From Burkholderiaceae bacterium (GTDB lineage Bacteria > Pseudomonadota > Gammaproteobacteria > Burkholderiales > Burkholderiaceae_C), in the NCBI GenBank assembly GCA_026125795.1, contig JAHCKM010000005.1, forward strand, positions 1-64,000: 64,000 nucleotides of DNA, given 5' to 3'. Position numbers and translations under genes: made by a program. The notes under the pieces were generated by a model. It was not told where the DNA came from. It saw nothing but the letters and a program-made list of their open reading frames with translations, and ran no database searches. Of this stretch, positions 1 through 64,000 are shown piece by piece (position 1 is the first letter of the stretch; every line of letters starts with the position of its first letter).

Positions 1-352
1 GCCCCGCGTCGTGCGCCACCAGAGCGCTGCGCAGCACCTCGTGCCGATCCACCAGCGCAGCCAGCGCGGCGCCGAGCGAGTGCACGCACAAAGGACCTTG
101 CAGGCGATAGGCGCGCACGATCAGATAGGCGTCGTCCGATCCGTTCAACTGATCGAGAAACCACAGGCTCTGCTGTGAAGGCGTGGCCGGCACCGTTGCG
201 GCGGGGTCGCGACGGGGGATCGCGGCGCCGGCGCCGCGTCGCTTCAGTCGCAGCTGCAGCAGGCGCTGGCGTGCCGCCCGAGCCGCGTCGTCTGCCGACG
301 ATCGGTTGTCGTCGCCCACGCGGTCCGGATCCAGCGATGCACCAACGATCAT
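1..352 (-). CDS. Non-ribosomal peptide synthetase, N-terminal condensation domain (partial)
   Basis: The reverse strand from an ATG at 352 reads open to the window edge (about 117 residues). After a basic, low-complexity leader of about 60 residues comes a typical condensation-domain opening: SQQSLWFLDQL, then a region ending LVDRHEVLRSAL. The HHxxxDG catalytic motif would lie beyond the edge, so activity cannot be judged. The start lies 14 nt downstream of the adenylation-carrier gene stop, so the two are probably co-transcribed. Such a domain would join the acyl or aminoacyl group held on the upstream carrier protein to the next building block. No clear Shine-Dalgarno is visible and the exact start is uncertain. 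Confidence 0.8.
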   Translation of the reverse strand, partial: MIVGASLDPDRVGDDNRSSADDAARAARQRLLQLRLKRRGAGAAIPRRDPAATVPATPSQQSLWFLDQLNGSDDAYLIVRAYRLQGPLCVHSLGAALAALVDRHEVLRSALVAHDAG

Positions 353-366
353 CGGGTCCGCGGAGA

Positions 367-2268
367 TCAGGAGGGGAGACGAGCGTCTTCACGCTCGAGC
401 AGTGCAGCGACCTCGTCATCGGTCAGTGCGTCGATCTCGCGCGCAAGGTCTTCGGGTTGGCGCGCGCAGGCGTCGACCTGGGCGGCCAGCTCCGCCACGC
501 TCGGACAGGCAAAGAGCGTGTGGGCGGGCAGATCCAGCCCGAAGTCGCGCGCGATGCCGGACATGACGCGTGTGCCGGCGATCGAGTCCCCGCCCAGCGC
601 AAAGAAGCTCTCGTGGCGCCCCACGTGCGGACGTCCGAGGACTTCGCAGAAAAGGGACGCGATGTGCGCCTCGGTCACGCCGGATGGCGGATCGGCAGGA
701 TCCTCGCTGGGACTCGCGCAGCGCTGCGCCAATGCGCTGCGCAGCACCTTGCCGGTCGGGCCCAGCGGCATCGAGTCGACCACCAGGATGGTGGCAGGCA
801 CTTTGTACGGTGCCAGTCGTTGAAGCAAGAAGCGCCGCAGCTCGGCGGTATCGACCGACGCGCCGGCCTGCGCCACCACGGCAGCGGCCACGTCCTCGCC
901 CAGGCTCGGATGGACCACCCCGAACGCCGCGGCCTGCGCCACCGCCGCATGCTCGAGCAGCTGATCCTCCACTTCGCGCGGCGCGATCTTCTGTCCGCCC
1001 CGGTTGATCATTTCCTTCAGGCGGCCGGTGATGACCAGATGGCCGTCCTCGTCGAACCGGCCGCAGTCGCCGGTGCGAAACCACGCACCGTGGTCGCCTA
1101 CCGGCTCGCAGCGCACACCGGGCGCCCGGATGGCGATCTCGCCGATCCGGCCGGCCTTCACGGGTTGGCCGTCCGCGTCGAACAGGGTCAGTTCGACGCC
1201 GCAGGGGCGCCCCACCGTGCCCGGCTTGCGCCGGCCCGGCGGAAGCGGGTTGACCGCGATCGGCGTGCGCTCCGACATGCCGTAGCCCTCGATCAGCGGT
1301 GCGCCGGTCAAGGCCTCGACACGTCGCATGATGGCGGGCGGCATCGCGGCCGATCCTGCGCGGAGGAAGCGGAAGCGGTGGTCGCCGAGCTTGCGTCGAT
1401 AGTCCTGCTCGTGGGCCAGCCACCACTGGTACATCGTCGTCACGCCGCTGAACCAGGAAGGTCTGAATTCAGCCATCCAATCGAACAGCGCTTGCCCGTC
1501 GAAGCCCGGCGCGTAGGCCACCCGGCCGCCGCTGGCCAGCGGGGCCAAGGTGTTCACGATCAGGCTGGCCACGTGGTACATCGGCCGCACGTTGATCGTG
1601 CAATCGCTGGCCGTCAGCTCGTAGGCCTGTACCAGGCTGAGCGCGCTGGCCACCAGGGCTTGCTGCGTCAGTTCCACCGCCTTGGGCTCACCGGTGGTGC
1701 CCGAGGTCTGGATGATCAGGCCGATGTCCGGCGGCTGGCACTCCGGTGTGCTCGCGGCGGTTGCCGCGCCGGCGTGAGTCAGCCGCAGCCGCCCCGCGGG
1801 CGCGTGCGCATCCGCGACGATCTCGATGATCGGGAGATCGTGCTCGAGCGCCACCTGCCGGGCCGCCGCTGCGCCGCCGCGTTCGGCCAGGAGACAGGTC
1901 ACGCGCGTTGAGGCAAACCAGCGCCGCAGTTCCGATGCTTGTGCGTCCGGGTTCAAGGGCACACAGCAGGCGTGTGTGACGACCGCGAGGTACGCCGCTG
2001 CCATCTCCGGGCCGGCCGGCAGGGCAACGGCCACCCTCGCGTGCGGGCCGTGTCCGCGCGCGCGCAGCTCGGCGCCGATCTCCACGCACTGTTGCCAGAG
2101 CTCGCCGTACGACATCGGCGCGCGTCCGCGCGCGAGCAGTGCGGGCGAGGCAAGGTGCCGTTCGGCCGCACCCGCGATCAGCGAGCTGACCGTATGCGTA
2201 TGGGCGCTGCCGCGCGGGACGGCACCGCCGTTCAGTTTCGACAAGTCGATCCTGCTTGAGGGCATCAT
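367..2268 (-). CDS. AMP-binding (adenylation) enzyme with C-terminal carrier domain
   Basis: About 633 residues. It activates a carboxylic acid as the adenylate and loads it on its own phosphopantetheine arm. The ATP-binding signature TSGTTGEPK is at about residues 188-196. Then follow GYGMSE, the TGD motif in WFRTGDCG, the hinge GRLKEMINRGG and the catalytic-lysine loop GPTGKVL. A carrier domain follows with LGGDS (attachment serine near residue 560). It resembles FadD/PCS60-type acyl ligases as much as amino-acid-activating domains, so the substrate is open. The ATG at 2268 was chosen because the reading frame upstream is low-complexity; there is no good ribosome site. The next gene starts with a condensation domain, which suggests this is a loading module. 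Confidence 0.85.
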   Translation of the reverse strand: MMPSSRIDLSKLNGGAVPRGSAHTHTVSSLIAGAAERHLASPALLARGRAPMSYGELWQQCVEIGAELRARGHGPHARVAVALPAGPEMAAAYLAVVTHACCVPLNPDAQASELRRWFASTRVTCLLAERGGAAAARQVALEHDLPIIEIVADAHAPAGRLRLTHAGAATAASTPECQPPDIGLIIQTSGTTGEPKAVELTQQALVASALSLVQAYELTASDCTINVRPMYHVASLIVNTLAPLASGGRVAYAPGFDGQALFDWMAEFRPSWFSGVTTMYQWWLAHEQDYRRKLGDHRFRFLRAGSAAMPPAIMRRVEALTGAPLIEGYGMSERTPIAVNPLPPGRRKPGTVGRPCGVELTLFDADGQPVKAGRIGEIAIRAPGVRCEPVGDHGAWFRTGDCGRFDEDGHLVITGRLKEMINRGGQKIAPREVEDQLLEHAAVAQAAAFGVVHPSLGEDVAAAVVAQAGASVDTAELRRFLLQRLAPYKVPATILVVDSMPLGPTGKVLRSALAQRCASPSEDPADPPSGVTEAHIASLFCEVLGRPHVGRHESFFALGGDSIAGTRVMSGIARDFGLDLPAHTLFACPSVAELAAQVDACARQPEDLAREIDALTDDEVAALLEREDARLPS

Positions 2269-2564
2269 GGCTTCGCGACGGGGAGTGCCATTCGCCGCGC
2301 GCGCGAGCCTTTGCTTCACGCCACGCGCCGTTCGGCCGGCGACTGCGAAGGGCAGACTAGCAGCCGGATGGCGGCAGGGCGCCCCCCCATTCCGAGGCGG
2401 CACCACGAGTGCGGGTGTCGAGGCGTCGCGCGAGACCGACGTTGTTGAGTCCGCTTGCGAGTATGGGAGTGGTCGCGTCGCCGCCGCCGGCCCCGGCGGG
2501 GCAGCGGCATCCTCGTTTGCACGTATAACCTCGCTTTGCGCCGCACTCACGAGGGAGTGGAGCG

Positions 2565-4367
2565 ATGCGTGACCCACCATTCGGTGCTGCTCAGAGAGGC
2601 ACCACGTTGGCCGAGGCGATGCCCTATCGCAGCGCAGCCGTGGCCAAGCGGTCCCGCTCACAGCGCCCGCGCGGCGCGCACAAGCGCCAGTCGACACGGG
2701 CCGCCCGGGGCTCGGCCACGCACAGCCTGCCCGCGCCCCCGATCCTGTCCCGGTCCGAGCGCCTGCGCGTCCTGTCCGGCTTCGAGACCGTGATCGGGAG
2801 CGTCTATGCGCACCTGCCGCTCAAGCGCGCGCGCTACGGATTCGATCCGGTGCAGCGGCTGCGCATCCTGCGCACGCAGGTCGACGCGTTCGACGACAAC
2901 AACTTCCATGCCGAGCTGGCCGCCATCCTCACGCAGATGCGCGACTACCACACGCGCTACACCGGACCGGCCGCGTTCGAAGGCAAGGTGGCCGTGCTGC
3001 CGTTCCTGCTGGACCTGTACGGGCCGGAAGACAGCCCGACCTACGTGGTCACCAAGGTCGGCAAAGGGCTCGATGCGGGCTTCGTGCCGGGCGTGCTGCT
3101 GCAGTACTGGAACGGCGTGCCCATCGACCTCGCGGTGCTGCGCCACTCCAACGAAGAATGCGCCGGCCGGCCCGACAGCGTGCGAGCGGCGTCGCTGCAA
3201 AGCCTCACCTTCCGTTCCCTGCAGTTCGGCCCGCCGCCCGACGAGGAGTGGGTGATCGTGGGTTATCGCAAGGTCAACGCCGCCGGCAGGCCCAGCGGTG
3301 CACTGAAGGAGCTGCGCATCGCCTGGCGGGTGGTCGATCCGACGGCGGTGGCGGCGCTGCTGCCCAGCGCGCCCAGCGGCAAGCGCGCCGCGCGGCTGCG
3401 CCGTGCCATGGCGGTGAACCCGGCGGCGGCCGCCGTGCGTTTGGCCAAGATGCTGCTGTTTGCGCCCGAGGCGCTCACCGGCGCAAAGCCGCCTAACGCG
3501 CCGCATGTGGCGTCGCGCGCGTCGCGCCGGCGCGGCAACGGCGGCATCGCCGCCACCACCATCGACACCACGCTGCCCGACACGGTGCGTGTGCAGAGCC
3601 TGCAGGTGCAGGGCCGCTCGTTCGGCTACCTGCGCATCTGGGGCTTCGACACCGACCCCGACAAGTTCATCGCCGAGCTGCTGCGTGTGATCCCTCTGCT
3701 GCCCACCGAGGGGCTGATCATCGACGTGCGCAGCAACCCCGGCGGCTACATCGTCGCCGCCGAGCGCGCGCTGCAGCTCTTCACATCCAAACGCATCGAG
3801 CCGGTGCGTTTCTCGGCACTGGCCACGCCGTTCACGCGCGACATGGCCGTGCTGGCGGGCCTCGAGGGTGACCTCGATCCGTGGAAGGCATCGCTGCAGG
3901 CCGCGGTGCGCAACGGCGAACACTATGCACAACCGCTGCCGATCACCGCTCCCGCCGAGTGCAACGACATTGCCGTCGAAAGGCGCTACGCCGGGCCGGT
4001 GGTGCTGGTGGGCGACACCAACACCTACTCTTCCGGCGACATCTTCGCAGCCGGTTTCGTCGACCACGGCATCGGGCCGTTCGTCTGCGTCGGCGCGGCC
4101 ACCGGCGCCGGCGGCGCCAACGTGTGGGACTACGCCGAGCTGCGCCGCGCGCTGGCCGGCACGCCGCTCGCGCTGCCGTCGCTGCCCGCCGGCATCGGCC
4201 TCACGTTCTCGTTTCGGCGCATCACGCGCAGCGGCCCGAGCGAAGGCCTGACGATCGAAGACGTCGGCGTGCAGGGCAGGCCGTATGCGATGACGCGCAA
4301 CGACCTGCTGTTCGGCAACGGCGATCTGCTGCTGCATTGCATCGCGCTGCTGCGCCGGCCGCGCTGA
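2565..4367 (+). CDS. S41-family (tail-specific protease-like) peptidase
   Basis: 600 residues, with the start chosen because GGGAG lies 7 nt upstream. The first 60 residues are basic and disordered-looking, with no clear signal peptide. The C-terminal half has the S41 core: a beta strand with GLIIDVRSNPGG near residue 385, and TYSSGDIFAAGFVDHG near residue 485, where the nucleophile serine would sit. The middle (about residues 80-240) resembles the N-terminal helper region of secreted C-terminal processing proteases but lacks an obvious PDZ domain. It is flanked by a divergent NRPS gene and a convergent DUF1015 gene, so it is probably a single-gene unit. The substrate is unknown. Confidence 0.72.
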   Translation: MRDPPFGAAQRGTTLAEAMPYRSAAVAKRSRSQRPRGAHKRQSTRAARGSATHSLPAPPILSRSERLRVLSGFETVIGSVYAHLPLKRARYGFDPVQRLRILRTQVDAFDDNNFHAELAAILTQMRDYHTRYTGPAAFEGKVAVLPFLLDLYGPEDSPTYVVTKVGKGLDAGFVPGVLLQYWNGVPIDLAVLRHSNEECAGRPDSVRAASLQSLTFRSLQFGPPPDEEWVIVGYRKVNAAGRPSGALKELRIAWRVVDPTAVAALLPSAPSGKRAARLRRAMAVNPAAAAVRLAKMLLFAPEALTGAKPPNAPHVASRASRRRGNGGIAATTIDTTLPDTVRVQSLQVQGRSFGYLRIWGFDTDPDKFIAELLRVIPLLPTEGLIIDVRSNPGGYIVAAERALQLFTSKRIEPVRFSALATPFTRDMAVLAGLEGDLDPWKASLQAAVRNGEHYAQPLPITAPAECNDIAVERRYAGPVVLVGDTNTYSSGDIFAAGFVDHGIGPFVCVGAATGAGGANVWDYAELRRALAGTPLALPSLPAGIGLTFSFRRITRSGPSEGLTIEDVGVQGRPYAMTRNDLLFGNGDLLLHCIALLRRPR

Positions 4368-4428
4368 ACTGGCGCCGCTGGCGCGCGGAACTCGCGCAGC
4401 GACGCATCGCCGGGATGCCGCCGCCAAT

Positions 4429-5757
4429 CTACGATGCGATGCGCCGCGCCTCCATGTAGTAGCGCTTCTCGTGGGCCTCGCCCATCGAGAACGTCTTGCG
4501 CGGCGTCGGTCCCTCGTGCACGACGCGGCGCATCAGCTCGTGCTTGCCGATGCCAGCCAGGTGCACCCCGACGCAACCGCTCTGCTGCGCGAGCCGCTCC
4601 AGCGCCTCGTCGCCGTGCACGTAGTCGACCTCGCGCGCCAGCCCGCGCCCGATCAGCGCATCGATGAACGGTTGCCACGTGCCGACCGCCAATGACGACG
4701 GCGGCTCGGCGATCTCGACCACGCTGAAGCGCGCGTCGGGACCGATCAAACCCGCGGTGATGCGCTCGCCTTGCGGCGCCTGCGCGACCTGCGTGCGCAT
4801 CGCCGCGCCCGAGGGCACGTCGGTGCAGCTCACGCGCGCCCCGAATTCCTGCGCGAGCGCGGCACGCACGTCGACCGTGACGCCGAAAAGCAGGCGATGG
4901 ATCGGCGCGAAGTCGAGCGCTGCGTCGTGGATGTTGACCACCTCCACCAGCGCATGGCGGCTCGGATGCTCGGGGCCGAGGCTCGCCTTGGCCTCGTCCC
5001 AGATGCACTTGGCGGTGGCCAGTGAATGGTTGCCGTCGCCCATCGCAAACAACATCGGCGGCGTGTCGTCGGGCACGCCGTAGCGCGCGGCGAAGGCGTG
5101 AGGGTCGGCCAGCGCTCGCAATGCGCGCACCATGGCCGAGGCCTGCTCGCGATCGATCGCGTGGCCCATGACGTGCCCGCCGCCGCCCATCAGGTCGGTC
5201 TCGTACAGCCGCTGCATCGATGTGCGTCGCTGCACGAGCGGGCCGATCACCGTGTTGGCCGGATCGTCGATCAGCACCAGGATGTGTGGCAATTCCAGCG
5301 GTGCGCCGCGGCGCACCGCGATGCGCGGCGCCAGGCGCGCCACCATCGTGCCCTCGGTGGGCCGGATCAGGCTCCTGGAGCCCGCAACGTGGTCGTAGTG
5401 CTCGAGGTCGAGCTCGAGCATCACGCCGTGCCGCGTGCGCCCGTGCACCGTGCGATCGACCAGCACCGGCCCGTCGTGCTCGACGAAGATGCCGTCGGCG
5501 AGGTGGCGCTGCATCGCGGCGCGGATGCGCGCGATGCGCGCCGGCGCATCGGCGGTGCCGAGGTACACCTCGGGGAAGATCAAGTGCAGGGTCGACGGCG
5601 CCGTGCCGACCTCGCGCTCGACCTCGCGCCAGTACTCGGGCTCGGATGTGTACTGATCGCAGGCCACCACCGCCCACTTGCGCAGGTCGATGCCGGGCCG
5701 CGGCAGCAGCAGGCGAGGCAGACGGAAACCGACGGATGAATCAGACAGGTTTTGCAT
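4429..5757 (-). CDS. DUF1015-family protein
   Basis: About 442 residues from ATG 5757. The opening (LRKWAVVACDQYTSEPEYW) and the internal motif MGDGNHSLATAK are characteristic of the DUF1015 family, whose members sit in serine/phosphonate-type metabolic contexts in some genomes but whose reaction is not settled. It is soluble, with no signal peptide or membrane segment. An in-frame upstream ATG would add about 15 residues; neither start has a good Shine-Dalgarno. The gene converges on the S41 peptidase with 61 nt between the stops, and diverges from the small hydrophilic protein at 6008. Confidence 0.8.
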   Translation of the reverse strand: MQNLSDSSVGFRLPRLLLPRPGIDLRKWAVVACDQYTSEPEYWREVEREVGTAPSTLHLIFPEVYLGTADAPARIARIRAAMQRHLADGIFVEHDGPVLVDRTVHGRTRHGVMLELDLEHYDHVAGSRSLIRPTEGTMVARLAPRIAVRRGAPLELPHILVLIDDPANTVIGPLVQRRTSMQRLYETDLMGGGGHVMGHAIDREQASAMVRALRALADPHAFAARYGVPDDTPPMLFAMGDGNHSLATAKCIWDEAKASLGPEHPSRHALVEVVNIHDAALDFAPIHRLLFGVTVDVRAALAQEFGARVSCTDVPSGAAMRTQVAQAPQGERITAGLIGPDARFSVVEIAEPPSSLAVGTWQPFIDALIGRGLAREVDYVHGDEALERLAQQSGCVGVHLAGIGKHELMRRVVHEGPTPRKTFSMGEAHEKRYYMEARRIAS

Positions 5758-6007
5758 CGATGCCAGGTTGCGTGGGAGCGCGTGAGTGTGCGCAGGCCCC
5801 ATTGTCGTGCGGGTAGGGTCTCGTCCTACGCGCCGAGCCAGCGCGCGCCGACAGCCGCGCTCCGGGCCCAGGGCGCAAAGTGCCGGGCAGGCGCGTCGCC
5901 TATGGCCCGTTCCATCGGATTTCCAGTGCACGCGCCACGAACGTGCCGAACCGCGCTGGCCGGCCGCGCGCGATCGGTAAAGGTCAACGGCCGGCAGGAG
6001 CAGCACG

Positions 6008-6274
6008 ATGAGCCAGCGCAAATCCAAAGACCCCGCACAGGAGAAGGAAGGCATCAACCCCGCACAGAAGAAGGAAGACGTCATCCGATCCGACGCGCCG
6101 ATGCAAGGCGAGGGCAACTACAGCGCCGGCCGGCGCTACGACAAGTCGCAGCAGGACTTCGTCAAGTCCGGTCAGGTCGACGAGGCGGCGCGCAAGGCTG
6201 AACCGGACTCAGCGCAAGAGCGTGAGGACATGCAGAAGGCCGAGCAGGAAGGCCGGCGCCACGCGCGCAAGTGA
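6008..6274 (+). CDS. Small highly hydrophilic protein (88 aa), unknown
   Basis: AGGAG lies 7 nt before the ATG, which supports real translation. The 88-residue product is almost entirely charged and polar (Lys, Glu, Gln, Asp, Arg), has no hydrophobic core and no cysteine, and carries two related segments (PAQEKEGINP and PAQKKEDVI). It should be intrinsically disordered, with a short central Gly/Tyr patch. Similar small hydrophilic proteins are often stress- or desiccation-induced, but that is analogy only. A strong hairpin 39 nt after the stop suggests a single-gene transcript. Confidence 0.7.
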   Translation: MSQRKSKDPAQEKEGINPAQKKEDVIRSDAPMQGEGNYSAGRRYDKSQQDFVKSGQVDEAARKAEPDSAQEREDMQKAEQEGRRHARK

Positions 6275-6312
6275 CCGCGTTGCCGGTGCACGCTCCCTGC
6301 GTCAGCAGGGCA

Positions 6313-6342
6313 CCAGAGGCCGCCGATGCCGGCGGCCTCTGG
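6313..6342 (+). terminator. Probable intrinsic terminator after the 88-aa gene
   Basis: A perfect 12-bp stem, CCAGAGGCCGCC with GGCGGCCTCTGG, has a 6-nt loop (GATGCC) and is followed by a short TTT run. It lies 39 nt beyond the stop of the small hydrophilic gene and before the M48 protease gene. Confidence 0.65.
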
Positions 6343-6346
6343 TTTG

Positions 6347-6374
6347 GGTCGGACCGTTGGGGTCGGACCGTTGG
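6347..6374. repeat. Two-copy 14-bp tandem repeat
   Basis: GGTCGGACCGTTGG occurs twice back to back (6347-6360 and 6361-6374), directly after the hairpin and about 120 nt upstream of the M48 gene. No function is evident. It could be a regulator site pair or a replication-slippage duplication. Confidence 0.6.
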
Positions 6375-6490
6375 CAGGGACTCTTCATGCGCGGCGCTGT
6401 TCGCCTTTGCGGCCGGGCACGCCGCATCATGGCCGACAATGTGGCCACCGCCGCCGGTGGCGGGATCTGCAAGTTCCGGAGGTGTGAACG

Positions 6491-7960
6491 ATGCGCCGCC
6501 TGTGGTTGCCCGTCGCGCTGATCACCCTGCTGCTCGCCAGCTGCGCCACCGTCGTCAATCCGGTCACCGGGCAGGCCGAGCGCACGGTGATGGACGAGGC
6601 GGCCGAGGTCGCCGAAGGCAAGAAGGCGCACCCGCAGGTGCTGGCCGAGTACGGCAGCTACAACAACCCGCGCGTGCAGGCCTACGTCAACGAGCTCGGC
6701 CAACGCCTGGCCCGGCAGTCGCACCGCGCCGGCCTGCAGTGGACCTTCACGGTGCTCGACAGCCCGGAGATCAACGCGTTCGCGCTGCCCGGCGGATACG
6801 TGTACGTGACGCGCGGCATCATGGCCTACCTGGACAGTGAAGCGGACCTCGCCGGCGTGGTCGGTCACGAGATCGGACACGTCACCGCGCGCCATGGCGC
6901 GCAGCGCGCGACACGCCAGCAGACCGCCGGCCTCGGGGTGCTGGCGGCCAGCGTGCTGGGCGCGGTGTTTGGCGTGGGCGACGTCGCCAGCCAGGTGGCG
7001 CAGACTGCGGCCGCCGGCTACGTGGCGTCGTATTCGCGCGAGCAGGAGCTGCAGGCCGACCAGCTGGGCGCCGAGTACCTGGCGCGCAACCGCTACAACC
7101 CGAGCAACATGGTCGACGTGATCGGCGTGCTCAAGGACCAGGAGCGTTTTGCCGCTGATGTGGCCAAGGCTGAAGGGCGCGCCGCCCCGGCCGGCGCCAA
7201 CTGGCTCTCGTCACACCCCAGCAACGACAAGCGCCTGGAGGACATCCGGCGCATCGCCGCCGGCTATAGCGGCAACTACGGCGACGACGGCCGTGCACGC
7301 TACATGGCGGCGACCGACGGCATGACCTTCGGCGAGAGCCGCGAGCAGGGCGTGACGCGCGGGCGCCAGTTCTTCCACGAGCCGCTGGGCTTCGCGCTGA
7401 CCGCGCCGCAGGGCTTCAGGATCGTCAACAGCGCCGACGCGATCACCGTCGTCAACGCCGCCGGCGATGCCGGACTGGTGGTGAAGACCGTGCCGTCCGA
7501 AGCCGGCGCGACCCACGACGCCATCATCAAGAACGTGTTCAAGCCCACCGAGGTGCGCACCGATGCGCGCAAGCTCAACGGCCTGTCGGCCACGCACGTG
7601 GTCGGCCTGCGGCGCAGCGCCCAGGGCAGCACGCAGGCGTTCGAGGCCACTGTCGTCACCGGGCCGTCGGAGCGCCACTACGCGCTGCTGTATGCAGCGC
7701 GCGACGGCGCGGCGATGCAACGCGCCGCGGCCGCGCTGCGTGAGACCGAAGCGTCGTTCCGGCCGCTGACGGCGGCGGATCGCGCCGCCGCCAAGCCGTG
7801 GACCCTGAAGACGGTGCCGTTTCCGCGCGGCGGCTTTGCCGAGCTGGCCCGCCGCTCGCCGCTGCCCACGCGCGCCGAGCAGCAGCTGCGGCTGATCAAC
7901 GGCGTGTACACGAGCAGCGGCGACCCGCAGCCGGGCCAGCCGGTGAAGATCGTCGAGTGA
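6491..7960 (+). CDS. M48-family metalloprotease lipoprotein (BepA/YcaL-like)
   Basis: 489 residues, with GGAGG upstream of the ATG. The N-terminus is a lipoprotein signal with lipobox LLASC, so the mature protein should be membrane-anchored in the periplasm. The zinc site HEIGH lies at residues 126-130, and the third ligand is in ELQADQLGAEYLARN. The family degrades misfolded outer-membrane proteins. The C-terminal half (about residues 270-489) has no metal motif and resembles an accessory region found in longer M48 lipoproteins; no clear TPR repeats were seen. It converges on the small membrane protein gene at 7989 with only 28 nt between. Confidence 0.88.
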   Translation: MRRLWLPVALITLLLASCATVVNPVTGQAERTVMDEAAEVAEGKKAHPQVLAEYGSYNNPRVQAYVNELGQRLARQSHRAGLQWTFTVLDSPEINAFALPGGYVYVTRGIMAYLDSEADLAGVVGHEIGHVTARHGAQRATRQQTAGLGVLAASVLGAVFGVGDVASQVAQTAAAGYVASYSREQELQADQLGAEYLARNRYNPSNMVDVIGVLKDQERFAADVAKAEGRAAPAGANWLSSHPSNDKRLEDIRRIAAGYSGNYGDDGRARYMAATDGMTFGESREQGVTRGRQFFHEPLGFALTAPQGFRIVNSADAITVVNAAGDAGLVVKTVPSEAGATHDAIIKNVFKPTEVRTDARKLNGLSATHVVGLRRSAQGSTQAFEATVVTGPSERHYALLYAARDGAAMQRAAAALRETEASFRPLTAADRAAAKPWTLKTVPFPRGGFAELARRSPLPTRAEQQLRLINGVYTSSGDPQPGQPVKIVE

Positions 7961-7988
7961 GCGTGCGCGCGCTGCAGGCGCGGCGCGG

Positions 7989-8357
7989 TCACCCGATCTC
8001 GTGCGGCTCGTCGGCGCGGCAGCGCCCGAGGATGGTCGCGGCGACGAAGGCGTCCTGCAATCGGCGCCGGTCGCCGAACAGCGTTTGCCTGGCGAAGCGC
8101 CGCCGCGAAGGGGCCGCGATCGGCGCCGTCGCGCGATAAGGCGACGCGACGGGCATGGCCGGTGGCGGCAGATCGGCATCGGGGCGCATGGGCCAGGGCG
8201 ACTCGGGGCTCTCCTGCGGGGCCGGCTGGTCCGGCAGCGGCGCGTGGCGCACCGCCCTGGCGCGCTGCCGCCGCGCGGCGCGCTGCATCGCCCAGTTGAA
8301 CAGCAATGCGATGCCGAACAGCAGCAGGATGAACAGCTCGGTGGGAACGCCTCTCAC
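7989..8357 (-). CDS. Small membrane protein, third gene of the nfeD-floA operon
   Basis: 122 residues from a GTG at 8357, chosen because GGAGG sits 7 nt upstream. One hydrophobic segment lies near the N-terminus (TELFILLLFGIALLFNWAM), followed by a long Arg/Pro-rich cytosolic-looking tail with many RR and PP pairs. No domain was recognised. It starts 11 nt after the floA stop and so looks co-transcribed with nfeD and floA, suggesting a role at the same membrane microdomain. That link is inference from position only. Confidence 0.7.
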   Translation of the reverse strand: MRGVPTELFILLLFGIALLFNWAMQRAARRQRARAVRHAPLPDQPAPQESPESPWPMRPDADLPPPAMPVASPYRATAPIAAPSRRRFARQTLFGDRRRLQDAFVAATILGRCRADEPHEIG

Positions 8358-8368
8358 GGTGGCCTCCG

Positions 8369-9343
8369 TCAGGCCGGCGCGCTGCCGCCTTTGTCGCTGG
8401 TGCCGGCGATCTCGTCGCGCATCGCGGTGTCGGCCTGCACGTTCTTCATGCGGTAGTAGTCCATGATGCCCATGTTGCCCTGGCGAAACGCATCGGCCAT
8501 CGCGCGGGGTACCTCGGCCTCGGCCTCGACCACACGAGCGCGCATCTCCTGCTCCAGCGCCACGGCCATCGCGCGGCGCTCCTCGGCCTTGGCCTGGGCG
8601 ATCTGCTTGTCGGCGTTGGCCTGGTCGATCTGCAGCTTGGCGCCGATGTTGGCGCCGACATCGACGTCGGCGATGTCGATCGACAGGATCTCGTAAGCGG
8701 TGCCGGCGTCCAGTCCCTTGGACAGCACGTGCTTGGAGATGTGGTCCGGGTTCTCGAGCACGTTCTTGTGGCTCGATGCCGACCCGATCGTGCTGACCAT
8801 GCCCTCGCCGACGCGCGCGATGATCGTTTCTTCGCCGGCGCCGCCGACCAGGCGGTCGATGTTGGTGCGCACCGTGACCCGGCACACCGCGATCAGCTGG
8901 ATGCCGTCCTTGGCCACGGCGGCGATCTTCGGCGTCTCGATCACCTTGGGCAGCACCGACATCTGCACCGCCTCGAGCACGTTGCGCCCGGCCAGGTCGA
9001 TTGCCGCGGCGCGCTTGAACGGCAGCGGGATGTTGGCCTTGTCGGCCGAGATCATCGCGTTGACCACGCGGACCACATTGCCGCCGGCAAGAAAGTGGGC
9101 TTCCAGGTCGTTGATCGAGATGTCCAGGCCGGCCTTCACCGCGCTGATGCGCGCGGTGATCACGGTGGTCGGCGGAACGCGTCGCAGCCGCATGCCGATC
9201 AGGGTCAGCAGGCCCACGTAGGCGCCGGATGCCCAGGCGGCGATCCACAGCGGGATCGGCACCAGGTACAACAGCAGCGCCAAGCCGGCCAACAGCGGCA
9301 GCAGCAGGCCCAGCCCCCCGATCAGGCCGACGATGTCATTCAT
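8369..9343 (-). CDS. floA: Flotillin-like protein FloA
   Basis: 324 residues. An N-terminal hairpin-type hydrophobic region of about 50 residues is followed by an SPFH/band-7 region ([18 protein letters not shown]) and an Ala/Glu-rich coiled coil (residues about 230-290), ending near [13 protein letters not shown], typical of the UPF0365/FloA family. Flotillins scaffold membrane microdomains. AAGGAA lies upstream of the ATG. The ATG overlaps the nfeD stop by one base (TGATG), indicating translational coupling to the NfeD-type protein that accompanies FloA in many bacteria. Confidence 0.92.
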
Positions 9344-10728
9344 CACGCGTTCCTTTCGGTTTGGTTTTCGGTGATGCGGCGCACGACGACGCGGTTGCCG
9401 TCCACGCGGGTGACCCTGATGGCCTGCCCGGCGTCGATGTGTTCGCCGTCGGACACCACGTCCACGCGCTGCCCGTCGATGTCGGCGATGCCGGCCGGCC
9501 GCAGCGGCGAGGTCGCGCGCCCGGTCTTGCCGAGCCACCGCATGTCACTTTCGGGCGCGGCGGCATAACCTTCGTCGGCCGGCAGTCCACGCTCCAGCAC
9601 CAGCCGGCGCCCGAACGGCAGGCGCGGCACGAAGCGCAGCACCACCAGGCTCGCGAGCACGGCGAACACCAGCGCGAACACCACCCGGCCCGCCGCGGCC
9701 AGCACGTAGGCCATGGTGAATCCCGGCCCGACCAGGCTGAGGATGAGGCTGGCGAGCAGCGCGAGAATCCCGAGCACGCCGGCGATGCCGAACCCCGGAA
9801 TGACCAGCAGCTCGAACGCGAGCAGCAGGATGCCGGCGAGGGCCAGCAGCAGTTCCTCCCAGCCCGCCAGCTGCACCAGCCAATGGCCCCAGAAGAACAG
9901 CGCCAGGCTCGTGATGCCCAACCCGCCGGGAATGCCGAACCCGGGCGTGCGCATCTCGACGATGATGCCGAGCATCGCGATCGTGATCAGCAACGAGCTG
10001 ACCACCGGATGCGTCAGGAAACGGACCACGTTCTCGGCCCAGTTCGGCGACACGCGCCGCAGCTCCGGCGTGCCGAGGCCGAGCTTGAGCAGGGCCGACT
10101 CGAGCGTGTCGGCTCGCACGCTGACCAGCTGATGTTGCACCGCTTCATCGGTCGTCAGCGTGAGCAGCTTGCCTTTCTCGATGATGCCGGGGATCTCCAC
10201 GTCGGCGTCGACCATCGCCTCGGCCAGCAGCGGCGGGCGCTTGCGGCTCTCGGCGGTGGCGCGGAATTCCTTGCGCACGTAGGAGACGGTCTTCTCGCCG
10301 ACCGCCGCGGCCGACGCACCGGGCTGTCCCATCTGCACCGGCGTGGCCGCCCCGATCGTTGCGCCCTCGGCCATCACGATGTCCTGGCTCGCCAACGCGA
10401 TCAGCGCGCCGGCCGAGATGGCGCGCTTGTTGACGAAGGCGATGGTGCGCACCGGCGCGTTCAGCAGCGCGTCTCGGATCTGCACGGCGGCGTCGACGCG
10501 GCCCCCGAAGGTGTTGATCTCCAGCACGACCGCGGCCGCGTTGGCCTGCGTGGCCTCGTCGAGCACGCGTTGCACGAATGGCGCGAGCCCGAGATCGATC
10601 ATGCCCTCGATGGGCGCGACGTGGACCACCGGCCTCTTGTCCTGTGCGGTGGCGGAGGCCAACAGCAACATGAAAGGCAGCGCGAGCACGGCCAGCCAGC
10701 CAGCCGGAACCATCGCCGCACGGGGCAT
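9343..10728 (-). CDS. NfeD family protein, long form with ClpP-like serine protease domain
   Basis: 461 residues with AAGGAG upstream of the ATG. A signal peptide ([15 protein letters not shown]) precedes a ClpP/crotonase-fold protease region ([37 protein letters not shown], with the likely nucleophile in [12 protein letters not shown]). Five or six membrane helices follow (about residues 230-375), then a C-terminal OB-fold NfeD domain ([19 protein letters not shown]). In related long NfeD proteins the protease cleaves stomatin-type partners; here the partner would be FloA, whose gene overlaps the stop codon. Confidence 0.9.
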
Positions 10729-10948
10729 CGCACTCCTTCCAATGGGTCAGCCGGCGCCGTGACGGCGCTGCCATTAAACGTCGGGCCAAGGCGCACCGGC
10801 CGACCGCCGATGGCCGGGCTTGGCCGAGTATGAGTTCGACGCGACTGCGCCTGGCACAAGGGTTTTCGCAGGTGCCGCCGGTCGCGCACCCTCACGAAGC
10901 CTCGCACGGTCAGTGCGCGCCGTGCGTGCGCCGTCGGTCAGGGCCTGT

Positions 10949-11554
10949 TCAGCCGTCGGCGTACTTGATCGAGCAGCCGTAGGCGCGTGTCGTCGGTTGG
11001 CTCACTGCCTTGCCCGCGAGCGCTTCACCGACCGCCTGGTTCACGTAGTTGGTGGCCGTGGCGATGTCGGCCGGATTCGACGTCGGCTTGCTGTCGATCG
11101 CGCCGGCGTACAGCAGCAAGCCCCTCGGATCGATCAAGTACATGTGCGGCGTGGTGCGTGCGCCGTAGGCGCGGCCGATCTTGCCGCTTTCGTCGATCAG
11201 CGTGGCGCTGGGCGCACCGCCTTTACCCGCGATCCAGCCGGCCAGGTCTTTCGGCGGCCGGTAGTCACCGGCGTCCCTCGCGGTCGAACTGACGGCGAGC
11301 CAGGTCACGCCCTTGGCCGTGGCGGCCTTCTGCGTCGCCGGCATGTTGCCGCTGTTGTAATGCTTCTGCACGTACGGGCAGCCGGGGTTGACCCATTCGA
11401 GCACCACGTGCTTGCCCTTGAAATCCGCCAGCGACACGGTCTTGCCCTGCGCATCGACGGTGGTGAACGCGGGCGCCGGCTGGCCGATCACCGCTTGCGC
11501 CGATGCGCCGATCGCGGTGAGCGCGAGCGCGCCAAGGATCCAGGCTTTCTTCAT
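10949..11554 (-). CDS. Secreted thioredoxin-like/AhpC-TSA family protein
   Basis: 201 residues with AGGAG upstream of the ATG. A Sec signal peptide (MKKAWILGALALTAIGASAQ) precedes a redoxin fold. The active-site loop is NPGCPYVQKHY, one cysteine in the position of the peroxiredoxin peroxidatic Cys, rather than CxxC. A second cysteine lies close to the C-terminus (RAYGCSIKYADG) and could act as resolving residue. Its start lies 16 nt after the dsbD stop, so DsbD could keep this periplasmic protein reduced. That pairing is inferred from the operon. Confidence 0.82.
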   Translation of the reverse strand: MKKAWILGALALTAIGASAQAVIGQPAPAFTTVDAQGKTVSLADFKGKHVVLEWVNPGCPYVQKHYNSGNMPATQKAATAKGVTWLAVSSTARDAGDYRPPKDLAGWIAGKGGAPSATLIDESGKIGRAYGARTTPHMYLIDPRGLLLYAGAIDSKPTSNPADIATATNYVNQAVGEALAGKAVSQPTTRAYGCSIKYADG

Positions 11555-11570
11555 CGATAGCTCCTGTCGG

Positions 11571-13739
11571 CTAGGGGAGACGCCGCTGCACCGCGGCCGT
11601 GTCGCGCGCGCCGGCCGCTTCGGGCCAGCGTGCCATGGAATCGCGGATTTCGGACACCGTGAGAATCTCGGACAACAACTGCGGCGCGCCGGCGCCTGGC
11701 CCGTACAGCGCGTACACCGGCACGCCGCTGCGACCGAGCGTGCGCAGCGCCTCGGTCACCGCCGGGTCGCGCCGCGTCCAGTCGGCACGCATCAGCACCA
11801 CCCGCCGCTCGCGAAACGCTGCGGCGAGCGTGCCGTCGTTGAGCGTCAGGCGCTTGTTCACCTGGCAGGTGACGCACCACGCCGCGGTGAAATCGACGAA
11901 CACCGGCCGGCCTTCGGCACGCACGCGCGCGAACGCATCGGGCGACCACGGTTGCCAGGCGCCGAGGGGGGCGTCCGTCGCAGCAGCGTCGGCACTGTGG
12001 ATCGCAGCCGGTGGATGCAGCGTGGGCCAGGTCCAGACCGCCGCGGCCAGCACCGCGACCAGCGCGCTCGCACGCGCGAGCCTGCCGCCGAGGCGTTGAG
12101 CGGCGAAGGCCGAGAACACCCACAGGGCGAAGGCCAGCGCCACCAGCAGCGCCAGCAGCGTGGCGGCGCCGTCGATGCCGACCTGCTGGCCCAGCACCCA
12201 CAGCAGCCAGACGACGGTGGCGAACATCGGGAACGCCATCGCGGTCTTGAAGCGCGCCATCCACGCACCAGGACGCGGCATCACGTGCGACAGCCCCGGC
12301 CACAGGCAGGCGGCGAGATACGGCGCCGCCATGCCCAGGCCGAGTGCCACGAACACCAGCAGCGCCTGCGCGCCGGGCAGCGTCAGCGCGGCGCCAAGCG
12401 CCGCGCCCATGAACGGCGCCGTGCAGGGTGAGGCCACCGCCACCGCCAGCACGCCGGTGAGCGCGTGGTCCACCACCGGATGGCGGCTGCGCAACGCGGC
12501 GACGCGGCCCGGCAGCACGCCGGCAAACTGGAACAGCCCGAGCAGGTTGAAGCCGATCAGCGCGAACAACACCGCGAGCGCCGAGACGAACAGTGGCGAC
12601 TGCAGCTGAAAGCCCCAGCCGAGTTCGTCACCGGCCGCGCGCAGCGCGAGCATCAGGCCGGCCAGCGCCACGAACGACAGCACCACACCCGCTGTGTAGG
12701 CGATGCCGCCTGCGATGCGCAGGCGCCGCTGTTGCGCGTGCTGCGCAAAGCCGATCACCTTGAGCGACAACACCGGGAACACGCAGGGCATCAGGTTGAG
12801 CAGCACGCCGCCGGCGAACGCGAACGCCAGCGCCAGCCACAACGACAGCCCGCTGGCTGCGGGTGCGGGCCGCTCCGCGGCGGCCGGTGCATCCGGCGCG
12901 GCCGCGGCGCCGATCGGCGGCCACGCCGCCACCGGCACGCGCACCTCGACGGCCTGCGCATCGGCCGGCGCCAGCACGAACTGCAGCGTTGCCGGTGCCT
13001 CGCTGCGCTGCGCCGACAGCGGAACGCGCAGCAGCAGCCGCTCGCCGTCCCAGCGCTGCTCGCCGCGCGCCGCATGGTCGATCACGCCGGCATCGGCGGC
13101 AAACACCTGCAAGGCCTTGCCGTGCAGTGGCGACGGCAGGCCGCTGATGACCAGCGACAGCGCCTGCGGATCCACCGACGCCTGCGTGCGCGTGTCCACC
13201 GCAACCGGCGTTTGAGCCCTGGCGCGCGCAAATGCGTCGGCGAACCCCGCCGTGCTGGCGGCCGCCGGGATGCTCAGGCGGAATTCGCCCGATTGCGGAA
13301 TGCACACTTCCTTGCACACCAGCCACTCGGCATTCAGGCCGACGTCGAGGTGCTCGCCCTGGAAAGCCGGTGTCACGGTGGCGGCCACCGGCAGCAGCAC
13401 GGTGCCCTCGTAGCCGTAGTTGATCAACGGCCCCACCGGCAGGCGTCTGGGCGTCGGCCAGTCGATGGGGCCGGCGGTCACGCCGGCGGGCAGCTTCCAT
13501 TCCAGCGTGGTCGGCAGGCCCGAGTCGCCGGGGTTCTTCCAATAGGTGTGCCATTGCGGCGCGTGCCGGATCAGCAGGCCCAATTGCAGCGGCTGGCCTG
13601 GCGCCACGCCCTGCGGCGCATGGGCCACCAGTTGCGCCTGCACCTCGTCGGTCTTGACCACGGCTGCGGGCTGGGCCAGCGCCAACGTCGGCAGCCACCA
13701 CAACACGCAAGCCCATCGACGCGGATTCGGCATGCGCAT
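11571..13739 (-). CDS. dsbD: Thiol:disulfide interchange protein DsbD-family (ScsB-like)
   Basis: About 722 residues. Signal peptide; N-terminal periplasmic DsbD-alpha-type domain with the cysteine pair in VCKEVCIPQSGEF; eight-helix membrane core with its two redox cysteines in LMPCVFPVLSLK and SPCTAPFMG; C-terminal thioredoxin domain with AAWCVTCQVNKR. The three-domain order allows electrons to pass from cytosolic thioredoxin to periplasmic partners. Two ATGs two codons apart (13739 and 13733) are possible starts and neither has a strong Shine-Dalgarno. It sits between a deacylase gene (32 nt upstream) and the secreted redoxin gene (16 nt downstream). Confidence 0.92.
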   Translation of the reverse strand: MRMPNPRRWACVLWWLPTLALAQPAAVVKTDEVQAQLVAHAPQGVAPGQPLQLGLLIRHAPQWHTYWKNPGDSGLPTTLEWKLPAGVTAGPIDWPTPRRLPVGPLINYGYEGTVLLPVAATVTPAFQGEHLDVGLNAEWLVCKEVCIPQSGEFRLSIPAAASTAGFADAFARARAQTPVAVDTRTQASVDPQALSLVISGLPSPLHGKALQVFAADAGVIDHAARGEQRWDGERLLLRVPLSAQRSEAPATLQFVLAPADAQAVEVRVPVAAWPPIGAAAAPDAPAAAERPAPAASGLSLWLALAFAFAGGVLLNLMPCVFPVLSLKVIGFAQHAQQRRLRIAGGIAYTAGVVLSFVALAGLMLALRAAGDELGWGFQLQSPLFVSALAVLFALIGFNLLGLFQFAGVLPGRVAALRSRHPVVDHALTGVLAVAVASPCTAPFMGAALGAALTLPGAQALLVFVALGLGMAAPYLAACLWPGLSHVMPRPGAWMARFKTAMAFPMFATVVWLLWVLGQQVGIDGAATLLALLVALAFALWVFSAFAAQRLGGRLARASALVAVLAAAVWTWPTLHPPAAIHSADAAATDAPLGAWQPWSPDAFARVRAEGRPVFVDFTAAWCVTCQVNKRLTLNDGTLAAAFRERRVVLMRADWTRRDPAVTEALRTLGRSGVPVYALYGPGAGAPQLLSEILTVSEIRDSMARWPEAAGARDTAAVQRRLP

Positions 13740-13771
13740 CAGAGGCGTGGCCACGGTCTGGGTTCCGCGCT

Positions 13772-14734
13772 TCAACGCGACAGCCGGGTTGCCGTGCGTG
13801 CCAGATAGAACCATTCGTTGCCGACTTCGGCCGCCGGGTTGGGGAACACCACGTAACCGGCGTGCGGCGCGCGCACCTCGGTGCCGTCGTTGCGGCGCGC
13901 GATCGATTGGCCTTCGGTCACCGGGTCGAAGCTGATCCATTCGCGCACGAAAACATCGCCCGCGTGCAACCGAGGCACCACCTCGCAAAGCCGCAGCCCT
14001 TCCAGGCGCGCCGTCGGCGCAGGATCGGGCGCGTCGATCAGCCGCAGATGCGCCAACGTGTTGACGATCGCGCGATACGCCACGTCGGGCGCCGCCGGGT
14101 CGTCGTGCCGGCCGCATTCGAGCGTCAGCGCGCAGCCGCCGATCGAACGCATGTACTCGGTGGTGCCGATGCCGTAGCGCGGGTCGGTGTCGAGCTGCAG
14201 CCCGGTGGACCTGCCCAGCTCGGCACGGCGCGCCGCGCCCGCCGCATAGGTGCCGAGCCAGCCGTCGACCGCGCGCTGCACGCCCAGTCGCAGCGCCAGC
14301 GCTTCTTCCAGCGCCGCCTGTGCAAATGGCTCCAGCGTGCCGCTGTTGTTCTCCGGGCCGAGCATCACGAACGGCGCGCCGGCCGAGCGGAACGAATGCA
14401 GATCCAGCAGCACCTCGTGCTCGGCCAACAACGGGCACAACCAGTTGGCCACGTGGTCTTCGTACTCGCGCGGGGCATCGGTGGGCGCGAGCATGCGGTT
14501 GAGGTTGCGCTCGCCGTTGCGGCTGCGCCTGGCGTACGCCAGCGGGTTGGTCACCGGCACCAGCGTGAGGCGCCCTCGCGCCAGCGCCAGCGTTCCGGCA
14601 TCCAGTTCCCCCAGCACGCGCTCGATCGCGCGCGTGCCGCAGGTCTCGTTGCCGTGCACGGCGCCCAGCACGATGAGGCGCGGGCCGGCCTGCGGGCTGG
14701 TGTACGAGATCGATCTGAACGGCAGTGCGGACAT
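13772..14734 (-). CDS. Succinylglutamate desuccinylase/aspartoacylase family (M14) hydrolase
   Basis: 320 residues, cytosolic. Zinc ligands are visible in GAVHGNETCG (His, Glu) and LLDLHSF (His). Substrate-binding NxxR is in RNGERNLNRML, and the general base is likely the Glu in CALTLECGRHDD. These features fit the M14 deacylase family (AstE/aspartoacylase), which hydrolyses N-acyl amino acids. The neighbours are redox genes rather than arginine-catabolism genes, so AstE itself is unlikely and the substrate is unknown. It is the first gene of the probable operon with dsbD and the redoxin. Confidence 0.82.
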   Translation of the reverse strand: MSALPFRSISYTSPQAGPRLIVLGAVHGNETCGTRAIERVLGELDAGTLALARGRLTLVPVTNPLAYARRSRNGERNLNRMLAPTDAPREYEDHVANWLCPLLAEHEVLLDLHSFRSAGAPFVMLGPENNSGTLEPFAQAALEEALALRLGVQRAVDGWLGTYAAGAARRAELGRSTGLQLDTDPRYGIGTTEYMRSIGGCALTLECGRHDDPAAPDVAYRAIVNTLAHLRLIDAPDPAPTARLEGLRLCEVVPRLHAGDVFVREWISFDPVTEGQSIARRNDGTEVRAPHAGYVVFPNPAAEVGNEWFYLARTATRLSR

Positions 14735-14967
14735 GGCGCAGACGATTCTAGGGAGCCGCGCCCGGACCCGCCGGCGCTCGGATACTGGCGCGCGTTAGAC
14801 CAGCGGCCCGACGCGCGTCAAGAACCGTGACGCAAACACACAATTTCTTCGGCCGCGAAGCGCATTGCGCCATTGAACCGGCACATCGGCTGGAGATACT
14901 TCGACGCGCGCCCAAGCAGTACCGGTCGAACGCATCGGTGCCATGTCCCGACCCGATCGGCCCGCGC

Positions 14968-17091
14968 ATGAAAACCCCCCCGTCGTCAATTCAACCCCTG
15001 CTGTGCTTGCTGGCCCTTGCGGCCGGCACACCGATGGCGGCCGAGCCGTTGTCGGCACCCGGCCTTTCGGCGCTGCGGATCGAGCGCGGCGTGCTCTATC
15101 GCGATGCGCCGTTGCTCACCACCGGCGGCGGCAGCCCACCGTACACCTTCGTGTTCGATGCGTCCGGCCTGCCGCCGGGGCTTCGGCTCGACGCGCGCGG
15201 CTTGTTGTCGGGCATCACCTGCAGCATCGCGGGCCGCTTTGCGCTCGGCCAGGTCAGCGTCACCGATGCGGCCGGCGCACGCGCATCCGCCGGGCTGCCC
15301 GACACGCCGTTGCATGACCCGCGTGCCGGCGGCTGCACGCTGGCCGTGGGCAGCACGTGGCAGGCGTCGTCGCTCGGCCAGCCGTTTCGCGGCCTGCTGC
15401 GGGCCGACGGCGGCCAGGCACCGGTGGCGTTCAGCGTGATCGCCGGCCAGCTGCCGGCCGGCCTGGTGCTGTCGCCCAACGGCGCGATCAGCGGGACACC
15501 CACCACCGCGGCGAGCCACCGCTTCACCGTGCTGGCGCGCGATGCGCAAGGCGCCACCGGCGTGCACGACGCCGTGCTGAACGTGATCGCGCTCGACGTG
15601 TCGCCCGCCACGCTGGCGCCGGGCAGCGTCGGCGATGCCTACAGCCAGGCCCTGTCCACCACCGGCGGCAGCGCGCCGTACAGCTACGTCGTCAGCGCCG
15701 GCAGCCTGCCGGCCGGATTGATCCTGAGCCGCAACGGCCGGATCACCGGCACACCGACCACGGCCGGCACGGCGCGCTTCACGGTCACTGCCACCGACGC
15801 GGCGCAGGTGGCCAGCACGCGCAGCTACACGCTGCGTGTCGGCAGCGCGCAGCACGCCAGCGCGAGCGCGTACCGCAATGCCAGCGAGGCCGCGCGCGCA
15901 CAGTCGTCACTGGCGGCACGCGGCGCCATGGTGCACCACTACGCCGCCGCGCCGACCGCCCCGGCGCCCAACCATCCGGTGCGCGCGCTCGGCAGCGGCG
16001 CCGCAGCCGAGCCCGATGCTGCCGACCGGCTGGCCGACCCGGCAAGCGACGCCGCCGTCAGCGGCCTGCAGGTGGCCGAGGTCGAGGCGCTCAAGCGACT
16101 GAGCGCCGCGCAACTGCGCAACGTGCGGGCGCGCCTGGACGGCGACGTCGACTGCCGGCCCGAGTGGCAGCAGCTGCTGCACCTCAACACCGCGTGGCGC
16201 GACACGCGCCCCGCCGGCTTGGCGACCGAGGCGCCGCCGGCCGACAAGCCCGGCTGCACCGGCAGCCTGTCGGGCTGGGCCGCCGGCACGGTGGACTACG
16301 GTCGTGTGCCCGGTGCGATGGGCGCGGCCGGCAGCCGCTTCAGCTCGCCCGGCCTCAGCGCCGGCATTGACCTGGCGCCGCTGCAAGGGGTGCGCAGCGG
16401 CATCGCGCTGGGCCATGGACGCGACCGCAGCGATGTCAACGGCGAACTCGGTCGCATCGATTCGCGCTCCGACAGCATCACCGCCTATGGTTCCTGGGAG
16501 GCGCCGCTGGGCGTGCGCGTCCATGCGGCCTTGGGACAGCAGCGCACGCTGCTCGAGCGCCTGCGCGATGCCGGCGCCGACACGCTGCTGCCGGGCGTGC
16601 GCCGCGTCACGCAGCGCTTTGGGACGCTGGCGGGCAGCACGCGGGTGGATGTCGGCCCCTGGACGCTGGCGCCGCGCCTGGGGCTGGAGCACATGAGCGC
16701 GGCGCTCGGCGCTTTTGTTGAGAACGACACGTCGCCGCTGGCGCTCGCCTACGACGGCGCGCGCCTGGCCAGCAGCGATGTGCGCGGCGGCCTGGCGGTG
16801 ACGCGCCAGTGGCGCCCGGCGCTCTGGACCGTGGAGCCCGAGCTCAGCGTCGATTGGCACCGGCGGCTGCAAGGCGGCATGACGCAGCCAATGCGCCCGG
16901 CCGACGACCCATTCGCGCCGGCCTACTCGCTGTCCAGCACCGAGCCCACCACCGAGTTCGCGCAGTTCGGCGTCGGCGTGCGCATGCGCCACCCGCTCGG
17001 CTGGTCGATGACGCTCGGCGCGCGCAGCACGCTCGACGCCGGCGCGCTGCGCAACGCGGGCTACAACGCCGCGATGCACTGGCCGTTCTAG
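14968..17091 (+). CDS. Secreted protein with putative Ig-like repeats and C-terminal beta-barrel
   Basis: 707 residues from ATG 14968, chosen because a signal peptide follows directly (PLLCLLALAAGTPMAAEP). Three tandem He_PIG-like Ig modules come next (about residues 25-110, 115-195 and 200-280), each with the pattern GGSAPYSY, LPAGLILSRNGRITGTPTT, then FTVTATDA. A linker rich in Ala (about 280-430) leads to a region ending in an aromatic C-terminus (AMHWPF), with alternating hydrophobic strands typical of an autotransporter-type barrel. It is probably surface-exposed or outer-membrane. A 15-bp hairpin follows the stop. Confidence 0.7.
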   Translation: MKTPPSSIQPLLCLLALAAGTPMAAEPLSAPGLSALRIERGVLYRDAPLLTTGGGSPPYTFVFDASGLPPGLRLDARGLLSGITCSIAGRFALGQVSVTDAAGARASAGLPDTPLHDPRAGGCTLAVGSTWQASSLGQPFRGLLRADGGQAPVAFSVIAGQLPAGLVLSPNGAISGTPTTAASHRFTVLARDAQGATGVHDAVLNVIALDVSPATLAPGSVGDAYSQALSTTGGSAPYSYVVSAGSLPAGLILSRNGRITGTPTTAGTARFTVTATDAAQVASTRSYTLRVGSAQHASASAYRNASEAARAQSSLAARGAMVHHYAAAPTAPAPNHPVRALGSGAAAEPDAADRLADPASDAAVSGLQVAEVEALKRLSAAQLRNVRARLDGDVDCRPEWQQLLHLNTAWRDTRPAGLATEAPPADKPGCTGSLSGWAAGTVDYGRVPGAMGAAGSRFSSPGLSAGIDLAPLQGVRSGIALGHGRDRSDVNGELGRIDSRSDSITAYGSWEAPLGVRVHAALGQQRTLLERLRDAGADTLLPGVRRVTQRFGTLAGSTRVDVGPWTLAPRLGLEHMSAALGAFVENDTSPLALAYDGARLASSDVRGGLAVTRQWRPALWTVEPELSVDWHRRLQGGMTQPMRPADDPFAPAYSLSSTEPTTEFAQFGVGVRMRHPLGWSMTLGARSTLDAGALRNAGYNAAMHWPF

Positions 17092-17137
17092 GAGGCGCGC
17101 GGAAATCGCTGGTCGATTTCCACGCGGTTCGAACGGT

Positions 17138-17170
17138 GTGGGGAGGGCCGGCGGAGCCGGCCCTCCCCAC
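17138..17170. terminator. Bidirectional terminator hairpin between convergent genes
   Basis: A perfect 15-bp stem (17138-17152 with 17156-17170, GTGGGGAGGGCCGGC and its complement) has a 3-nt loop. It sits between the stops of the Ig-like protein and the BNR lipoprotein. A weaker inverted repeat, GGAAATC with GATTTCC, lies just before it at 17101-17121. No T-run is present on either strand. Confidence 0.6.
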
Positions 17171-17190
17171 AAGAGGGACCTTGCTGCGTG

Positions 17191-18750
17191 TTACTCCGCG
17201 AGGTCCGTGTGGGCGGGCGGGGCCCGCCCTGCATCGGGGTCGCCGCGCACGAGGTGCACATCGGTGCGGTTGATCGCGTCGGGTTTGGCGATCGCCAGCA
17301 GCACGACGAACTCGTTGCCGCTGCTGGCCAGGCCCTGGTAGTCGCCGAGGAACAGGCCGCCGGCGTTCGGCGCCTCGCTCAGGTCGAACGGCCCGGCCAC
17401 GTGGGTCTCGACCCACGTCGACCCATCGGCCGACGTGACGAGCCAGGCGTCGGCCAGCAGCGTGTCGGCATCGGCGGTGTCGTTGCGCAGGTCGAAGTGC
17501 AGCACGCCGACGCGGCCGTCGGCGCGCACGTGCACCACCGGCGTGAAGGCGGCGACCGCGGCGTTGCGATTGATCGGCACCGGTGCGCTCCAGCTGCGGC
17601 CGGCATCGCCGGAACGCGCCAGCACGATGGCGTCGCGCGCGCCGCCGCTGAAGCGCGCGTCCTGCCACGCCACCCACACGCTGCCGTCGGGGCCGGCGCC
17701 GAGCGCCGGCAGGATGTTGCCGTCGCGCACGCGCATGCCGGTGGCCGGATCGCGCGTGCCCACGCTGCGCAGGCTGCCCACCACGATCGGCGTGCTCCAT
17801 GTCAGCCCCTTGTCGAGCGAGTGCACGGCGACGATGCGCCGCGACGTGACGCCGCCGGACACGTCGGTCTGCGTGTAGACGTTCACCAGCGCACCGCGCT
17901 CGGGCCCACCCTCGAGCACGACGATGCGGTTGCCGATGGTGGTGCTGCGCTCGCTGCCCGCGCCGGCCAGCTCGCGCGGCGCGACGATGGCGCGTGCCGG
18001 CTCCCAGCTGCGGCCGCCATCGGTGCTGCGCGCGAACATCGTCGGCCCGGTGCCGCCGCGATCGTTCCGATTCCATACGGCATAGACCCGGTTCGAGTCG
18101 ATCGGATCGGCGGTGAGCGTGTTCTTGTCGTTGTGGTGCAGCCCGTGGTCGTGGATCAGCGCCAGCGGCGTGCTCCAGCTGCGCCCGCCGTCGGTCGATC
18201 GGCTGACCAGCATCGCGCTCTCGGAGCCGTCCACCAACAGCGGTCCGGTGGTGGCCAGGCCCATCAGATGCGCCGTGCCATCGGGGGAGAAATCAACCCA
18301 CGGATCCGTGACGCGCTCGAAGTCGCCGCTGCTGCCCGGGGCCGCGCCGCCGCAGCGTGAAATCGGGTGCAGATGGGTTTGCCAGCTCGCGCCGCCGTCG
18401 GTGCTGGACGCGCTGACCAGTGCGCGGGCGCTGCCGTTACTCCAGCGATCCTGCTGCCAGGCGCCGAGCAGGCGTTGCCCGCTGCGGTCGATCGCCAGCC
18501 ACGGTTCCACCTCGCTGTGGGCGAACACCTGCCCCGCCACCGCGCCGCCGGTGCAGCCGGGGGCCACCGGGCTCAGGCCGCTCAACCGCAGCTCGGCGGG
18601 TGCCGGGGGCGCTGGGGGCTGGGGTGCGGGCCGTGGTGCCGGTGCCGGCGGTGGCGACGGTTCCGCGTCGCCTCCGCCGCCGCAGCCGTGCAGCGCGGCC
18701 GCAGCGCACAGCCAAGACATCGCGCGCCTGCGATGAAGCCCACCCCGCAT
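17191..18750 (-). CDS. BNR/Asp-box repeat (sialidase-fold) lipoprotein
   Basis: About 519 residues from ATG 18750. A short arginine-rich n-region and a hydrophobic stretch end in a lipobox-like ALHGC, followed by a Gly run and a Pro/Ala linker (to about residue 60). The rest is a beta-propeller: several Asp-boxes, including STDGGASW, STDGGRSW (twice) and SGDAGRSW. The fold is that of sialidases and related exo-enzymes, but the catalytic Arg triad cannot be assigned by eye, so sialidase activity is not claimed. Alternative starts lie a few codons upstream. It is transcribed towards the Ig-like/barrel gene. Confidence 0.75.
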   Translation of the reverse strand: MRGGLHRRRAMSWLCAAAALHGCGGGGDAEPSPPPAPAPRPAPQPPAPPAPAELRLSGLSPVAPGCTGGAVAGQVFAHSEVEPWLAIDRSGQRLLGAWQQDRWSNGSARALVSASSTDGGASWQTHLHPISRCGGAAPGSSGDFERVTDPWVDFSPDGTAHLMGLATTGPLLVDGSESAMLVSRSTDGGRSWSTPLALIHDHGLHHNDKNTLTADPIDSNRVYAVWNRNDRGGTGPTMFARSTDGGRSWEPARAIVAPRELAGAGSERSTTIGNRIVVLEGGPERGALVNVYTQTDVSGGVTSRRIVAVHSLDKGLTWSTPIVVGSLRSVGTRDPATGMRVRDGNILPALGAGPDGSVWVAWQDARFSGGARDAIVLARSGDAGRSWSAPVPINRNAAVAAFTPVVHVRADGRVGVLHFDLRNDTADADTLLADAWLVTSADGSTWVETHVAGPFDLSEAPNAGGLFLGDYQGLASSGNEFVVLLAIAKPDAINRTDVHLVRGDPDAGRAPPAHTDLAE

Positions 18751-18879
18751 GCACCACATCCCACGCCCCCGCAATGGAAACGGCGACACGATCCGCCGAG
18801 CGGCGGTCGCGGCAAACGCTGTGCCGCTTCAGCCGCGTGTGCTCAGGCGGGACGCAAGACGATGGCGTGGCCGGCCCGC

Positions 18880-19362
18880 CTACGGCTCGCTGGCGCCGCC
18901 ACCGGCTGCGCCGCTCGCCTGCGACTGGTGCGACCGATCGGGCTGCGCCGGCTCGGAGATCGAGCGCAGCGCGCGGGCGGCCTGCTGTTGATCGCCCTTC
19001 ACCGCCAGGTCACCGAGCGACACCATGCCCACCAGGTGGTTGTTCTGGTCGATCACCGGCACCCGGCGCACCTGTGACTTCTCCATGTAGGCCATCACGT
19101 CTTCGATCGGCTGGTTCTCGAAGCACCACAGCGGCTGGCGGCTCATCACGTCGTCGACCGGCGTGTTGGGATCGAGGCGCGCCTGCGCGAGCCCGCGCAA
19201 GACGAGGTCGCGGTCGGTCACGATGCCGACCAGCCGATCTTCGTTGCACACCGGAAGGGCGCCGACGTCGAGCTCCTGCATCGCCTGCGCCGCCATCACG
19301 ACCGTGTCCTTGGGCGACAGCGAACGCACGCCGCGCGTCATCACGTCAGAGACTTGGGTCAT
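18880..19362 (-). CDS. Tandem CBS-domain protein
   Basis: 160 residues with GAGGAG ahead of the ATG. Two CBS domains: residues about 5-60 (VSDVMTRGV, GIVTDRDLVLR) and about 70-130 (VDDVMSRQP, RVPVIDQNNHLVGMVSLGD), followed by a disordered Gln/Ser/Ala tail. Paired CBS domains bind adenine nucleotides and act as regulatory modules. The start overlaps the upstream redoxin stop by 4 nt (ATGA), so the two are translationally coupled. It is the last gene of the probable sodB-redoxin-CBS unit, which suggests a stress role. Confidence 0.88.
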   Translation of the reverse strand: MTQVSDVMTRGVRSLSPKDTVVMAAQAMQELDVGALPVCNEDRLVGIVTDRDLVLRGLAQARLDPNTPVDDVMSRQPLWCFENQPIEDVMAYMEKSQVRRVPVIDQNNHLVGMVSLGDLAVKGDQQQAARALRSISEPAQPDRSHQSQASGAAGGGASEP

Positions 19363-19967
19363 CGCAGGCTCCTCACGTGGCCGCCGTCGCGTTGTGCGGC
19401 CACCATGTCGTTGAGCGTCTGGTCGATCGTTGCCGCCGCGACGCACGGTGCGGCGGCGGCGCTGTGCGGCACCGGCTCGCCGCGCATCTCGCGCGTCAGC
19501 TCGCGCAGCGCCTCGTGCAGCTCGCAACTCGTCGGGCGCCCCCACGGGTGGCGCCCGTTCCACACCTTGCGGATGCTCAGGCCGGGCGCGAGCAGGAAGG
19601 TGTGCGGGATCATCGGGCGCTCGTCGCCGTCGTCGGTGAGCACCGCGATGTCGAGCCGGTCGCGCACCTGGCGGGTCTCGTCGTGCAGCAGCGCACTCAG
19701 CGCGGCGCCTTCGTCGATCGGCGCCGCGTCGACACACAGCGCATCGGTGGTGATCGCCACCAGCTTGCAGCCAGGGCTGCCGGGCAGCGCGTGCACGCGG
19801 CCCAGCGCGGCGAGCTGCTCGCGGTCTCTGGGGCACTGCAGGCTGCGGATCAGCACCAGCAGCATCGGGTCGTCGCCCTGCAACGCGGAGAGCTGCTGCG
19901 CGGTACGGGTGCGATCGGGCAGCACGAAGTCGGGAAACCTGCGGCCCGGGGCAATGTCGCTGTGCAT
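19359..19967 (-). CDS. Redoxin/thioredoxin-fold protein (AhpC/TSA-like)
   Basis: 202 residues, cytosolic (no signal peptide), with GAGGAG upstream. The N-terminus has the redoxin pattern APGRRFPDFVLPDRT. The equivalent of the active-site loop is IRSLQCPRDREQLAAL, a lone Cys followed by Pro, unlike canonical CxxC. Other cysteines (PGCKL, ALCVD, SCELH) are scattered. A peroxidase or redox-sensing role is plausible but not shown. It follows sodB by 41 nt and overlaps the CBS gene, so a superoxide/peroxide defence operon is a reasonable inference. Confidence 0.72.
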   Translation of the reverse strand: MHSDIAPGRRFPDFVLPDRTRTAQQLSALQGDDPMLLVLIRSLQCPRDREQLAALGRVHALPGSPGCKLVAITTDALCVDAAPIDEGAALSALLHDETRQVRDRLDIAVLTDDGDERPMIPHTFLLAPGLSIRKVWNGRHPWGRPTSCELHEALRELTREMRGEPVPHSAAAAPCVAAATIDQTLNDMVAAQRDGGHVRSLR

Positions 19968-20008
19968 GCCGTCTCCTCTGGCAGCGATCGAAGACCGTGC
20001 GGCTCGCG

Positions 20009-20620
20009 CTAGCGGCCGGCGAAGTTCTGTGCGGCGAAATCCCAGTTGATCAGGTTGCCGATCGCCGCGCCCAGGTGCTCGGGCCGGCGCTCCTGGTAGT
20101 CCAGGTAATAAGCGTGCTCCCACACGTCCAGCGTCAACAGCGGGCGTTGTGACGTGATGAGCGGCGAATCGGCGTTGCCCGTGGTGACCACGCGCAGCGT
20201 GGTGCCGTCGAGCACCAGCCAGGCCCAGCCGCTGCCGAACTGCTCGGTGGCCGCCGTCTTGAGCTGCTCCTCGAGCTTGTCCTGGCTGCCGAAAGCGGAG
20301 CGGATCGCGTCGGCGAAGGCGCCGCTCGGCTTGGCTCCGCCCGGCGGGCGCAGCGAGCGCCAGTAGAAGGCATGGTTCCAGGCCTGGCCGGCGTTGTTGT
20401 ACAGCTTGGCCATCTTCTCGTCCGACGCCTTGCGCTGCGCCGCTTCGCGCACGATGTCGACCAGCGTGGCCCCGGCCAACGGCGTTCCTTCGAGCAGCTT
20501 GTTGGCCTTCTCTACATAGGCCTTGTGGTGCTTGCCGTGGTGGGTTTTCAGCGTGGTGCTGGAGATGTGAGGCTCGAGCGCGTCGAAGGCGTAGCCGAGT
20601 GCGGGCAGTTCAATGGGCAT
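20009..20620 (-). CDS. sodB: Superoxide dismutase (Fe/Mn family)
   Basis: 203 residues, with AGGAG before the ATG. The metal ligands are in HISSTTLKTHHGKHH (His 27), AWNHAFYW (second His), and DVWEHAYYLDY (Asp and last His). The glutamine in EQFGSGWAWLV and the AGQAWNHAFYW context favour the iron-type SodB. It converts superoxide to hydrogen peroxide and oxygen in the cytosol. It lies 120 nt downstream of the FTR1 operon on the same strand and heads the redoxin-CBS genes. A location beside Fur-controlled iron genes fits an iron-dependent enzyme. Confidence 0.95.
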   Translation of the reverse strand: MPIELPALGYAFDALEPHISSTTLKTHHGKHHKAYVEKANKLLEGTPLAGATLVDIVREAAQRKASDEKMAKLYNNAGQAWNHAFYWRSLRPPGGAKPSGAFADAIRSAFGSQDKLEEQLKTAATEQFGSGWAWLVLDGTTLRVVTTGNADSPLITSQRPLLTLDVWEHAYYLDYQERRPEHLGAAIGNLINWDFAAQNFAGR

Positions 20621-20716
20621 GGGGGGTTTCTCCTGGTCAGCCCGGGCGCGGCAACCCTCATGCCCGTAGGGTGGAAGCCCCGCACGTGGCCCAACGGCCC
20701 GGCCGGTCCGGCGCGA

Positions 20717-20735
20717 TGCCGCAAAACCTGCGGCA
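20717..20735 (-). terminator. Small hairpin between the FTR1 gene and sodB
   Basis: TGCCGCA, 5-nt loop, TGCGGCA: a perfect 7-bp stem just past the FTR1 stop (20741) on the reverse strand. There is no U-run, so termination is only possible, not strongly supported. Confidence 0.35.
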
Positions 20736-20740
20736 ACCGG

Positions 20741-22711
20741 TCAGCGCGCCCGCGCGCGGCGCGCCATCCAGACACCGGTCAGCACCAGCGCCAGCGCGGC
20801 CAACTGCGTGAGCAGACCTTGCAGCGTGGGGTGCACGCCGAGCAGCGGGATCGTCACGAACGCCACCGGGCTGGCGTCGAGCACGCCGGCTTCCTGCAGC
20901 GCCGCGATACCGTGGCCGGCAAACACCACCGCCAGCAGCGCCAGCAGCCAGCCGGTCACCGCGAAGAACGGGCCGATCGGCAGGCGCACGCTGTACTTGA
21001 GGATGGCCCAGCCCAGCAGCGCCAGCAGCAGCGCGGCCGCGCCGGCGCCGCCCAGCACCGCCTGCCGTCCGGAGGCGCCGGCCTGCAGCCACAGCGCTTG
21101 GTAGAACAGCACGACCTCGAACGCCTCGCGGTACACCGCGAGGAAAGACACGCCGGCCATTGCCCACAGCGTGCCCTTGCCTAGCGCGGCGCTCACCCGG
21201 TCGCGGATGAAGTGCTGCCACGCCTGCGCGTGGCTCTTGCTGTGCAGCCACCAACCCACGTAGAGCAGCATCGCGGCGGCGAGCAGCGCGGTGATGCCTT
21301 CGGTCAGCTCGCGGTTGGCGCCCGAGATCGTGATCACGCGCTGGGCCACGAACCAGGTGACTGCGCCGAGCGCCAGCGCGCCGATCCAACCGGCATGGAT
21401 CCACGTCATCGCTTCGTGCCGGCCGGTCTTGCGCACGAACGCGATGATTGCCGCCAGCACCAGGATCGCCTCCAGCCCTTCGCGCAACAGGATCAGCAGC
21501 GAGCTGAAGAACGCGGTGGCCGGTGCCAGTCCATCGCCCGACAGCTTGTCCTGCGCACGCTCCAGCAGCGCCTGGATGCGCGCCACCTGCGCACGGACCG
21601 CGTCGGCGCTCTGATCGCCGCCGATCGCGTGGCGCAGCGCCATCATCTCGCGCTCCACCTCCACGCGCAGCGGCGCGTCCACGTTGTCAAGGCTGCTTTC
21701 GACCAGCTCGAAGCCCTCGAGGTAAGCGGCGATCGCGGCTTGGCGCGCAGCCTCCTTGTTGCCGCTGGCATGGAGTTGCGCGCTCTCGTCGAGCATGGCG
21801 CGCGCGAAGGCCAGCGGTGACGGGCCCGCCGCCGACAGCGCCTCGGGAAACGCGGTGAGCCAGGCCAGCGCCGGCAAAACATCGGCGCCGTGCCGCGCCT
21901 GCACCTCGGCCGGCGACGGGCCCACCAGGTCCTTCAGCGCCGTGAAGGCCTGCTGGCCCCGGCCCTGCCTCCACGCCGCTTCGCCCTGGTCCAGCGACTC
22001 GGGCGTCTGGCGCAGCGTGGCGAGGTAGAAGGTGAGGGCCCAGCGCTGGTCGTCCGAGAGCTCCTTGTAGCCGCGCATGCCGGTGCCGCCGACACCCAGC
22101 GTCACGGTGTTGTACAGGCCGTGGAGGCTGCGCACGCGCATGCGATCGGCGTCGTGGAAGTTGGCCGGCGCCGGGTCGAGCCCCTTGCCGGCGGCGCCGT
22201 CGCCGCGACCCTCGGCGCCGTGGCAGCTGGCGCACTGCGCGTCGTACAGTGCCTTGGCTTCGGCCAGCCTGGGCGCGGCGCGCGGCGCCACCGTGAGCCG
22301 GTAGGCGGCGATCACGTCGGCCTTGAGCTGGTTGGCGCCGGCGTTCACCGCGTCGCCCGACGCCTTGGCCTGCACCCGCGCCAGCAGCGCGCGCGCCTGG
22401 TCGAGCAGCTGTGCGCGCGCCGCGATGTCGGGCATCAGACCGATCGACGTGATGGCCTGCCCGACGAAGTCGAGCTGCTCGTTGTACTCGGCCTCGTCGA
22501 GCACCTGGCCGTCCTTGACGAACTCCGGGTAGTCGACCGCCACGTAGTCGAGCAGGTGCACGATGGTGGCGCCGCGCTCCTGCGGAGCGATCTCCTGCGC
22601 CTGCACGCGCGGCAGCGCGGCGAATAGCAGCGCGCAGCCGAACAGCCATGCGCAGCCGAGCCGGAGCGCCGCGAGGCAAGAAGGGGACGGGGCTCCGGCG
22701 GCGCGTGTCAT
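20741..22711 (-). CDS. Cytochrome c/FTR1 family iron permease fusion
   Basis: 656 residues. A signal peptide (to about residue 39) is followed by a periplasmic region with a heme-c site CASCH near residue 160 and a Met ligand candidate later (GVGGTGMRGYKEL). An FTR1/EfeU-type permease of seven membrane helices begins near residue 395, with the iron-binding motifs REGLE (about 410) and REAFE (about 527). FTR1 permeases import iron linked to oxidation of Fe(II); the fused cytochrome could accept the electron. The ATG overlaps the exbD stop by one base and GGAG lies upstream, so it is the last gene of the Fur-box operon. Confidence 0.9.
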   Translation of the reverse strand: MTRAAGAPSPSCLAALRLGCAWLFGCALLFAALPRVQAQEIAPQERGATIVHLLDYVAVDYPEFVKDGQVLDEAEYNEQLDFVGQAITSIGLMPDIAARAQLLDQARALLARVQAKASGDAVNAGANQLKADVIAAYRLTVAPRAAPRLAEAKALYDAQCASCHGAEGRGDGAAGKGLDPAPANFHDADRMRVRSLHGLYNTVTLGVGGTGMRGYKELSDDQRWALTFYLATLRQTPESLDQGEAAWRQGRGQQAFTALKDLVGPSPAEVQARHGADVLPALAWLTAFPEALSAAGPSPLAFARAMLDESAQLHASGNKEAARQAAIAAYLEGFELVESSLDNVDAPLRVEVEREMMALRHAIGGDQSADAVRAQVARIQALLERAQDKLSGDGLAPATAFFSSLLILLREGLEAILVLAAIIAFVRKTGRHEAMTWIHAGWIGALALGAVTWFVAQRVITISGANRELTEGITALLAAAMLLYVGWWLHSKSHAQAWQHFIRDRVSAALGKGTLWAMAGVSFLAVYREAFEVVLFYQALWLQAGASGRQAVLGGAGAAALLLALLGWAILKYSVRLPIGPFFAVTGWLLALLAVVFAGHGIAALQEAGVLDASPVAFVTIPLLGVHPTLQGLLTQLAALALVLTGVWMARRARAR

Positions 22712-23130
22712 CAGCGCTGCTCCGGTTCGCTGACAAAGCCGATCCTCGAGAGGCCGGCCTTCGACGCATCGGCCAGCGTCTCGGCCACGGCGCCGTAGGC
22801 GGCGGCGTGGTCGGCGCGCAGGTGCACCTCGGGCTGCGGCTGCTTCTTGCCCTCGGCGGCGAAGCGCTGAGCGGCCTCGGCGCGCGTCACGGCCTCGCCG
22901 TTCCAGTAGCGCTGGCCGATGGCATCGATCGCGAACTCGATCTTGTCGGGCTTGAGCTGGTTCGGCGTGGAGCTGACCTTGGGCAGCTCGAGCTTGACCG
23001 CATGCGTCAGCAGCGGCGCGGTGATGATGAAGATCACCAGCAGCACCAGCATCACGTCGATCAGCGGCACCATGTTGATGTCGGACATCGGCGCCGAGCC
23101 GTTCTTGCCGTCGAAGCTTGCGAAGGCCAT
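22711..23130 (-). CDS. exbD: Biopolymer transport protein ExbD
   Basis: 139 residues with GGGAGG upstream. A single membrane helix near the N-terminus contains the conserved proton-carrying Asp (SDINMVPLIDVMLVLLVIFI), followed by a periplasmic domain with VHLRADHAAAYGAVAETLADA. ExbD works with ExbB and TonB to power outer-membrane receptors. The upstream GC-rich repeat at 23138-23216 contains its ribosome site. Confidence 0.93.
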   Translation of the reverse strand: MAFASFDGKNGSAPMSDINMVPLIDVMLVLLVIFIITAPLLTHAVKLELPKVSSTPNQLKPDKIEFAIDAIGQRYWNGEAVTRAEAAQRFAAEGKKQPQPEVHLRADHAAAYGAVAETLADASKAGLSRIGFVSEPEQR

Positions 23131-23137
23131 CGTGCTA

Positions 23138-23216
23138 GGCCTCCCGCCGGGCCGCCCCAAGGGAGGCCTGCGCCCCCTCGGGGGGCAGCGAATGAAGTGA
23201 GCGTGGGGGCTTCATG
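23138..23216. repeat. GC-rich interspersed element, copy A
   Basis: This 79-bp intergenic element between exbB and exbD contains GCCGGGCCGCCCCAAG, then GCGCCCCCTCGGGGGGC (a GC-rich hairpin), and ends GCGTGGGGGCTTCATG. Similar elements occur at 40931-41000 (inside a coding start) and, partly and inverted, at 54003-54046. It supplies the exbD Shine-Dalgarno and could form an RNA structure between the two coding regions. Confidence 0.65.
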
Positions 23217-23223
23217 TTCGGGA

Positions 23224-23967
23224 TCAGGCGTGGGCGGCGGCCGGGCGCAGCGGCGTCACCGGAGCCGCCTGCTGCGCGCTGCCGCGCAGCGTCTGCCCGA
23301 GCGTGAGGAACGACATCAGCTCGAACGCGAACGCATCGAGCCTGGCGGCCAGCACGCGGTTGGCGCGCGAGATGGTGTTGTAGCCCACCACCGCGGGGAT
23401 CGCGACCGCGAGGCCGATGCCGGTCATGATCAGCGCCTCGCCCACCGGGCCGGCCACCTTGTCGAGCGTGCCCGAGCCGCTCAAGCCGATGGCCACCAGC
23501 GCGTGGTACACACCCCAGACGGTGCCGAACAGGCCGACGAACGGCGCGGTCGCGCCCACCGTGGCCAGCAGCGTGAGGCCGTTCTCCAGCCGCGTGGTCT
23601 CTTCGTCGAGCACCTTCTTGATGGTGCGCGTGAGGAACTCCTGCTCGCTGCCGGCCTCGGCGAGTTTGCGCGCACCGTGGCGCGCGTAGTGGTCGCGCGC
23701 ATGCGTCGCGTGCGCCGTCAGGTGCGCAAACGGCTCGCGCACGCCGTGCGTGGCGATCTCGGCATGCACCTCGTCGAGCGACGTGGCGTTCCAGAACAGC
23801 GACAGAAAGTTCTCCGAGCGGCGCTTGCGCAGCGCGTGCGTCAGGCCCTTCACCGCGATCAGCGCCCACGAGGCCACCGACATCACCAGCAGCACCACGA
23901 GCAGCGTCTTGCCCACCGCATCGGCCTGCATCAGGAAGTGGCCGAAGCCCAGCGACGTCGGTTCCAA
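23224..23967 (-). CDS. exbB: Biopolymer transport protein ExbB (MotA/TolQ/ExbB)
   Basis: About 247 residues. The start is taken as TTG 23967, 2 nt after the tonB stop, because GGAGAG lies 6 nt upstream and the product then begins MEPTSLGFGHFLMQADAVGK, as in other ExbB proteins. Three membrane helices; the second and third (LTLLATVGATAPFVGLFGTV, GLAVAIPAVVGYNTI) are the conserved proton-channel helices. No ATG in frame gives a full-length ExbB. It is part of the TonB energy-transducing complex in the inner membrane. Confidence 0.92.
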   Translation of the reverse strand: MEPTSLGFGHFLMQADAVGKTLLVVLLVMSVASWALIAVKGLTHALRKRRSENFLSLFWNATSLDEVHAEIATHGVREPFAHLTAHATHARDHYARHGARKLAEAGSEQEFLTRTIKKVLDEETTRLENGLTLLATVGATAPFVGLFGTVWGVYHALVAIGLSGSGTLDKVAGPVGEALIMTGIGLAVAIPAVVGYNTISRANRVLAARLDAFAFELMSFLTLGQTLRGSAQQAAPVTPLRPAAAHA

Positions 23968-23969
23968 GA

Positions 23970-24668
23970 TCAGCTCTCCAGTTCGAATTCGATCGGTACC
24001 AGCGTCCACACGACGAGCGGGACACCGTTCTCCGTGTAGGGCGCGAACAACGCGGAGCGCACCGAGGCGGCCGCGGATTCGTCGAGCCGCGCATGGCCCG
24101 AGCTGCGCGACAGCATCACCTGGCGTGCGCGTCCGTCGGCACCGATCTGCACGCGCAGCACCACGCGGCCGGCCTCGCGCAGGCGGCGCGACGCGGCGGG
24201 GTACACCGGCGCCGGCGGCGTCACGTAGCGCACCGCGGTGGGCGGGATGGTCTTGGGTTCCGGCGGCGGCGCCGGCGGGGGTGGCGGCGGCGCGGGCGGG
24301 GGCGGCTCGGGTGCGGCCACCACCACCGGAGGCGGCAGGTCGGGGATCGCCGGCACCACGAAGCTCGGCGGCTCTACGCTCGGCGCCGGCGGCGCGCTGA
24401 TGATCGGCGGCGGCTCGCGCTTGGGCGGTGGCTTGCGCACCGGCGGTGGCGGTGGTGGCGGCACAGGCGGCGCCGGCGGCGCCACTAGGCTCACGAACAG
24501 CGGGGCGGCTTCGCTCACCGCGTGGCGCACCGCGTCGATCTGCATCAGCGCCCAGCCGGCCAGCACGTGAGCGCCGAGCACCCCCATCACCAGCGTGTGG
24601 CGTGCCGCGCCCGGCAACGGATCGCCACGCGCACTGAGATCGATCGGGGGCAGCCCGGCCGTTGTCAT
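23970..24668 (-). CDS. tonB: TonB energy transducer
   Basis: 232 residues. A short cytosolic N-terminus and one membrane anchor (TLVMGVLGAHVLAGWALM) are followed by a long Pro-rich rod (residues about 65-140, with stretches of VPPPPPPPVRKPPPKREPPP) and a C-terminal TonB domain (YPAASRRLREAGRVVLRVQI, ending IEFELES). This spans the periplasm to touch TonB-dependent receptors. No Shine-Dalgarno is evident at ATG 24668, 58 nt after the hemP stop. exbB follows with 2 nt. Confidence 0.93.
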   Translation of the reverse strand: MTTAGLPPIDLSARGDPLPGAARHTLVMGVLGAHVLAGWALMQIDAVRHAVSEAAPLFVSLVAPPAPPVPPPPPPPVRKPPPKREPPPIISAPPAPSVEPPSFVVPAIPDLPPPVVVAAPEPPPPAPPPPPPAPPPEPKTIPPTAVRYVTPPAPVYPAASRRLREAGRVVLRVQIGADGRARQVMLSRSSGHARLDESAAASVRSALFAPYTENGVPLVVWTLVPIEFELES

Positions 24669-24726
24669 TGGGAGTCACTGCGCGCTGCGCGCTTCGAAGC
24701 GGCCGTGCGCGCTCATGGCCGAGGGC

Positions 24727-24936
24727 TTACTTCGTCAAGATCAGCTTGCCCAGCGACGTGACGCGCAGTCGATACAGCGTGCCGCGGTGGTCGATTTCCA
24801 CTTCGGCATTGCCGCGCAGGATGTCGGTGCTGGCCACGCGCGGGCGCGACGTTGACACGGGCAACGCCGTGCGCAGCGACTCATCGGTTCCGGTGGTGTG
24901 GGGCCCGTTGGCGGGCGAGTGCAGGAGCAGCGCCAT
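24727..24936 (-). CDS. hemP: Hemin uptake protein HemP
   Basis: 69 residues. The C-terminal half has the HemP signature: STDILRGNAEVEIDHRGTLY, ending RVTSLGKLILTK. HemP is a small cytosolic protein tied to iron/heme uptake and, in some Burkholderiales, to activation of heme-receptor expression. ATG 24936 is 14 nt after the bfd stop. An in-frame TTG at 24954 would overlap the bfd stop and add six residues. Confidence 0.88.
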   Translation of the reverse strand: MALLLHSPANGPHTTGTDESLRTALPVSTSRPRVASTDILRGNAEVEIDHRGTLYRLRVTSLGKLILTK

Positions 24937-24950
24937 GTCGCAACGCCGTT

Positions 24951-25172
24951 TCAAGCCGCCACGGCTTCGATCGGGGCACCCGCCTGGCGGATGTCGCAGC
25001 GCCGGCCATTGCAGTGCGCGCTGTCAAACACCTCCTGCGCGCACTCGACACAGGCGCCGCAGCCGGTGCCCACGAGGAGCTCGTCCTGCAGCTGGTCGAA
25101 CGACGCGCAACCCGCATGCGCCTCGCGCGTGATGTCGCGGTCGCTGACCCGGTGGCACACACAGACGATCAT
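24951..25172 (-). CDS. bfd: Bacterioferritin-associated ferredoxin (2Fe-2S)
   Basis: 73 residues. The four cluster cysteines are in MIVCVCHRVSD and VGTGCGACVECA (CxC and CxxC). Bfd reduces the ferric core of bacterioferritin to release iron. It is the first gene of the iron operon: a Fur-box palindrome lies 50 nt upstream, and the bacterioferritin gene lies 230 nt upstream on the same strand. A few extra residues follow the usual family end. Confidence 0.92.
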   Translation of the reverse strand: MIVCVCHRVSDRDITREAHAGCASFDQLQDELLVGTGCGACVECAQEVFDSAHCNGRRCDIRQAGAPIEAVAA

Positions 25173-25221
25173 GGTTCGAAGGCGTTTGCTGCTGGAGCCG
25201 AGGCTCGATGCGCTGAACTGT

Positions 25222-25240
25222 AATGCGAATGGTTCGCATT
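25222..25240 (-). promoter_or_regulatory. Fur box upstream of bfd
   Basis: AATGCGAA-TGG-TTCGCATT is a perfect 19-bp palindrome (8+3+8) matching the beta-proteobacterial Fur-type pattern (AATGxGAAT-n-ATTCxCATT). It is the only such strong A/T-rich palindrome in the gap. It sits 50 nt before the bfd start and should repress the bfd-hemP-tonB-exbBD-FTR1 operon when iron is plentiful. Confidence 0.8.
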
Positions 25241-25402
25241 GGCAAGCGCAAAGATACCCGGCCGCCCCAGGGCGGTTCATCGCGCGCGCCCGCGGCGCGC
25301 CGGAGCCGAGCCGCAGCCACGCCGGCCCGTTGCCGCGGCTTGCTTCATCGGAAAGTCAGCGCACGCCGACATCAAGGTCGACGAGTCTTGGAACGGCCAG
25401 CC

Positions 25403-25885
25403 TCAGCTCGGCGAGCCGGCGTCCATCTGCGATTGCAGCCAGTTCTGTTCGCCCACCTGACCCACCAGCTCGATCTGCGTTTCGAGCCAGTCGATGTGCT
25501 CTTCGGTGTCGACCAGGATGTGCTCCAGCAGCTCGCGCGACACGTAGTCGCGCACCGTCTCGCAGTGCCCGATGCCGTCCTTCAGCGTCTTCTGCGATCC
25601 CTGCTCGGCCTTGAGGTCGCAGCGCAGGATCTCGACCGCGCTCTCGCCCACCAGCAGCTTGCCGAGGTCTTGCAGGTTGGGCAGGCCGTCGAGCACGAGG
25701 ATGCGGTCGATCAGCTTGTCGGCATGCTTCATCTCGTCGATCGACTCGTCGTACTCGTGCTTGGCGAGCCGGCCGAAGCCCCAGTTCTTCAGCATGCGGT
25801 AGTGCAGGAAATACTGGTTCACCGCCGTCAGCTCGAGCTTGAGCTGCTTGTTGAGGAACTCGAGAACCTTGGGGTCGCCCTTCAT
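25403..25885 (-). CDS. bfr: Bacterioferritin
   Basis: 160 residues. Ferroxidase ligands are in place: Glu 18 ([11 protein letters not shown]), Glu 51 and His 54 (IDEMKHADK), and the pair in [11 protein letters not shown]. Met 52 is the heme ligand that separates bacterioferritin from plain ferritin. It oxidises and stores iron in a 24-mer shell. GAGG lies before the ATG. It is upstream of and on the same strand as bfd, with the Fur box between them, so the two partner genes may share or have separate transcription. Confidence 0.95.
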
Positions 25886-26005
25886 GCAAGCCTCGTCTTC
25901 GGCGTGGTTGGTATCGGAAGCCGGTGGCGATTGTGCGCGCGATCCCGGCGCGGCGGCGGTGCCCGCACGTCGGTCTCAGGACTGCGATTGAGAGCGAATC
26001 GCGCT

Positions 26006-26929
26006 TCAGCGCGGACGCGCGCGCCCCGGCGGATGCAGCTGCGCCATCCACTGCGCCCAATGCTCGATGCAGGCGCGGATCTTCGGCAGCCGGTGCCGCT
26101 CCTGCAGCATCACCGCGTACATCGTGACCGGCGTGGTCGAGAACTGCGCCGGCAACACCGGCACCAGCGCACCGATCTTCACCAGCGGCTGCGCCACCAA
26201 GTCGACGATGCGCGCGATGCCCACGCCGTGCTGCGCCAGCGCCACCACCACCGCGGTGTTGTCGGTGCGCGTGTGGCCCTGCACGAGGAACTCGTGCTCG
26301 GCCTTGTGCGCATCGCGCCAGGCCCAGCGGTTGAGCGATGCGGCGGCGGTGTTGCCGACCAGGCGGTGGCGCATCAGGTCGTCCGGCGTGCGCGGCAGCC
26401 CGTGCCGCTGCACATAGGCCGGCGACGCGTACAACGAGCGTGTCAGCAGGCCGATCGGCCGCGCCACCACCGTGTCGCCGGGCAAGGTGCCGGTGCGGAT
26501 CGCGATGTCGATGCCGTCGCGCGCCATGTCGGCCATGCGGTCGTCGGCAGCGATGTCCAGGTGCAGTCGCGGGTGGCGCTCGTGCAGCGCAACCAGGCTG
26601 GGCGCGATCACCGCTTGCGCCAGGACCGAGCTGACGCTGATGCGCACCCAGCCCGCCGGCCCGCCGGTGCGGCCGCTGAGGTCGCTCTGCAGCTCCTGCG
26701 TGGTGTCGAGCAGGCGGCGGCCGTGCGCAAGCACTGCGGCGCCCTCGTCGGTGAGGCTCAGCCCGTGCGTGGAGCGGTGCAGCAGGCGCGCGCCGCACGC
26801 CGCCTCCAGCCGCGCCAGCGCCCGCGTGACCTGGCTCACCGGCGCGTTGCGCTCGCGCGCCGCGGCCGACAGCGTGCCCAGCTCGACGATGCGAGCGAAC
26901 AGCGCCACGTCGTCGAGCTGCAGTTGCAT
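26006..26929 (-). CDS. LysR-family transcriptional regulator
   Basis: 307 residues. An N-terminal winged helix (VALFARIVELGTLSAAARER, then LARLEAACGARLLHRST) precedes a periplasmic-binding-like effector domain. Divergent from the 78-residue gene at 27050, with a 15-bp palindrome in the 120-bp gap that could be its operator. The likely target is that small gene and/or itself; the effector is unknown. Confidence 0.9.
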   Translation of the reverse strand: MQLQLDDVALFARIVELGTLSAAARERNAPVSQVTRALARLEAACGARLLHRSTHGLSLTDEGAAVLAHGRRLLDTTQELQSDLSGRTGGPAGWVRISVSSVLAQAVIAPSLVALHERHPRLHLDIAADDRMADMARDGIDIAIRTGTLPGDTVVARPIGLLTRSLYASPAYVQRHGLPRTPDDLMRHRLVGNTAAASLNRWAWRDAHKAEHEFLVQGHTRTDNTAVVVALAQHGVGIARIVDLVAQPLVKIGALVPVLPAQFSTTPVTMYAVMLQERHRLPKIRACIEHWAQWMAQLHPPGRARPR

Positions 26930-26950
26930 CGCGGCATGGTAGCGGTGGTG

Positions 26951-26965
26951 TTGCAGAAACTGCAA
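26951..26965. promoter_or_regulatory. Palindrome in LysR/small-gene intergenic region
   Basis: TTGCAG-AAA-CTGCAA is a perfect 6+3+6 inverted repeat, 22 nt upstream of the lysR start. It is a good candidate binding site for a dimeric regulator such as the adjacent LysR protein. Confidence 0.45.
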
Positions 26966-27049
26966 TACCGATTGGCAACCGCGATGGTTTCCGCGGCGGG
27001 CGCGGCTGCCTACATTGGCTGCCATGCCGAACCGCGAGAGGACACCGAG

Positions 27050-27286
27050 ATGAGAACCAACGTCTATTCGATCGAGGCACAACGCCGGCTGATGGAAGAG
27101 CGCAACCTGCTGCGCGACCGCGCCAAGGCCGATGCTCAGCGGCTGCGCGACGAAGCCATCGATGGCTTCATCTCCGGCGCCGACGTGTTCGTGCGCGACG
27201 CCGCACAGCGCGCCGCGCGCGCCGCAAACCGGCTGGCTGCGCGCTTGCACCAGCACGCCAGGCAGCGCGCCGCCGCCCAGGGGTGA
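27050..27286 (+). CDS. Small basic helical protein (78 aa), unknown
   Basis: ATG 27050 has AGAGGA 8 nt upstream. The 78-residue product is Arg/Ala-rich and should be mostly helical: EAQRRLMEERNLLRDRAKAD, then a C-terminal heptad-like run of Ala/Arg. No membrane segment or domain recognised. It is divergent from the LysR gene, so it may be the regulated target. The first 45 residues (with Asp/Glu) look better conserved in character than the low-complexity tail. Confidence 0.6.
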   Translation: MRTNVYSIEAQRRLMEERNLLRDRAKADAQRLRDEAIDGFISGADVFVRDAAQRAARAANRLAARLHQHARQRAAAQG

Positions 27287-27305
27287 GGGCGGCGCGCCGC
27301 AGGCG

Positions 27306-28220
27306 TCAGCCGCGCAGGGTCACCAGCACCAGGCCGGCCACCAGCAGCAACATGCCGGCGATCTCGCGCCGCGTGAAGCGCTCGCGGAACAGCTTGAGCG
27401 AGATCGCGTAGCTGAACAGCAGCTCCACCAGGCCCAGCGTGCGCACGTGCGCGGCGCTGGACAGTGCGAACGCGGTGAACCAGCCGGCCGACGCCGCCGC
27501 GCCCATGAAGCCGGCAAACAGCGACGGCCGCCACAACACCAGCACCGCGCGCACGGTGCGCGGCTGGCGCGCGGCCAGATAGCCGCCGAGCATCACGCTC
27601 TGCAGCAACTGCGCCACCAGCAGCGTGGTGGCGGCGGACAGCAGCGGCGAGGCGGTGTCGGTCTGCAACGTTGCGCCGCGAAACGCCACCGCGGCCAGCG
27701 CAAAACACGCACCCGACACCAGGCCCCACCGCGCGGCGGCACTCGTCCAGCCGGTGAGCAGCGCGCGCAGCGGACGCTCGGGGTCGGCCGGCGCCAGCAG
27801 CAGCACGCCGAGCGTGCCGAGCAGCACCGCCAGCATCGCGGGCACGCTCAGCGTGTCGCCGAGGAACACCAGGCCGAACAGCGCCACCAGCAGAATCTCG
27901 GTCTTGGAGTACGCCACGCCGAGCGCGAAGCTGCGCGCCTGCATCGTGCGCAACAGCGCCGCGGTGGCCACGATCTGGCTCGCCGCGCCGAGCGTGACCC
28001 AGGCGAAGAACGTGCGCGTCGTGCCGGGCAGCCCCAGCCCGGTGACCGCACACACGATGGCCAGCCACAACGCCGCGAACGGCGCGCCATAGACGAAGCG
28101 CACCAGCGTCGCGCCCAGCGTGCCGAGCTCGCCCACCAGCTTGCGCTGCGTCGCGTTGCGCAGCGTCTGCGCGAACGCGGCGAACACGGTGATCGGGATC
28201 CACGCCCACTCGGTCGGCAT
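27306..28220 (-). CDS. EamA-family (DMT) transporter
   Basis: About 304 residues with ten predicted membrane helices in two repeats of five, the EamA layout. Motifs include YSKTEILLVALFGLVFLGD at the end of the first half and SYAISLKLFRERFTRREIAG at the end of the second. Family members export amino acids or metabolites. Start taken at ATG 28220; a second ATG at 28238 is possible and neither has a good Shine-Dalgarno. It diverges from the MFS gene at 28318 and converges on the small gene ending 27286 with 19 nt between. Confidence 0.85.
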   Translation of the reverse strand: MPTEWAWIPITVFAAFAQTLRNATQRKLVGELGTLGATLVRFVYGAPFAALWLAIVCAVTGLGLPGTTRTFFAWVTLGAASQIVATAALLRTMQARSFALGVAYSKTEILLVALFGLVFLGDTLSVPAMLAVLLGTLGVLLLAPADPERPLRALLTGWTSAAARWGLVSGACFALAAVAFRGATLQTDTASPLLSAATTLLVAQLLQSVMLGGYLAARQPRTVRAVLVLWRPSLFAGFMGAAASAGWFTAFALSSAAHVRTLGLVELLFSYAISLKLFRERFTRREIAGMLLLVAGLVLVTLRG

Positions 28221-28317
28221 GGGGCTGCATTGGAACATCGGCGCGCCAGCGTGCTCGTTGCGCGCCGCGTGTACCTGCAGCGCGGCACCCATGGCGCCGC
28301 GTGTAGAGTGCGCCGCC

Positions 28318-29529
28318 ATGCGCGGCGCGGGAGCGAACCACACGATCGATCCCGCGCTGGTGGTGATCCTGGCCGGCGTCAGCGCGGCGCTGCACGTGGG
28401 CAAGCTGCCGCCGGCGATCCCCGTGCTGCAGCAGTCCCTCGGCCTGTCGCTGCTGCAGGCGGCGTTCCTGTTGTCGATGGTGCAAGGCGCCGGCATGTGC
28501 GCCGGTGTGGCCTTCGGTGCGTTGGCCGATGCATTGGGCTTGCGGCGCAGCATGCTGATCGGGCTCGGGTTGACCGCGTTGGCCAGCGCGCTCGGCGGCG
28601 CGTCGATGCACGTGGTGCCACTGCTGGCGCTGCGCGCGGTCGAGGGCTTCGGCTTTCTGCTCGTGGTGTTGCCGGCGCCGGGTCTGGTGCGTCGCCTGGT
28701 GCCGCCCGAGCGCATCAGTCTGATGCTCGGCATGTGGGGGGCCTACATGCCGCTGGCCACCGCCAGCGCGTTGCTGGTGGGCCCGCTGTGGATCCAGTGG
28801 CTCGGCTGGCGCGCGTGGTGGTGGCTGATGGCGGCGCTCACCGCGGCGATGGCGTTGTGGCTCGCACGGGCCGTGCCGGCCGGGCTCGCGGCGCCGGCTG
28901 CGTCCGCGCAGGCGCCGCTGCGCTGGCCCACGCGCCTGCGCCACACGCTGTCGGCGCGCGGACCGTGGCTGGTGGCCGCGAGCTTTGCGGTGTACTCGAG
29001 CCAATGGTTGGCGGTGATCGGCTTCCTGCCGTCGATCTACACGCAGGCCGGCATCAGCGGCGCGGCCACCGGCGTGCTCACGGCATTGGCCGCGGCGGTG
29101 AACATGGTGGGCAACATCGGCTCGGGCCGCTTGTTGCACCAAGGCGCCAAGCCGACCACGCTGCTGGCCGCGGGATTCGTCGCGATGGCGCTGACGGCGT
29201 TGCTGGCCTTCGCCGGCCACGACGGCGAGGGCGCGCATCCGGTGCTGCGTTACGCCGCCGTGCTGGCGTTCTCGGCCATCGGCGGCGTGATTCCCGGCAC
29301 CTTGTTCTCGCTCGCGGTGCGCGTGGCGCCGGGCGAGCACACGCTGTCGAGCACGGTGGGCTGGGTCCAGCAGTGGTCGGCGGCCGGGCAGTTCATCGGG
29401 CCGCCGATCGTCGCGTGGGTGGCCGGCATGGCCGGTGGCTGGCACCACACGTGGCTCGCCACAGGTGCGTGCTCGCTGGTGGGTCTCGTGCTCACCGCGC
29501 TGATCGCACGGCTGCTGCGGCGGGCCTGA
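28318..29529 (+). CDS. MFS transporter, CynX/NimT-like
   Basis: 403 residues, twelve membrane helices. The MFS loop motif between helices 2 and 3 is visible as GALADALGLRRSMLIG. The layout resembles the CynX/NimT group (cyanate or small-organic-anion exporters), but the substrate cannot be named. 97 nt separate it from the divergent EamA gene. It lies upstream of the Spy-like gene on the same strand with a 111-nt gap. Confidence 0.83.
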   Translation: MRGAGANHTIDPALVVILAGVSAALHVGKLPPAIPVLQQSLGLSLLQAAFLLSMVQGAGMCAGVAFGALADALGLRRSMLIGLGLTALASALGGASMHVVPLLALRAVEGFGFLLVVLPAPGLVRRLVPPERISLMLGMWGAYMPLATASALLVGPLWIQWLGWRAWWWLMAALTAAMALWLARAVPAGLAAPAASAQAPLRWPTRLRHTLSARGPWLVAASFAVYSSQWLAVIGFLPSIYTQAGISGAATGVLTALAAAVNMVGNIGSGRLLHQGAKPTTLLAAGFVAMALTALLAFAGHDGEGAHPVLRYAAVLAFSAIGGVIPGTLFSLAVRVAPGEHTLSSTVGWVQQWSAAGQFIGPPIVAWVAGMAGGWHHTWLATGACSLVGLVLTALIARLLRRA

Positions 29530-29539
29530 CGACAAAAAA

Positions 29540-29555
29540 CGATACACGGCGATAC
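29540..29555 (+). promoter_or_regulatory. Direct-repeat site ahead of the Spy/two-component operon
   Basis: CGATAC occurs twice with a 10-bp repeat period (29540-29545 and 29550-29555), about 86 nt before the Spy-like start. OmpR-family regulators bind direct half-sites with this spacing, so it may be the operator of the response regulator encoded in this operon. Confidence 0.4.
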
Positions 29556-29640
29556 GGCGCCGAAAGGACGCCGCGCGCCGTCGTGCGCACGATGCGAGCC
29601 GTGTTCAACGCATCGGCCGCACGGCCGCGAGAAGGAAAGC

Positions 29641-30111
29641 ATGATGAAACGCTGGCTCAAACGCACGCTGATCGGCGTGTTCGGTGCCTCGGTGCTGTTC
29701 GGCGGCCTGGCGGCGTGCTCGCATCGCTACCACCACGGCTACGGCCACAACATGAGCGAAGAAGACGCGGCCAAGATGCGCGCGCGTTTGATCGACAAGG
29801 TCTCCAGCCGCCTCGATCTCGACGAGGCGCAGAAGGCCAAGCTCGGCCTCGTGGCCGACCAGCTGCGCGCCGGGCGCCAGGCGCTGCGCGGCGATACCGA
29901 TCCGCGCGCCGAGATCCAGTCGCTGGTGGCCGGCAACACGTTCGACCGTGCCAAGGCCAAGCTGCTGGTCGACACCAGGACCAGCGCCGTCCAGAGCAAG
30001 AGCCCGGAGCTGATCGCTGCGTTGGGCGACTTCTACGACAGCCTCAAGCCTGAGCAGCAGCAGAAGGTGCGTGAGTTCATGCAGCGGGGTCGCCATGGCT
30101 GGGGCCGCTGA
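29641..30111 (+). CDS. Spy/CpxP-like periplasmic lipoprotein
   Basis: 156 residues. AAGGA precedes the tandem ATGs. A signal with lipobox-like LAAC (residue about 26) is followed by a His/Tyr-rich stretch (SHRYHHGYGHNMS) and a helical body with DLDEAQKAKLGLVADQLR and LKPEQQQKVREFMQRG, the two LTxxQ-like segments of the Spy/CpxP family. Those proteins are periplasmic chaperones or inhibitors of the Cpx-type sensor. The same operon encodes a sensor kinase and response regulator, so a feedback role is a natural inference. The His cluster might bind metal. Confidence 0.8.
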   Translation: MMKRWLKRTLIGVFGASVLFGGLAACSHRYHHGYGHNMSEEDAAKMRARLIDKVSSRLDLDEAQKAKLGLVADQLRAGRQALRGDTDPRAEIQSLVAGNTFDRAKAKLLVDTRTSAVQSKSPELIAALGDFYDSLKPEQQQKVREFMQRGRHGWGR

Positions 30112-30640
30112 GCTGCACCCGCACGGCCGCGCGCCGGCGCGCGCGCGCCCGCTCGGCGTGGTGGCGGCCTCGCGCGCCGACGCCGCGCTGGATCGCTGGC
30201 TGCGCGTGCGCCCGGCCGCGCTCGCGCTGCTGCTCACCGTGGTGGCGCTGGCGCTGCATGCGCTGGTCCTGGGTGCGCCCGCAAGCTGGGCGCAGTCGGC
30301 GCCGCTCGGCCTCCCGATGCTGCTGGCCGGTGCGGGCTGGGTGGCGTGGGCGGCGTGGGCCCTGCGCCGCGCCGGCACCGCGCTGCGATCGGCCGCGGCC
30401 CCATCGGTGCTGGTCGACGAAGGGCCGTACCGCTTGCACCGCCATCCGATCTACGCGGGCACGGTGCTGGCGATGCTCGGGCTTGGCCTCACGATCGGCG
30501 TGCCGCTGATGGCGATCGCCGCGGTCAACTTCGTCGCCATCGTCGCCACGGTGCACATCCCGCACGAGGAGGCGCGGCTGCAACGTGCGTTCGGCGGTTG
30601 GTACAGTGACTACGCGGCGAGCGTGCGTCGCTGGATATGA
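30095..30640 (+). CDS. Isoprenylcysteine carboxyl methyltransferase (ICMT)-like membrane protein
   Basis: 181 residues from ATG 30095, overlapping the Spy-like gene by 17 nt. Hydrophobic helices flank the signature YRLHRHPIYAGTVLAM and the C-terminal HEEARLQRAFGGWYSDYA, shared by ICMT/PEMT-type S-adenosylmethionine methyltransferases of the membrane. Bacterial members often modify lipids or isoprenoids. Placement between the Spy-like protein and the two-component genes is unusual and suggests an envelope function. Confidence 0.82.
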   Translation: MAGAAELHPHGRAPARARPLGVVAASRADAALDRWLRVRPAALALLLTVVALALHALVLGAPASWAQSAPLGLPMLLAGAGWVAWAAWALRRAGTALRSAAAPSVLVDEGPYRLHRHPIYAGTVLAMLGLGLTIGVPLMAIAAVNFVAIVATVHIPHEEARLQRAFGGWYSDYAASVRRWI

Positions 30641-30650
30641 CACAACGCGA

Positions 30651-31334
30651 ATGCCGCGCCTGCTGCTGATCGACGACGACGAACAACTCGGAGCGCCGCT
30701 GGCCACCTACCTGCGGCGCTTTCAGTTCGATCTGGAGCACGCCACGCGCCCGAGCGAGGGGCTCAAGCGCCTGCGCCAGGGCGGCTTCGACGCGGCGATC
30801 CTCGACGTGATGCTCCCCGAGATGGACGGCTTCGAGCTGTGCCGCACGATCCGCAAGGAAAGCAACATCCCGATCGTGATGCTCACCGCGCGCGGCGACG
30901 TGATGGACCGCGTGGTCGGACTCGAGCTCGGCGCCGACGACTACCTGCCCAAGCCGTTCGAGCCGCGCGAGCTGCTGGCGCGCATCCAGACCATCCTGCG
31001 CCGCACGGCGCCCGCGGCCGGCAACGGCGTGCGCCAGCTGCGCTTCGACGGCGGCCTCGCGATCGACCTCGACCGCCGTACCGTCGAACGAGCCGACGCC
31101 GCGATCGACCTGACCAGCACCGAGTTCGAGCTGCTGGTGATGCTCGCGCAGGCCCCCGGCAAGGTGTTCAGCCGCGACGACATCCTTGAGAAGCTGCGCG
31201 GCCAGTCGGCCGAGGACATCCACACGCGCGCCGTCGACATCCTGGTGAGCCGGCTGCGCCGCAAGCTCGAGCCGCTGGACTGCATCAAGACGCTGCGCAA
31301 CGCGGGCTACACGTTTGCCGGGGTGCGGGCATGA
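30651..31334 (+). CDS. OmpR-family response regulator (CpxR-like)
   Basis: 227 residues. REC domain with acidic pocket IDDD and phospho-acceptor Asp 52 (ILDVMLPEMDG), the Thr in VMLTARGD and Lys in LPKPFEP. C-terminal winged helix (LTSTEFELLVMLAQ, then VDILVSRLRRKLEP). It acts as a DNA-binding regulator controlled by the kinase whose gene overlaps its stop by 4 nt (ATGA). The likely site of action includes the CGATAC direct repeat at 29540. Confidence 0.93.
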   Translation: MPRLLLIDDDEQLGAPLATYLRRFQFDLEHATRPSEGLKRLRQGGFDAAILDVMLPEMDGFELCRTIRKESNIPIVMLTARGDVMDRVVGLELGADDYLPKPFEPRELLARIQTILRRTAPAAGNGVRQLRFDGGLAIDLDRRTVERADAAIDLTSTEFELLVMLAQAPGKVFSRDDILEKLRGQSAEDIHTRAVDILVSRLRRKLEPLDCIKTLRNAGYTFAGVRA

Positions 31335-32683
31335 GCTCCGTGCCCGCGCGCGATGGCATCCGTGCGCGCTGGCATGCCGCACACGCGCGCTGGCACGCCA
31401 AGCACCACCAGTGGCGCCATTCGATGCGCCACTCGCTGAAGTGGCGCATCGTGATCGCGTTCCTGCTGCTGGCGCTGGCCATGACCGGCGTCTTCCTGAT
31501 CGGCGCCAAGCGCATGGTCACCACGGGCTGGCAGTCCTATGCCAAGCCCTTGGTGGCCGACTACATCGACAAGCTGGTGCTGGAGATCGGCTCGCCGCCG
31601 AGCCTGGAGCGGGCTGGGGCCATCGTCGCGCGCTTGCCGGTCAGCGTGAAGATCGACGGACCGCGGGTGCAGTACGACTCGCATCCCGGTGCCCATCCAT
31701 CCTGGAGCGTCCCCGACGACGACCCGCGCCACGGCCCGGAGAGCTGGGGGCTGGTGCGCACCACGGCCGACGGGCACCGCATCACCTTCGGACTGGTGAA
31801 TGCGTTGCGCGGCGACCGGCCCCGCATCTTCGCCTGGATCACGCTGGCTGCGCTGCTCGGCATCACGCTGGCCGCCTATGCCTACGTGCACCGCATGCTG
31901 CGGCCGCTCCAGGGCATCGGCGACGGCGTGGCGCGTTTCGGCCGCGGCGACTTCGGCCAGCCGATTCCGATCGTGCGGCACGACGAGCTCGGAGACCTTG
32001 CCGATCGGGTCAACACCATGGCCACCAGCCTGCAGGGCATGCTCGATGCGAAGCGTGCGCTGCTGCTGGCCATCAGCCACGAGCTGCGCAGCCCGCTGAC
32101 GCGTGCGCGCGTCAACGCCGAGCTGGTGGAAGAAGGTGAGCACCGCGACGCGCTGCTGCGCGACCTCTCCGAGATGCGCGACCTGATCACCGACCTGCTG
32201 GAAAGCGAGCGCCTCGCCACCGGCCACGCAGCGCTGCAGACCGAGAGCGTCAATCTCGCCGCGCTGGCGCGCGACGTCGTGGCCACCCAGTTTGCGCAGG
32301 CTCCGTTGAGGCTTGAACTCGATGCCACGGTGCCGGCGTTGCAGCTCGACCCGGTGCGCGTGAGGCTGTTGCTGCGCAACCTGATCGACAACGCGGTGCG
32401 CCACAGCGTGGGCGCGGTGGGTTCGCCCGTGGTGTCGCTGTCGATCGAGGCCGACGGCCGCGTCGCGCTCGGCGTGCGCGATCACGGCCCCGGCGTGAGC
32501 CCGGAGCAGCTGCAGCGCCTGGCCGAACCGTTTTACCGGCCCGACAGCGCGCGCACGCGCGCCAGCGGCGGTGTGGGCCTGGGCCTGTACTTGTGCCGCC
32601 TGGTGGCGCAGGCGCACGGCGGCGAACTGCGCATCCGCCGCGCGGAGCCGGGGCTCGACGTGGCGCTGCTGCTCAGACCCTAG
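31331..32683 (+). CDS. Sensor histidine kinase (CpxA-like)
   Basis: 450 residues. Two membrane helices (IVIAFLLLALAMTGVFLI and WITLAALLGITLAAYAYV) enclose a periplasmic sensor of about 100 residues. A HAMP linker follows, then HisKA with the phospho-acceptor His 250 in AISHELRSPL, and an ATPase with N-box NLIDNAVRHS, G1 RDHGPGV and G2 GVGLGLYLC. A long His-rich N-terminus before the first helix (WHAAHARWHAKHHQWRH) may bind metal. It is the cognate kinase of the preceding regulator. Confidence 0.93.
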   Translation: MSSVPARDGIRARWHAAHARWHAKHHQWRHSMRHSLKWRIVIAFLLLALAMTGVFLIGAKRMVTTGWQSYAKPLVADYIDKLVLEIGSPPSLERAGAIVARLPVSVKIDGPRVQYDSHPGAHPSWSVPDDDPRHGPESWGLVRTTADGHRITFGLVNALRGDRPRIFAWITLAALLGITLAAYAYVHRMLRPLQGIGDGVARFGRGDFGQPIPIVRHDELGDLADRVNTMATSLQGMLDAKRALLLAISHELRSPLTRARVNAELVEEGEHRDALLRDLSEMRDLITDLLESERLATGHAALQTESVNLAALARDVVATQFAQAPLRLELDATVPALQLDPVRVRLLLRNLIDNAVRHSVGAVGSPVVSLSIEADGRVALGVRDHGPGVSPEQLQRLAEPFYRPDSARTRASGGVGLGLYLCRLVAQAHGGELRIRRAEPGLDVALLLRP

Positions 32684-32919
32684 GACGCCAACCCGGCGCC
32701 GGTTGCGCGCGCGGCGCGGGTGCAGGCGCCGGCGCGGGCACATGCCGACCCGCTTCTTCGTTCATGCGCTTGATTGCCGGTGTGGGCTGCGAAGGTGCCG
32801 GGCAACGCGGCAGCGCTGGGGCGCTCGTCGATGGCCGCGCCCGGCGCGGCGCAGCCGGTGAGGCCGGTGAGCAGTGCGGACCGCACGATCGAGTGGACGT
32901 TGAACGGAAACACGCCCAT
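32680..32919 (-). CDS. Possible small lipoprotein ORF (doubtful)
   Basis: 79 codons from ATG 32919. The N-terminus reads like a lipoprotein signal with lipobox (SALLTGLTGCAAPG), but the remainder is low-complexity Ala/Arg and looks like GC-driven translation. A Pro/Ala-rich stretch ending in another frame at 32673 could be the displaced tail of a frameshifted gene. The stop overlaps the kinase stop on the other strand. Not confidently a gene. Confidence 0.25.
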   Translation of the reverse strand: MGVFPFNVHSIVRSALLTGLTGCAAPGAAIDERPSAAALPGTFAAHTGNQAHERRSGSACARAGACTRAARATGAGLAS

Positions 32920-32989
32920 GCCTTGCGGTGGACCAGGCTGCTGGGTGGTGTCCAGTCGCCGCGCAGCGTTGCTTGGGCGCCGCGCTCCA

Positions 32990-33019
32990 GGCCTGCTGAC
33001 ATCACGCTGTCAGCAGGCC
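32990..33019. terminator. Perfect 12-bp hairpin in the RND upstream region
   Basis: GGCCTGCTGACA, loop TCACGC, TGTCAGCAGGCC. It could be a terminator for either flanking side or an operator; no T-run follows directly. Confidence 0.4.
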
Positions 33020-33164
33020 GCCCCGAAGATGCCGCGGCCCGAGCCGGCGCGACGGCGCACTTTTTTGTCGGAACTGCTGTCGATTCGGCGCGCGGCGAAA
33101 CGTCGATGCGGTACGGGCGCTCGATGCCGGTCTTCAACGGCGCGCCGCATTACACCTGAAATGT

Positions 33165-33182
33165 ATGAAAGCCGCGTTTCAT
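33165..33182. promoter_or_regulatory. Inverted repeat upstream of the RND operon
   Basis: ATGAAA-GCCGCG-TTTCAT, 6-bp arms with a 6-nt spacer, 163 nt before the adaptor gene. Candidate regulator site; no regulator gene is adjacent. Confidence 0.35.
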
Positions 33183-33344
33183 CGACTCAACCCCTCCCTC
33201 GACGTTGATGGGGACACCCCGCGCTTCGTAGACTGCACCCACACGCAGGGACCCCCATGTGAGCGAACAGCCGGCCTTGGCGCTGGCTGCTCGCTCGCCC
33301 TGTTTTGGGCTCCCGATGCTGACTCCAGAAAGAAAGGCACCTGC

Positions 33345-34619
33345 ATGAAAGCCTCGAACAAGGCCGGCCAACCGTTTCGTCGTTCGTCCGCGTCATCGCC
33401 TCGCCTGCCGCAGGTGGTGCACGCCGCGGTGGTGCTGGCCAGCATCGCCGCAGCGTCGGTGGCGCTGGTGGCTTGCGGCGACAAGTCGCACGCCCAGGGC
33501 GCAGGCCCGGCCGGCGGTCCGCCGCCGGCGGCGGTGTCGGTGATGGCGGTGGCCGCGACCAACCTGGCGATGAACTACGAGTACGTCGGCCAGACCGCCG
33601 GCTCGCGCGACGTGGAGGTGCGCGCGCGTGTCTCGGGCATCCTGCTGAAGCGCAATTTCACCGAAGGCGGCAACGTCAAGAAGGGCCAGTCGCTGTACAG
33701 CCTCGACCCGGCGCCGTTCCAGGCCGCGCTCAACCGCGCCGATGCCGACGTGGCGTCGGCCGAGGCCAAGCTGGCACAGGCCACGCGCACGCTCGCGCGC
33801 CTGAAGCCGCTGTGGGAGGCGCGCGCGGTCAGCCAGCGCGAGTACGACGATGCCGCGTCGGCCGAGCAGGTGGCGCGCGCCGACTTGAAGGGCGCGCAGG
33901 CGCGCCGCGCCGAGGCCGCGCTCAACCTGGCGTGGACGCGCGTCGAGTCGCCGCTGTCGGGCGCGGTGGGCCGCTCGCAGGTCAGCGAAGGCACGCTGGT
34001 GGCCGGCCCGAGCACCTTGCTGACCACGCTGACGCAGACCGATCCGGTCAAGGTGCGCTTCGGCATCGCCGACACCGACCAGATGAAGTGGCGCAGCGAA
34101 GTGGCGGCCGGCCAGCTCAAGCTGCCGCCCAACGAAGCCTTCACGGTCGAGGTCAAGCTCGCCGACGGCAGCGTCTATCCGCGCAAGGGCAAGCTGCTGT
34201 TCAGCGACACGCGCGTGTCGGGCAACACCGGTACCGTCGAAGCCGAGGCCGAGGTGCCCAACCCCGATGGCGTGCTGATGCCGGGGCAGTTCGTGCGCGT
34301 GCGCCTGAGCGGCGCCACGCGGCCGCAGGCGATCACCGTGCCCACGCGGGCGGTGCTCGAAGGGCCGCAGGGCCGCTTTGTCTACACGGTGGCCGACAAC
34401 AAGGCGATGCCCAAGCCGGTGCAGGTGGGCGACCAGATCGGCGACCAGTGGGTCATCACGCAAGGCCTGAACGCCGGCGACGCCGTGATCGTCGACGGCA
34501 TGGCGCGCATCTTCTTCCCCGGCGCGCCGGTGCAGATCGCGCAGGCGCCCGCCCCCGGCGCGAGCGCACCGGCGGGTCCGGGCGCGAGCGCGCCGGCGCC
34601 CAAGACCGCCTCCAAATAA
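33345..34619 (+). CDS. RND efflux periplasmic adaptor (MFP, AcrA/MexA-like)
   Basis: 424 residues from ATG 33345, with AAAGG upstream. Lipoprotein-type N-terminus with lipobox near VALVACGDK. Then the barrel-sandwich half (VEVRARVSGILLKRNFTEGG), a helical hairpin (residues about 125-190), the second lipoyl half (VESPLSGAVGRSQVSEG), the beta-barrel, and an Ala/Pro-rich tail. It bridges the inner-membrane pump and outer-membrane channel. First gene of a three-gene operon; the pump follows by 18 nt. Confidence 0.93.
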   Translation: MKASNKAGQPFRRSSASSPRLPQVVHAAVVLASIAAASVALVACGDKSHAQGAGPAGGPPPAAVSVMAVAATNLAMNYEYVGQTAGSRDVEVRARVSGILLKRNFTEGGNVKKGQSLYSLDPAPFQAALNRADADVASAEAKLAQATRTLARLKPLWEARAVSQREYDDAASAEQVARADLKGAQARRAEAALNLAWTRVESPLSGAVGRSQVSEGTLVAGPSTLLTTLTQTDPVKVRFGIADTDQMKWRSEVAAGQLKLPPNEAFTVEVKLADGSVYPRKGKLLFSDTRVSGNTGTVEAEAEVPNPDGVLMPGQFVRVRLSGATRPQAITVPTRAVLEGPQGRFVYTVADNKAMPKPVQVGDQIGDQWVITQGLNAGDAVIVDGMARIFFPGAPVQIAQAPAPGASAPAGPGASAPAPKTASK

Positions 34620-34637
34620 CAGAACCGGAGCACGCGC

Positions 34638-37600
34638 ATGTTCTCGCGTTTCTTCATCGACCGGCCGATCTTCGCGGCCGTGCTGGCGATCTTCATCGTG
34701 ATCGCCGGCCTGTCGGCCACGCGCTCGCTGCCGATCGCGCAATACCCCGAGATCGCGCCGCCGGTGGTCACCGTGGTGGCCACCTATCCCGGCGCCAGCG
34801 CCGAGGTGATCGAGCAGACCGTGGCCGCGCCGCTCGAGAACGCCATCAACGGCGTGGAGAACATGATCTACATGGGCTCCACGTCCACCAGCAACGGCAT
34901 CGTGACGATCCAGGTCACGTTCGACATCGGCACCAACGCCGACCAAGCGGCGCAGCTGGTCAACAACCGCGTCAAGCAGGCCGAGACCAAGCTGCCGCAG
35001 GAGGTGCGCCGCCAGGGCGTCACGGTGGAGAAGGGCTCCTCGGCGTTCCTGCAGGTGCTGGCCTTCTTCTCCGACGACGGCAGCAAGGACGACCTGACGA
35101 TCAGCAACTTCGTGACGCTCAACGTGCTCGACCAGATCAAGCGCGTGCCGGGCACCACCAACGTGCAGATCTTCGGTGCCAAGGACTATGCGATGCGCAT
35201 CTGGCTCAAGCCCGATCGGCTTGCGCAGCTGCGCCTGACCACCACCGACATCGCGCGCGCCATCAGCGAGCAGAACGCGCAGTTCGCCGCCGGCAAGGTG
35301 GGACAGAGCCCCACCGGCGGGCCGCAGGAGATGGTCTACACCATCACCACGCAGGGCCGGCTGTCCGACCCCAAGCAGTTTGAAGAGATCATCGTGCGCG
35401 CCAACCCCGACGGCAGCACGCTGCGCCTCAAGGACGTGGCGCGTGTCGAGCTCGGCTCCAAGGACTACGACTTCATCGGCCGCATCAACGGCAAGGCCGC
35501 CACGCTGGTGGGCGTGTTCCTGCAGCCGGGCGCCAACGCATTGAGCGTGGCCAAGGAAGTGGAGCGCACCACCGAGGCGCTTAAGGAGCGCTTTCCGCGC
35601 GGCATCACCTACTCGATCCCGTACGACACCACGCGCTTCGTCGAGGTGTCGATCAAGGAGGTGATCAAGACGCTCACCGAGGCGATGATCCTGGTGATCC
35701 TGGTGGTGTACCTGTTCCTGCAGAACTGGCGCGCCACCTTCATCCCGCTGGTGGCGGTGCCGGTGTCGCTGATCGGCACCATGGCCGGGCTGCTGCTGCT
35801 CGGCTACTCGATCAACACGCTCACGCTGTTCGGCATGGTGCTGTCGATCGGCATCGTGGTCGACGACGCGATCGTCGTGCTGGAGAACGTCGAGCGCATC
35901 ATGCACGAGGAGAAGATGGCCGCGCGCGAGGCCGCCATCAAGGCGATGCGCGAGGTCTCCGGCCCGGTGATCGCGATCGTGCTGGTGCTGTGCGCGGTGT
36001 TCGTGCCGATCGCCTTCCTGGGCGGCCTCACCGGCGAGCTGTACCGCCAGTTCGCGGTGACGATCGCCATCTCGGTGGTCATCTCCGGCATCACCGCGCT
36101 CACGCTCACGCCCAGCCTGTGCGTGCTGCTGCTCAAGCGCGAGCACCGGCAGCCCGGGCGTGTGTTCCAGGCCTTCAACCGCTGGTTCGCCCGCGTGACC
36201 AACCGCTACGTGCACGGCGTGGGCTTCATGGTGCGGCGCGCCGGCATCGGCCTGCTGCTGTTCGCCGGCATGGTGGCGGCCGCCGTGGGTCTGTGGCGCA
36301 TCACGCCGGGCTCGCTGGTGCCCGACGAGGACCAGGGCTTCTACATCTCGGCGGTGATCCTGCCCGACGGCGCGTCGCTGCAGCGCACCGACGCCGTGGT
36401 GGCCGAGGTGCTGCAGGCGGTCAAGTCCAACCCGTACAACCTCGATGCGGTGGCCTTCACCGGCTTCGACTTCCTCGGCGGCGGCTACCGCAACAACGCG
36501 GCCACCATCTTCGTCACGCAGAAGCACTGGGACGAGCGGCCGCTGCCGGTGCAGGCGCTGGTGGGCGACCTGTTCATGAAGACCGGCGGCATCAAGGAGG
36601 CGCTGGTGCTGGCGTTCAACCCGCCGCCGATCTTCGGCCTCGGCACCGCCGGCGGCTTTGAGCTGTACATCCAGAACCGCGGCGAGGGCGGCGCCAAGCG
36701 GCTGGCCGAGGTGTCTCAAGCGTTCATGGGTGCGGCGTCGCAGAGCAAGGTGCTGGCCGGCGTGCAGACGCTGTGGCGCGCCAGCACGCCGCAGCTGTAC
36801 GTGGACGTGGACCGCGAGCGTGCCAAGGCGCTCGGCGTGCCGGTGGACGAGGTGTTCAACACCTTGTCGGCCACGCTCGGCAGCTACTACGTCAACGACT
36901 TCAACAAGTACGGCCGCACCTGGCAGGTGCTGATGTCGGCCGAGAGCGGCTTTCGCAAGAGCCCGGGCGACATCGGCCGCATGTGGGTGCGCGCCGCCGG
37001 CGGCGAGATGGTGCCGGTGTCGTCGCTGGCCACGGTGAAGTACGCCGCCGGCCCCGAGATGCTCGACCGCTTCAACAACCTGCCGGCGGTGAAGATGTTC
37101 GGCCAGGGCGCGCCGGGCGTATCTTCGGGGCAGGCCATCGCCGAGGTGGAGCGCATCGCGCGCGAGGTGCTGCCGCCGGACTTCAGCATGGACTGGGGCG
37201 GCGCGTCGTACCAGGAGAAGCGCAGCTCGGGCACGTCGGGCCTGGCGCTGGTGCTGGGCGCGCTGATGGTGTTCCTGATCCTGTCGGCGCAATACGAGAA
37301 GTGGTCGTTGCCCTTGTCCGTGATGCTGGCGCTGCCGTTCGGCACCTTCGGCGCGCTGGCCGCGGTGTGGCTGCGCGGCATGACCAACGACGTGTACTTC
37401 CAGATCGGTCTGGTCACGCTGCTGGGCCTGGCGGCGAAGAACGCGATCCTGATCGTCGAGTACGCATCGCTCAAGCACCACGAGGGCATGAGCGCGAGCG
37501 CCGGTGCGCTGGAGGCGGCTCGCCTGCGCTTCCGGCCGATCATCATGACGTCGCTGGCGTTCATCCTCGGCGTGCTGCCGCTGGCGTATTCGAGCGGCGC

Positions 37601-37859
37601 GGGCGCCGCAGCCCGTCGCTCCGTGGGCACCGGCGTGATGGGCGGCATGCTGGCCGCCACCTTCCTCGCGATCTTCTTCGTGCCGATGTTCTTCAAGATC
37701 ATCACCGAGCGCAGGCTGCGCGAGAAACGAAGCACCGAAGAAATCCAGGCCGAGGCGGCGCACGTGCACGCGCACGGCGCCACGCAGGCGTTGCACCACC
37801 CGCATCGCACACCCACGGGCGGCCCGGCGCTGCCCGACGCGAAAGGAGAACCGGCGTGA
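34638..37859 (+). CDS. RND multidrug efflux permease (HAE1/AcrB family)
   Basis: 1073 residues, usual family length plus a short extra tail. FFIDRPIFAAVLAIFIVIAG at the N-terminus, proton-relay aspartates in SIGIVVDDAIVVLENVERIM (helix 4), and the matching second-half helices ending GVMGGMLAATFLAIFFVPMF. This marks a hydrophobic/amphiphilic drug pump (HAE1), not a metal-exporting CusA type. The C-terminal 40 residues are His/Ala-rich (HVHAHGATQALHHPHR), which is unusual. GGAG precedes the ATG; the stop overlaps the next start by 4 nt (GTGA). Confidence 0.95.
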   Translation: MFSRFFIDRPIFAAVLAIFIVIAGLSATRSLPIAQYPEIAPPVVTVVATYPGASAEVIEQTVAAPLENAINGVENMIYMGSTSTSNGIVTIQVTFDIGTNADQAAQLVNNRVKQAETKLPQEVRRQGVTVEKGSSAFLQVLAFFSDDGSKDDLTISNFVTLNVLDQIKRVPGTTNVQIFGAKDYAMRIWLKPDRLAQLRLTTTDIARAISEQNAQFAAGKVGQSPTGGPQEMVYTITTQGRLSDPKQFEEIIVRANPDGSTLRLKDVARVELGSKDYDFIGRINGKAATLVGVFLQPGANALSVAKEVERTTEALKERFPRGITYSIPYDTTRFVEVSIKEVIKTLTEAMILVILVVYLFLQNWRATFIPLVAVPVSLIGTMAGLLLLGYSINTLTLFGMVLSIGIVVDDAIVVLENVERIMHEEKMAAREAAIKAMREVSGPVIAIVLVLCAVFVPIAFLGGLTGELYRQFAVTIAISVVISGITALTLTPSLCVLLLKREHRQPGRVFQAFNRWFARVTNRYVHGVGFMVRRAGIGLLLFAGMVAAAVGLWRITPGSLVPDEDQGFYISAVILPDGASLQRTDAVVAEVLQAVKSNPYNLDAVAFTGFDFLGGGYRNNAATIFVTQKHWDERPLPVQALVGDLFMKTGGIKEALVLAFNPPPIFGLGTAGGFELYIQNRGEGGAKRLAEVSQAFMGAASQSKVLAGVQTLWRASTPQLYVDVDRERAKALGVPVDEVFNTLSATLGSYYVNDFNKYGRTWQVLMSAESGFRKSPGDIGRMWVRAAGGEMVPVSSLATVKYAAGPEMLDRFNNLPAVKMFGQGAPGVSSGQAIAEVERIAREVLPPDFSMDWGGASYQEKRSSGTSGLALVLGALMVFLILSAQYEKWSLPLSVMLALPFGTFGALAAVWLRGMTNDVYFQIGLVTLLGLAAKNAILIVEYASLKHHEGMSASAGALEAARLRFRPIIMTSLAFILGVLPLAYSSGAGAAARRSVGTGVMGGMLAATFLAIFFVPMFFKIITERRLREKRSTEEIQAEAAHVHAHGATQALHHPHRTPTGGPALPDAKGEPA

Positions 37860-39307
37860 AGCGGTTCGACAACAACACCCTGAGTGCACTCGCGCTCGCG
37901 GCCGTGCTGGCCGGCTGCGCCGTGCCGCCGGCCGACAAGCGCGAGACGCCGCAGCTCGAGCTGCCGGTGACCACGATGCAGGCGATCGACGTGTCGCCCG
38001 AGTGGTGGAAGAACTTCAACGATCCGCACCTCGACGCGCTGGTGGCCGAGGCGCTGGCCCACAACCGCGACCTCGCGCGTGCGATGGCGCGCATCGACGA
38101 GAGCCGTGCCGCGCTGCGCGCGGCGCGCGCCGATCAGCAGCCCAACGTGAGCGCCAACGCGTCGGCTGCGCGCGGGCGCAACAGCCAGAACGGGCCCAGC
38201 GCATTCCCGGGCGTGCCGCTCACCGGCAACAACTTCCGCGCCACGCTCAATGTGGCCTACGAAGTCGACCTGTGGTCACGCGCGGCCAACCTGAGCGCGG
38301 CCGCGCGCGACGAGCTGCTGGCCACGCAGTACGCGCGCGACACGCTGCGCACCGCGCTGGCGGCGCAGGTGGTGCAGTCGTATGCGGCCATGCAGTCGCT
38401 CGACGCGCAATACGTGCTGTTCGGCCAGCAGGTGCAGGCGCAGCGCGACAGCCTGGCGCTGCAGCGCAAGCGCTTCGACGCCGGCGACATCTCCGAGCTC
38501 GACATCCAGCAGCTCGAGGCCGAGCTGATCGACAACGAGGCCCAGCTGCCCAAGATCGACCGTGCACGCGGCGAGGCCGAGCGCGCGCTGGCGTTCGTGC
38601 TCGGCCGCTCGCCCAAGGCGCTGGTCGAAGGCGGCATGGCACGCAAGGACACGCCCACGCTGCGCGCCAGCAGCGTGCCCGAAGGCCTGCCCTCCGACCT
38701 GCTGCTGCGCCGCCCCGACGTGCAGGCCGCCGAAGCGCGGCTGCGCGCTGCCGGTGCGCGCGTGAACGCGGCGCGTGCGGCGTATTTTCCCGGCATCACG
38801 CTCACCGCGGCCTACGGGCGCGAAAGCACCGATCTGTCCGATCTGTTCGACGCGCCGTCGGCCATCTGGAACATCGCGGCGTCGCTGACGCAGCCGATCT
38901 GGGACGGCGGACGCATCGGTGCCAACTACGAGGCCACGCAGGCGCGCCGCACGCAGATCGAGCTCGACTACAAGGACAGCGTGGTCACCGCGTTCAGGGA
39001 AGTGCGCGATGCATTGGGCCAGTACAGCGAGGCCAGCACCACGCTGCAAAGCGGCCTGCGCCGTGCGCAGGCGCTGGAGCGCGCCGCCGAGCTGACGCGG
39101 CTGCGCTTCGACGGCGGCGAGTCGAGCCGGCTCGACGTGATCAACGCCGAGCGGCTGTCGCTGGCGGCGCGCACGCAGAACGCCGAGTCGGCGCGGGCGC
39201 TCACCGCGGCGCAAGCCAACGTGTTTCGCGCGCTCGGCGGCGGGTGGAAGGCGCCGGAGCGCGCCGTCAGCGGCGGTCGGGGCGTGCCCGAGCCGAAGGG
39301 CGAGTGA
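37856..39307 (+). CDS. RND outer-membrane factor lipoprotein (NodT/OprM-like)
   Basis: 483 residues from a GTG at 37856, supported by AAAGGAG upstream and the 4-nt overlap with the pump gene. Lipoprotein signal with lipobox AVLAGC, then the tandem TolC-type repeats (WWKNFNDPHLDALVAEALAH and the later DLLLRRPDVQAAEARLRAAG). It forms the trimeric exit duct for the pump. It ends 14 nt from the stop of the convergent Met-rich gene. Confidence 0.94.
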   Translation: MKRFDNNTLSALALAAVLAGCAVPPADKRETPQLELPVTTMQAIDVSPEWWKNFNDPHLDALVAEALAHNRDLARAMARIDESRAALRAARADQQPNVSANASAARGRNSQNGPSAFPGVPLTGNNFRATLNVAYEVDLWSRAANLSAAARDELLATQYARDTLRTALAAQVVQSYAAMQSLDAQYVLFGQQVQAQRDSLALQRKRFDAGDISELDIQQLEAELIDNEAQLPKIDRARGEAERALAFVLGRSPKALVEGGMARKDTPTLRASSVPEGLPSDLLLRRPDVQAAEARLRAAGARVNAARAAYFPGITLTAAYGRESTDLSDLFDAPSAIWNIAASLTQPIWDGGRIGANYEATQARRTQIELDYKDSVVTAFREVRDALGQYSEASTTLQSGLRRAQALERAAELTRLRFDGGESSRLDVINAERLSLAARTQNAESARALTAAQANVFRALGGGWKAPERAVSGGRGVPEPKGE

Positions 39308-39321
39308 GCCGCCGCTGCCGC

Positions 39322-39693
39322 TCAGCCCTGCATGCCCATCATGCAACGTTCGTGCTGCATCCGGTCGGGCATGGGCTGACCGCGCTCTTTCGCGCGCTCG
39401 ACCATCTGCTGGTGCTGCTTGTCCATCAGAGCCCTGCGCTCCTCGGGCGTCTTGGCCGCCCGCATCTCGCGCATGTGGCGCTCACGCTCTTCAGCGGTCA
39501 TCATGCCCGTGGCGTCGGCGCAGGCGCCGCCCATCATGCCGCCGCCCATCATGCCGCCACCCATCATGCCGCCACCCATCATGCCGCCACCCATCATGCC
39601 GGGGCGGCCGTCGGTGCGGCCGGGTGTCGTGCAGGCCGTGCTGGCCAGGGCCGCCACCGCGGCGGCCGCGAGGATCAGAATGCGAACAGCCAT
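39322..39693 (-). CDS. Met-rich repeat lipoprotein, putative metal-binding
   Basis: 123 residues with GGAGG upstream of the ATG. Signal with lipobox ALASTAC, then five near-identical MMGGG repeats, a helical body (TAEERERHMREMRAAKTPEE, DKQHQQMVERAKERG) and a C-terminal HERCMMGMQG. Clustered Met, Cys and His residues in an exported protein suggest Cu(I)/Ag(I) binding, but no copper operon is adjacent. The neighbouring RND pump is of the drug type, so the link to it is only positional. Confidence 0.75.
   Translation of the reverse strand: MAVRILILAAAAVAALASTACTTPGRTDGRPGMMGGGMMGGGMMGGGMMGGGMMGGACADATGMMTAEERERHMREMRAAKTPEERRALMDKQHQQMVERAKERGQPMPDRMQHERCMMGMQG
39530..39603. repeat. Five-copy 15-bp coding minisatellite (MMGGG)
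   Basis: On the plus strand CCATCATGCC recurs at 39531, 39546, 39561, 39576 and 39591, an exact 15-bp period, with near-identical unit sequence. It encodes the MMGGG repeats in frame, so slippage would change repeat number without frameshift. Confidence 0.9.
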
Positions 39694-39885
39694 GGTGGCC
39701 TCCGTCAGATGCGTGCTGTGAGGCCTTCACCGTAGCGATGCCGCGCACGCACGACTTGCTCGAAATCAAACGCGGGCCGCTTCGTTTCGTTGCGCAGTCA
39801 GCAACCAGTCGGGCGGTGCGACCGCATCGATCCCTCGGCTCGTGCCGTTCCCGGGCCTGCAGTCGATCCCGCGGCGAGTGAAGGG

Positions 39886-41007
39886 TCAGGCCGCGCGCGG
39901 CGCGCCGATGGCGAACACATCCACCGCCTGCGCCTTGCCCTTGAACGACACCGGGCCGAGCGCGTCGGCGGCGATGCGGCCGGCCAGTGCGGCCTGCGTG
40001 GCGCCGTCCACCAGGATGCCGCGCGCCGCGATCTTGGTGTGCGCCTCGAGCCGCGCGGCCAGGTTCACCGTGTCGCCCACGCAGGTGTAGGTGGCGCGCT
40101 CCTGCGTGCCGGTGTAGCCGGCAAACACCTCGCCGGTGGCGATGCCCACGCCGATGGCCAGCGCGGCCTTGCCCTCGGCCGCGCGCTCGACGTTGAGCAG
40201 TTCCACCATCTCCACCATCTCGAGCGCGGCGCGCACCGCCGCCAGCGGCGGCTCGGCCACCGGCAGCGGCGCGCCGAAGATCGCCATCAGCCCGTCGCCG
40301 ATCATCTGGTTGACCACGCCGCCCTGCGCGGTGATGGCCTCGAACATCAGCGTGTACCAGGTGTTGAGCAGCTCGATGGTCTCCTCCGGCCCGTGGCTCT
40401 CCACGATCGACGTGAAGCCGCGGATGTCGCAGAACAGCACCGTGGCCGGCAAGCGCTTGCCGCCGAGCGCGAAGCCGCTTTGCTGCAGGTCGGCCGCCAC
40501 CGCCGAGGTCGCAAAGCGTTCCACCATCGCCTTCTGCTGGTCGCGCAGGCGTTTCTTCTCGAGGCTGGAATCGACACGCGCCTTCAGCAGCACCGGGTTC
40601 ACGGGCTTGTGCAGGAAGTCGTCGGCGCCGAGCTCGATACATCGCACGACATGGGCCAAGCCTTCCAGCGAGCTGGTGACGATCACCGGTGTGTCGCGCA
40701 ACGCAGGGTCGGCCACGAGCTGCTCCATCACCTGGAAGCCGTCCATCTCCGGCATCTCCATGTCGAGCAGCAGCAGGTCGTAGCCGCCGCGGCGCAGCAT
40801 CTCGAGCGCGACGCGGCCGTTCTCGGCCGTGTCCACTTGATGACCTTGCAATGTCAGACTGCGCGCCAGCAACAGGCGGTTGACCTTGTTGTCGTCGGCC
40901 ACCAGCAGCCGTGCGCCGCGGGAGCGCGACGCCGGGCCGCCCCAAGTCGCGCTCGCGCCCCCTTGGGGGGCCGACGCCGAAGGCGTCTGGGGGGCGCCAT
41001 CAGCCAT
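39886..41007 (-). CDS. Response regulator with class III adenylate/guanylate cyclase output
   Basis: 373 residues. N-terminal REC domain (residues about 32-155) with VADDNK and phospho-acceptor Asp in LLLLDMEMPEMDG, and Lys in LHKPVNP. A short coiled linker (KKRLRDQQKAMVERF) is followed by a class III cyclase: metal Asp in LFCDIRGFTS and in MIGDGLMAIFG, and the catalytic Asn/Arg segment VGDTVNLAARLEA. Whether it makes cAMP or cGMP cannot be read safely. The first about 28 residues are encoded by a GC-rich interspersed repeat. The start overlaps the Hpt stop by 8 nt, placing it at the end of the giant-kinase operon. Confidence 0.92.
   Translation of the reverse strand: MADGAPQTPSASAPQGGASATWGGPASRSRGARLLVADDNKVNRLLLARSLTLQGHQVDTAENGRVALEMLRRGGYDLLLLDMEMPEMDGFQVMEQLVADPALRDTPVIVTSSLEGLAHVVRCIELGADDFLHKPVNPVLLKARVDSSLEKKRLRDQQKAMVERFATSAVAADLQQSGFALGGKRLPATVLFCDIRGFTSIVESHGPEETIELLNTWYTLMFEAITAQGGVVNQMIGDGLMAIFGAPLPVAEPPLAAVRAALEMVEMVELLNVERAAEGKAALAIGVGIATGEVFAGYTGTQERATYTCVGDTVNLAARLEAHTKIAARGILVDGATQAALAGRIAADALGPVSFKGKAQAVDVFAIGAPRAA
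40931..41000. repeat. GC-rich interspersed element, copy B, inside the cyclase gene start
   Basis: Shares GCCGGGCCGCCCCAAG exactly with copy A (23146-23161), followed by GCGCCCCCTTGGGGGGC and a GGCGTCTGGGGGGCGCCAT end. It is translated as the low-complexity N-terminus of the REC-cyclase (ADGAPQTPSASAPQGG...). Confidence 0.65.
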
Positions 41008-41329
41008 CGATCAAGGCCTTCAACGCGGCGACCGCGCGGTCATATTCCGCCTGCAGCGCATCGATGCCGCTTGCATCCGGCGGCAGGCCGCCCTGCTCGA
41101 GCTCGCGGGCCTGGGCGCCCAGAGCCGTCGCGCCGAAGGTGTTGGCGTTGGTCTTCAGCGAATGCGCAGCGCGCCGAAAGCGCTCGGCGGCGCCGGCCTT
41201 CTGTGCGGCGCGCAGCTCGGCGATCATCGGTGGCGCCTCCTCGAAGAAGGTGTTCACCAGCTCGACGACGAAGTCGGTGCCGGCGCTGTCCTGCAGCTCG
41301 GCGAAGGCAGTGGGGTCGATGACAGGCAT
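41000..41329 (-). CDS. Stand-alone Hpt phosphotransfer protein
   Basis: 109 residues, all-helical. The phospho-accepting histidine is in FRRAAHSLKTNANTFGA, the Hpt signature. Such proteins move phosphate between REC domains of a hybrid kinase and a final response regulator. It starts 1 nt after the giant kinase stop and its stop overlaps the cyclase start by 8 nt, so all three products should be made together. Confidence 0.93.
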   Translation of the reverse strand: MPVIDPTAFAELQDSAGTDFVVELVNTFFEEAPPMIAELRAAQKAGAAERFRRAAHSLKTNANTFGATALGAQARELEQGGLPPDASGIDALQAEYDRAVAALKALIDG

Positions 41330-41330
41330 G

Positions 41331-44300
41331 TCAGGCGTCCTTGCGTGCAGCGGTCTGCGTCAGGGCTTGGACCAGCGCATCGACGCGGATCGGCTTGGTC
41401 ACGTAATCGTCCATGCCCGCGGCCAGGCATTCCTCGCGGTCACCCTGCATCGCGTTGGCGGTCATCGCGACGATGCGCGGCCGCGCGCCGCGCGCGAACT
41501 TTGCCGTGATGCGCCGCGTGGCCTCGAGCCCATCCATCTCGGGCATCTGCACGTCCATCAGCACCACGTCGTACGGCTGGCGCTCGATGCTCTCGATGGC
41601 CTCGATGCCGTTGCTGGCCACGTCGGCGCGGTAGCCCATCTGCGACAGCAACCGCAGCGCCAGCTTCTGGTTCACCACGTTGTCCTCGGCCAGCAGGATG
41701 CGCAGCGGGTGCTGTGCCGCCATCGCAGGATCGATGGCCGGCCTCGCGGGCGCCTGCCGCGCACGGGGCGCGACGGTTTCGCGCGCCAGTAATCCCATCA
41801 GCGTGTCGAACAACTGCGACTGGTGCAGCGGCTTGCCCAGGTAGGCCGCGAACAGCCCCTCGGTGTCGCCGGCCTCGCGACGACCCAGCGACGAGAACAG
41901 CACCAGCGGCAGCGCGGCGTCGATGGCGCGGATGCGCGCGGCGAGCTGCAGGCCGTCGAGCTCGGGCATGTGCATGTCGAGGATCGCCACGTCGAATCGT
42001 TGGCCCGCGGTGAGCCAGCGCAGGGCCTCGTCCGGCGAGGCGGTGTCGCGCGAGTCCATGCCCCACTTGGCCATCTGCAGCGCGAGCACCTTGCGGTTGG
42101 TGGCGTTGTCGTCCACCACCAGCACGCGCTTGGCCGCGAGCCCGGGCTGCTCGCCGATGAACTCGCGCCGCGCACTCGGCGGCTGCGTGGCCAGCGGTGC
42201 CACGATCGTGAAGCGGAAGGTCGAGCCCAGCCCGGGCCCGGCGCTCTCGGCCGTCATCGTGCCGCCCATCAGCTCGGCGAGGCGCTTGCTGATCGCCAGG
42301 CCCAGGCCGGTGCCGCCGTACCGGCGCGTGGTGGACGAGTCGGCCTGGCTGAAACGCTGGAACAGGCGGCCCATGCCCTCCTCGGTGAGCCCGATGCCGG
42401 TGTCGCGCACGACGAAAGCCACCTCGTGCAGGCGGCCGTCGAGCGGCCGCGCGCTGACGGTGAGCACGACCTCGCCGCTTTCGGTGAACTTCACGGCGTT
42501 GGCCAGCAGGTTGAGCAGGATCTGCCGCAGCCGCGTCACGTCGCCGTCGAGCGCAGCCGGCACGTCGCCGTCGAACAGGTACGCGAGGTCGAGCTGCTTG
42601 TCGGCCGCGCGCGGCGCCACCAGGTCGAGCGCCGTCTCCACGCACTCGCGCAGGTCGAACGGATGGGCCTCGATGTCCATGCGGCCCGACTCGATCTTGG
42701 AGAAGTCGAGGATGTCGTTGATGATCGTCAGCAGCGCATCGCCGCTGTCGCGGATGGTGTTGGCGTAGTCGCGCTGCTCGTCGTTGAGCGTGGTGTCGAG
42801 CAGCAGGCCGCTCATGCCGATCACCGCGTTCATCGGGGTGCGGATCTCGTGGCTCATCGTGGCCAGGAACGCGCTCTTGGCTTCGTTGGCGGCCTCGGCC
42901 TGATGGCGCGCGCCCTCGGCTTGCTCGCGGGCCTGCTCCGTTTCACGGATCAACCGCGCGTTCTTCATCGCCAGCTGTGCTTGGGCCGCGAACGACTGCA
43001 CCAGCGCGATCTGCGGGGCGGTGAAGGGTCGCACCTCGCGGCGCACCAGCGTGAAGACGCCGCCGACGTGGCCCTGGTCGTCGACTAGCGGAACGCCCAG
43101 GTGGGTGCGGATCTGCCCCAGCTCGACGCACGCGACGAAGAACGGAATGCGCTTGCGGTAGACGTCGGTGTCGCTGATGTCGTCCACATGCAGATACGGT
43201 CCCTGTTGCCAGTCGCGACCGAGCAGATAGGCGATCGGCACGTCGCCTTGCATCGCCGGGGCATCGAGAAAGGCCTGCGGCATGCGGCTCTGTCCGCCGC
43301 TGAAGCGCACCGACTCGCCATCGGCGAGCCACAAACCGCCACCGTCGGCCGAACACAACCTGCACGCGCGGTCGACGATCGCACCGAAGACCGGCTCGAG
43401 CTGCCCCGGCGAGGCATTGATCACCTGCAGCACCTCGGAGGTGGCGGTCTGCCGCTCCAGCGCCTCCATGGTCTCGTTGAACAGCCGCACGTTCTCCATC
43501 GCGATCGCCGCCTGGTCGGCGAACGACGTGACGAGCTCGATCTCGTTGTCGCTGAACGCCCGGGCCTCCGCACGCCCCAGGCTCAGCACGCCGACGGCCT
43601 TGCCCTCGCGCAGGATCGGCACGCCCAGCAGCGTGCGGTAGCCGCCCACGCGCTGCACGTCGGGCCGCTCGTAGCTCTTGTCGGTCGCGGCGTCGACCAC
43701 CTGGGTGGGTTGCCCCGTGGCCGCCGCGCGCGCGGTGATGCCGTCGCGCAGCTTCAACGACGGCGGGTGCGCCGCGAGGTGATCGACCAGCGTCTGCGAC
43801 GCACCGAACAGCCCCGCCGCGACACACAGATCGCCCTCGATGCGGAAGATCACCCCCAGCGATGCGCCACAGAGCCTGGCAGCGGTGGCGATCAACGTAT
43901 TCAGCACCGCCGGCAGGTCGAAGGTCGAGCGGCTGATCGCCTTCAGCACCTCGGCCGTGGCAGTCTGGCGCGCCAGCGCCTCCTGCGTCTCGTTGAACAG
44001 CCGCACGTTCTCGATGGCGATGGCCGCCTGGTCGGCGAATGTCTTGAGCAGATCCTCGTGGACTTTGGCCGCCGGCCCGGCCTGGGTCCAACCGACCACG
44101 ATCGCGCCCAGCGCACGACCCTCGCGCAGCATCGGAACACCGAGCAAGCTGCGCCAACCGCCGGTGGTGGCCAGCGCATGGGGATAGTCCGGTTCGGCGA
44201 GCGCATCGGGCAACGCCACGATCGAGCGGTCGCGGATGACCCGGGCGGACACCTGGGACGAGTCGGGCCGCATCGGGTACAGGCCGCGCAGCAACTCGAC

Positions 44301-47300
44301 GAACTCCGGCCTCGAGTTGCTGCTCGCCACCAGGTGGATCAGCTCGCCGTCGAACCGGAAGACGTTGGCGAACAGCGCGTCGCACAGCTGACCCGCGCGA
44401 TGCGCGATGGTGTCGAACACCGGCTGCAGGTCGGAGCGCGAGCTGCTGATCACCTGCAGGATCTCGGCCGTTGCCGTCTGCCGCTGCAACGCCACCTTGG
44501 TCTCGTTGAACATGCGCGCGTTCTGGATGGCGATCACCGCCTGATCGGCAAAGCTCTGCAGCGCGGCGGTCTCGCGCGTGCTGAAGGCTTGCGGCTGCTT
44601 GCGCACGACGAACAGCGCCCCCAAGCCGCGCCCCTGCCACATCAGCGGCACCGTCACGACGGTGCGGCCGCCCATGCGCCGGCTCACCTCGAGCGCATCG
44701 CGCAGGTCCGCATCGGCGTCGTCGCCCGGGTCTTGCGCGTCGACCACGTTGACGAGGTGTCCGCGGCGCACCGCCAGGCCGCTCAGCGTCTGCTCGGCCG
44801 GCACGGGGAAGCTGGCGTGGTAGCGCATGGGCTCGGGGCCGCGATACGCGCCGAACTGCACCTGACCGTACTCGTCGATGAGGTCGATGCCCATCACCTG
44901 CGGTCCGACCATGCGCTCGCAGGCGTCGAGGATCTTCTCGAACACCGGGACGGCGCTGTCCATCGACTGGCTGATGACCTGGAGCACCTCCGCCGTGGCG
45001 GTCTGCCGCTCCAGCGCCTCCTGCGTCTCGCGGAACAGGCGTGCGTTCTGGATCGCGATCACGGCCTGGTCGCGGAAAGACTCGGCCAACGCGATCTCGG
45101 CGTCGCTGAAGGCGCCGGGCCGTCGGCGTACCAGCGACAGCGCTCCAATGCAATCGCCTTGCTGCAGCAGCGGCACCATCAGTGAGGCGCGTACGCGCTC
45201 GGATTGCTGAATCGCACGTTCCTGCGGCGGCAGGTCGATCGCACTCCAGTCGGGCAAGTGCAGCGTCGTCTTGTCGGCGAACACCCGCGAGGGGAAGTTG
45301 GCTTGCGGGTCAACCGGTATGACCTTGCCCGATAGCGTCGCGTGCGCCTCGCCCGGACTGATTCGCGCCGCGGCACAGAAGCCATCGCCCTGAACCCGCA
45401 GCAGCACGGCGGTGTCGCAGTCGATCAGCTTCACTGCCGTGGCGACGATGGCGTCGAACACCGGCTGCTCGTCGGTGGGCGATCGGCTGATCACGCGCAG
45501 CATGTCGGCGGTGGCGGTCTGGCGCGCCAGCGCCTCGTTGGTCTCGTTGAACAGGCGCGCGTTCTGGATCGCGATCACCGCCTGGTCGGCAAAGGTCTGC
45601 AGCAGTTCGATCTGCCTGTCGGCAAACGCACCGATCGTCAGCCGCGCCACGGTGATCGCGCCGACGACCTCGTCATCTTGCAGCATAGGGACGCCGAGGC
45701 TGCTGCGAAAGCCCGCACGTAGCGCGGTCCCGATTGGTGCGTAGTCGGCCTCGGCGAGCACGTCGGCGAGGTTGATCACCGCACGCTCGCGGATCGCCCG
45801 CGCCGCGATCGAGTTGCTGCTGGGCGGCATGGGGAATACGTCGCGTATCGCCTGCAGGCCGTTGGCGTCGAGTCCGAAGGCGCCGCCGATCTGGATGCTC
45901 TGGCCGTCGAACGTGAACACGAAGCCGTAGTGCGCATCGCACAGCTTTGCAGCGCGCTCGCCGATGGCGTCGAACACAGGCTGCGTGCTGGTCGGTGAGC
46001 TCGAGATCACGCGCAGGATCTCCGCAGTGGCGGTTTGTTTCTCCAGCGCCTCCTTGGTCTCGTTGAACAGCCGCGCGTTCTGGATCGCGATCACCGCCTG
46101 GTCGGCGAAGGAGCGCAGCAGCGCCATCTCTTTCTCGGTGAAGCCGTCGTGCGCGTCGCGCGCGATGTGAAAGGCGCCGATGACGCGCTCGTCCCACCAC
46201 AGTGGTGCCACTAGCACCGAGAAGCTGCCCATGCGCTGCGCCGCCTGGCGCAGCGACTCGGGCGCCTGCGGGTCGTTCAGCACGTCGCCGAAGAACAGAG
46301 CCTTGCGCTCGGCGCTGGCCCGCGCCATCGGCGTGTCGACGAACGGCTGCGGAAAGGTGGCCTTCAGCGCCGCGGCCAGCTCGGCCTCGCGCGGCGAGCG
46401 GTCGCGATAGGCGGCCAGGTCCACCTGCTCGTCGTGGCGCAGGAAGATCGCCATGCGCTGGAACGGCGTCAAGCGGGCGCAGGCATCGAGGATGCGTTCG
46501 AACACCGGCGCCGGATCCGACATCGACTGGCTGATCGCGCCCAGCACCTCGGCCGACGCGGCCTGCTGCTCCAGCGCCTCCTTGGTCTCCTTGAACAGGC
46601 GCACGTTCTCGATGGCGATCACGGCCTGGTCGGCGAAGGTCTGCACGAGCGCGATTTCGTCGGCTTCGAACGGGCGCGGCTCGCGGCGGTTCAGACCGAC
46701 CACCCCAATCGCCACGCCGTCGCGCATCATCGGCACCGAGAGCACCGTGCGGAAACCGAAGCGCTGTTGCAGCGCGCGCGTGTCGGGGTATTCGGTATCG
46801 AGCAGCGGCACGATGTCGTGGATGTGCACCACCTCGCGCAGCGCGGCGGCGCGAGCGCTCGGCGTGCTGGCCTGCAGCGCGATCTCCAGTTGCCCCGGAT
46901 CGCCCGACGGGCTGCGGTCGGGGGCGCGCAGCCAGTGTGCGGCCAGGCGCAGTGACGCTCCCGAGACGAGCCACACGGTGTCCCAGTCGGCATCGCACAG
47001 CGCGGCGGCGCGTTGTGCCACCACGTCGAGCACCGGCTGCACGTTGGTCGGCGAGGCGCTGATCACCTTCAGCACTTCGGCCGTGGCGGTCTGCCGCTCC
47101 AAGGCCTCGTTGGTCTCGTTGAACAGCCGGGCGTTCTCGATGGCGATCACGGCCTGGTCGGCAAAGGTGCGAGCGAGCGCGATCTCCTTGTCGTCGAAGG
47201 CGCCCACCTGTCCGCGCAGGATGGCCATGCAACCGATGGCCTTGCCTTCGCGCAGCAACGGCACGAACAAGCCGGAGCGGTACCCCAGTGCAATCGCCAG

Positions 47301-50300
47301 CTCGCGCATGCGTGGGAATCGCCGGGTCGCTTGCTCGGTGTCTGGGACATGGATCAAGCTGGAATCCAGGATGCAGCTGCCGGCCGCGCTGCAGCGATCC
47401 AGGGGCCAGGGCTCGAGCACGGCGCCGGAGTACGCCGAGCTGCCGTCGGCCATCGTGTCACTGGCGAAAGCGACGCTCTCGATCAGATGGTTCCTGGGCA
47501 ATGCCAGAGCGACCGCCTTGCCACCGAACAAGCGCCGGCAGCTGCCAACGATGGCGTCGAACACCGGCTGCGTGTCGGTGACCGAGCCACTGATCACGCG
47601 CAGGATCTCTGCCGTGGCGGTCTGCCGTTCCAGCGCCTCCTTGGTTTCGCTGAAAAGGCGCGCGCTCTCGATCGCGATCTCGGCCTGGCTCACGAAGGCC
47701 CGCATCAGCGCGAGCTCCTTTTCGGCGAATGGGCGCACCGTCTTGCGCAGCACGCCGATCGCGCCGAAGCACTCGTCGCCGCGCATGATCGGCAGCATCA
47801 GCGCCGACTTGAAGCCGTACTTGTCGTGGATCTGCCGCTCACGCGGCGGTAGATCGACCGCCGTCCAGTCCGGCACGTGCACCATCGTCCGGTTCAGGAT
47901 GGCCTGCGACGGGAAGTCAACCTGCGCATCGAGCGGCACCAGGTCCGGCAGCGGATCGGTGGCCGGCTGGCCCGGCCTGGCCACCGACATCACGCGGTAG
48001 CTGTCGCCTTCGCGCGCGATCAGACCGGCTTGGTCCACGCCGAAGAGCTGCAGGGCGGTGTTGACGATGGCCTTGAACACCGGCTGGATGTCGCCGGGCG
48101 ACTGGCTGATGACGCGCAACACGTCGGCCGTGGCCTTCTGCTGCTCCAGCGCCTCCTGGGTCTCCTTGAAGAGCCGCACGTTCTCGATCGCGATCACCGC
48201 CTGATCGGCAAACGTCCTGAGCAACGCGATCTGCTTGTCCGACAGGGGACCGGGGGCCAACCGGATCACCGACACCGCGCCGACGGCGACCCCTTCACGC
48301 ATCATGGGCACCACGGTCATCGCGCGGTAGCCGGAGGTCGCGAAGTTGCGCTTGCCGACCTCGAACCCGCTGCCGTCGGCAGCCAGCACATCGGGCACGT
48401 CGACCATGCGGCCATCGAGCAGCGCTGCGCCGTGCATGTAGTCGCGGCTCAACGGAAACGGGAACAAGCTGCGCCAGCGCGCAGCCAGGTCGGCGTCGCT
48501 TTCGGCGATCGCCATCATCCGCACCTCGCCCGCTTCGGGCCGCGTCACCGCGACAGCAGCCTGCGTGAACATGCGCACGCCGGCGCGCACGATGGCGTCG
48601 AACACCGGCTGCACGTCGGTCGGCGAAGCGGCGATGACCTGAAGAATGTCCGCGCTGGCGGTCAGCTGCTGCAGAGCCTCCTTGGTCTCGTTGAACAGCC
48701 GGGTGTTCTCGATCGCGATCACCGCCTGGCGGGTGAAGGTGTTCAGCAGCTCGATCGACTTGTCGGGAAACGGCCCCGCTTCCGGCCGCATCACGGTCAG
48801 TGCGCCCATCGTCGCGCCGGCGTGGGTCATCGGCACGCTGAGCACGCTGCGGTAGCCGGTGGAGCGGGCGACCTCCTGTGTCGCGTACGACGCGGTCGAC
48901 AGCGCGAACACGTCGGGCACCATGCGCACCGCGCCGTCGCGGATCGCCATCGCGGTGACCGAGCCGTCGCCCGGCGGCATGGGGAACAGCCGGCGGGCGG
49001 CTTGCACGCCCTGCGGGTTGACGCCGAAGGTACTCGCCACGTGGATCAGCGCGCCGTCGTAGCGGAACACCATGCCGTAGTGGGCGCCGGTCAGCCGCGC
49101 CGCGCGCTCGGCGATGGTGTCGAACACCGGCCCGGTGTCGGTGGGCGAGGCGCTGATGACCTTGAGGATCTCCGCCGTCGCCGTCTGTCGCTCCAGCGCC
49201 TCGTGGGTTTCGTTGAACAGCTGCGCATTCTGGATCGCGATCACCGCCTGGTCGGCGAAGGTCTTCAGCAGCGCGATTTCCTTTTCGGCAAACGGCCGCG
49301 GCGGCTGGCTCAACAGCACGATCGAGCCGACACCCCTGTCCTGCCAGAGCATCGGCGCGACCGTCATCGAGTAGTTGCCCGAGCGCTCGGCCACCGCGCG
49401 CGATGCGGCCGGCACGTCAGCTGCGCCCAGCACGTCGGCGATGTGGAGCGGCCGCCGCTGGCGGATCGCGACGCCGCTCGCAGTCTCATCGAGCGGGCGC
49501 GGAAAGGTCTGCACCACCCCTTGGAGCATTGGGCCGCGGAATGCGGCGGCATGCAGCCGCCCATCGTCGCCGACGCGGAAGATGCCAAGCTGCTCGGTGG
49601 CGAACAGGTGCTGACAACGGTCGAGGATGGCCTCGAACACCGGCGTGGTGTCGGCCACCGAGTTGCCGATCACCTGCAGCACCTCGGCCATCGCGGTCTG
49701 CCGCTCCAGTGCTTCCTTGGTCTCGTTGAACAGCCGCACGTTCTCGATCGCAATCACTGCCTGGTCGGCGAAGGTCTGCAGCAGCGTGACCTGGTCCGGA
49801 GGGAAGGCGCCGATGGCCGGCCGCGTCACCGCGATCGCTCCGATCACCTGGCCGTCCTTGAGCAACGGCACCGCCATGTTGCTGCGGTAGCCGGCCACCC
49901 GGGTGGCACTTTTCAGGCCGTACTCGGGATCGGCGAACACGTCGGGAATCTGCACCGGCGCGCGCTCGACCATGGCGCGGCCGAGGATCGAACTGCGATC
50001 GAGCTTGCGCGGAAACCCCGCCTGCATTGCGGCACCGGCCTCGGCCGTGACGCCGCGGTACGCCACCAGGTGCACCAGCTCGCCGTCGAGCCGCGCCACG
50101 CCTCCGACCGCAGCCTTGCACAACGCCATCGCGCGATCGGCAATGGCATCGAACACCGGCTGCACGTCCGTCGGCGACTCGCTGATCACCTTCAGCACCT
50201 CGGCCGTCGCGGTCTGCCGCTCCAGTGCTTCCTTGGCCTCATTGAACAGCCGCACGTTCTCCAGCGCCACGCCCATGCTGCCGGCCACCGTCTGCAGCAA

Positions 50301-51317
50301 GCGCACCTCGGCCTCGCCGTAGGCGTTGTCGCGTTTGAAGTCTTCGATCGTGATCACGGCGCAAATGCGGTTGCTGCCCGGCACCGGCACGAACGCGGTC
50401 GAGCGCGCGGGGTCGGGCCCGGGGAGGCCGGGAAAGCCGGCCGCGGCAAGCTGCGCCGCGCTGTTGAACACCAGGGGCTGCCGCGTGGCGATCACGGTCG
50501 GCCCGGGACCGTGCTGGCGCATCGGCCGCGGCGGCAAGGTCTTGCGTTGTCCGTGCTCGATGACGTAGAGCGGCCGCACGAGCTGGTTGCCCGGCTCGAT
50601 CCAGCGGATGCCGATGTCTTCGGAATGCAGCACGCGGCGTAGCGTGTCGCCGACCAGATCGACGATGCTCTGGAAGTCCAGCGCGCGAGACAGACCTTGC
50701 TGGATGCTGTTGTTGACCGCCAGCTCGGCGTCACGCTGTTCGGCCTCGGCCAGCAGGCGCCGGTTCTCGCCGGCCAGTTGCGCCAGCTCGGCGTTATGGC
50801 CTGGGCGCGCGAGGCGCTCTCTGCCGACGGCGCGCCAGCGGGCGATGGCCGCCGCGCCCTGCATGGCCAGGGCGGTCAGCAGGTCGCGGTCGGCGCCGTC
50901 GAAGCGGCCGGCGCGGCCTTCGACGTCGGCATACAAGTGGCCGAGCACCTCGTCATCGGCCACCAGGGGCGTGACGATGCACGAGCGCTGTCGGGCCGGC
51001 GCCGCGCCGCGCGGGCCGTGACGCAGCCGCGCGGTGCGCCCGCGCAGCGCCTCGTCGAGCCACGGCCCGATCAGGCTCAGCAGCAGCTGTGCGTCTTCGC
51101 CGCGCGGCAGGCGCGCCAAGGCGACGGTGCGTTCGCCGCCCGACTCGCGCACCAGCAGCACACGCTGCGCCAGGGTGAGCTGCAGCGCGCGCTCGACCAG
51201 ACACGCCTCGATGCGATCGATACCGCGCGCCTGCGCCAGGGCGGCGCTGGCGGCGGCCAGGGCCGGCACGCGCAGGTCCTCGCGGCGGCGCAGCGGCCGC
51301 CGGCCCGTCGGCTGCAT
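41331..51317 (-). CDS. Giant multi-GAF hybrid sensor histidine kinase (3,328 aa)
   Basis: One continuous 3,328-codon gene. N-terminal GAF-like domain (about 20-165), a helical stretch, a second GAF (about 200-355), then 14 further GAF modules at roughly 173-residue spacing to about residue 2785. That makes about 16 in all. Each module ends in a very similar helical linker of the type [20 protein letters not shown], then [16 protein letters not shown]. The kinase core follows: HisKA with phospho-acceptor His 2823 ([15 protein letters not shown]), ATPase with [15 protein letters not shown] and [10 protein letters not shown], then REC1 (phospho-acceptor Asp 3114 in [10 protein letters not shown]) and REC2 (Asp 3255 in [11 protein letters not shown]). 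No signal peptide or membrane helix is seen, so it is cytosolic. GAF domains bind small ligands or chromophores; the ligands are unknown. No conserved phytochrome Cys was noticed. No good Shine-Dalgarno precedes the ATG, so the exact start is less sure than the rest. Confidence 0.92.
42950..50750 (-). repeat. Tandem GAF-linker coding repeat, about 520-bp period
   Basis: The linker-coding segment (plus strand reading like GTCTCGTTGAACAGCCG) recurs near 42960, 43480, 43990, 44505, 45030, 45545, 46065, 46590, 47115, 47650, 48165, 48690, 49215, 49725 and 50250. Linkers are far more alike than the GAF cores between them, giving many short near-identical tracts at which recombination could change module number. 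Confidence 0.85.
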
Positions 51318-51489
51318 CGTCTTGCTCTGCGGTGCTGCGTCGCGTGCCGTGATGGCCTCCCCCGTTGCCGCCCGGCATTATTGGGCGACCGAGGAAGCCG
51401 TTGTCCATTGCGCCAAACCCCGCACCGTGGGCCGTCGTGTGCGCGACCGGTGCATGATGTGCGCCTTGCACCAGCGAGGGAGGGCCTGC

Positions 51490-52068
51490 ATGACCGTACT
51501 GATCGCCGGGCTGCTGTTGTTCCTGGGGCTGCACAGCACGCGCATCGTCGCCGACGGCGCACGCAGCCGCTTCATCGGACGCCACGGCGCCGGACCCTGG
51601 CGCGGGCTGTACTCGCTGGTGTCGGCCATCGGCCTGGGGCTGATCGTGTGGGGCTACAGCCTCACGCTGCGGCAACCGATCGTGGTGATGCAGCCCGCGC
51701 CGTGGGCGCGCACGCTGGCCGGCGTGCTGACGCTGGCCGCCTTCGTGCTGATCAGCGCCGCCTACGTTCCGCGCAACCACTTCAAAGCCTGGGTCGGCCA
51801 CCCGATGGTGCTGGGCACCGCGCTGTGGGCGCTGGGTCACCTGCAGGCCACGCGCACCGCTGCCGACGTGCTGCTGTTCGGCGGCTTCCTGCTGTGGGCG
51901 GTGGCGTGCTTCGTGTCGCTGCGTCGGCGTGACCGCGCCGCCGGCGTGCAGCGCGCGCCGGGGCAGGCGATGGCCAGCGTGCTGGCGGTGGTGATCGGCG
52001 TGGCGGTGTGGGCGCTGTTCACCTTCTGGCTGCACGCCGCGCTGATCGGCATCGCGCCGTACGGCTGA
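51490..52068 (+). CDS. NnrU-family membrane protein
   Basis: 192 residues; GGGAGGG precedes the ATG. Five or six membrane helices with the family features LGLHSTRIVADGARSRF near the start and AAYVPRNHFKAWVGHPMVLG in the middle. NnrU was first linked to nitric-oxide/nitrite respiration in alpha-proteobacteria, and some relatives (15-cis-zeta-carotene isomerase) bind heme. No denitrification gene is nearby, so the role here is open. Divergent from the giant kinase (172-nt gap), convergent with the Vgb-like gene. Confidence 0.83.
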   Translation: MTVLIAGLLLFLGLHSTRIVADGARSRFIGRHGAGPWRGLYSLVSAIGLGLIVWGYSLTLRQPIVVMQPAPWARTLAGVLTLAAFVLISAAYVPRNHFKAWVGHPMVLGTALWALGHLQATRTAADVLLFGGFLLWAVACFVSLRRRDRAAGVQRAPGQAMASVLAVVIGVAVWALFTFWLHAALIGIAPYG

Positions 52069-52084
52069 AGCCACGGCTCTCTCC

Positions 52085-53089
52085 TCAGGCCGTGCGCATC
52101 ACCGCGATGTGCTCGGTGCCGCTTTCAGGCAGCCACACCTCACCCGGCCGGCCGAGGATCTGGCGCACGTTGGCCGACTCGCGCGGGTGCTTCCAGCTGT
52201 CGAACGTTTCGCGCTGCGGATCGAAGCGCACCACGGCGTTGGCGCCGAAGTCGCTCAGCCACACCATGTCCTTGTCGTCCACGTACACCGCGTAGGTGCG
52301 CGGTCCGTCGCCCGGCAGCTTCCAGGCCTTCCACAAGCCACCGGCGATGCGGGCGCGCGGGTCGTGCATCGACACCTGGCCCGAGTTCCACTCGCTGACC
52401 CAGATGCGGCCGTGGCTGTCGCTCCAGACGCGGCGCGCGCCCTGGCCTTTGGTGGGCGGCTCGACGATGCGCGATTCGCCGGTCTTCAGATCGATCTGCG
52501 CGATGAAGCTCGCGGCCAGCGAGCAGTACCACACGTCGCCGCTCGGCGTGGCGCAGATGCCGTACGGGCCGCGGCCGCGCGGCGCGTCCTTGACCATCAC
52601 CTCGCCGGTCTTCACGTTCACCTTGCCGATCACGCCGGCCTGCCCGGTGAACCAGCAGTCGCCGTCGGCGCCGAAGGCGCAGGTGTTGAGGTTGGTGTAC
52701 GGCGTGCCCTCGGGCAGCTTGAACACGCGCACCTGCCGCTCGGGCCAGCCCACGCGCACCATGGCGTTCTGGCCGCTGTCGGTGAGCCATGCGGCCTTGT
52801 CGGGTCCCTGGATCACGCCGTGCGGCGACGAGCCGGAGCCCAGCGCAATCAGCTCCACCTTGCCGCTCTTGGGATCGAACCAGCCCAGGTGGCCGCTGCG
52901 CTGCGCGCTGAACCACACGCCGCCGTCGGGGGCGGGGGCCACGTCGTGGATGCCGGTGCGTTTGGGCGCGTTGAGCGGCCAGGCCTGCATCGTGGCGCCG
53001 GCGGCGTGCACCGATGCGGCCGTGCCGAGCCATGGCGCTGCGGCGAGCGCGGCGAGCGTCTGCCGGCGATCGATCGAAACCGGATCCAT
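52085..53089 (-). CDS. Virginiamycin B lyase-like (SMP/NHL propeller) protein
   Basis: 334 residues; AAGGAGG precedes the ATG. A twin-arginine-type signal (DRRQTLAALAAAPWLG) suggests folded export. The mature part is a beta-propeller built from repeats such as DGGVWFSAQRSGHLGWFDP, GDCWFTGQAGVIGKVN and GRIWVSEWNSGQVSMHDP, typical of the streptogramin B lyase (Vgb) family. Most members are not resistance enzymes, so antibiotic lyase activity should not be assumed. Confidence 0.78.
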   Translation of the reverse strand: MDPVSIDRRQTLAALAAAPWLGTAASVHAAGATMQAWPLNAPKRTGIHDVAPAPDGGVWFSAQRSGHLGWFDPKSGKVELIALGSGSSPHGVIQGPDKAAWLTDSGQNAMVRVGWPERQVRVFKLPEGTPYTNLNTCAFGADGDCWFTGQAGVIGKVNVKTGEVMVKDAPRGRGPYGICATPSGDVWYCSLAASFIAQIDLKTGESRIVEPPTKGQGARRVWSDSHGRIWVSEWNSGQVSMHDPRARIAGGLWKAWKLPGDGPRTYAVYVDDKDMVWLSDFGANAVVRFDPQRETFDSWKHPRESANVRQILGRPGEVWLPESGTEHIAVMRTA

Positions 53090-53116
53090 CGCGAGCCTCC
53101 TTCCAGCGCGGCGCGC

Positions 53117-53857
53117 TCAGGCGCCGAACACGTCGCGGTACGACACGTACAGCGAGATCATCACCAGCGGCGCCAGCACGATCCACCCCAGGCCGAACGG
53201 GATCGACGCCACGATCGCCGCCACGATGTAGAGCAGGCCCCACAGCAGAAACGGCACGATGTTGCGCAGGCACGCGGCGAAGCTGATCTTCAACGCGTCG
53301 ACCGGCGCCGTGCCGCGAAACATCACCAGCGCCGGCGCGAACCACAGCGCCATCGACGCGACGACGCTGATGGCGAGCATTGCCAGCAGCGCGATGAAGC
53401 CCGCTCCGAGCGCGGTGAGCGCCGTGCCGACGCTGCGGTCGGCGCCGCCGGCGGCCACGCCGAAGATGGCGCCCGCGCCGAGCAGGCCGGCCACGATGAA
53501 GACCGCCACACCGAAGGCCAGCAGGATCGCCCCGAGGATCAGCAGCGGCATCACCCTGTCGCCCTGCAGCGGCGTGAACAGATCGCCCGGCTCGAGCGTG
53601 CCGCCGCCTTCGACCTTGCGCGCGGCCAGGAGCCAGCTCGCCATGAACACCGGGAACAACACGGCCACCGCCAGCCCGCCCAGGATCGGGATGAAGCCGA
53701 GCACCATGAAGATGATGATCATGATGATCGACAGCACGAGCCACATGCCGGCGGCCTTCATGAACAGCGCCCAGGCCTCGCTCCACCATTCAACGCCGCG
53801 CCCCGAGGCCACGGTGCGGCCGGAGCCGGTGTTGTCGGTTGTGGTGCTGTCGCCCAT
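53117..53857 (-). CDS. BPSS1780-type multi-pass membrane protein
   Basis: 246 residues; GGAGG precedes the ATG. About six membrane helices; the N-terminal region (WWSEAWALFMKAAGMWLVLS) and the internal pattern ASWLLAARKVEGGGTLEPGD, GDLFTP match the BPSS1780 family of Burkholderiales, of unknown function. Followed by the Vgb-like gene after 27 nt, possibly one transcript. Confidence 0.78.
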   Translation of the reverse strand: MGDSTTTDNTGSGRTVASGRGVEWWSEAWALFMKAAGMWLVLSIIMIIIFMVLGFIPILGGLAVAVLFPVFMASWLLAARKVEGGGTLEPGDLFTPLQGDRVMPLLILGAILLAFGVAVFIVAGLLGAGAIFGVAAGGADRSVGTALTALGAGFIALLAMLAISVVASMALWFAPALVMFRGTAPVDALKISFAACLRNIVPFLLWGLLYIVAAIVASIPFGLGWIVLAPLVMISLYVSYRDVFGA

Positions 53858-54002
53858 GGTGTCCCTCCATGCGAGCCTGACGCCGCGGCGCGCATTGTGC
53901 GCCCGCGACGCCCAGAACCGGCGTCGTGCGCAGGGCCTTTGCGCGCGCCACCGGATTCACCCCACAGGTGGCGGTCGAGGGGCGCCGCCGCATACTGCGC
54001 GC

Positions 54003-54046
54003 CATGAAACCCCCGCGCTCGCTCCGCTCGCTGCTCCCCGTGCGCC
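54003..54046. repeat. GC-rich interspersed element, partial copy C
   Basis: CATGAAACCCCCGCGCTC, then GCTCGCTGCTCCCCG, resembles the reverse complement of the end of copy A (CATGAAGCCCCCACGCTC, then TTCGCTGCCCCCC). It directly precedes the quinone-reductase start. Confidence 0.5.
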
Positions 54047-54052
54047 GCTGAC

Positions 54053-55039
54053 ATGAAAGCCATCGTCTACACACACACAGGCGCCGCCGCCGAGGTGTTG
54101 AAGCTCGTCGACCTGCCCACGCCCGAGCCGCAGGCCGGTGAGGTGCGCGTCAGGCTGCAGTGGTCGGGCGTGAACCCGAGCGACGTCAAGTCGCGTCTGG
54201 GCTTGCGCAGCAAGACGCTGGCGTTTCCGCAGATCACGCCGCACAGCGATGGCGCCGGCCTGATCGACGCGGTGGGCGCCGGCGTGCCGGCGTCGCGCAT
54301 CGGCGAACGCGTGTGGACCTGGAACGGCCAGTGGCAGCGCCCGTTCGGCACCGCGGCGCAGTGCATCGTGCTGCCGGCCGCGCAGGCCGTGCCGCTGCCC
54401 GAGGCGGTTCCCGGCGAGGCCGGCGCGTGCCTCGGCATCCCCGCGCTCACCGCGCTGCAGGCGGTGCTGGTGGGCCAAGGCGTCGCGGGCCGCCGCGTGC
54501 TGGTGGCCGGCGGCGCCGGCGCGGTGGGGCACTACGCGGTGCAGTTCGCGCGCCGCCTCGGCGCGGCGCAAGTAGTGGCCACGGTGAGCAGCGAAGCCAA
54601 GGCGAAGCTCGCGCTCCAGGCCGGGGCCGATGCCACCGTCGACTACAAGCGCGAGGAGCTGCCCGCGCGCGCCGCCGCGCTCACCGGCGGCAAAGGGTTC
54701 GATCGCATCATCGAGGTCGACGCCGCCGCCAACATCGCGGCCGACCTGGCCATGCTTGGAGCCGGCGGCGACCTGGCCATCTACGGCAGCGGCGCCGCCG
54801 AGATCGCGCTGCCGTTCTTCCCCGCGATCGTCAAGAACGCGACGATCCACTGCTTCATCGTTTACAACCTGAGCGCGGCCGACCGCGAGCGCGCGCTCAA
54901 TACCTTGCAGCCGATGCTGGCGCGCGGCGAGCTGCAGCACAACGTGGCCGAGCGCCTGCCGCTCGCCGAGTGCGCCCGCGCGCACCAGCTGGTTGAGAGC
55001 GGCAAGGTGGCGGGCAACGTGGTGCTGCGCATCGACTGA
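54053..55039 (+). CDS. NADPH:quinone reductase-like zinc-independent MDR
   Basis: 328 residues. Medium-chain dehydrogenase fold with catalytic half (WSGVNPSDVKSRLG) and a nucleotide-binding loop AGGAGAVGHYAVQFARRLGA (AxxGxVG type, NADPH-preferring). No structural or catalytic zinc ligands, matching zeta-crystallin-type quinone reductases. No Shine-Dalgarno seen; the start adjoins the repeat copy at 54003-54046. Confidence 0.87.
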   Translation: MKAIVYTHTGAAAEVLKLVDLPTPEPQAGEVRVRLQWSGVNPSDVKSRLGLRSKTLAFPQITPHSDGAGLIDAVGAGVPASRIGERVWTWNGQWQRPFGTAAQCIVLPAAQAVPLPEAVPGEAGACLGIPALTALQAVLVGQGVAGRRVLVAGGAGAVGHYAVQFARRLGAAQVVATVSSEAKAKLALQAGADATVDYKREELPARAAALTGGKGFDRIIEVDAAANIAADLAMLGAGGDLAIYGSGAAEIALPFFPAIVKNATIHCFIVYNLSAADRERALNTLQPMLARGELQHNVAERLPLAECARAHQLVESGKVAGNVVLRID

Positions 55040-55054
55040 GAACCGGTCCGGACT

Positions 55055-56434
55055 TCAGAACGTGTACGTGAACTGCCCCGACAGCAGCACCACGTTGGCG
55101 TCGTAGCTGCCGCGCAGCCGGCCGAATGCCGCCGTCGCGGCGGGTGCGCCGCTGGGGTTGGAGTCGATCGCCGCGTCCTTGACCCAGATGTAGCCGGCGC
55201 CGAAATCGAGCACCGCTTGCGGGTTGAGCTTGTATTGCACGCCGGCAGTCAACCACGTGCGGTCGGCGTCGGGCAGGCGCGGTGTGCGGAACTCGGTCTG
55301 CACCGGCGACTTGTCGAGCGCCACGCCGGCGCGCAGCGTCCACTTGGCGTCATAGCGGTAGTGCGCGCCGAGCGCGAACTTCCACGTGTCCTTGAAGTTC
55401 TCCGGCGTGCTCGACAGCACGCTGCCGTTGCTGCGCACGAAGGTCAGGTCCTTGATCGACGACCAGCCGGTCCACTGCGCGTCGGCCAGCACGTCCCATT
55501 GGGAGTTGAGCGTGCGGAAGTACGACAGGTTGACGATCGCCGGCAGCTTCACCTCCGACGTGATCGCGGTGTTGGCGAGCTGCGCGTTGACCGCGGCCAC
55601 GAGCGGCGCCGGCGCCAGCGGCGCGGCCGGGTTCTGGAACGTGGCGTCGCCGTCGATCTTGTACTTGATGGGCGAGCGGTACGACAGGCCCACGCGGCTG
55701 TTGGCGTCAATGTCGAACAGGAGCCCCGCGTTCCAGCCCCAGGCGCTGTCAGAGCCCTCGACGCGCGCGCGCGTCTCCAGTCCCGCCACGTCGACCGGGT
55801 TCACCGGGATGCCGGCCAAGCCCGCGGCCTGCAGGATGGCGGCGGTGTAGTTGACTTGGTTGGTGAACTCCGCCTTGATGTACTGGAAGTTCAGTCCCAA
55901 CCCCACCGCCAGGTTGGACATCGGCTTCCACGAGACGGCCGGGTTGAGGTTGATCGTCTGGATGCTCGACTTGAGCGCCTGAAAGCGCCCGACCCAGCCC
56001 TCGTCGTACTCGGTGACCAGGCCCCACGGCGCGTTGAGGCCCACGCCGGCCGACCACTGCGCGTTGATCGGGAACACGACGTAGCCGTTGGGCACCACGT
56101 TCACGCCACCGGCGTCGCCGCCGTTGCCGCCGAGCGGCTGGCCCAGCGCGGCGGCCGACCCCTGGTCGCCGAACTTGATCGACGGCTTGACCAGATGCAC
56201 CGCGACGGCACCCTGCGTGGAGCGCAGGCGCGAGATGCCGGCGGCGTTGGACCACAGCGTGGTGGCGTCCTCGGACGCCGCGGCGCCCGATGCGAACGCG
56301 GTGCCGAGCCCCGAGGTTGAGTTCTCGTTGAGCTGAAATCCAGCTGCGAGCGCCACAGCCGACGGCGCCAGCAACGCCAGACCGGCGGCGGCGCGCGCGA
56401 CCCGCGCACGTGTGATGCGAGCTTGTTCTTCCAT
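55055..56434 (-). CDS. FadL/TodX-family outer-membrane transporter
   Basis: 459 residues; AGGAAAGG precedes the ATG. Signal peptide to about residue 31, then the FadL hatch motif AGFQLNENSTSGLGTAFASG, the segment GVGLNAPWGLVTEYDEGWVG, and a C-terminal barrel ending SGQFTYTF (terminal Phe, as in outer-membrane proteins). It moves hydrophobic compounds such as fatty acids or aromatics across the outer membrane. Convergent with the quinone reductase gene, 15 nt apart. Confidence 0.92.
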   Translation of the reverse strand: MEEQARITRARVARAAAGLALLAPSAVALAAGFQLNENSTSGLGTAFASGAAASEDATTLWSNAAGISRLRSTQGAVAVHLVKPSIKFGDQGSAAALGQPLGGNGGDAGGVNVVPNGYVVFPINAQWSAGVGLNAPWGLVTEYDEGWVGRFQALKSSIQTINLNPAVSWKPMSNLAVGLGLNFQYIKAEFTNQVNYTAAILQAAGLAGIPVNPVDVAGLETRARVEGSDSAWGWNAGLLFDIDANSRVGLSYRSPIKYKIDGDATFQNPAAPLAPAPLVAAVNAQLANTAITSEVKLPAIVNLSYFRTLNSQWDVLADAQWTGWSSIKDLTFVRSNGSVLSSTPENFKDTWKFALGAHYRYDAKWTLRAGVALDKSPVQTEFRTPRLPDADRTWLTAGVQYKLNPQAVLDFGAGYIWVKDAAIDSNPSGAPAATAAFGRLRGSYDANVVLLSGQFTYTF

Positions 56435-56567
56435 GACGAACCTTTCCTGCTGATCGGTGGTCGCGGCAAGGTAGTGCGCGCCACACCGCGCCACGTTGAT
56501 CTCGATCACGAAAACGACGCACCGTGTGTCGGCGCGGTGGCGCCGGGCCTTACGCCGCCGGCGGCGC

Positions 56568-57431
56568 TCAAGCCGCCCTGCGCAGCGTGCGCAGCACCTG
56601 CTCGTGCATCGCATCGACCGCGCCCGAGCCTTTGCTGGCCCGGCTGCGCAGCAGCGCCACCTCCAGCGTGGGCAGCGCGGGCAGGCCGTGCTTCTCCTGC
56701 AACAGCACCAGGTGAGCCGGCATGCTGCAGCGGGTGAGCACGGCCACCGCGAGCCCGCTTTCCACCGCGGCGATGTGGCCCACCAGGCTCGAGCTGTTGT
56801 ACACGATGCGATAACGCCGCTTCAGCGCGGCCAGCGAGGCCAGCGCGTCGCGCCGCGCCAGGCTGCCCGGCTCGTACACGGCAATCGGCAGCGGGTCGCG
56901 CCGCCAGGCCTCGTGCGCCGAAGCGCCCACCCACACCAGCGGCTCGTGGAACAGCAGCGTGCCGCGGCTGGGCTTGTCGCGCGTGACCACCGCGAGGTCG
57001 AGCTCGCCGCGCGAGAGCCTGGGAATCAGCAGCGTGCTCTGTTCGCACACCAGCGTGATCTCCACGCCGGCGTGGCGCGTGGCAAAGCTGCGCAGCACCG
57101 GCGTCAGGTAGGCGGCGGCATAGTCATCGGGCACGCCGAGGTTCACGCGGCCGATGAGCTCGGCGCCGCGCACGGCGGCGCACGCCTCGCCGTGCAGCTC
57201 CAGCAGACGGCGCGCGTAGCCCAGCAGTTCCACGCCGGTGGGCGTGAGCTCCAGGTGGCGCGGCCCGCGCGTGAGCACCGCGCGGCCCACCGCGTCTTCC
57301 AGCTTCTTCAACTGCATGCTCAGCGCCGACTGCGAGCGGTGCACCTGCGGCGCCGCCGCGGTGAGCGAGCCGGCGTCCACCACCGCGACGAAGGCGCGCA
57401 ACCAGTCGAGCTGCAGGTCGGTGGCGGGCAT
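56568..57431 (-). CDS. LysR-family transcriptional regulator
   Basis: 287 residues. Winged helix (DWLRAFVAVVDAGSLTAAAP, then LKKLEDAVGRAVLTRGPRHL) and effector-binding domain. Divergent from the EamA transporter gene at 57520, with the palindrome at 57443-57461 between, which fits the LysR T-N11-A pattern. The likely target is the EamA exporter; the inducer is unknown. Confidence 0.9.
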   Translation of the reverse strand: MPATDLQLDWLRAFVAVVDAGSLTAAAPQVHRSQSALSMQLKKLEDAVGRAVLTRGPRHLELTPTGVELLGYARRLLELHGEACAAVRGAELIGRVNLGVPDDYAAAYLTPVLRSFATRHAGVEITLVCEQSTLLIPRLSRGELDLAVVTRDKPSRGTLLFHEPLVWVGASAHEAWRRDPLPIAVYEPGSLARRDALASLAALKRRYRIVYNSSSLVGHIAAVESGLAVAVLTRCSMPAHLVLLQEKHGLPALPTLEVALLRSRASKGSGAVDAMHEQVLRTLRRAA

Positions 57432-57442
57432 CGAGGACTCTG

Positions 57443-57461
57443 GTATTCGAGAACCGAATAC
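57443..57461. promoter_or_regulatory. Likely LysR operator between lysR and EamA genes
   Basis: GTATTCG-AGAAC-CGAATAC, a perfect 7-bp inverted repeat containing a T-N11-A core, 12 nt upstream of the lysR start in the 88-bp divergent region. Confidence 0.6.
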
Positions 57462-57519
57462 TAAGCCTCAAAATGATTCGCTTTACCGCACGCTCCGCCG
57501 CGGCCACATTGGCGCCGCC

Positions 57520-58491
57520 ATGGCCACCACCGCTGCGGTCGCCCCCTCGCGCGCCGAGCACGGTGCCGCCGCGCACGGCGTGGCGCTGATGGTGGCCGGC
57601 GGCCTGCTGCTCGGCACGATCGGTGTCTTCGTCGAAGAGGCCGGGCAGCACCCGCTCACCACGGTGTGGTTCCGCTGCGTGTTCGGCGGCGCGGCGCTGC
57701 TGCTGTGGGGCGCGGCCACGCGTCGGTTAGGCGAGCTGGCGCTGCGCGGCAAGGCACTCGCGGTGGCGCTGGCGGCCGGCGTGCTGATGATCACCAACTG
57801 GGCGTTGTTCTTCGCCGCCATCGAGCGCACGTCGATCGGCGTGGCAACGGTGGTGTTCCACGTGCAGCCGCTGTGGGTGCTGGCGCTCGGTGCCTGGTGG
57901 CTGCGCGAACGCGTGACGCGCCGTCAGTTGGGCGCCACGCTGCTCGCCTTGATCGGGCTCACGCTGGCCACCGGGTTGCTCGACGGCAGCGCCACCGACA
58001 TCGCGATGAGCAGCCGCTACGCCATCGGCCTGCTGATGTGCCTGGGCGGCTCGCTGAGCTACGCCGCCGTCACGCTGATCGCCCAGCGGGCCAAGGACGA
58101 TGGCGCCAGCTCGTTCGCGCTCGCCTGGTGGCAGTGCACGGTGGGCAGCGTGGCGCTCGGATGGTGGCCGGTGTCACATGGCTGGCCGGCGTGGGGATCG
58201 GGCTGGGCCTGGCTGGTGGGGCTCGGCGTGATCCACACCGGCCTGGCCTACGTGGTGCTCTATGCCGGCATGGCGCGCTTGAGCACGGGCCGCATCGCGC
58301 TGCTGCAGTTTGTCTACCCGGCCGCGGCGGTGCTGATCGACTGGGCGGTGTACGGCCGCGCGCTGAGCGTGCTGCAGATCAGCGGCGTGGTGCTGATGGC
58401 TTTGGCGCTGAGCGCGGTGACGCGCGCGGTTGGGCGCGCTCCGTCGGCGCCGCAAACAGCTGCAGCGCGGTCGCCCGCAGCGAGGCCTTGA
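57520..58491 (+). CDS. EamA-family (DMT) transporter
   Basis: 323 residues, ten membrane helices in two five-helix repeats (first half with FFAAIERTSIGVATVVFHVQ, second with LIQ-type end VYPAAAVLIDWAVYGRALS). Probably an exporter or importer controlled by the divergent LysR. The last 37 codons (APSAPQTAAARSPAARP end) overlap the convergent TetR gene by 113 nt, so the low-complexity tail may be an accident of overlap. Confidence 0.86.
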   Translation: MATTAAVAPSRAEHGAAAHGVALMVAGGLLLGTIGVFVEEAGQHPLTTVWFRCVFGGAALLLWGAATRRLGELALRGKALAVALAAGVLMITNWALFFAAIERTSIGVATVVFHVQPLWVLALGAWWLRERVTRRQLGATLLALIGLTLATGLLDGSATDIAMSSRYAIGLLMCLGGSLSYAAVTLIAQRAKDDGASSFALAWWQCTVGSVALGWWPVSHGWPAWGSGWAWLVGLGVIHTGLAYVVLYAGMARLSTGRIALLQFVYPAAAVLIDWAVYGRALSVLQISGVVLMALALSAVTRAVGRAPSAPQTAAARSPAARP

Positions 58492-59065
58492 GCGCGGCCC
58501 AGTCGGCGTCGCGCCGCAGATCGAGCCCGCCGAACAGCCGGATCTTGCGCGCGCGCACCAGCATGTATTGCACGCCGGCCACCAGCATCAGCGTGAGGCC
58601 GCGCAGGTGCGGCCGCTGCTCGAAGTCCGCGCCGCCGAACAAGGCCTCGGCCTTGGCGCCCCACTGCTCGCGCTCGGTCTCCAGGATCGCCGTCAGCTCG
58701 TTGCGCTGCACCACCTCCGCGGCGAGGATCTCGATCGTCAGCGGGCGCGCGCGCAGCGCGTCGATGAAGCGTTCGAAGAACAGCGCAAAGCGCTCGGCCG
58801 CCGGCAGTGCCAGCACCGCCTGCGGGTCGGGGCCGAGCAGCTCGTCGGTGCTGGGCCAGAAGCGGCCGCTCGCGCCCCAGGTCTTGAGCAGCTCGGGCAG
58901 GCCCCCGAAGTAGCGGTAGATCAGCACCTTGTCCACCTGCGCCTCGCGCGCGATGGTGTTGATGCCGATGGCGCCAAAGCCGTCGCGCGCCAGCACCTCG
59001 CCCACCGCGGCGAGGATGCGCTCTTCGGTGGCGGCGCGGTCGCGGGTGCGGGTGCCTGTGGCCAT
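58379..59065 (-). CDS. TetR-family transcriptional regulator
   Basis: 228 residues. N-terminal TetR helix-turn-helix (RILAAVGEVLARDGFGAIGI, then VDKVLIYRYFGGLPELL), all-helical ligand-binding body, and a disordered Arg/Pro/Ser tail that lies in the overlap with EamA. It starts 7 nt after the Acg-like oxidoreductase stop, so it is the second gene of that transcript. The twin palindromes upstream of the oxidoreductase are its probable operators. Confidence 0.9.
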   Translation of the reverse strand: MATGTRTRDRAATEERILAAVGEVLARDGFGAIGINTIAREAQVDKVLIYRYFGGLPELLKTWGASGRFWPSTDELLGPDPQAVLALPAAERFALFFERFIDALRARPLTIEILAAEVVQRNELTAILETEREQWGAKAEALFGGADFEQRPHLRGLTLMLVAGVQYMLVRARKIRLFGGLDLRRDADWAALKASLRATALQLFAAPTERAQPRASPRSAPKPSAPRR

Positions 59066-59072
59066 CGCCGGA

Positions 59073-60227
59073 TCAGATCACATGCGCATCCAGCCCGCGG
59101 CGCGGCGCCGGCGGCACCGGCTGCGCAAAGCCCACGCGCGCCCACATCTGCACCGTGTGTTGCGGCGTCGGCGCATCGAGCAGCTTGCGGATCTCGGCAT
59201 AAGGCCCGGCCTGCTCGGGATACTCCTGCAGCGCCTGCGACAGCGGCTGCATCGCCACGCCGTGCGCGGTGGCGGCGAGCTGCACGCGTGCATAGGCGCG
59301 GCCGGCGCGCACCTGCGTGGCGCGGTCGTTGCCCTGGCTCACCATCCACAGGAAGGCCGGCGTCGACTCGAGATTGCGGTTGAAGCCCTTGATCTGGCCG
59401 CTGAGCGCAAAGCTGTCAGCGGCCGGCGCCTTGCTGCGGTCGAACAGCCCGAGCCGCGTGAGCCACACCACGGAAGGCTCCATCGCCGTCAGGCCGTCGC
59501 GATGCTGCGCCACCTCGGCCGCGCCGACGCGCAGCACCTTGAACGACTCCAGCAGCGTGCGCGGCGTCACCAGCTCGATGCGCCACGCTTCGGCCGCGAT
59601 GGCGCGGTGCTGCGCCAGCGCGCCCGCGTCGTTGGCACCGACGAAGCCGAAGCGCAGGCCCTCGGCCTTGGCCGCCTCGGCCATCGCGGCCCACGCCGCG
59701 GCCGGCACCGGCCGTGCCGGGTCATAGGCGTTGCGGTTGGTGTGCCGCTGCAGGATCTGCCCGAACAGCGGATCGGGCCTGGCCTCGGCATCGGGCAACA
59801 GCCGGATGCGTGCCACCGGGCGCTGATCGATCTTGTCGGCGCCGAACGCGCCCTCGGGAAACAGCGTGATCTCGGCGCGCTGCCCGCGCTGGCGCGCCGC
59901 GAGGTCGAACAGCTCCAGGAACGTGCCGTGGCTCATCATGATCTGGCGCGAGAACGGGTCGGTCTCGGGCAGCAGGCGCGTGAGGTCGCAGCGCAGCACG
60001 ATCTCGCCCGGCGTCTTCAGGTCCACCAGCCACGACTGCAGGTTGTGCGAGTGCGGCGCCAGGATGGCGTACGACAGGATCCAGCGCCGCAGGTCGGCTT
60101 CTTCACCCGGCCCCTTCCACGGCGCCACGGCCTCGGGCGGCAGAGTCTCGGCACACCCCACGGTGCCCGCGGACGCAGCCAGCACCACACCCCCGCCGGC
60201 CAGCCGGATGAATCGACGACGGTCCAT
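59073..60227 (-). CDS. Acg-type FMN-binding (nitroreductase-like) oxidoreductase
   Basis: 384 residues; GAGGTG precedes the ATG. The N-terminus is a twin-arginine signal (MDRRRFIRLAGGGVVLAASA) with a possible lipobox Cys (TVGCAE), so it is exported. The body has the Acg/nitroreductase-like features SYAILAPHSHNLQSWLVDL and AATAHGVAMQPLSQALQEYP seen in Mycobacterium Acg and relatives. The substrate is unknown. It is the first gene of the TetR-controlled operon, and the operators start 15 nt upstream of its ATG. Confidence 0.82.
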   Translation of the reverse strand: MDRRRFIRLAGGGVVLAASAGTVGCAETLPPEAVAPWKGPGEEADLRRWILSYAILAPHSHNLQSWLVDLKTPGEIVLRCDLTRLLPETDPFSRQIMMSHGTFLELFDLAARQRGQRAEITLFPEGAFGADKIDQRPVARIRLLPDAEARPDPLFGQILQRHTNRNAYDPARPVPAAAWAAMAEAAKAEGLRFGFVGANDAGALAQHRAIAAEAWRIELVTPRTLLESFKVLRVGAAEVAQHRDGLTAMEPSVVWLTRLGLFDRSKAPAADSFALSGQIKGFNRNLESTPAFLWMVSQGNDRATQVRAGRAYARVQLAATAHGVAMQPLSQALQEYPEQAGPYAEIRKLLDAPTPQHTVQMWARVGFAQPVPPAPRRGLDAHVI

Positions 60228-60241
60228 GGTTCACCTCATTT

Positions 60242-60282
60242 GTCACCACGCGGTGACGCGAGTCTAGTCACCTTGCGGTGAC
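60242..60282 (-). promoter_or_regulatory. Twin TetR-type operators
   Basis: Two perfect copies of GTCACC-N4-GGTGAC: 60242-60257 (spacer ACGC) and 60267-60282 (spacer TTGC), centres 25 bp apart, in the 127-bp divergent region ahead of the Acg-like gene. The TetR regulator encoded in the same operon is the obvious binder. Confidence 0.78.
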
Positions 60283-60354
60283 ATTGCAACTGTATTTGTG
60301 GCCGTCGCGGCACCGCCTCTTGAATCCGCCCCGCGCCGCCTCAGGTGTGAAGGC

Positions 60355-60690
60355 ATGGAAAAGACGAGGCAACCCACCTTTCCCGCTGCGCTGCACAACC
60401 TGGCGGCGATGGCGGTGCTGCTCGAGCGGCTCGAGCGCAACCCGCGCCAAGCCAGCGCCGAGCAGTACCGGCACGTGGTCCGGCAGGTGACCCAGCTGCT
60501 CGAGGAGGCCGAGCCCGGCGACGCACTGAATGCGCTGCTCGGCGTGGCACCCGCCACGGCGGAGCTCTACGAGAACCTGCGCTACGCGCAAGCCGGCCTA
60601 GTGCTCGCGCCGCTGGAGCGCGCCGCCGCGGCCGAACAGGCTGCGGCCGCGGCTATCGAGCGCGCGCGCCACGGCGCACCGGCGCGCTGA
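60355..60690 (+). CDS. Conserved-looking small helical protein (111 aa), unknown
   Basis: ATG 60355 preferred over the upstream 60298 because the intervening residues are low-complexity. The helical body (FPAALHNLAAMAVLLERLER, then EQYRHVVRQVTQLLEEAEPG, with LYENLRYAQAGLVLAPLE) is followed by an Ala/Glu tail. No signal or domain recognised. Divergent from the TetR-controlled Acg operon; it may share the operator region. Confidence 0.62.
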   Translation: MEKTRQPTFPAALHNLAAMAVLLERLERNPRQASAEQYRHVVRQVTQLLEEAEPGDALNALLGVAPATAELYENLRYAQAGLVLAPLERAAAAEQAAAAAIERARHGAPAR

Positions 60691-60774
60691 GGCCTCACGC
60701 CGCGGCGGTGCCGCCGATCGCCCGCGCCTTCCCGGTGCGAGGCCGCATCCAGCGGTGAGGGTGTCGCGCCGGCC

Positions 60775-60844
60775 ATGCCTTGATCGGCATGAATGCAGTT
60801 AATGCCTTTAAAGGCATACGTTGCATTAATGCCTTATAAGGCAT
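60775..60844 (+). promoter_or_regulatory. Triple HipB-type operator array
   Basis: Three 16-bp sites with core ATGCC-N6-GGCAT: 60775-60790 (ATGCCTTGATCGGCAT), 60802-60817 (ATGCCTTTAAAGGCAT) and 60829-60844 (ATGCCTTATAAGGCAT). The last two are perfect palindromes. Starts are exactly 27 bp apart. The last ends 11 nt before the hipB GTG, so bound repressor would block transcription and start access. Confidence 0.85.
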
Positions 60845-60855
60845 AAGCTGCGCCA

Positions 60856-61131
60856 GTGGACGACTACCCCATTCAATCCCCCGGCCAGCTGGCCAGCCAC
60901 CTGCGCGCACTGCGCAAGGTGCGTGGGCTGAGCCAGGCACAGCTCGGTGCTTTGTTGGGCGTGGGCCAGACGCGCGTGGCGCGCATCGAGCGCGACCCCA
61001 CGGCCGTGAGCGTGGCGCAGTTTCTGAGCGTGCTCGACGCGCTGGCGGTGCAGATGGTGCTTCGGCCGACGAGCGCGCCACCTGCACCCAAGGGTATCGC
61101 CAAGCGCCGGCCCGCCGACGACCGCTGGTAG
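60856..61131 (+). CDS. hipB: HipB-type antitoxin, XRE helix-turn-helix
   Basis: 91 residues from a GTG at 60856. HTH segment LRKVRGLSQAQLGALLGVGQ, TRVARIERDP, VSVAQFLSVLDALAVQMVL is typical of HipB. It binds and neutralises the HipA kinase and represses its own operon through the triple operator. hipA follows after 12 nt. Confidence 0.9.
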   Translation: MDDYPIQSPGQLASHLRALRKVRGLSQAQLGALLGVGQTRVARIERDPTAVSVAQFLSVLDALAVQMVLRPTSAPPAPKGIAKRRPADDRW

Positions 61132-61143
61132 CGCGCGCGCACC

Positions 61144-62502
61144 GTGGCCGAGCTCCACGTCTGGATGAACGGCCTGCCGGTGGGCGTGTGGACCACGCTG
61201 CGCACCGGTGCGCCCGTGCTGCGCTACCGCGAAGACTGGGCGCGCGCCGAGGAAGGGCGGGCCCTGTCACTGTCACTGCCGTTCACGGCCAACCTCGAGC
61301 ACCGCGGCGCCGCCGTGGCGCACTACTTCGACAACCTGTTGCCCGACAGCGCCGACATCCGGCGCCGCCTGCGCCGGCGCTTTCATGCCCGCTCGGAGGA
61401 TCCGTTCGACCTGCTCACCGCCATCGGCCGCGATTGCGTCGGCGCGGTGCAACTGCTGCCTCAGGGCCGGGAGCCGCAAGGCTGGAACCGCATCGATGCC
61501 GAGCCGTTGAGCGATCGCGAGGTCGACAGCATCATCGCGTCGGTCACGAGTGACGCCCCGCTCGGCCAGCAGGAAGAAGAGGACCTGCGCATTTCGATCG
61601 CCGGCGCGCAGGAGAAGACCGCGCTGCTGCGCATGGGTGGCAAGTGGCACCGTCCGCACGGCGCCACGCCCACCACGCACATCCTCAAGCTGCCGCTGGG
61701 CTTGGTGGGCAACATGCGCGCCGACATGAGCGACTCGGTCGAGAACGAGTGGCTGTGCGGCCGCATCTTGTCTGCGCTGGGGTTCGGCGTGGCGCCCGCG
61801 GCGATGACCACGTTCGGCGAGACCAAGGTCCTGGTGGTCACGCGGTTCGACCGCCGCTGGCAGGGCATCGAAGCCGGCGCCGAGCAAAAAGCGCGCTTCA
61901 GGCCACCCCACAATGCCTGGATCGCGCGCCTGCCGCAAGAAGACCTGTGCCAGGCGCTGGGCATCGCCCCCGACCGCAGGTACCAGCAAGACGGTGGGCC
62001 GTCGGTGGCCGACTGCCTGCAGGTGCTGGCGCGCAGCGAGCATGCAGCCGAGGATCGCGCGACCTTTGCGCTCGCGCAGCTGGCCTTCTGGCTGATGGCC
62101 GCCACCGATGGTCACGCGAAGAACTTTTCAATCCACCACCACCGCGGCGGCCGCTTTGCGCTCACCCCGCTCTACGACGTGCTGTCGGCCTGGCCCATCA
62201 TCGGCAACGGGCCCAACCACATCGCTTACCAGCGCGCGAAGCTCGCGATGGCCATTCGCGGCGAGAAGAACGTGCACTATGGGTTGCGCGACATCCAGAC
62301 GCGTCACTGGCAGCGCCTGGCGCAGCTCTGCGGGCCTGATGTATGGGCGCGCATGCAAGCGCTGGTCGCGGTGGTGGACGTTGCGCTGGCCCAAGTGGAA
62401 GGCGAGCTGCCCAAAGACTTTCCGCCGCGCGTGTGGGGCGCCATCGCCAAAGGCATGCGTCAGCAGGCGCGCCGGTTCGAGGCCGGCGTGGCAAGCGCAT
62501 AA
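61144..62502 (+). CDS. hipA: HipA-type serine/threonine kinase toxin
   Basis: 452 residues from a GTG at 61144. Autophosphorylation serine 151 in RISIAGAQEKTALL, catalytic Asp 322 in ATDGHAKNFS, and metal-binding Asp 345 in PLYDVLS, with the same 23-residue spacing as in E. coli HipA (Asp 309 and Asp 332). HipA kinases phosphorylate glutamyl-tRNA synthetase and induce dormancy; the target here is inferred by family. All key residues are intact, so it should be active. Confidence 0.93.
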   Translation: MAELHVWMNGLPVGVWTTLRTGAPVLRYREDWARAEEGRALSLSLPFTANLEHRGAAVAHYFDNLLPDSADIRRRLRRRFHARSEDPFDLLTAIGRDCVGAVQLLPQGREPQGWNRIDAEPLSDREVDSIIASVTSDAPLGQQEEEDLRISIAGAQEKTALLRMGGKWHRPHGATPTTHILKLPLGLVGNMRADMSDSVENEWLCGRILSALGFGVAPAAMTTFGETKVLVVTRFDRRWQGIEAGAEQKARFRPPHNAWIARLPQEDLCQALGIAPDRRYQQDGGPSVADCLQVLARSEHAAEDRATFALAQLAFWLMAATDGHAKNFSIHHHRGGRFALTPLYDVLSAWPIIGNGPNHIAYQRAKLAMAIRGEKNVHYGLRDIQTRHWQRLAQLCGPDVWARMQALVAVVDVALAQVEGELPKDFPPRVWGAIAKGMRQQARRFEAGVASA

Positions 62503-62533
62503 CATCAACGCGATCCCGCACCCGGAGCCCACG

Positions 62534-63694
62534 ATGACCCTCCCCACCCCTCAGCGCGGCCTGCAGATGCGCTCTTTGATCACGCCCACGGGCGAGCTCG
62601 AGCTCGCACTGCACAGCGTGGACGTGGTGCCGCCCAAGCCCACCGAGGTGGTGGTGCGCGTGGAGGCGGCGCCGATCAACCCGTCGGACATCGGGCTGTT
62701 GTTCGGTGCCGCCGACGTGGACAACACCTTGGCCGTGACCGGCACCGGAGCGCAGGCCAAGGCCACCGCGCGCGTGCCCGAGCGCCTGATGCGCGCGATG
62801 GCCGGCCGCGTGGGCCAGGCCCTGCCGTGCGGCAATGAAGGCGCCGGCGTGGTGGTGGCCGCGGGCACCTCGCCCGCCGCGCAGGCGCTGGTGGGCAAGA
62901 CGGTGGCGATGCTCGGCGGCGCCATGTATGCGCAGTACCGCACCATCGGCGAAGACCAGTGCCTGGTGCTGCCGCCCGGCACCCGGCCGGCCGAAGGCGC
63001 GTCGTGCTTCGTGAACCCGCTCACCGCGCTCGGCATGGTGGAGACGATGCGCCGCGAGGGCCACAAGGCGCTGGTGCACACCGCCGCGGCGAGCAACCTG
63101 GGGCAGATGCTCAACCGCATCTGCCTCGCCGACGGTGTGCCGCTGGTGAACATCGTGCGCAAGCCCGAGCAGGCCGATCTGCTGCGCAAGGCCGGCGCCC
63201 GATACGTTTGCGACTCGAGCGCGCCGAGTTTCCTGAGCGACCTGACCGAGGCGCTCAAGGCCACCGGCGCCACCATCGCGTTTGACGCCACCGGCGGCGG
63301 CAAGCTGGCCGGGCAGATCCTCGGCTGCATGGAGGCCGCGCTGCTGAGCCAGGCCAAGGATTACAGCCGCTACGGCTCCACCACGCACAAGCAGGTGTAC
63401 CTGTACGGCGGCCTCGACACCGGCCCCACCGAGTTCCATCGCAACTTCGGCATGGCCTGGGGCATCGGCGGCTGGCTGCTGATGCCGTTTCTCGCCAAGG
63501 TGGGCCCGCAAGCGGCGCAAGCGCTCAAGCAGCGCGTGGCCAACGAGCTGAAGACCACCTTCGCCAGCCACTACACGCGCGAGGTCTCGCTGCCCGAGGC
63601 GCTGCAGCGCGACGTGATCCTGGGCTACTGGAAACGGGCCACGGGGGAGAAGTACTTGATCAACCCGAGCCGAGGGCTGGCGCCGGCCAGTTGA
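62534..63694 (+). CDS. Medium-chain dehydrogenase/reductase, zinc-site-lacking
   Basis: 386 residues; GGAG precedes the ATG. MDR catalytic half (RVEAAPINPSDIGLLFG, PCGNEGAGVVVAAG) and a nucleotide-binding loop in which GxGxxG is replaced by HTAAASNLGQMLNRI. No zinc ligands were seen. The middle carries an insertion (about residues 75-95) before PCGNEGAG. The substrate is unknown. It follows hipA by 31 nt but is probably a separate unit. Confidence 0.82.
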   Translation: MTLPTPQRGLQMRSLITPTGELELALHSVDVVPPKPTEVVVRVEAAPINPSDIGLLFGAADVDNTLAVTGTGAQAKATARVPERLMRAMAGRVGQALPCGNEGAGVVVAAGTSPAAQALVGKTVAMLGGAMYAQYRTIGEDQCLVLPPGTRPAEGASCFVNPLTALGMVETMRREGHKALVHTAAASNLGQMLNRICLADGVPLVNIVRKPEQADLLRKAGARYVCDSSAPSFLSDLTEALKATGATIAFDATGGGKLAGQILGCMEAALLSQAKDYSRYGSTTHKQVYLYGGLDTGPTEFHRNFGMAWGIGGWLLMPFLAKVGPQAAQALKQRVANELKTTFASHYTREVSLPEALQRDVILGYWKRATGEKYLINPSRGLAPAS

Positions 63695-63703
63695 TCCTGT
63701 CGA

Positions 63704-63740
63704 CCATGAAATTCCCGCTCTGGATGCGGGAACTTCATGG
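63704..63740 (+). terminator. Long hairpin after the dehydrogenase gene
   Basis: CCATGAA-A-TTCCCGC, 7-nt loop, GCGGGAA-C-TTCATGG: 14 of 15 pairs matched (one A/C mismatch), 10 nt past the dehydrogenase stop and just before the DUF423 start. There is no T-run; it may be a terminator or leader structure for the next gene. Confidence 0.5.
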
Positions 63741-63750
63741 GACTCCCACC

Positions 63751-64000
63751 ATGATCGATCGCGTGTTCTTCAGCCTCGGCTGCGTTCTGGGCTTCACCGG
63801 CGTGGGGCTCGGCGCCTTCGGCGCGCACGCGTTGAAGGCGCGCCTCGCGCCCGAGCATCTCGCTACCTTTGAGGTGGGCGTGCGTTACCAGCTGATCCAC
63901 GCGCTCGCGCTGCTCGCGGTGGCCTGGGCGTGTGCGCATTGGCCGGGCCGGCTCGCGCCCGCGAGCGGCTGGCTGTTCGTGACCGGCACGCTGTTGTTCT
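63751..64000 (+). CDS. DUF423-family membrane protein (partial)
   Basis: ATG 63751 runs open to the window edge (83 residues). The N-terminus (CVLGFTGVGLGAFGAHALKA) and EVGVRYQLIHALALLAVAW are characteristic of the DUF423 (YgdD) family of small inner-membrane proteins of unknown function. The usual family length is about 120 residues, so roughly two-thirds is present. Confidence 0.9.
   Translation, partial: MIDRVFFSLGCVLGFTGVGLGAFGAHALKARLAPEHLATFEVGVRYQLIHALALLAVAWACAHWPGRLAPASGWLFVTGTLLF

What the first reader, a model, noticed from the sequence alone, without database searches (positions are those of the whole stretch)
41331..51317. Soluble hybrid kinase with about 16 GAF domains
A single 3,328-codon gene stacks about 16 GAF modules ahead of one HisKA-ATPase-REC-REC core. 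Most hybrid kinases carry one to three sensory domains. The absence of membrane segments means all inputs are cytosolic. Such an array could integrate many ligands, or act as one long signalling helix with only a few domains binding anything. The ligand pockets differ in sequence while the linkers are conserved, which suggests diversified sensing.
Basis: partly seen in the sequence, partly recalled or inferred. Interest (0 to 1): 0.85.

Follow-up and report, generated by a model that had tools for sequence, protein, structure and literature searches.

The report
Sixteen-GAF kinase relaying to nucleotide cyclase
A bacterium carries one giant soluble sensor protein with sixteen different sensing modules strung on regularly spaced helices, wired through a three-gene relay to an enzyme that probably makes a cyclic-nucleotide messenger, and the modules look as if they have been swapped between bacteria at those helices.

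Summary
The gene lies on the minus strand (41331-51317, 3328 aa); 16 of 16 modules individually pass the Pfam GAF cut-off, ahead of HisKA-HATPase-REC-REC, with no transmembrane stretch. Relatives with 2-16 repeat modules occur in several phyla; 34 of 62 usable loci have a cyclase downstream against 1 of 68 upstream, and 19 of 20 stretches fetched beside related cyclases hold an HPt.

Three results explain the array. Linker-helix length differs by 0, 7 or 14 residues in 460 of 463 modules, and a confident AlphaFold model shows one unbroken helix between GAFs: a register-locked spine. Each of the 14 repeat GAFs is closer to a GAF in another genome than to any in its own array. Where single modules match between arrays, similarity starts and stops in the linkers, whose silent sites look younger than those of the GAFs. 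So arrays look assembled by module exchange at linkers, not tandem duplication; some same-genus arrays are nevertheless collinear. Ligands and cyclase product are unknown. New variant of a known kind.

The parts
41331..51317 (-). poly-GAF hybrid histidine kinase gene, 3328 aa
   Evidence: ORF and Pfam; even codon-position GC
50778..51317 (-). M1, divergent GAF (aa 1-180)
   Evidence: PF01590 36.5 bits
50274..50759 (-). M2, divergent GAF (aa 187-348)
   Evidence: PF01590 31.1 bits
49758..50273 (-). M3, linker helix + GAF
   Evidence: PF01590 59.1 bits
49245..49757 (-). M4, linker helix + GAF
   Evidence: 48.4 bits; partner in same-genus L142 m4, 66%
48723..49244 (-). M5, linker helix + GAF
   Evidence: 58.6 bits; partner in same-genus L140 m4, 57%
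48198..48722 (-). M6, linker helix + GAF, the most widely shared class of this array
   Evidence: 42.0 bits; class in 10 proteins
47682..48197 (-). M7, linker helix + GAF
   Evidence: 47.6 bits
47151..47681 (-). M8, linker helix + GAF
   Evidence: 44.5 bits; class in 6 proteins
46623..47150 (-). M9, linker helix + GAF
   Evidence: 65.5 bits; partner in same-genus L140 m9, 75%
46095..46622 (-). M10, linker helix + GAF
   Evidence: 51.7 bits
45579..46094 (-). M11, linker helix + GAF (modelled)
   Evidence: 56.5 bits; AlphaFold
45063..45578 (-). M12, linker helix + GAF (modelled)
   Evidence: 56.6 bits; AlphaFold
44538..45062 (-). M13, linker helix + GAF
   Evidence: 41.1 bits; partner in same-genus L140 m10, 46%
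44025..44537 (-). M14, linker helix + GAF
   Evidence: 44.4 bits
43509..44024 (-). M15, linker helix + GAF
   Evidence: 63.5 bits
42978..43508 (-). M16, linker helix + GAF, last before the kinase
   Evidence: 44.7 bits; partner in same-genus L142 m5, 79%
42684..42881 (-). HisKA dimerisation/phosphoacceptor domain (aa 2813-2878)
   Evidence: PF00512
42204..42545 (-). HATPase_c (aa 2925-3038)
   Evidence: PF02518
41784..42128 (-). first receiver domain, limits approximate
   Evidence: two PF00072 stretches; position
41361..41699 (-). second receiver domain (aa 3207-3319)
   Evidence: PF00072
41000..41329 (-). separate HPt phosphotransfer protein, 109 aa, starts 1 base after the kinase stop
   Evidence: PF01627 E 4.4e-15; junction
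39886..41007 (-). REC-class III nucleotide cyclase response regulator, 373 aa, start overlaps the HPt stop by 8 bases
   Evidence: PF00072 and PF00211; active-site residues

Best explanation
It is the sensor of a complete cytosolic phosphorelay whose output is a class III nucleotide cyclase. Shown by sequence: 16 GAF domains, joined from M3 on by linker helices, precede HisKA-HATPase-REC-REC; adjoining genes encode an HPt protein and a REC-cyclase; linker helix lengths change by heptads; each repeat GAF has its nearest relative in another genome. Inferred: two copies dimerise along a parallel coiled-coil spine; ligands bound by some GAFs twist or shift the helix, changes add up along the register-locked spine and set the kinase/phosphatase balance at HisKA; phosphate goes His to REC to HPt to the cyclase's REC and switches cyclic-nucleotide synthesis. 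Inferred from comparison: the array is assembled combinatorially, whole GAF modules being gained, lost or replaced by recombination within the linkers, so the linker serves both as signal spine and as recombination seam.
For: Operon and domains. Output link: 34 of 62 usable loci with a cyclase within 3 kb downstream on the same strand (12 of 16 with 8 or more modules) against 1 of 68 with one within 2.5 kb upstream on either strand; in the own genome 2 of 10 class III cyclases lie within 3 kb downstream of the two strong poly-GAF matches; reverse test, 19 of 20 fetched stretches beside related cyclases hold an HPt match and 12 of 20 hold linker-type GAF modules in an upstream kinase. Spine: linker helix length 0 (328), +7 (129), +14 (3), other 3, of 463 full-length modules, while GAF lengths scatter from -13 to +19; AlphaFold of M11-M12, mean pLDDT 91.7, helix 159-204 unbroken. 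Mosaic: 14 of 14 repeat GAFs closer to another genome (44-79%) than to their own array (32-43%); in arrays of 5 or more, nearest neighbour in the same array for 36 of 375 modules; 74 isolated module matches whose excess identity rises and falls in the linkers; two arrays of one genus with kinase cores 88% identical share only 2 of 11 modules at 50% or more; linker codon identity above codon-usage expectation (0.736 vs 0.607), GAF not (0.541 vs 0.547).
Against: No ligand, dimer, phosphotransfer or cyclase activity is measured. 28 of 62 loci lack a neighbouring cyclase, among them 16 of 20 Bradyrhizobium loci. Module turnover is not rapid everywhere: other same-genus arrays are collinear (L187/L188; Ruegeria and Bradyrhizobium pairs). 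The half-domain test was lopsided (N-half-only matches 1, C-half-only 236, both 637), so exchange inside GAFs is not excluded. Linker silent-site excess could be codon constraint; the orthologous kinase core shows an excess of similar size, and linkers exceed it in only 5 of 21 comparisons with this array. Heptad steps may reflect few ancestral variants, and many loci are close relatives, so counts are not independent.
Confidence: 0.68

Rival explanations
1. Most GAFs bind nothing: the array is a long dimerisation stalk or scaffold, and only one or two modules sense.
For: Helical register is kept while GAFs vary freely; the number of modules differs widely between related operons, and some operons use a second kinase without repeat-type GAFs (L181, L183). 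The protein has no C-[HY] pair as in bilin-binding GAFs (the motif is recalled).
Against: Some GAF classes keep class-specific invariant residues between genomes, e.g. 14 columns in the M6 class (11 modules, 10 loci, two of them near-identical). 14 classes in one array are not needed for a stalk. In the seven-GAF cyanobacterial receptor PtxD at least six GAFs bind a ligand (PMC5812497, passage).
Confidence: 0.3
2. The array grew by tandem duplication inside the gene, and the GAFs then diverged.
For: Repeat architecture with uniform linkers; some arrays hold same-class copies (74 same-protein pairs), e.g. L083, L075, L062.
Against: 14 of 14 modules of this array are nearer to other genomes; 1850 of 1924 within-class pairs lie in different proteins; 5 of 375 nearest neighbours are adjacent copies (close relatives in the set favour neighbours in other genomes).
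Confidence: 0.08
3. Feedback: some GAFs bind the cyclic nucleotide made by the operon's own cyclase, as in cyanobacterial CyaB-type cyclases.
For: Best solved relative by sequence profile and by fold is the tandem GAF of a cyanobacterial adenylyl cyclase (1ykd), followed by cyclic-nucleotide phosphodiesterase GAFs (whole-chain TM-scores only 0.45-0.61).
Against: The full NKxnFx3DE motif of such domains (recalled) is not seen by eye in the module consensus; no GAF class is common to all arrays, the widest being in 24 proteins; module M11 alone is nearer to DevS-type GAFs (2vzw, then DevS).
Confidence: 0.15
4. Silent-site conservation of the linkers reflects codon-level selection (translation, folding or a DNA signal), not recombination.
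For: The same positions prefer the same codon in different groups, e.g. Ser TCG at linker column 32: Betaproteobacteria 0.81, Bradyrhizobium 0.69, Rokubacteria/Chloroflexi 0.65; between-array excess is nearly as large as within-array excess.
Against: Three Rhodobacterales arrays show little or no excess although they keep the linker as protein (L117, L119, L086); isolated module matches end in linkers.
Confidence: 0.3

Closest known systems
BarA/TorS-type hybrid histidine kinases
   Same: HisKA-HATPase-REC core; best NCBIfam matches are TorS and BarA, both below their cut-offs; multistep phosphorelay chemistry
   Different: no membrane part, 16 GAFs, two RECs, HPt on a separate gene, output a cyclase
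PtxD, seven-GAF cyanobacterial photoreceptor (PMC5812497 and PMC6696110, passages read)
   Same: many GAFs in a row, at least six of seven shown to bind a ligand (bilin)
   Different: seven GAFs, bilin-binding; here sixteen and no C-[HY] pair; its output was not looked up beyond the passages
Tandem-GAF adenylate cyclases and phosphodiesterases (1ykd, PDE2/5/6)
   Same: GAF-helix-GAF arrangement, best match by profile and fold
   Different: two GAFs; output enzyme on the same chain; cyclic-nucleotide binding known there, unknown here
Signalling helix (S-helix), Anantharaman 2006 (PMC1592074, passages read)
   Same: about 40-residue helical linker with heptads between signalling domains, can lie between two sensory domains
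   Different: the ERT signature is E-R/Q-Q-T in the linker consensus; repeated 14 times in one protein
Heptad-quantised linkers of phytochrome diguanylate cyclases and LOV kinases (PMC9587094, PMC6798134, passages read)
   Same: natural linker lengths differ mostly by multiples of seven
   Different: those passages treat the linker between sensor and effector; here 14 linkers, 13 of them between sensors and one (before M3) after a divergent GAF
Cyanobacterial CyaC (recalled; not seen in the listing)
   Same: class III cyclase driven by phosphotransfer
   Different: kinase, receivers and cyclase on one chain

Membership tests
hybrid histidine kinase | HisKA with H-box, HATPase_c, receiver with phosphoacceptor Asp on one chain | tested here: met
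   HisKA 2813-2878, HATPase 2925-3038, two REC with DMHMP and DVQMP (motifs by eye)
phosphorelay | HPt and output response regulator encoded next to the kinase | tested here: met
   genes 41000-41329 and 39886-41007
phosphorelay | phosphate actually passes His-REC-HPt-REC | not testable with these tools
   needs biochemistry
GAF domain family | every module scores above the Pfam cut-off | tested here: met
   16 of 16
class III nucleotide cyclase | two metal Asp, transition-state Asn and Arg (residues recalled) | tested here: met
   window protein has all four; 47 cyclase matches in the loci: 46, 47, 44, 47 of 47
canonical adenylate cyclase | Lys that specifies adenine (recalled rule) | tested here: not met
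   Gln in place of Lys, Thr at the second site; the first site is R14, K14, Q9, L4, H4, T1, N1 of 47, so no product is assigned
S-helix | ERT signature in the central heptad | tested here: not met
   consensus E-R/Q-Q-T; the +7 linker form was not tested for it
S-helix | helical heptad linker between signalling domains | tested here: met
cyanobacteriochrome / bilin GAF | chromophore Cys followed by His/Tyr (recalled) | tested here: not met
   no C[HY] in the protein
cNMP-binding GAF | NKxnFx3DE motif (recalled) | tested here: inconclusive
   full motif not seen by eye in the consensus; binding without it not excluded

The most novel reading that the evidence does not exclude
A family of evolvable sensor arrays: soluble kinases that take up, lose and reorder GAF sensor cassettes by recombination at linker DNA that also encodes the register-locked signalling helix, so that any inserted module is automatically in phase with the kinase, the sum being reported as a cyclic-nucleotide signal through an HPt relay.
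Probability: 0.42. Interest if true: 0.82.

Novelty: new variant of a known kind. Interest (0 to 1): 0.64.

Why it matters
How many inputs can one kinase integrate, and how do sensors gain new inputs without losing coupling to the kinase? Here both the number (2-16 repeat modules) and the identity of sensor modules vary on one conserved spine and output, giving natural sets for testing additive versus gating integration along a coiled coil, and a natural rule (keep the linker in multiples of seven) for adding modules. It also assigns an output, a REC-cyclase, to large kinases that some records annotate only as 'GAF domain-containing protein'.

Tried and rejected
Tandem duplication within the gene: rejected for this array. 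Heme of DevS type: M11's best single matches are DevS-type GAFs, but by eye the residue aligned with what I recall as the heme histidine is not His; bilin: no C[HY]. A universal cyclic-nucleotide feedback module: no class is shared by all arrays. Frame artefact: one open frame with even codon-position GC. Promoters/terminators: nothing above shuffles. 'No linker homogeneity means stable arrays', from the collinear Ruegeria pair: dropped, because L187/L188 and Bradyrhizobium pairs are collinear too. Module turnover as a clock: not usable; 23 pairs with kinase-core identity 0.85 or more have a median shared fraction of 1.0, while among them L044/L059 and L054/L059 share none at that call's threshold; L044/L059 share 2 of 11 at 50% or more. 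Half-GAF exchange test: inconclusive. Rows dropped: L043 and L049 as duplicates of L054 and L101; L041 and L042 from the cyclase count because 100-N runs lie at the array ends, turning 34 of 64 into 34 of 62 (a table copied by hand). L045 counts as 'no cyclase' although one search places one just outside the stretch fetched; L062 counts as 'no' although a REC-cyclase frame lies about 3 kb upstream. 129 of 592 modules were left out of the length count as not full-length and 48 of 592 out of the clustering.
Full report
What is there. The minus-strand gene 41331-51317 encodes 3328 residues. Sixteen of sixteen modules pass the Pfam GAF cut-off singly. M3-M16 are a repeat family of 171-177 residues, each made of a conserved linker helix and a variable GAF; M1 and M2 are divergent. 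HisKA, HATPase and two RECs follow. No membrane segment. Codon-position GC is even along the gene, so the frame is not an artefact.

The operon. One base after the kinase stop, a 109-aa HPt gene begins, and its stop overlaps the start of a 373-aa REC-class III cyclase gene. The phosphorelay residues expected are present by eye (H-box, REC Asp, HPt His in HSLK, REC Asp in the cyclase). The cyclase keeps metal and catalytic residues but has Gln where adenylate cyclases have Lys and Thr where many have Asp (the rule is recalled). Its product is therefore left open.

Is the cyclase link real? Among loci with 2 or more modules and at least 2.2 kb downstream, 34 of 64 have a cyclase on the same strand within 3 kb; leaving out two loci with N runs, 34 of 62: 15 of 31 with 2-4 modules, 7 of 15 with 5-7, 12 of 16 with 8 or more. 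Upstream control, 2.5 kb, either strand: 1 of 68. Of the 34, 9 have the layout of the window (kinase with two RECs, HPt, REC-cyclase), 17 have a kinase without REC, a single REC and a REC-cyclase, 8 are other or unresolved. Bradyrhizobium loci mostly lack the cyclase (4 of 20; others 30 of 42). Many loci are close relatives, so these are not independent counts. 19 of 20 have an HPt match, 12 of 20 have at least one linker-type module in an upstream kinase (10 of 20 two or more). Of the other 8, L176 and L179 are under 3.1 kb, L193 is 3.2 kb with a frame matching HK, REC and HPt, L192 has only the cyclase, and L178, L182, L184, L189 have kinase pieces or kinases without modules. Several operons hold two kinases in a row. 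In the own genome two of ten class III cyclases lie within 3 kb downstream of the two strong poly-GAF matches.

The spine. In 463 full-length modules (of 592) the linker helix differs from the window's by 0 (328), +7 (129, in 49 loci), +14 (3), with 3 others that are probably misaligned. Lengths of linker plus loop that are off a multiple of seven are mostly one residue short in the loop after the helix; three of the 328 have six extra residues placed in the loop. GAF lengths by contrast range from -13 to +19. The long linkers look alike in sequence, so independent heptad gains may be few. AlphaFold of M11-M12 (65 aligned sequences) gives mean pLDDT 91.7, pTM 0.75, two GAF folds and one unbroken helix of residues 159-204 between them; a dimer was not modelled. 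Best fold matches are a cyanobacterial cyclase's tandem GAF, PDE5, PDE6, PDE2 and phytochromes, TM-scores mostly 0.45-0.61 over two domains. Heptad-quantised linkers are known for phytochrome diguanylate cyclases and LOV kinases (PMC9587094 and PMC6798134, passages); helical linkers between sensory domains for the S-helix (PMC1592074, passages).

The mosaic. For each of M3-M16 the closest GAF is in another genome (44-79% identity), the closest in the same array 32-43%. Clustering 544 modules at 45% identity gives 215 classes; the 14 repeat modules here fall in 14 classes; in arrays of 5 or more, 36 of 375 modules have their nearest neighbour in the same array and 5 next door. Against the same-genus genome G202 (array cut by the contig end) five modules (M4, M5, M6, M9, M13; 46-75%) match in the same order with unmatched modules between; against same-genus G200, two at 55% or more (M4, M16). 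Between genera, order is scrambled in the arrays compared (L041, L054, L059). Where single modules match and both neighbours do not (74 cases), excess identity over 35411 background triples is 0.03 at the end of the preceding GAF (at most 0.11 anywhere in that module), 0.13-0.18 in the linker up to column 26, 0.26-0.44 through the GAF, 0.10-0.16 in the first 23 columns of the next linker and 0.02 after that. This places the borders in the linkers with a resolution of perhaps 20 residues. Rates differ. L044 and L059, whose genomes (G100, G339) carry the same genus number, have kinase cores 88% identical but share only 2 of 11 modules at 50% or more; L187/L188 of another genus, also at core 0.88, are largely collinear, as are Ruegeria and Bradyrhizobium pairs.

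Silent sites. At positions with the same amino acid, linkers within this array share codons more often than codon usage predicts (0.736 vs 0.607), GAFs do not (0.541 vs 0.547); shuffling codons among same-residue sites never reached the linker value (0 of 1000), against 46 of 1000 for the GAFs. Linker excess exceeds GAF excess in 46 of 49 arrays of 5 or more modules. Excess between arrays is almost as high as within. The orthologous kinase core, compared with this array, has an excess of 0.05-0.18; all-against-all linkers exceed it in 5 of 21 comparisons (among them L063 and L129, whose cores are only 38-48% identical) and fall below in 16. The simplest reading is that linkers share a more recent ancestry than the GAFs, as expected if they are exchanged; position-specific codon constraint remains possible.

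Sensing. No ligand can be named. The M6 class keeps 14 class-specific invariant columns over 11 modules of 10 loci (L065 and L067 near-identical); random sets of modules gave at most 1, but that control ignores common descent. The protein has no C[HY] pair. Precedent that many GAFs of one chain can bind ligands: PtxD, seven GAFs, at least six with bilin (PMC5812497, passage).

Distribution. By record title, poly-GAF loci were found in Beta-, Alpha- and other Proteobacteria, Rokubacteria, Chloroflexi and further, mostly metagenome, records (capped at the best 80 loci). They are patchy: 8 of 369 genomes of the class at E 1e-30, 11 of 200 of the family at 1e-60, 3 of 6 of the genus at 1e-20, each count including the window's own genome. 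The largest relative has 16 repeat modules (L062); L063 and L105 have 14, L041 has 14 with N runs, L057 has 13.

Literature. Ten searches of an open-licence library, judged by titles and abstract beginnings, listed no paper on such kinase GAF arrays or on a poly-GAF phosphorelay to a cyclase. I read passages of five papers and no whole text. Subscription journals are missing from the library, so priority is not established.

Noticed in passing
own genome C4, locus L053 (C4:428000-440000): A second, smaller poly-GAF kinase (1068 aa) followed by a single REC and a REC-cyclase (502-aa frame) with Arg at the base-recognition site: the other layout of the same system in the same genome.
   Followed up: partly
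L068 (CAMATU010000148.1): A metagenome bin titled Klebsiella pneumoniae carries a 10-module array whose kinase core is 77% identical to the window's; the bin label is probably wrong.
   Followed up: no
L065 and L067: Near-identical arrays (modules 97-100%) in bins titled Vicinamibacteria and Gemmatimonadaceae: transfer or mis-binning.
   Followed up: no
L046, L054, L059 (= contig of L177), L142, L180, L187, L188; also L181, L183: Two poly-GAF kinases in tandem, mostly seen ahead of one HPt and one cyclase, or (L181, L183) one poly-GAF kinase and one short kinase without repeat GAFs: two sensors may share one relay.
   Followed up: partly
47 cyclase matches in the loci: The residue that usually reads the base is Arg, Lys, Gln, Leu or His in different members while catalytic residues are nearly fixed; substrate may vary. 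A few of the 47 are not neighbours of an array.
   Followed up: partly
L120: A short array whose reading frame also matches the cyclase profile, i.e. a possible direct GAF-cyclase fusion.
   Followed up: no
window 33165-37859, plus strand: A membrane-fusion protein gene followed by an AcrB-type RND pump gene, close to but not in the operon.
   Followed up: no
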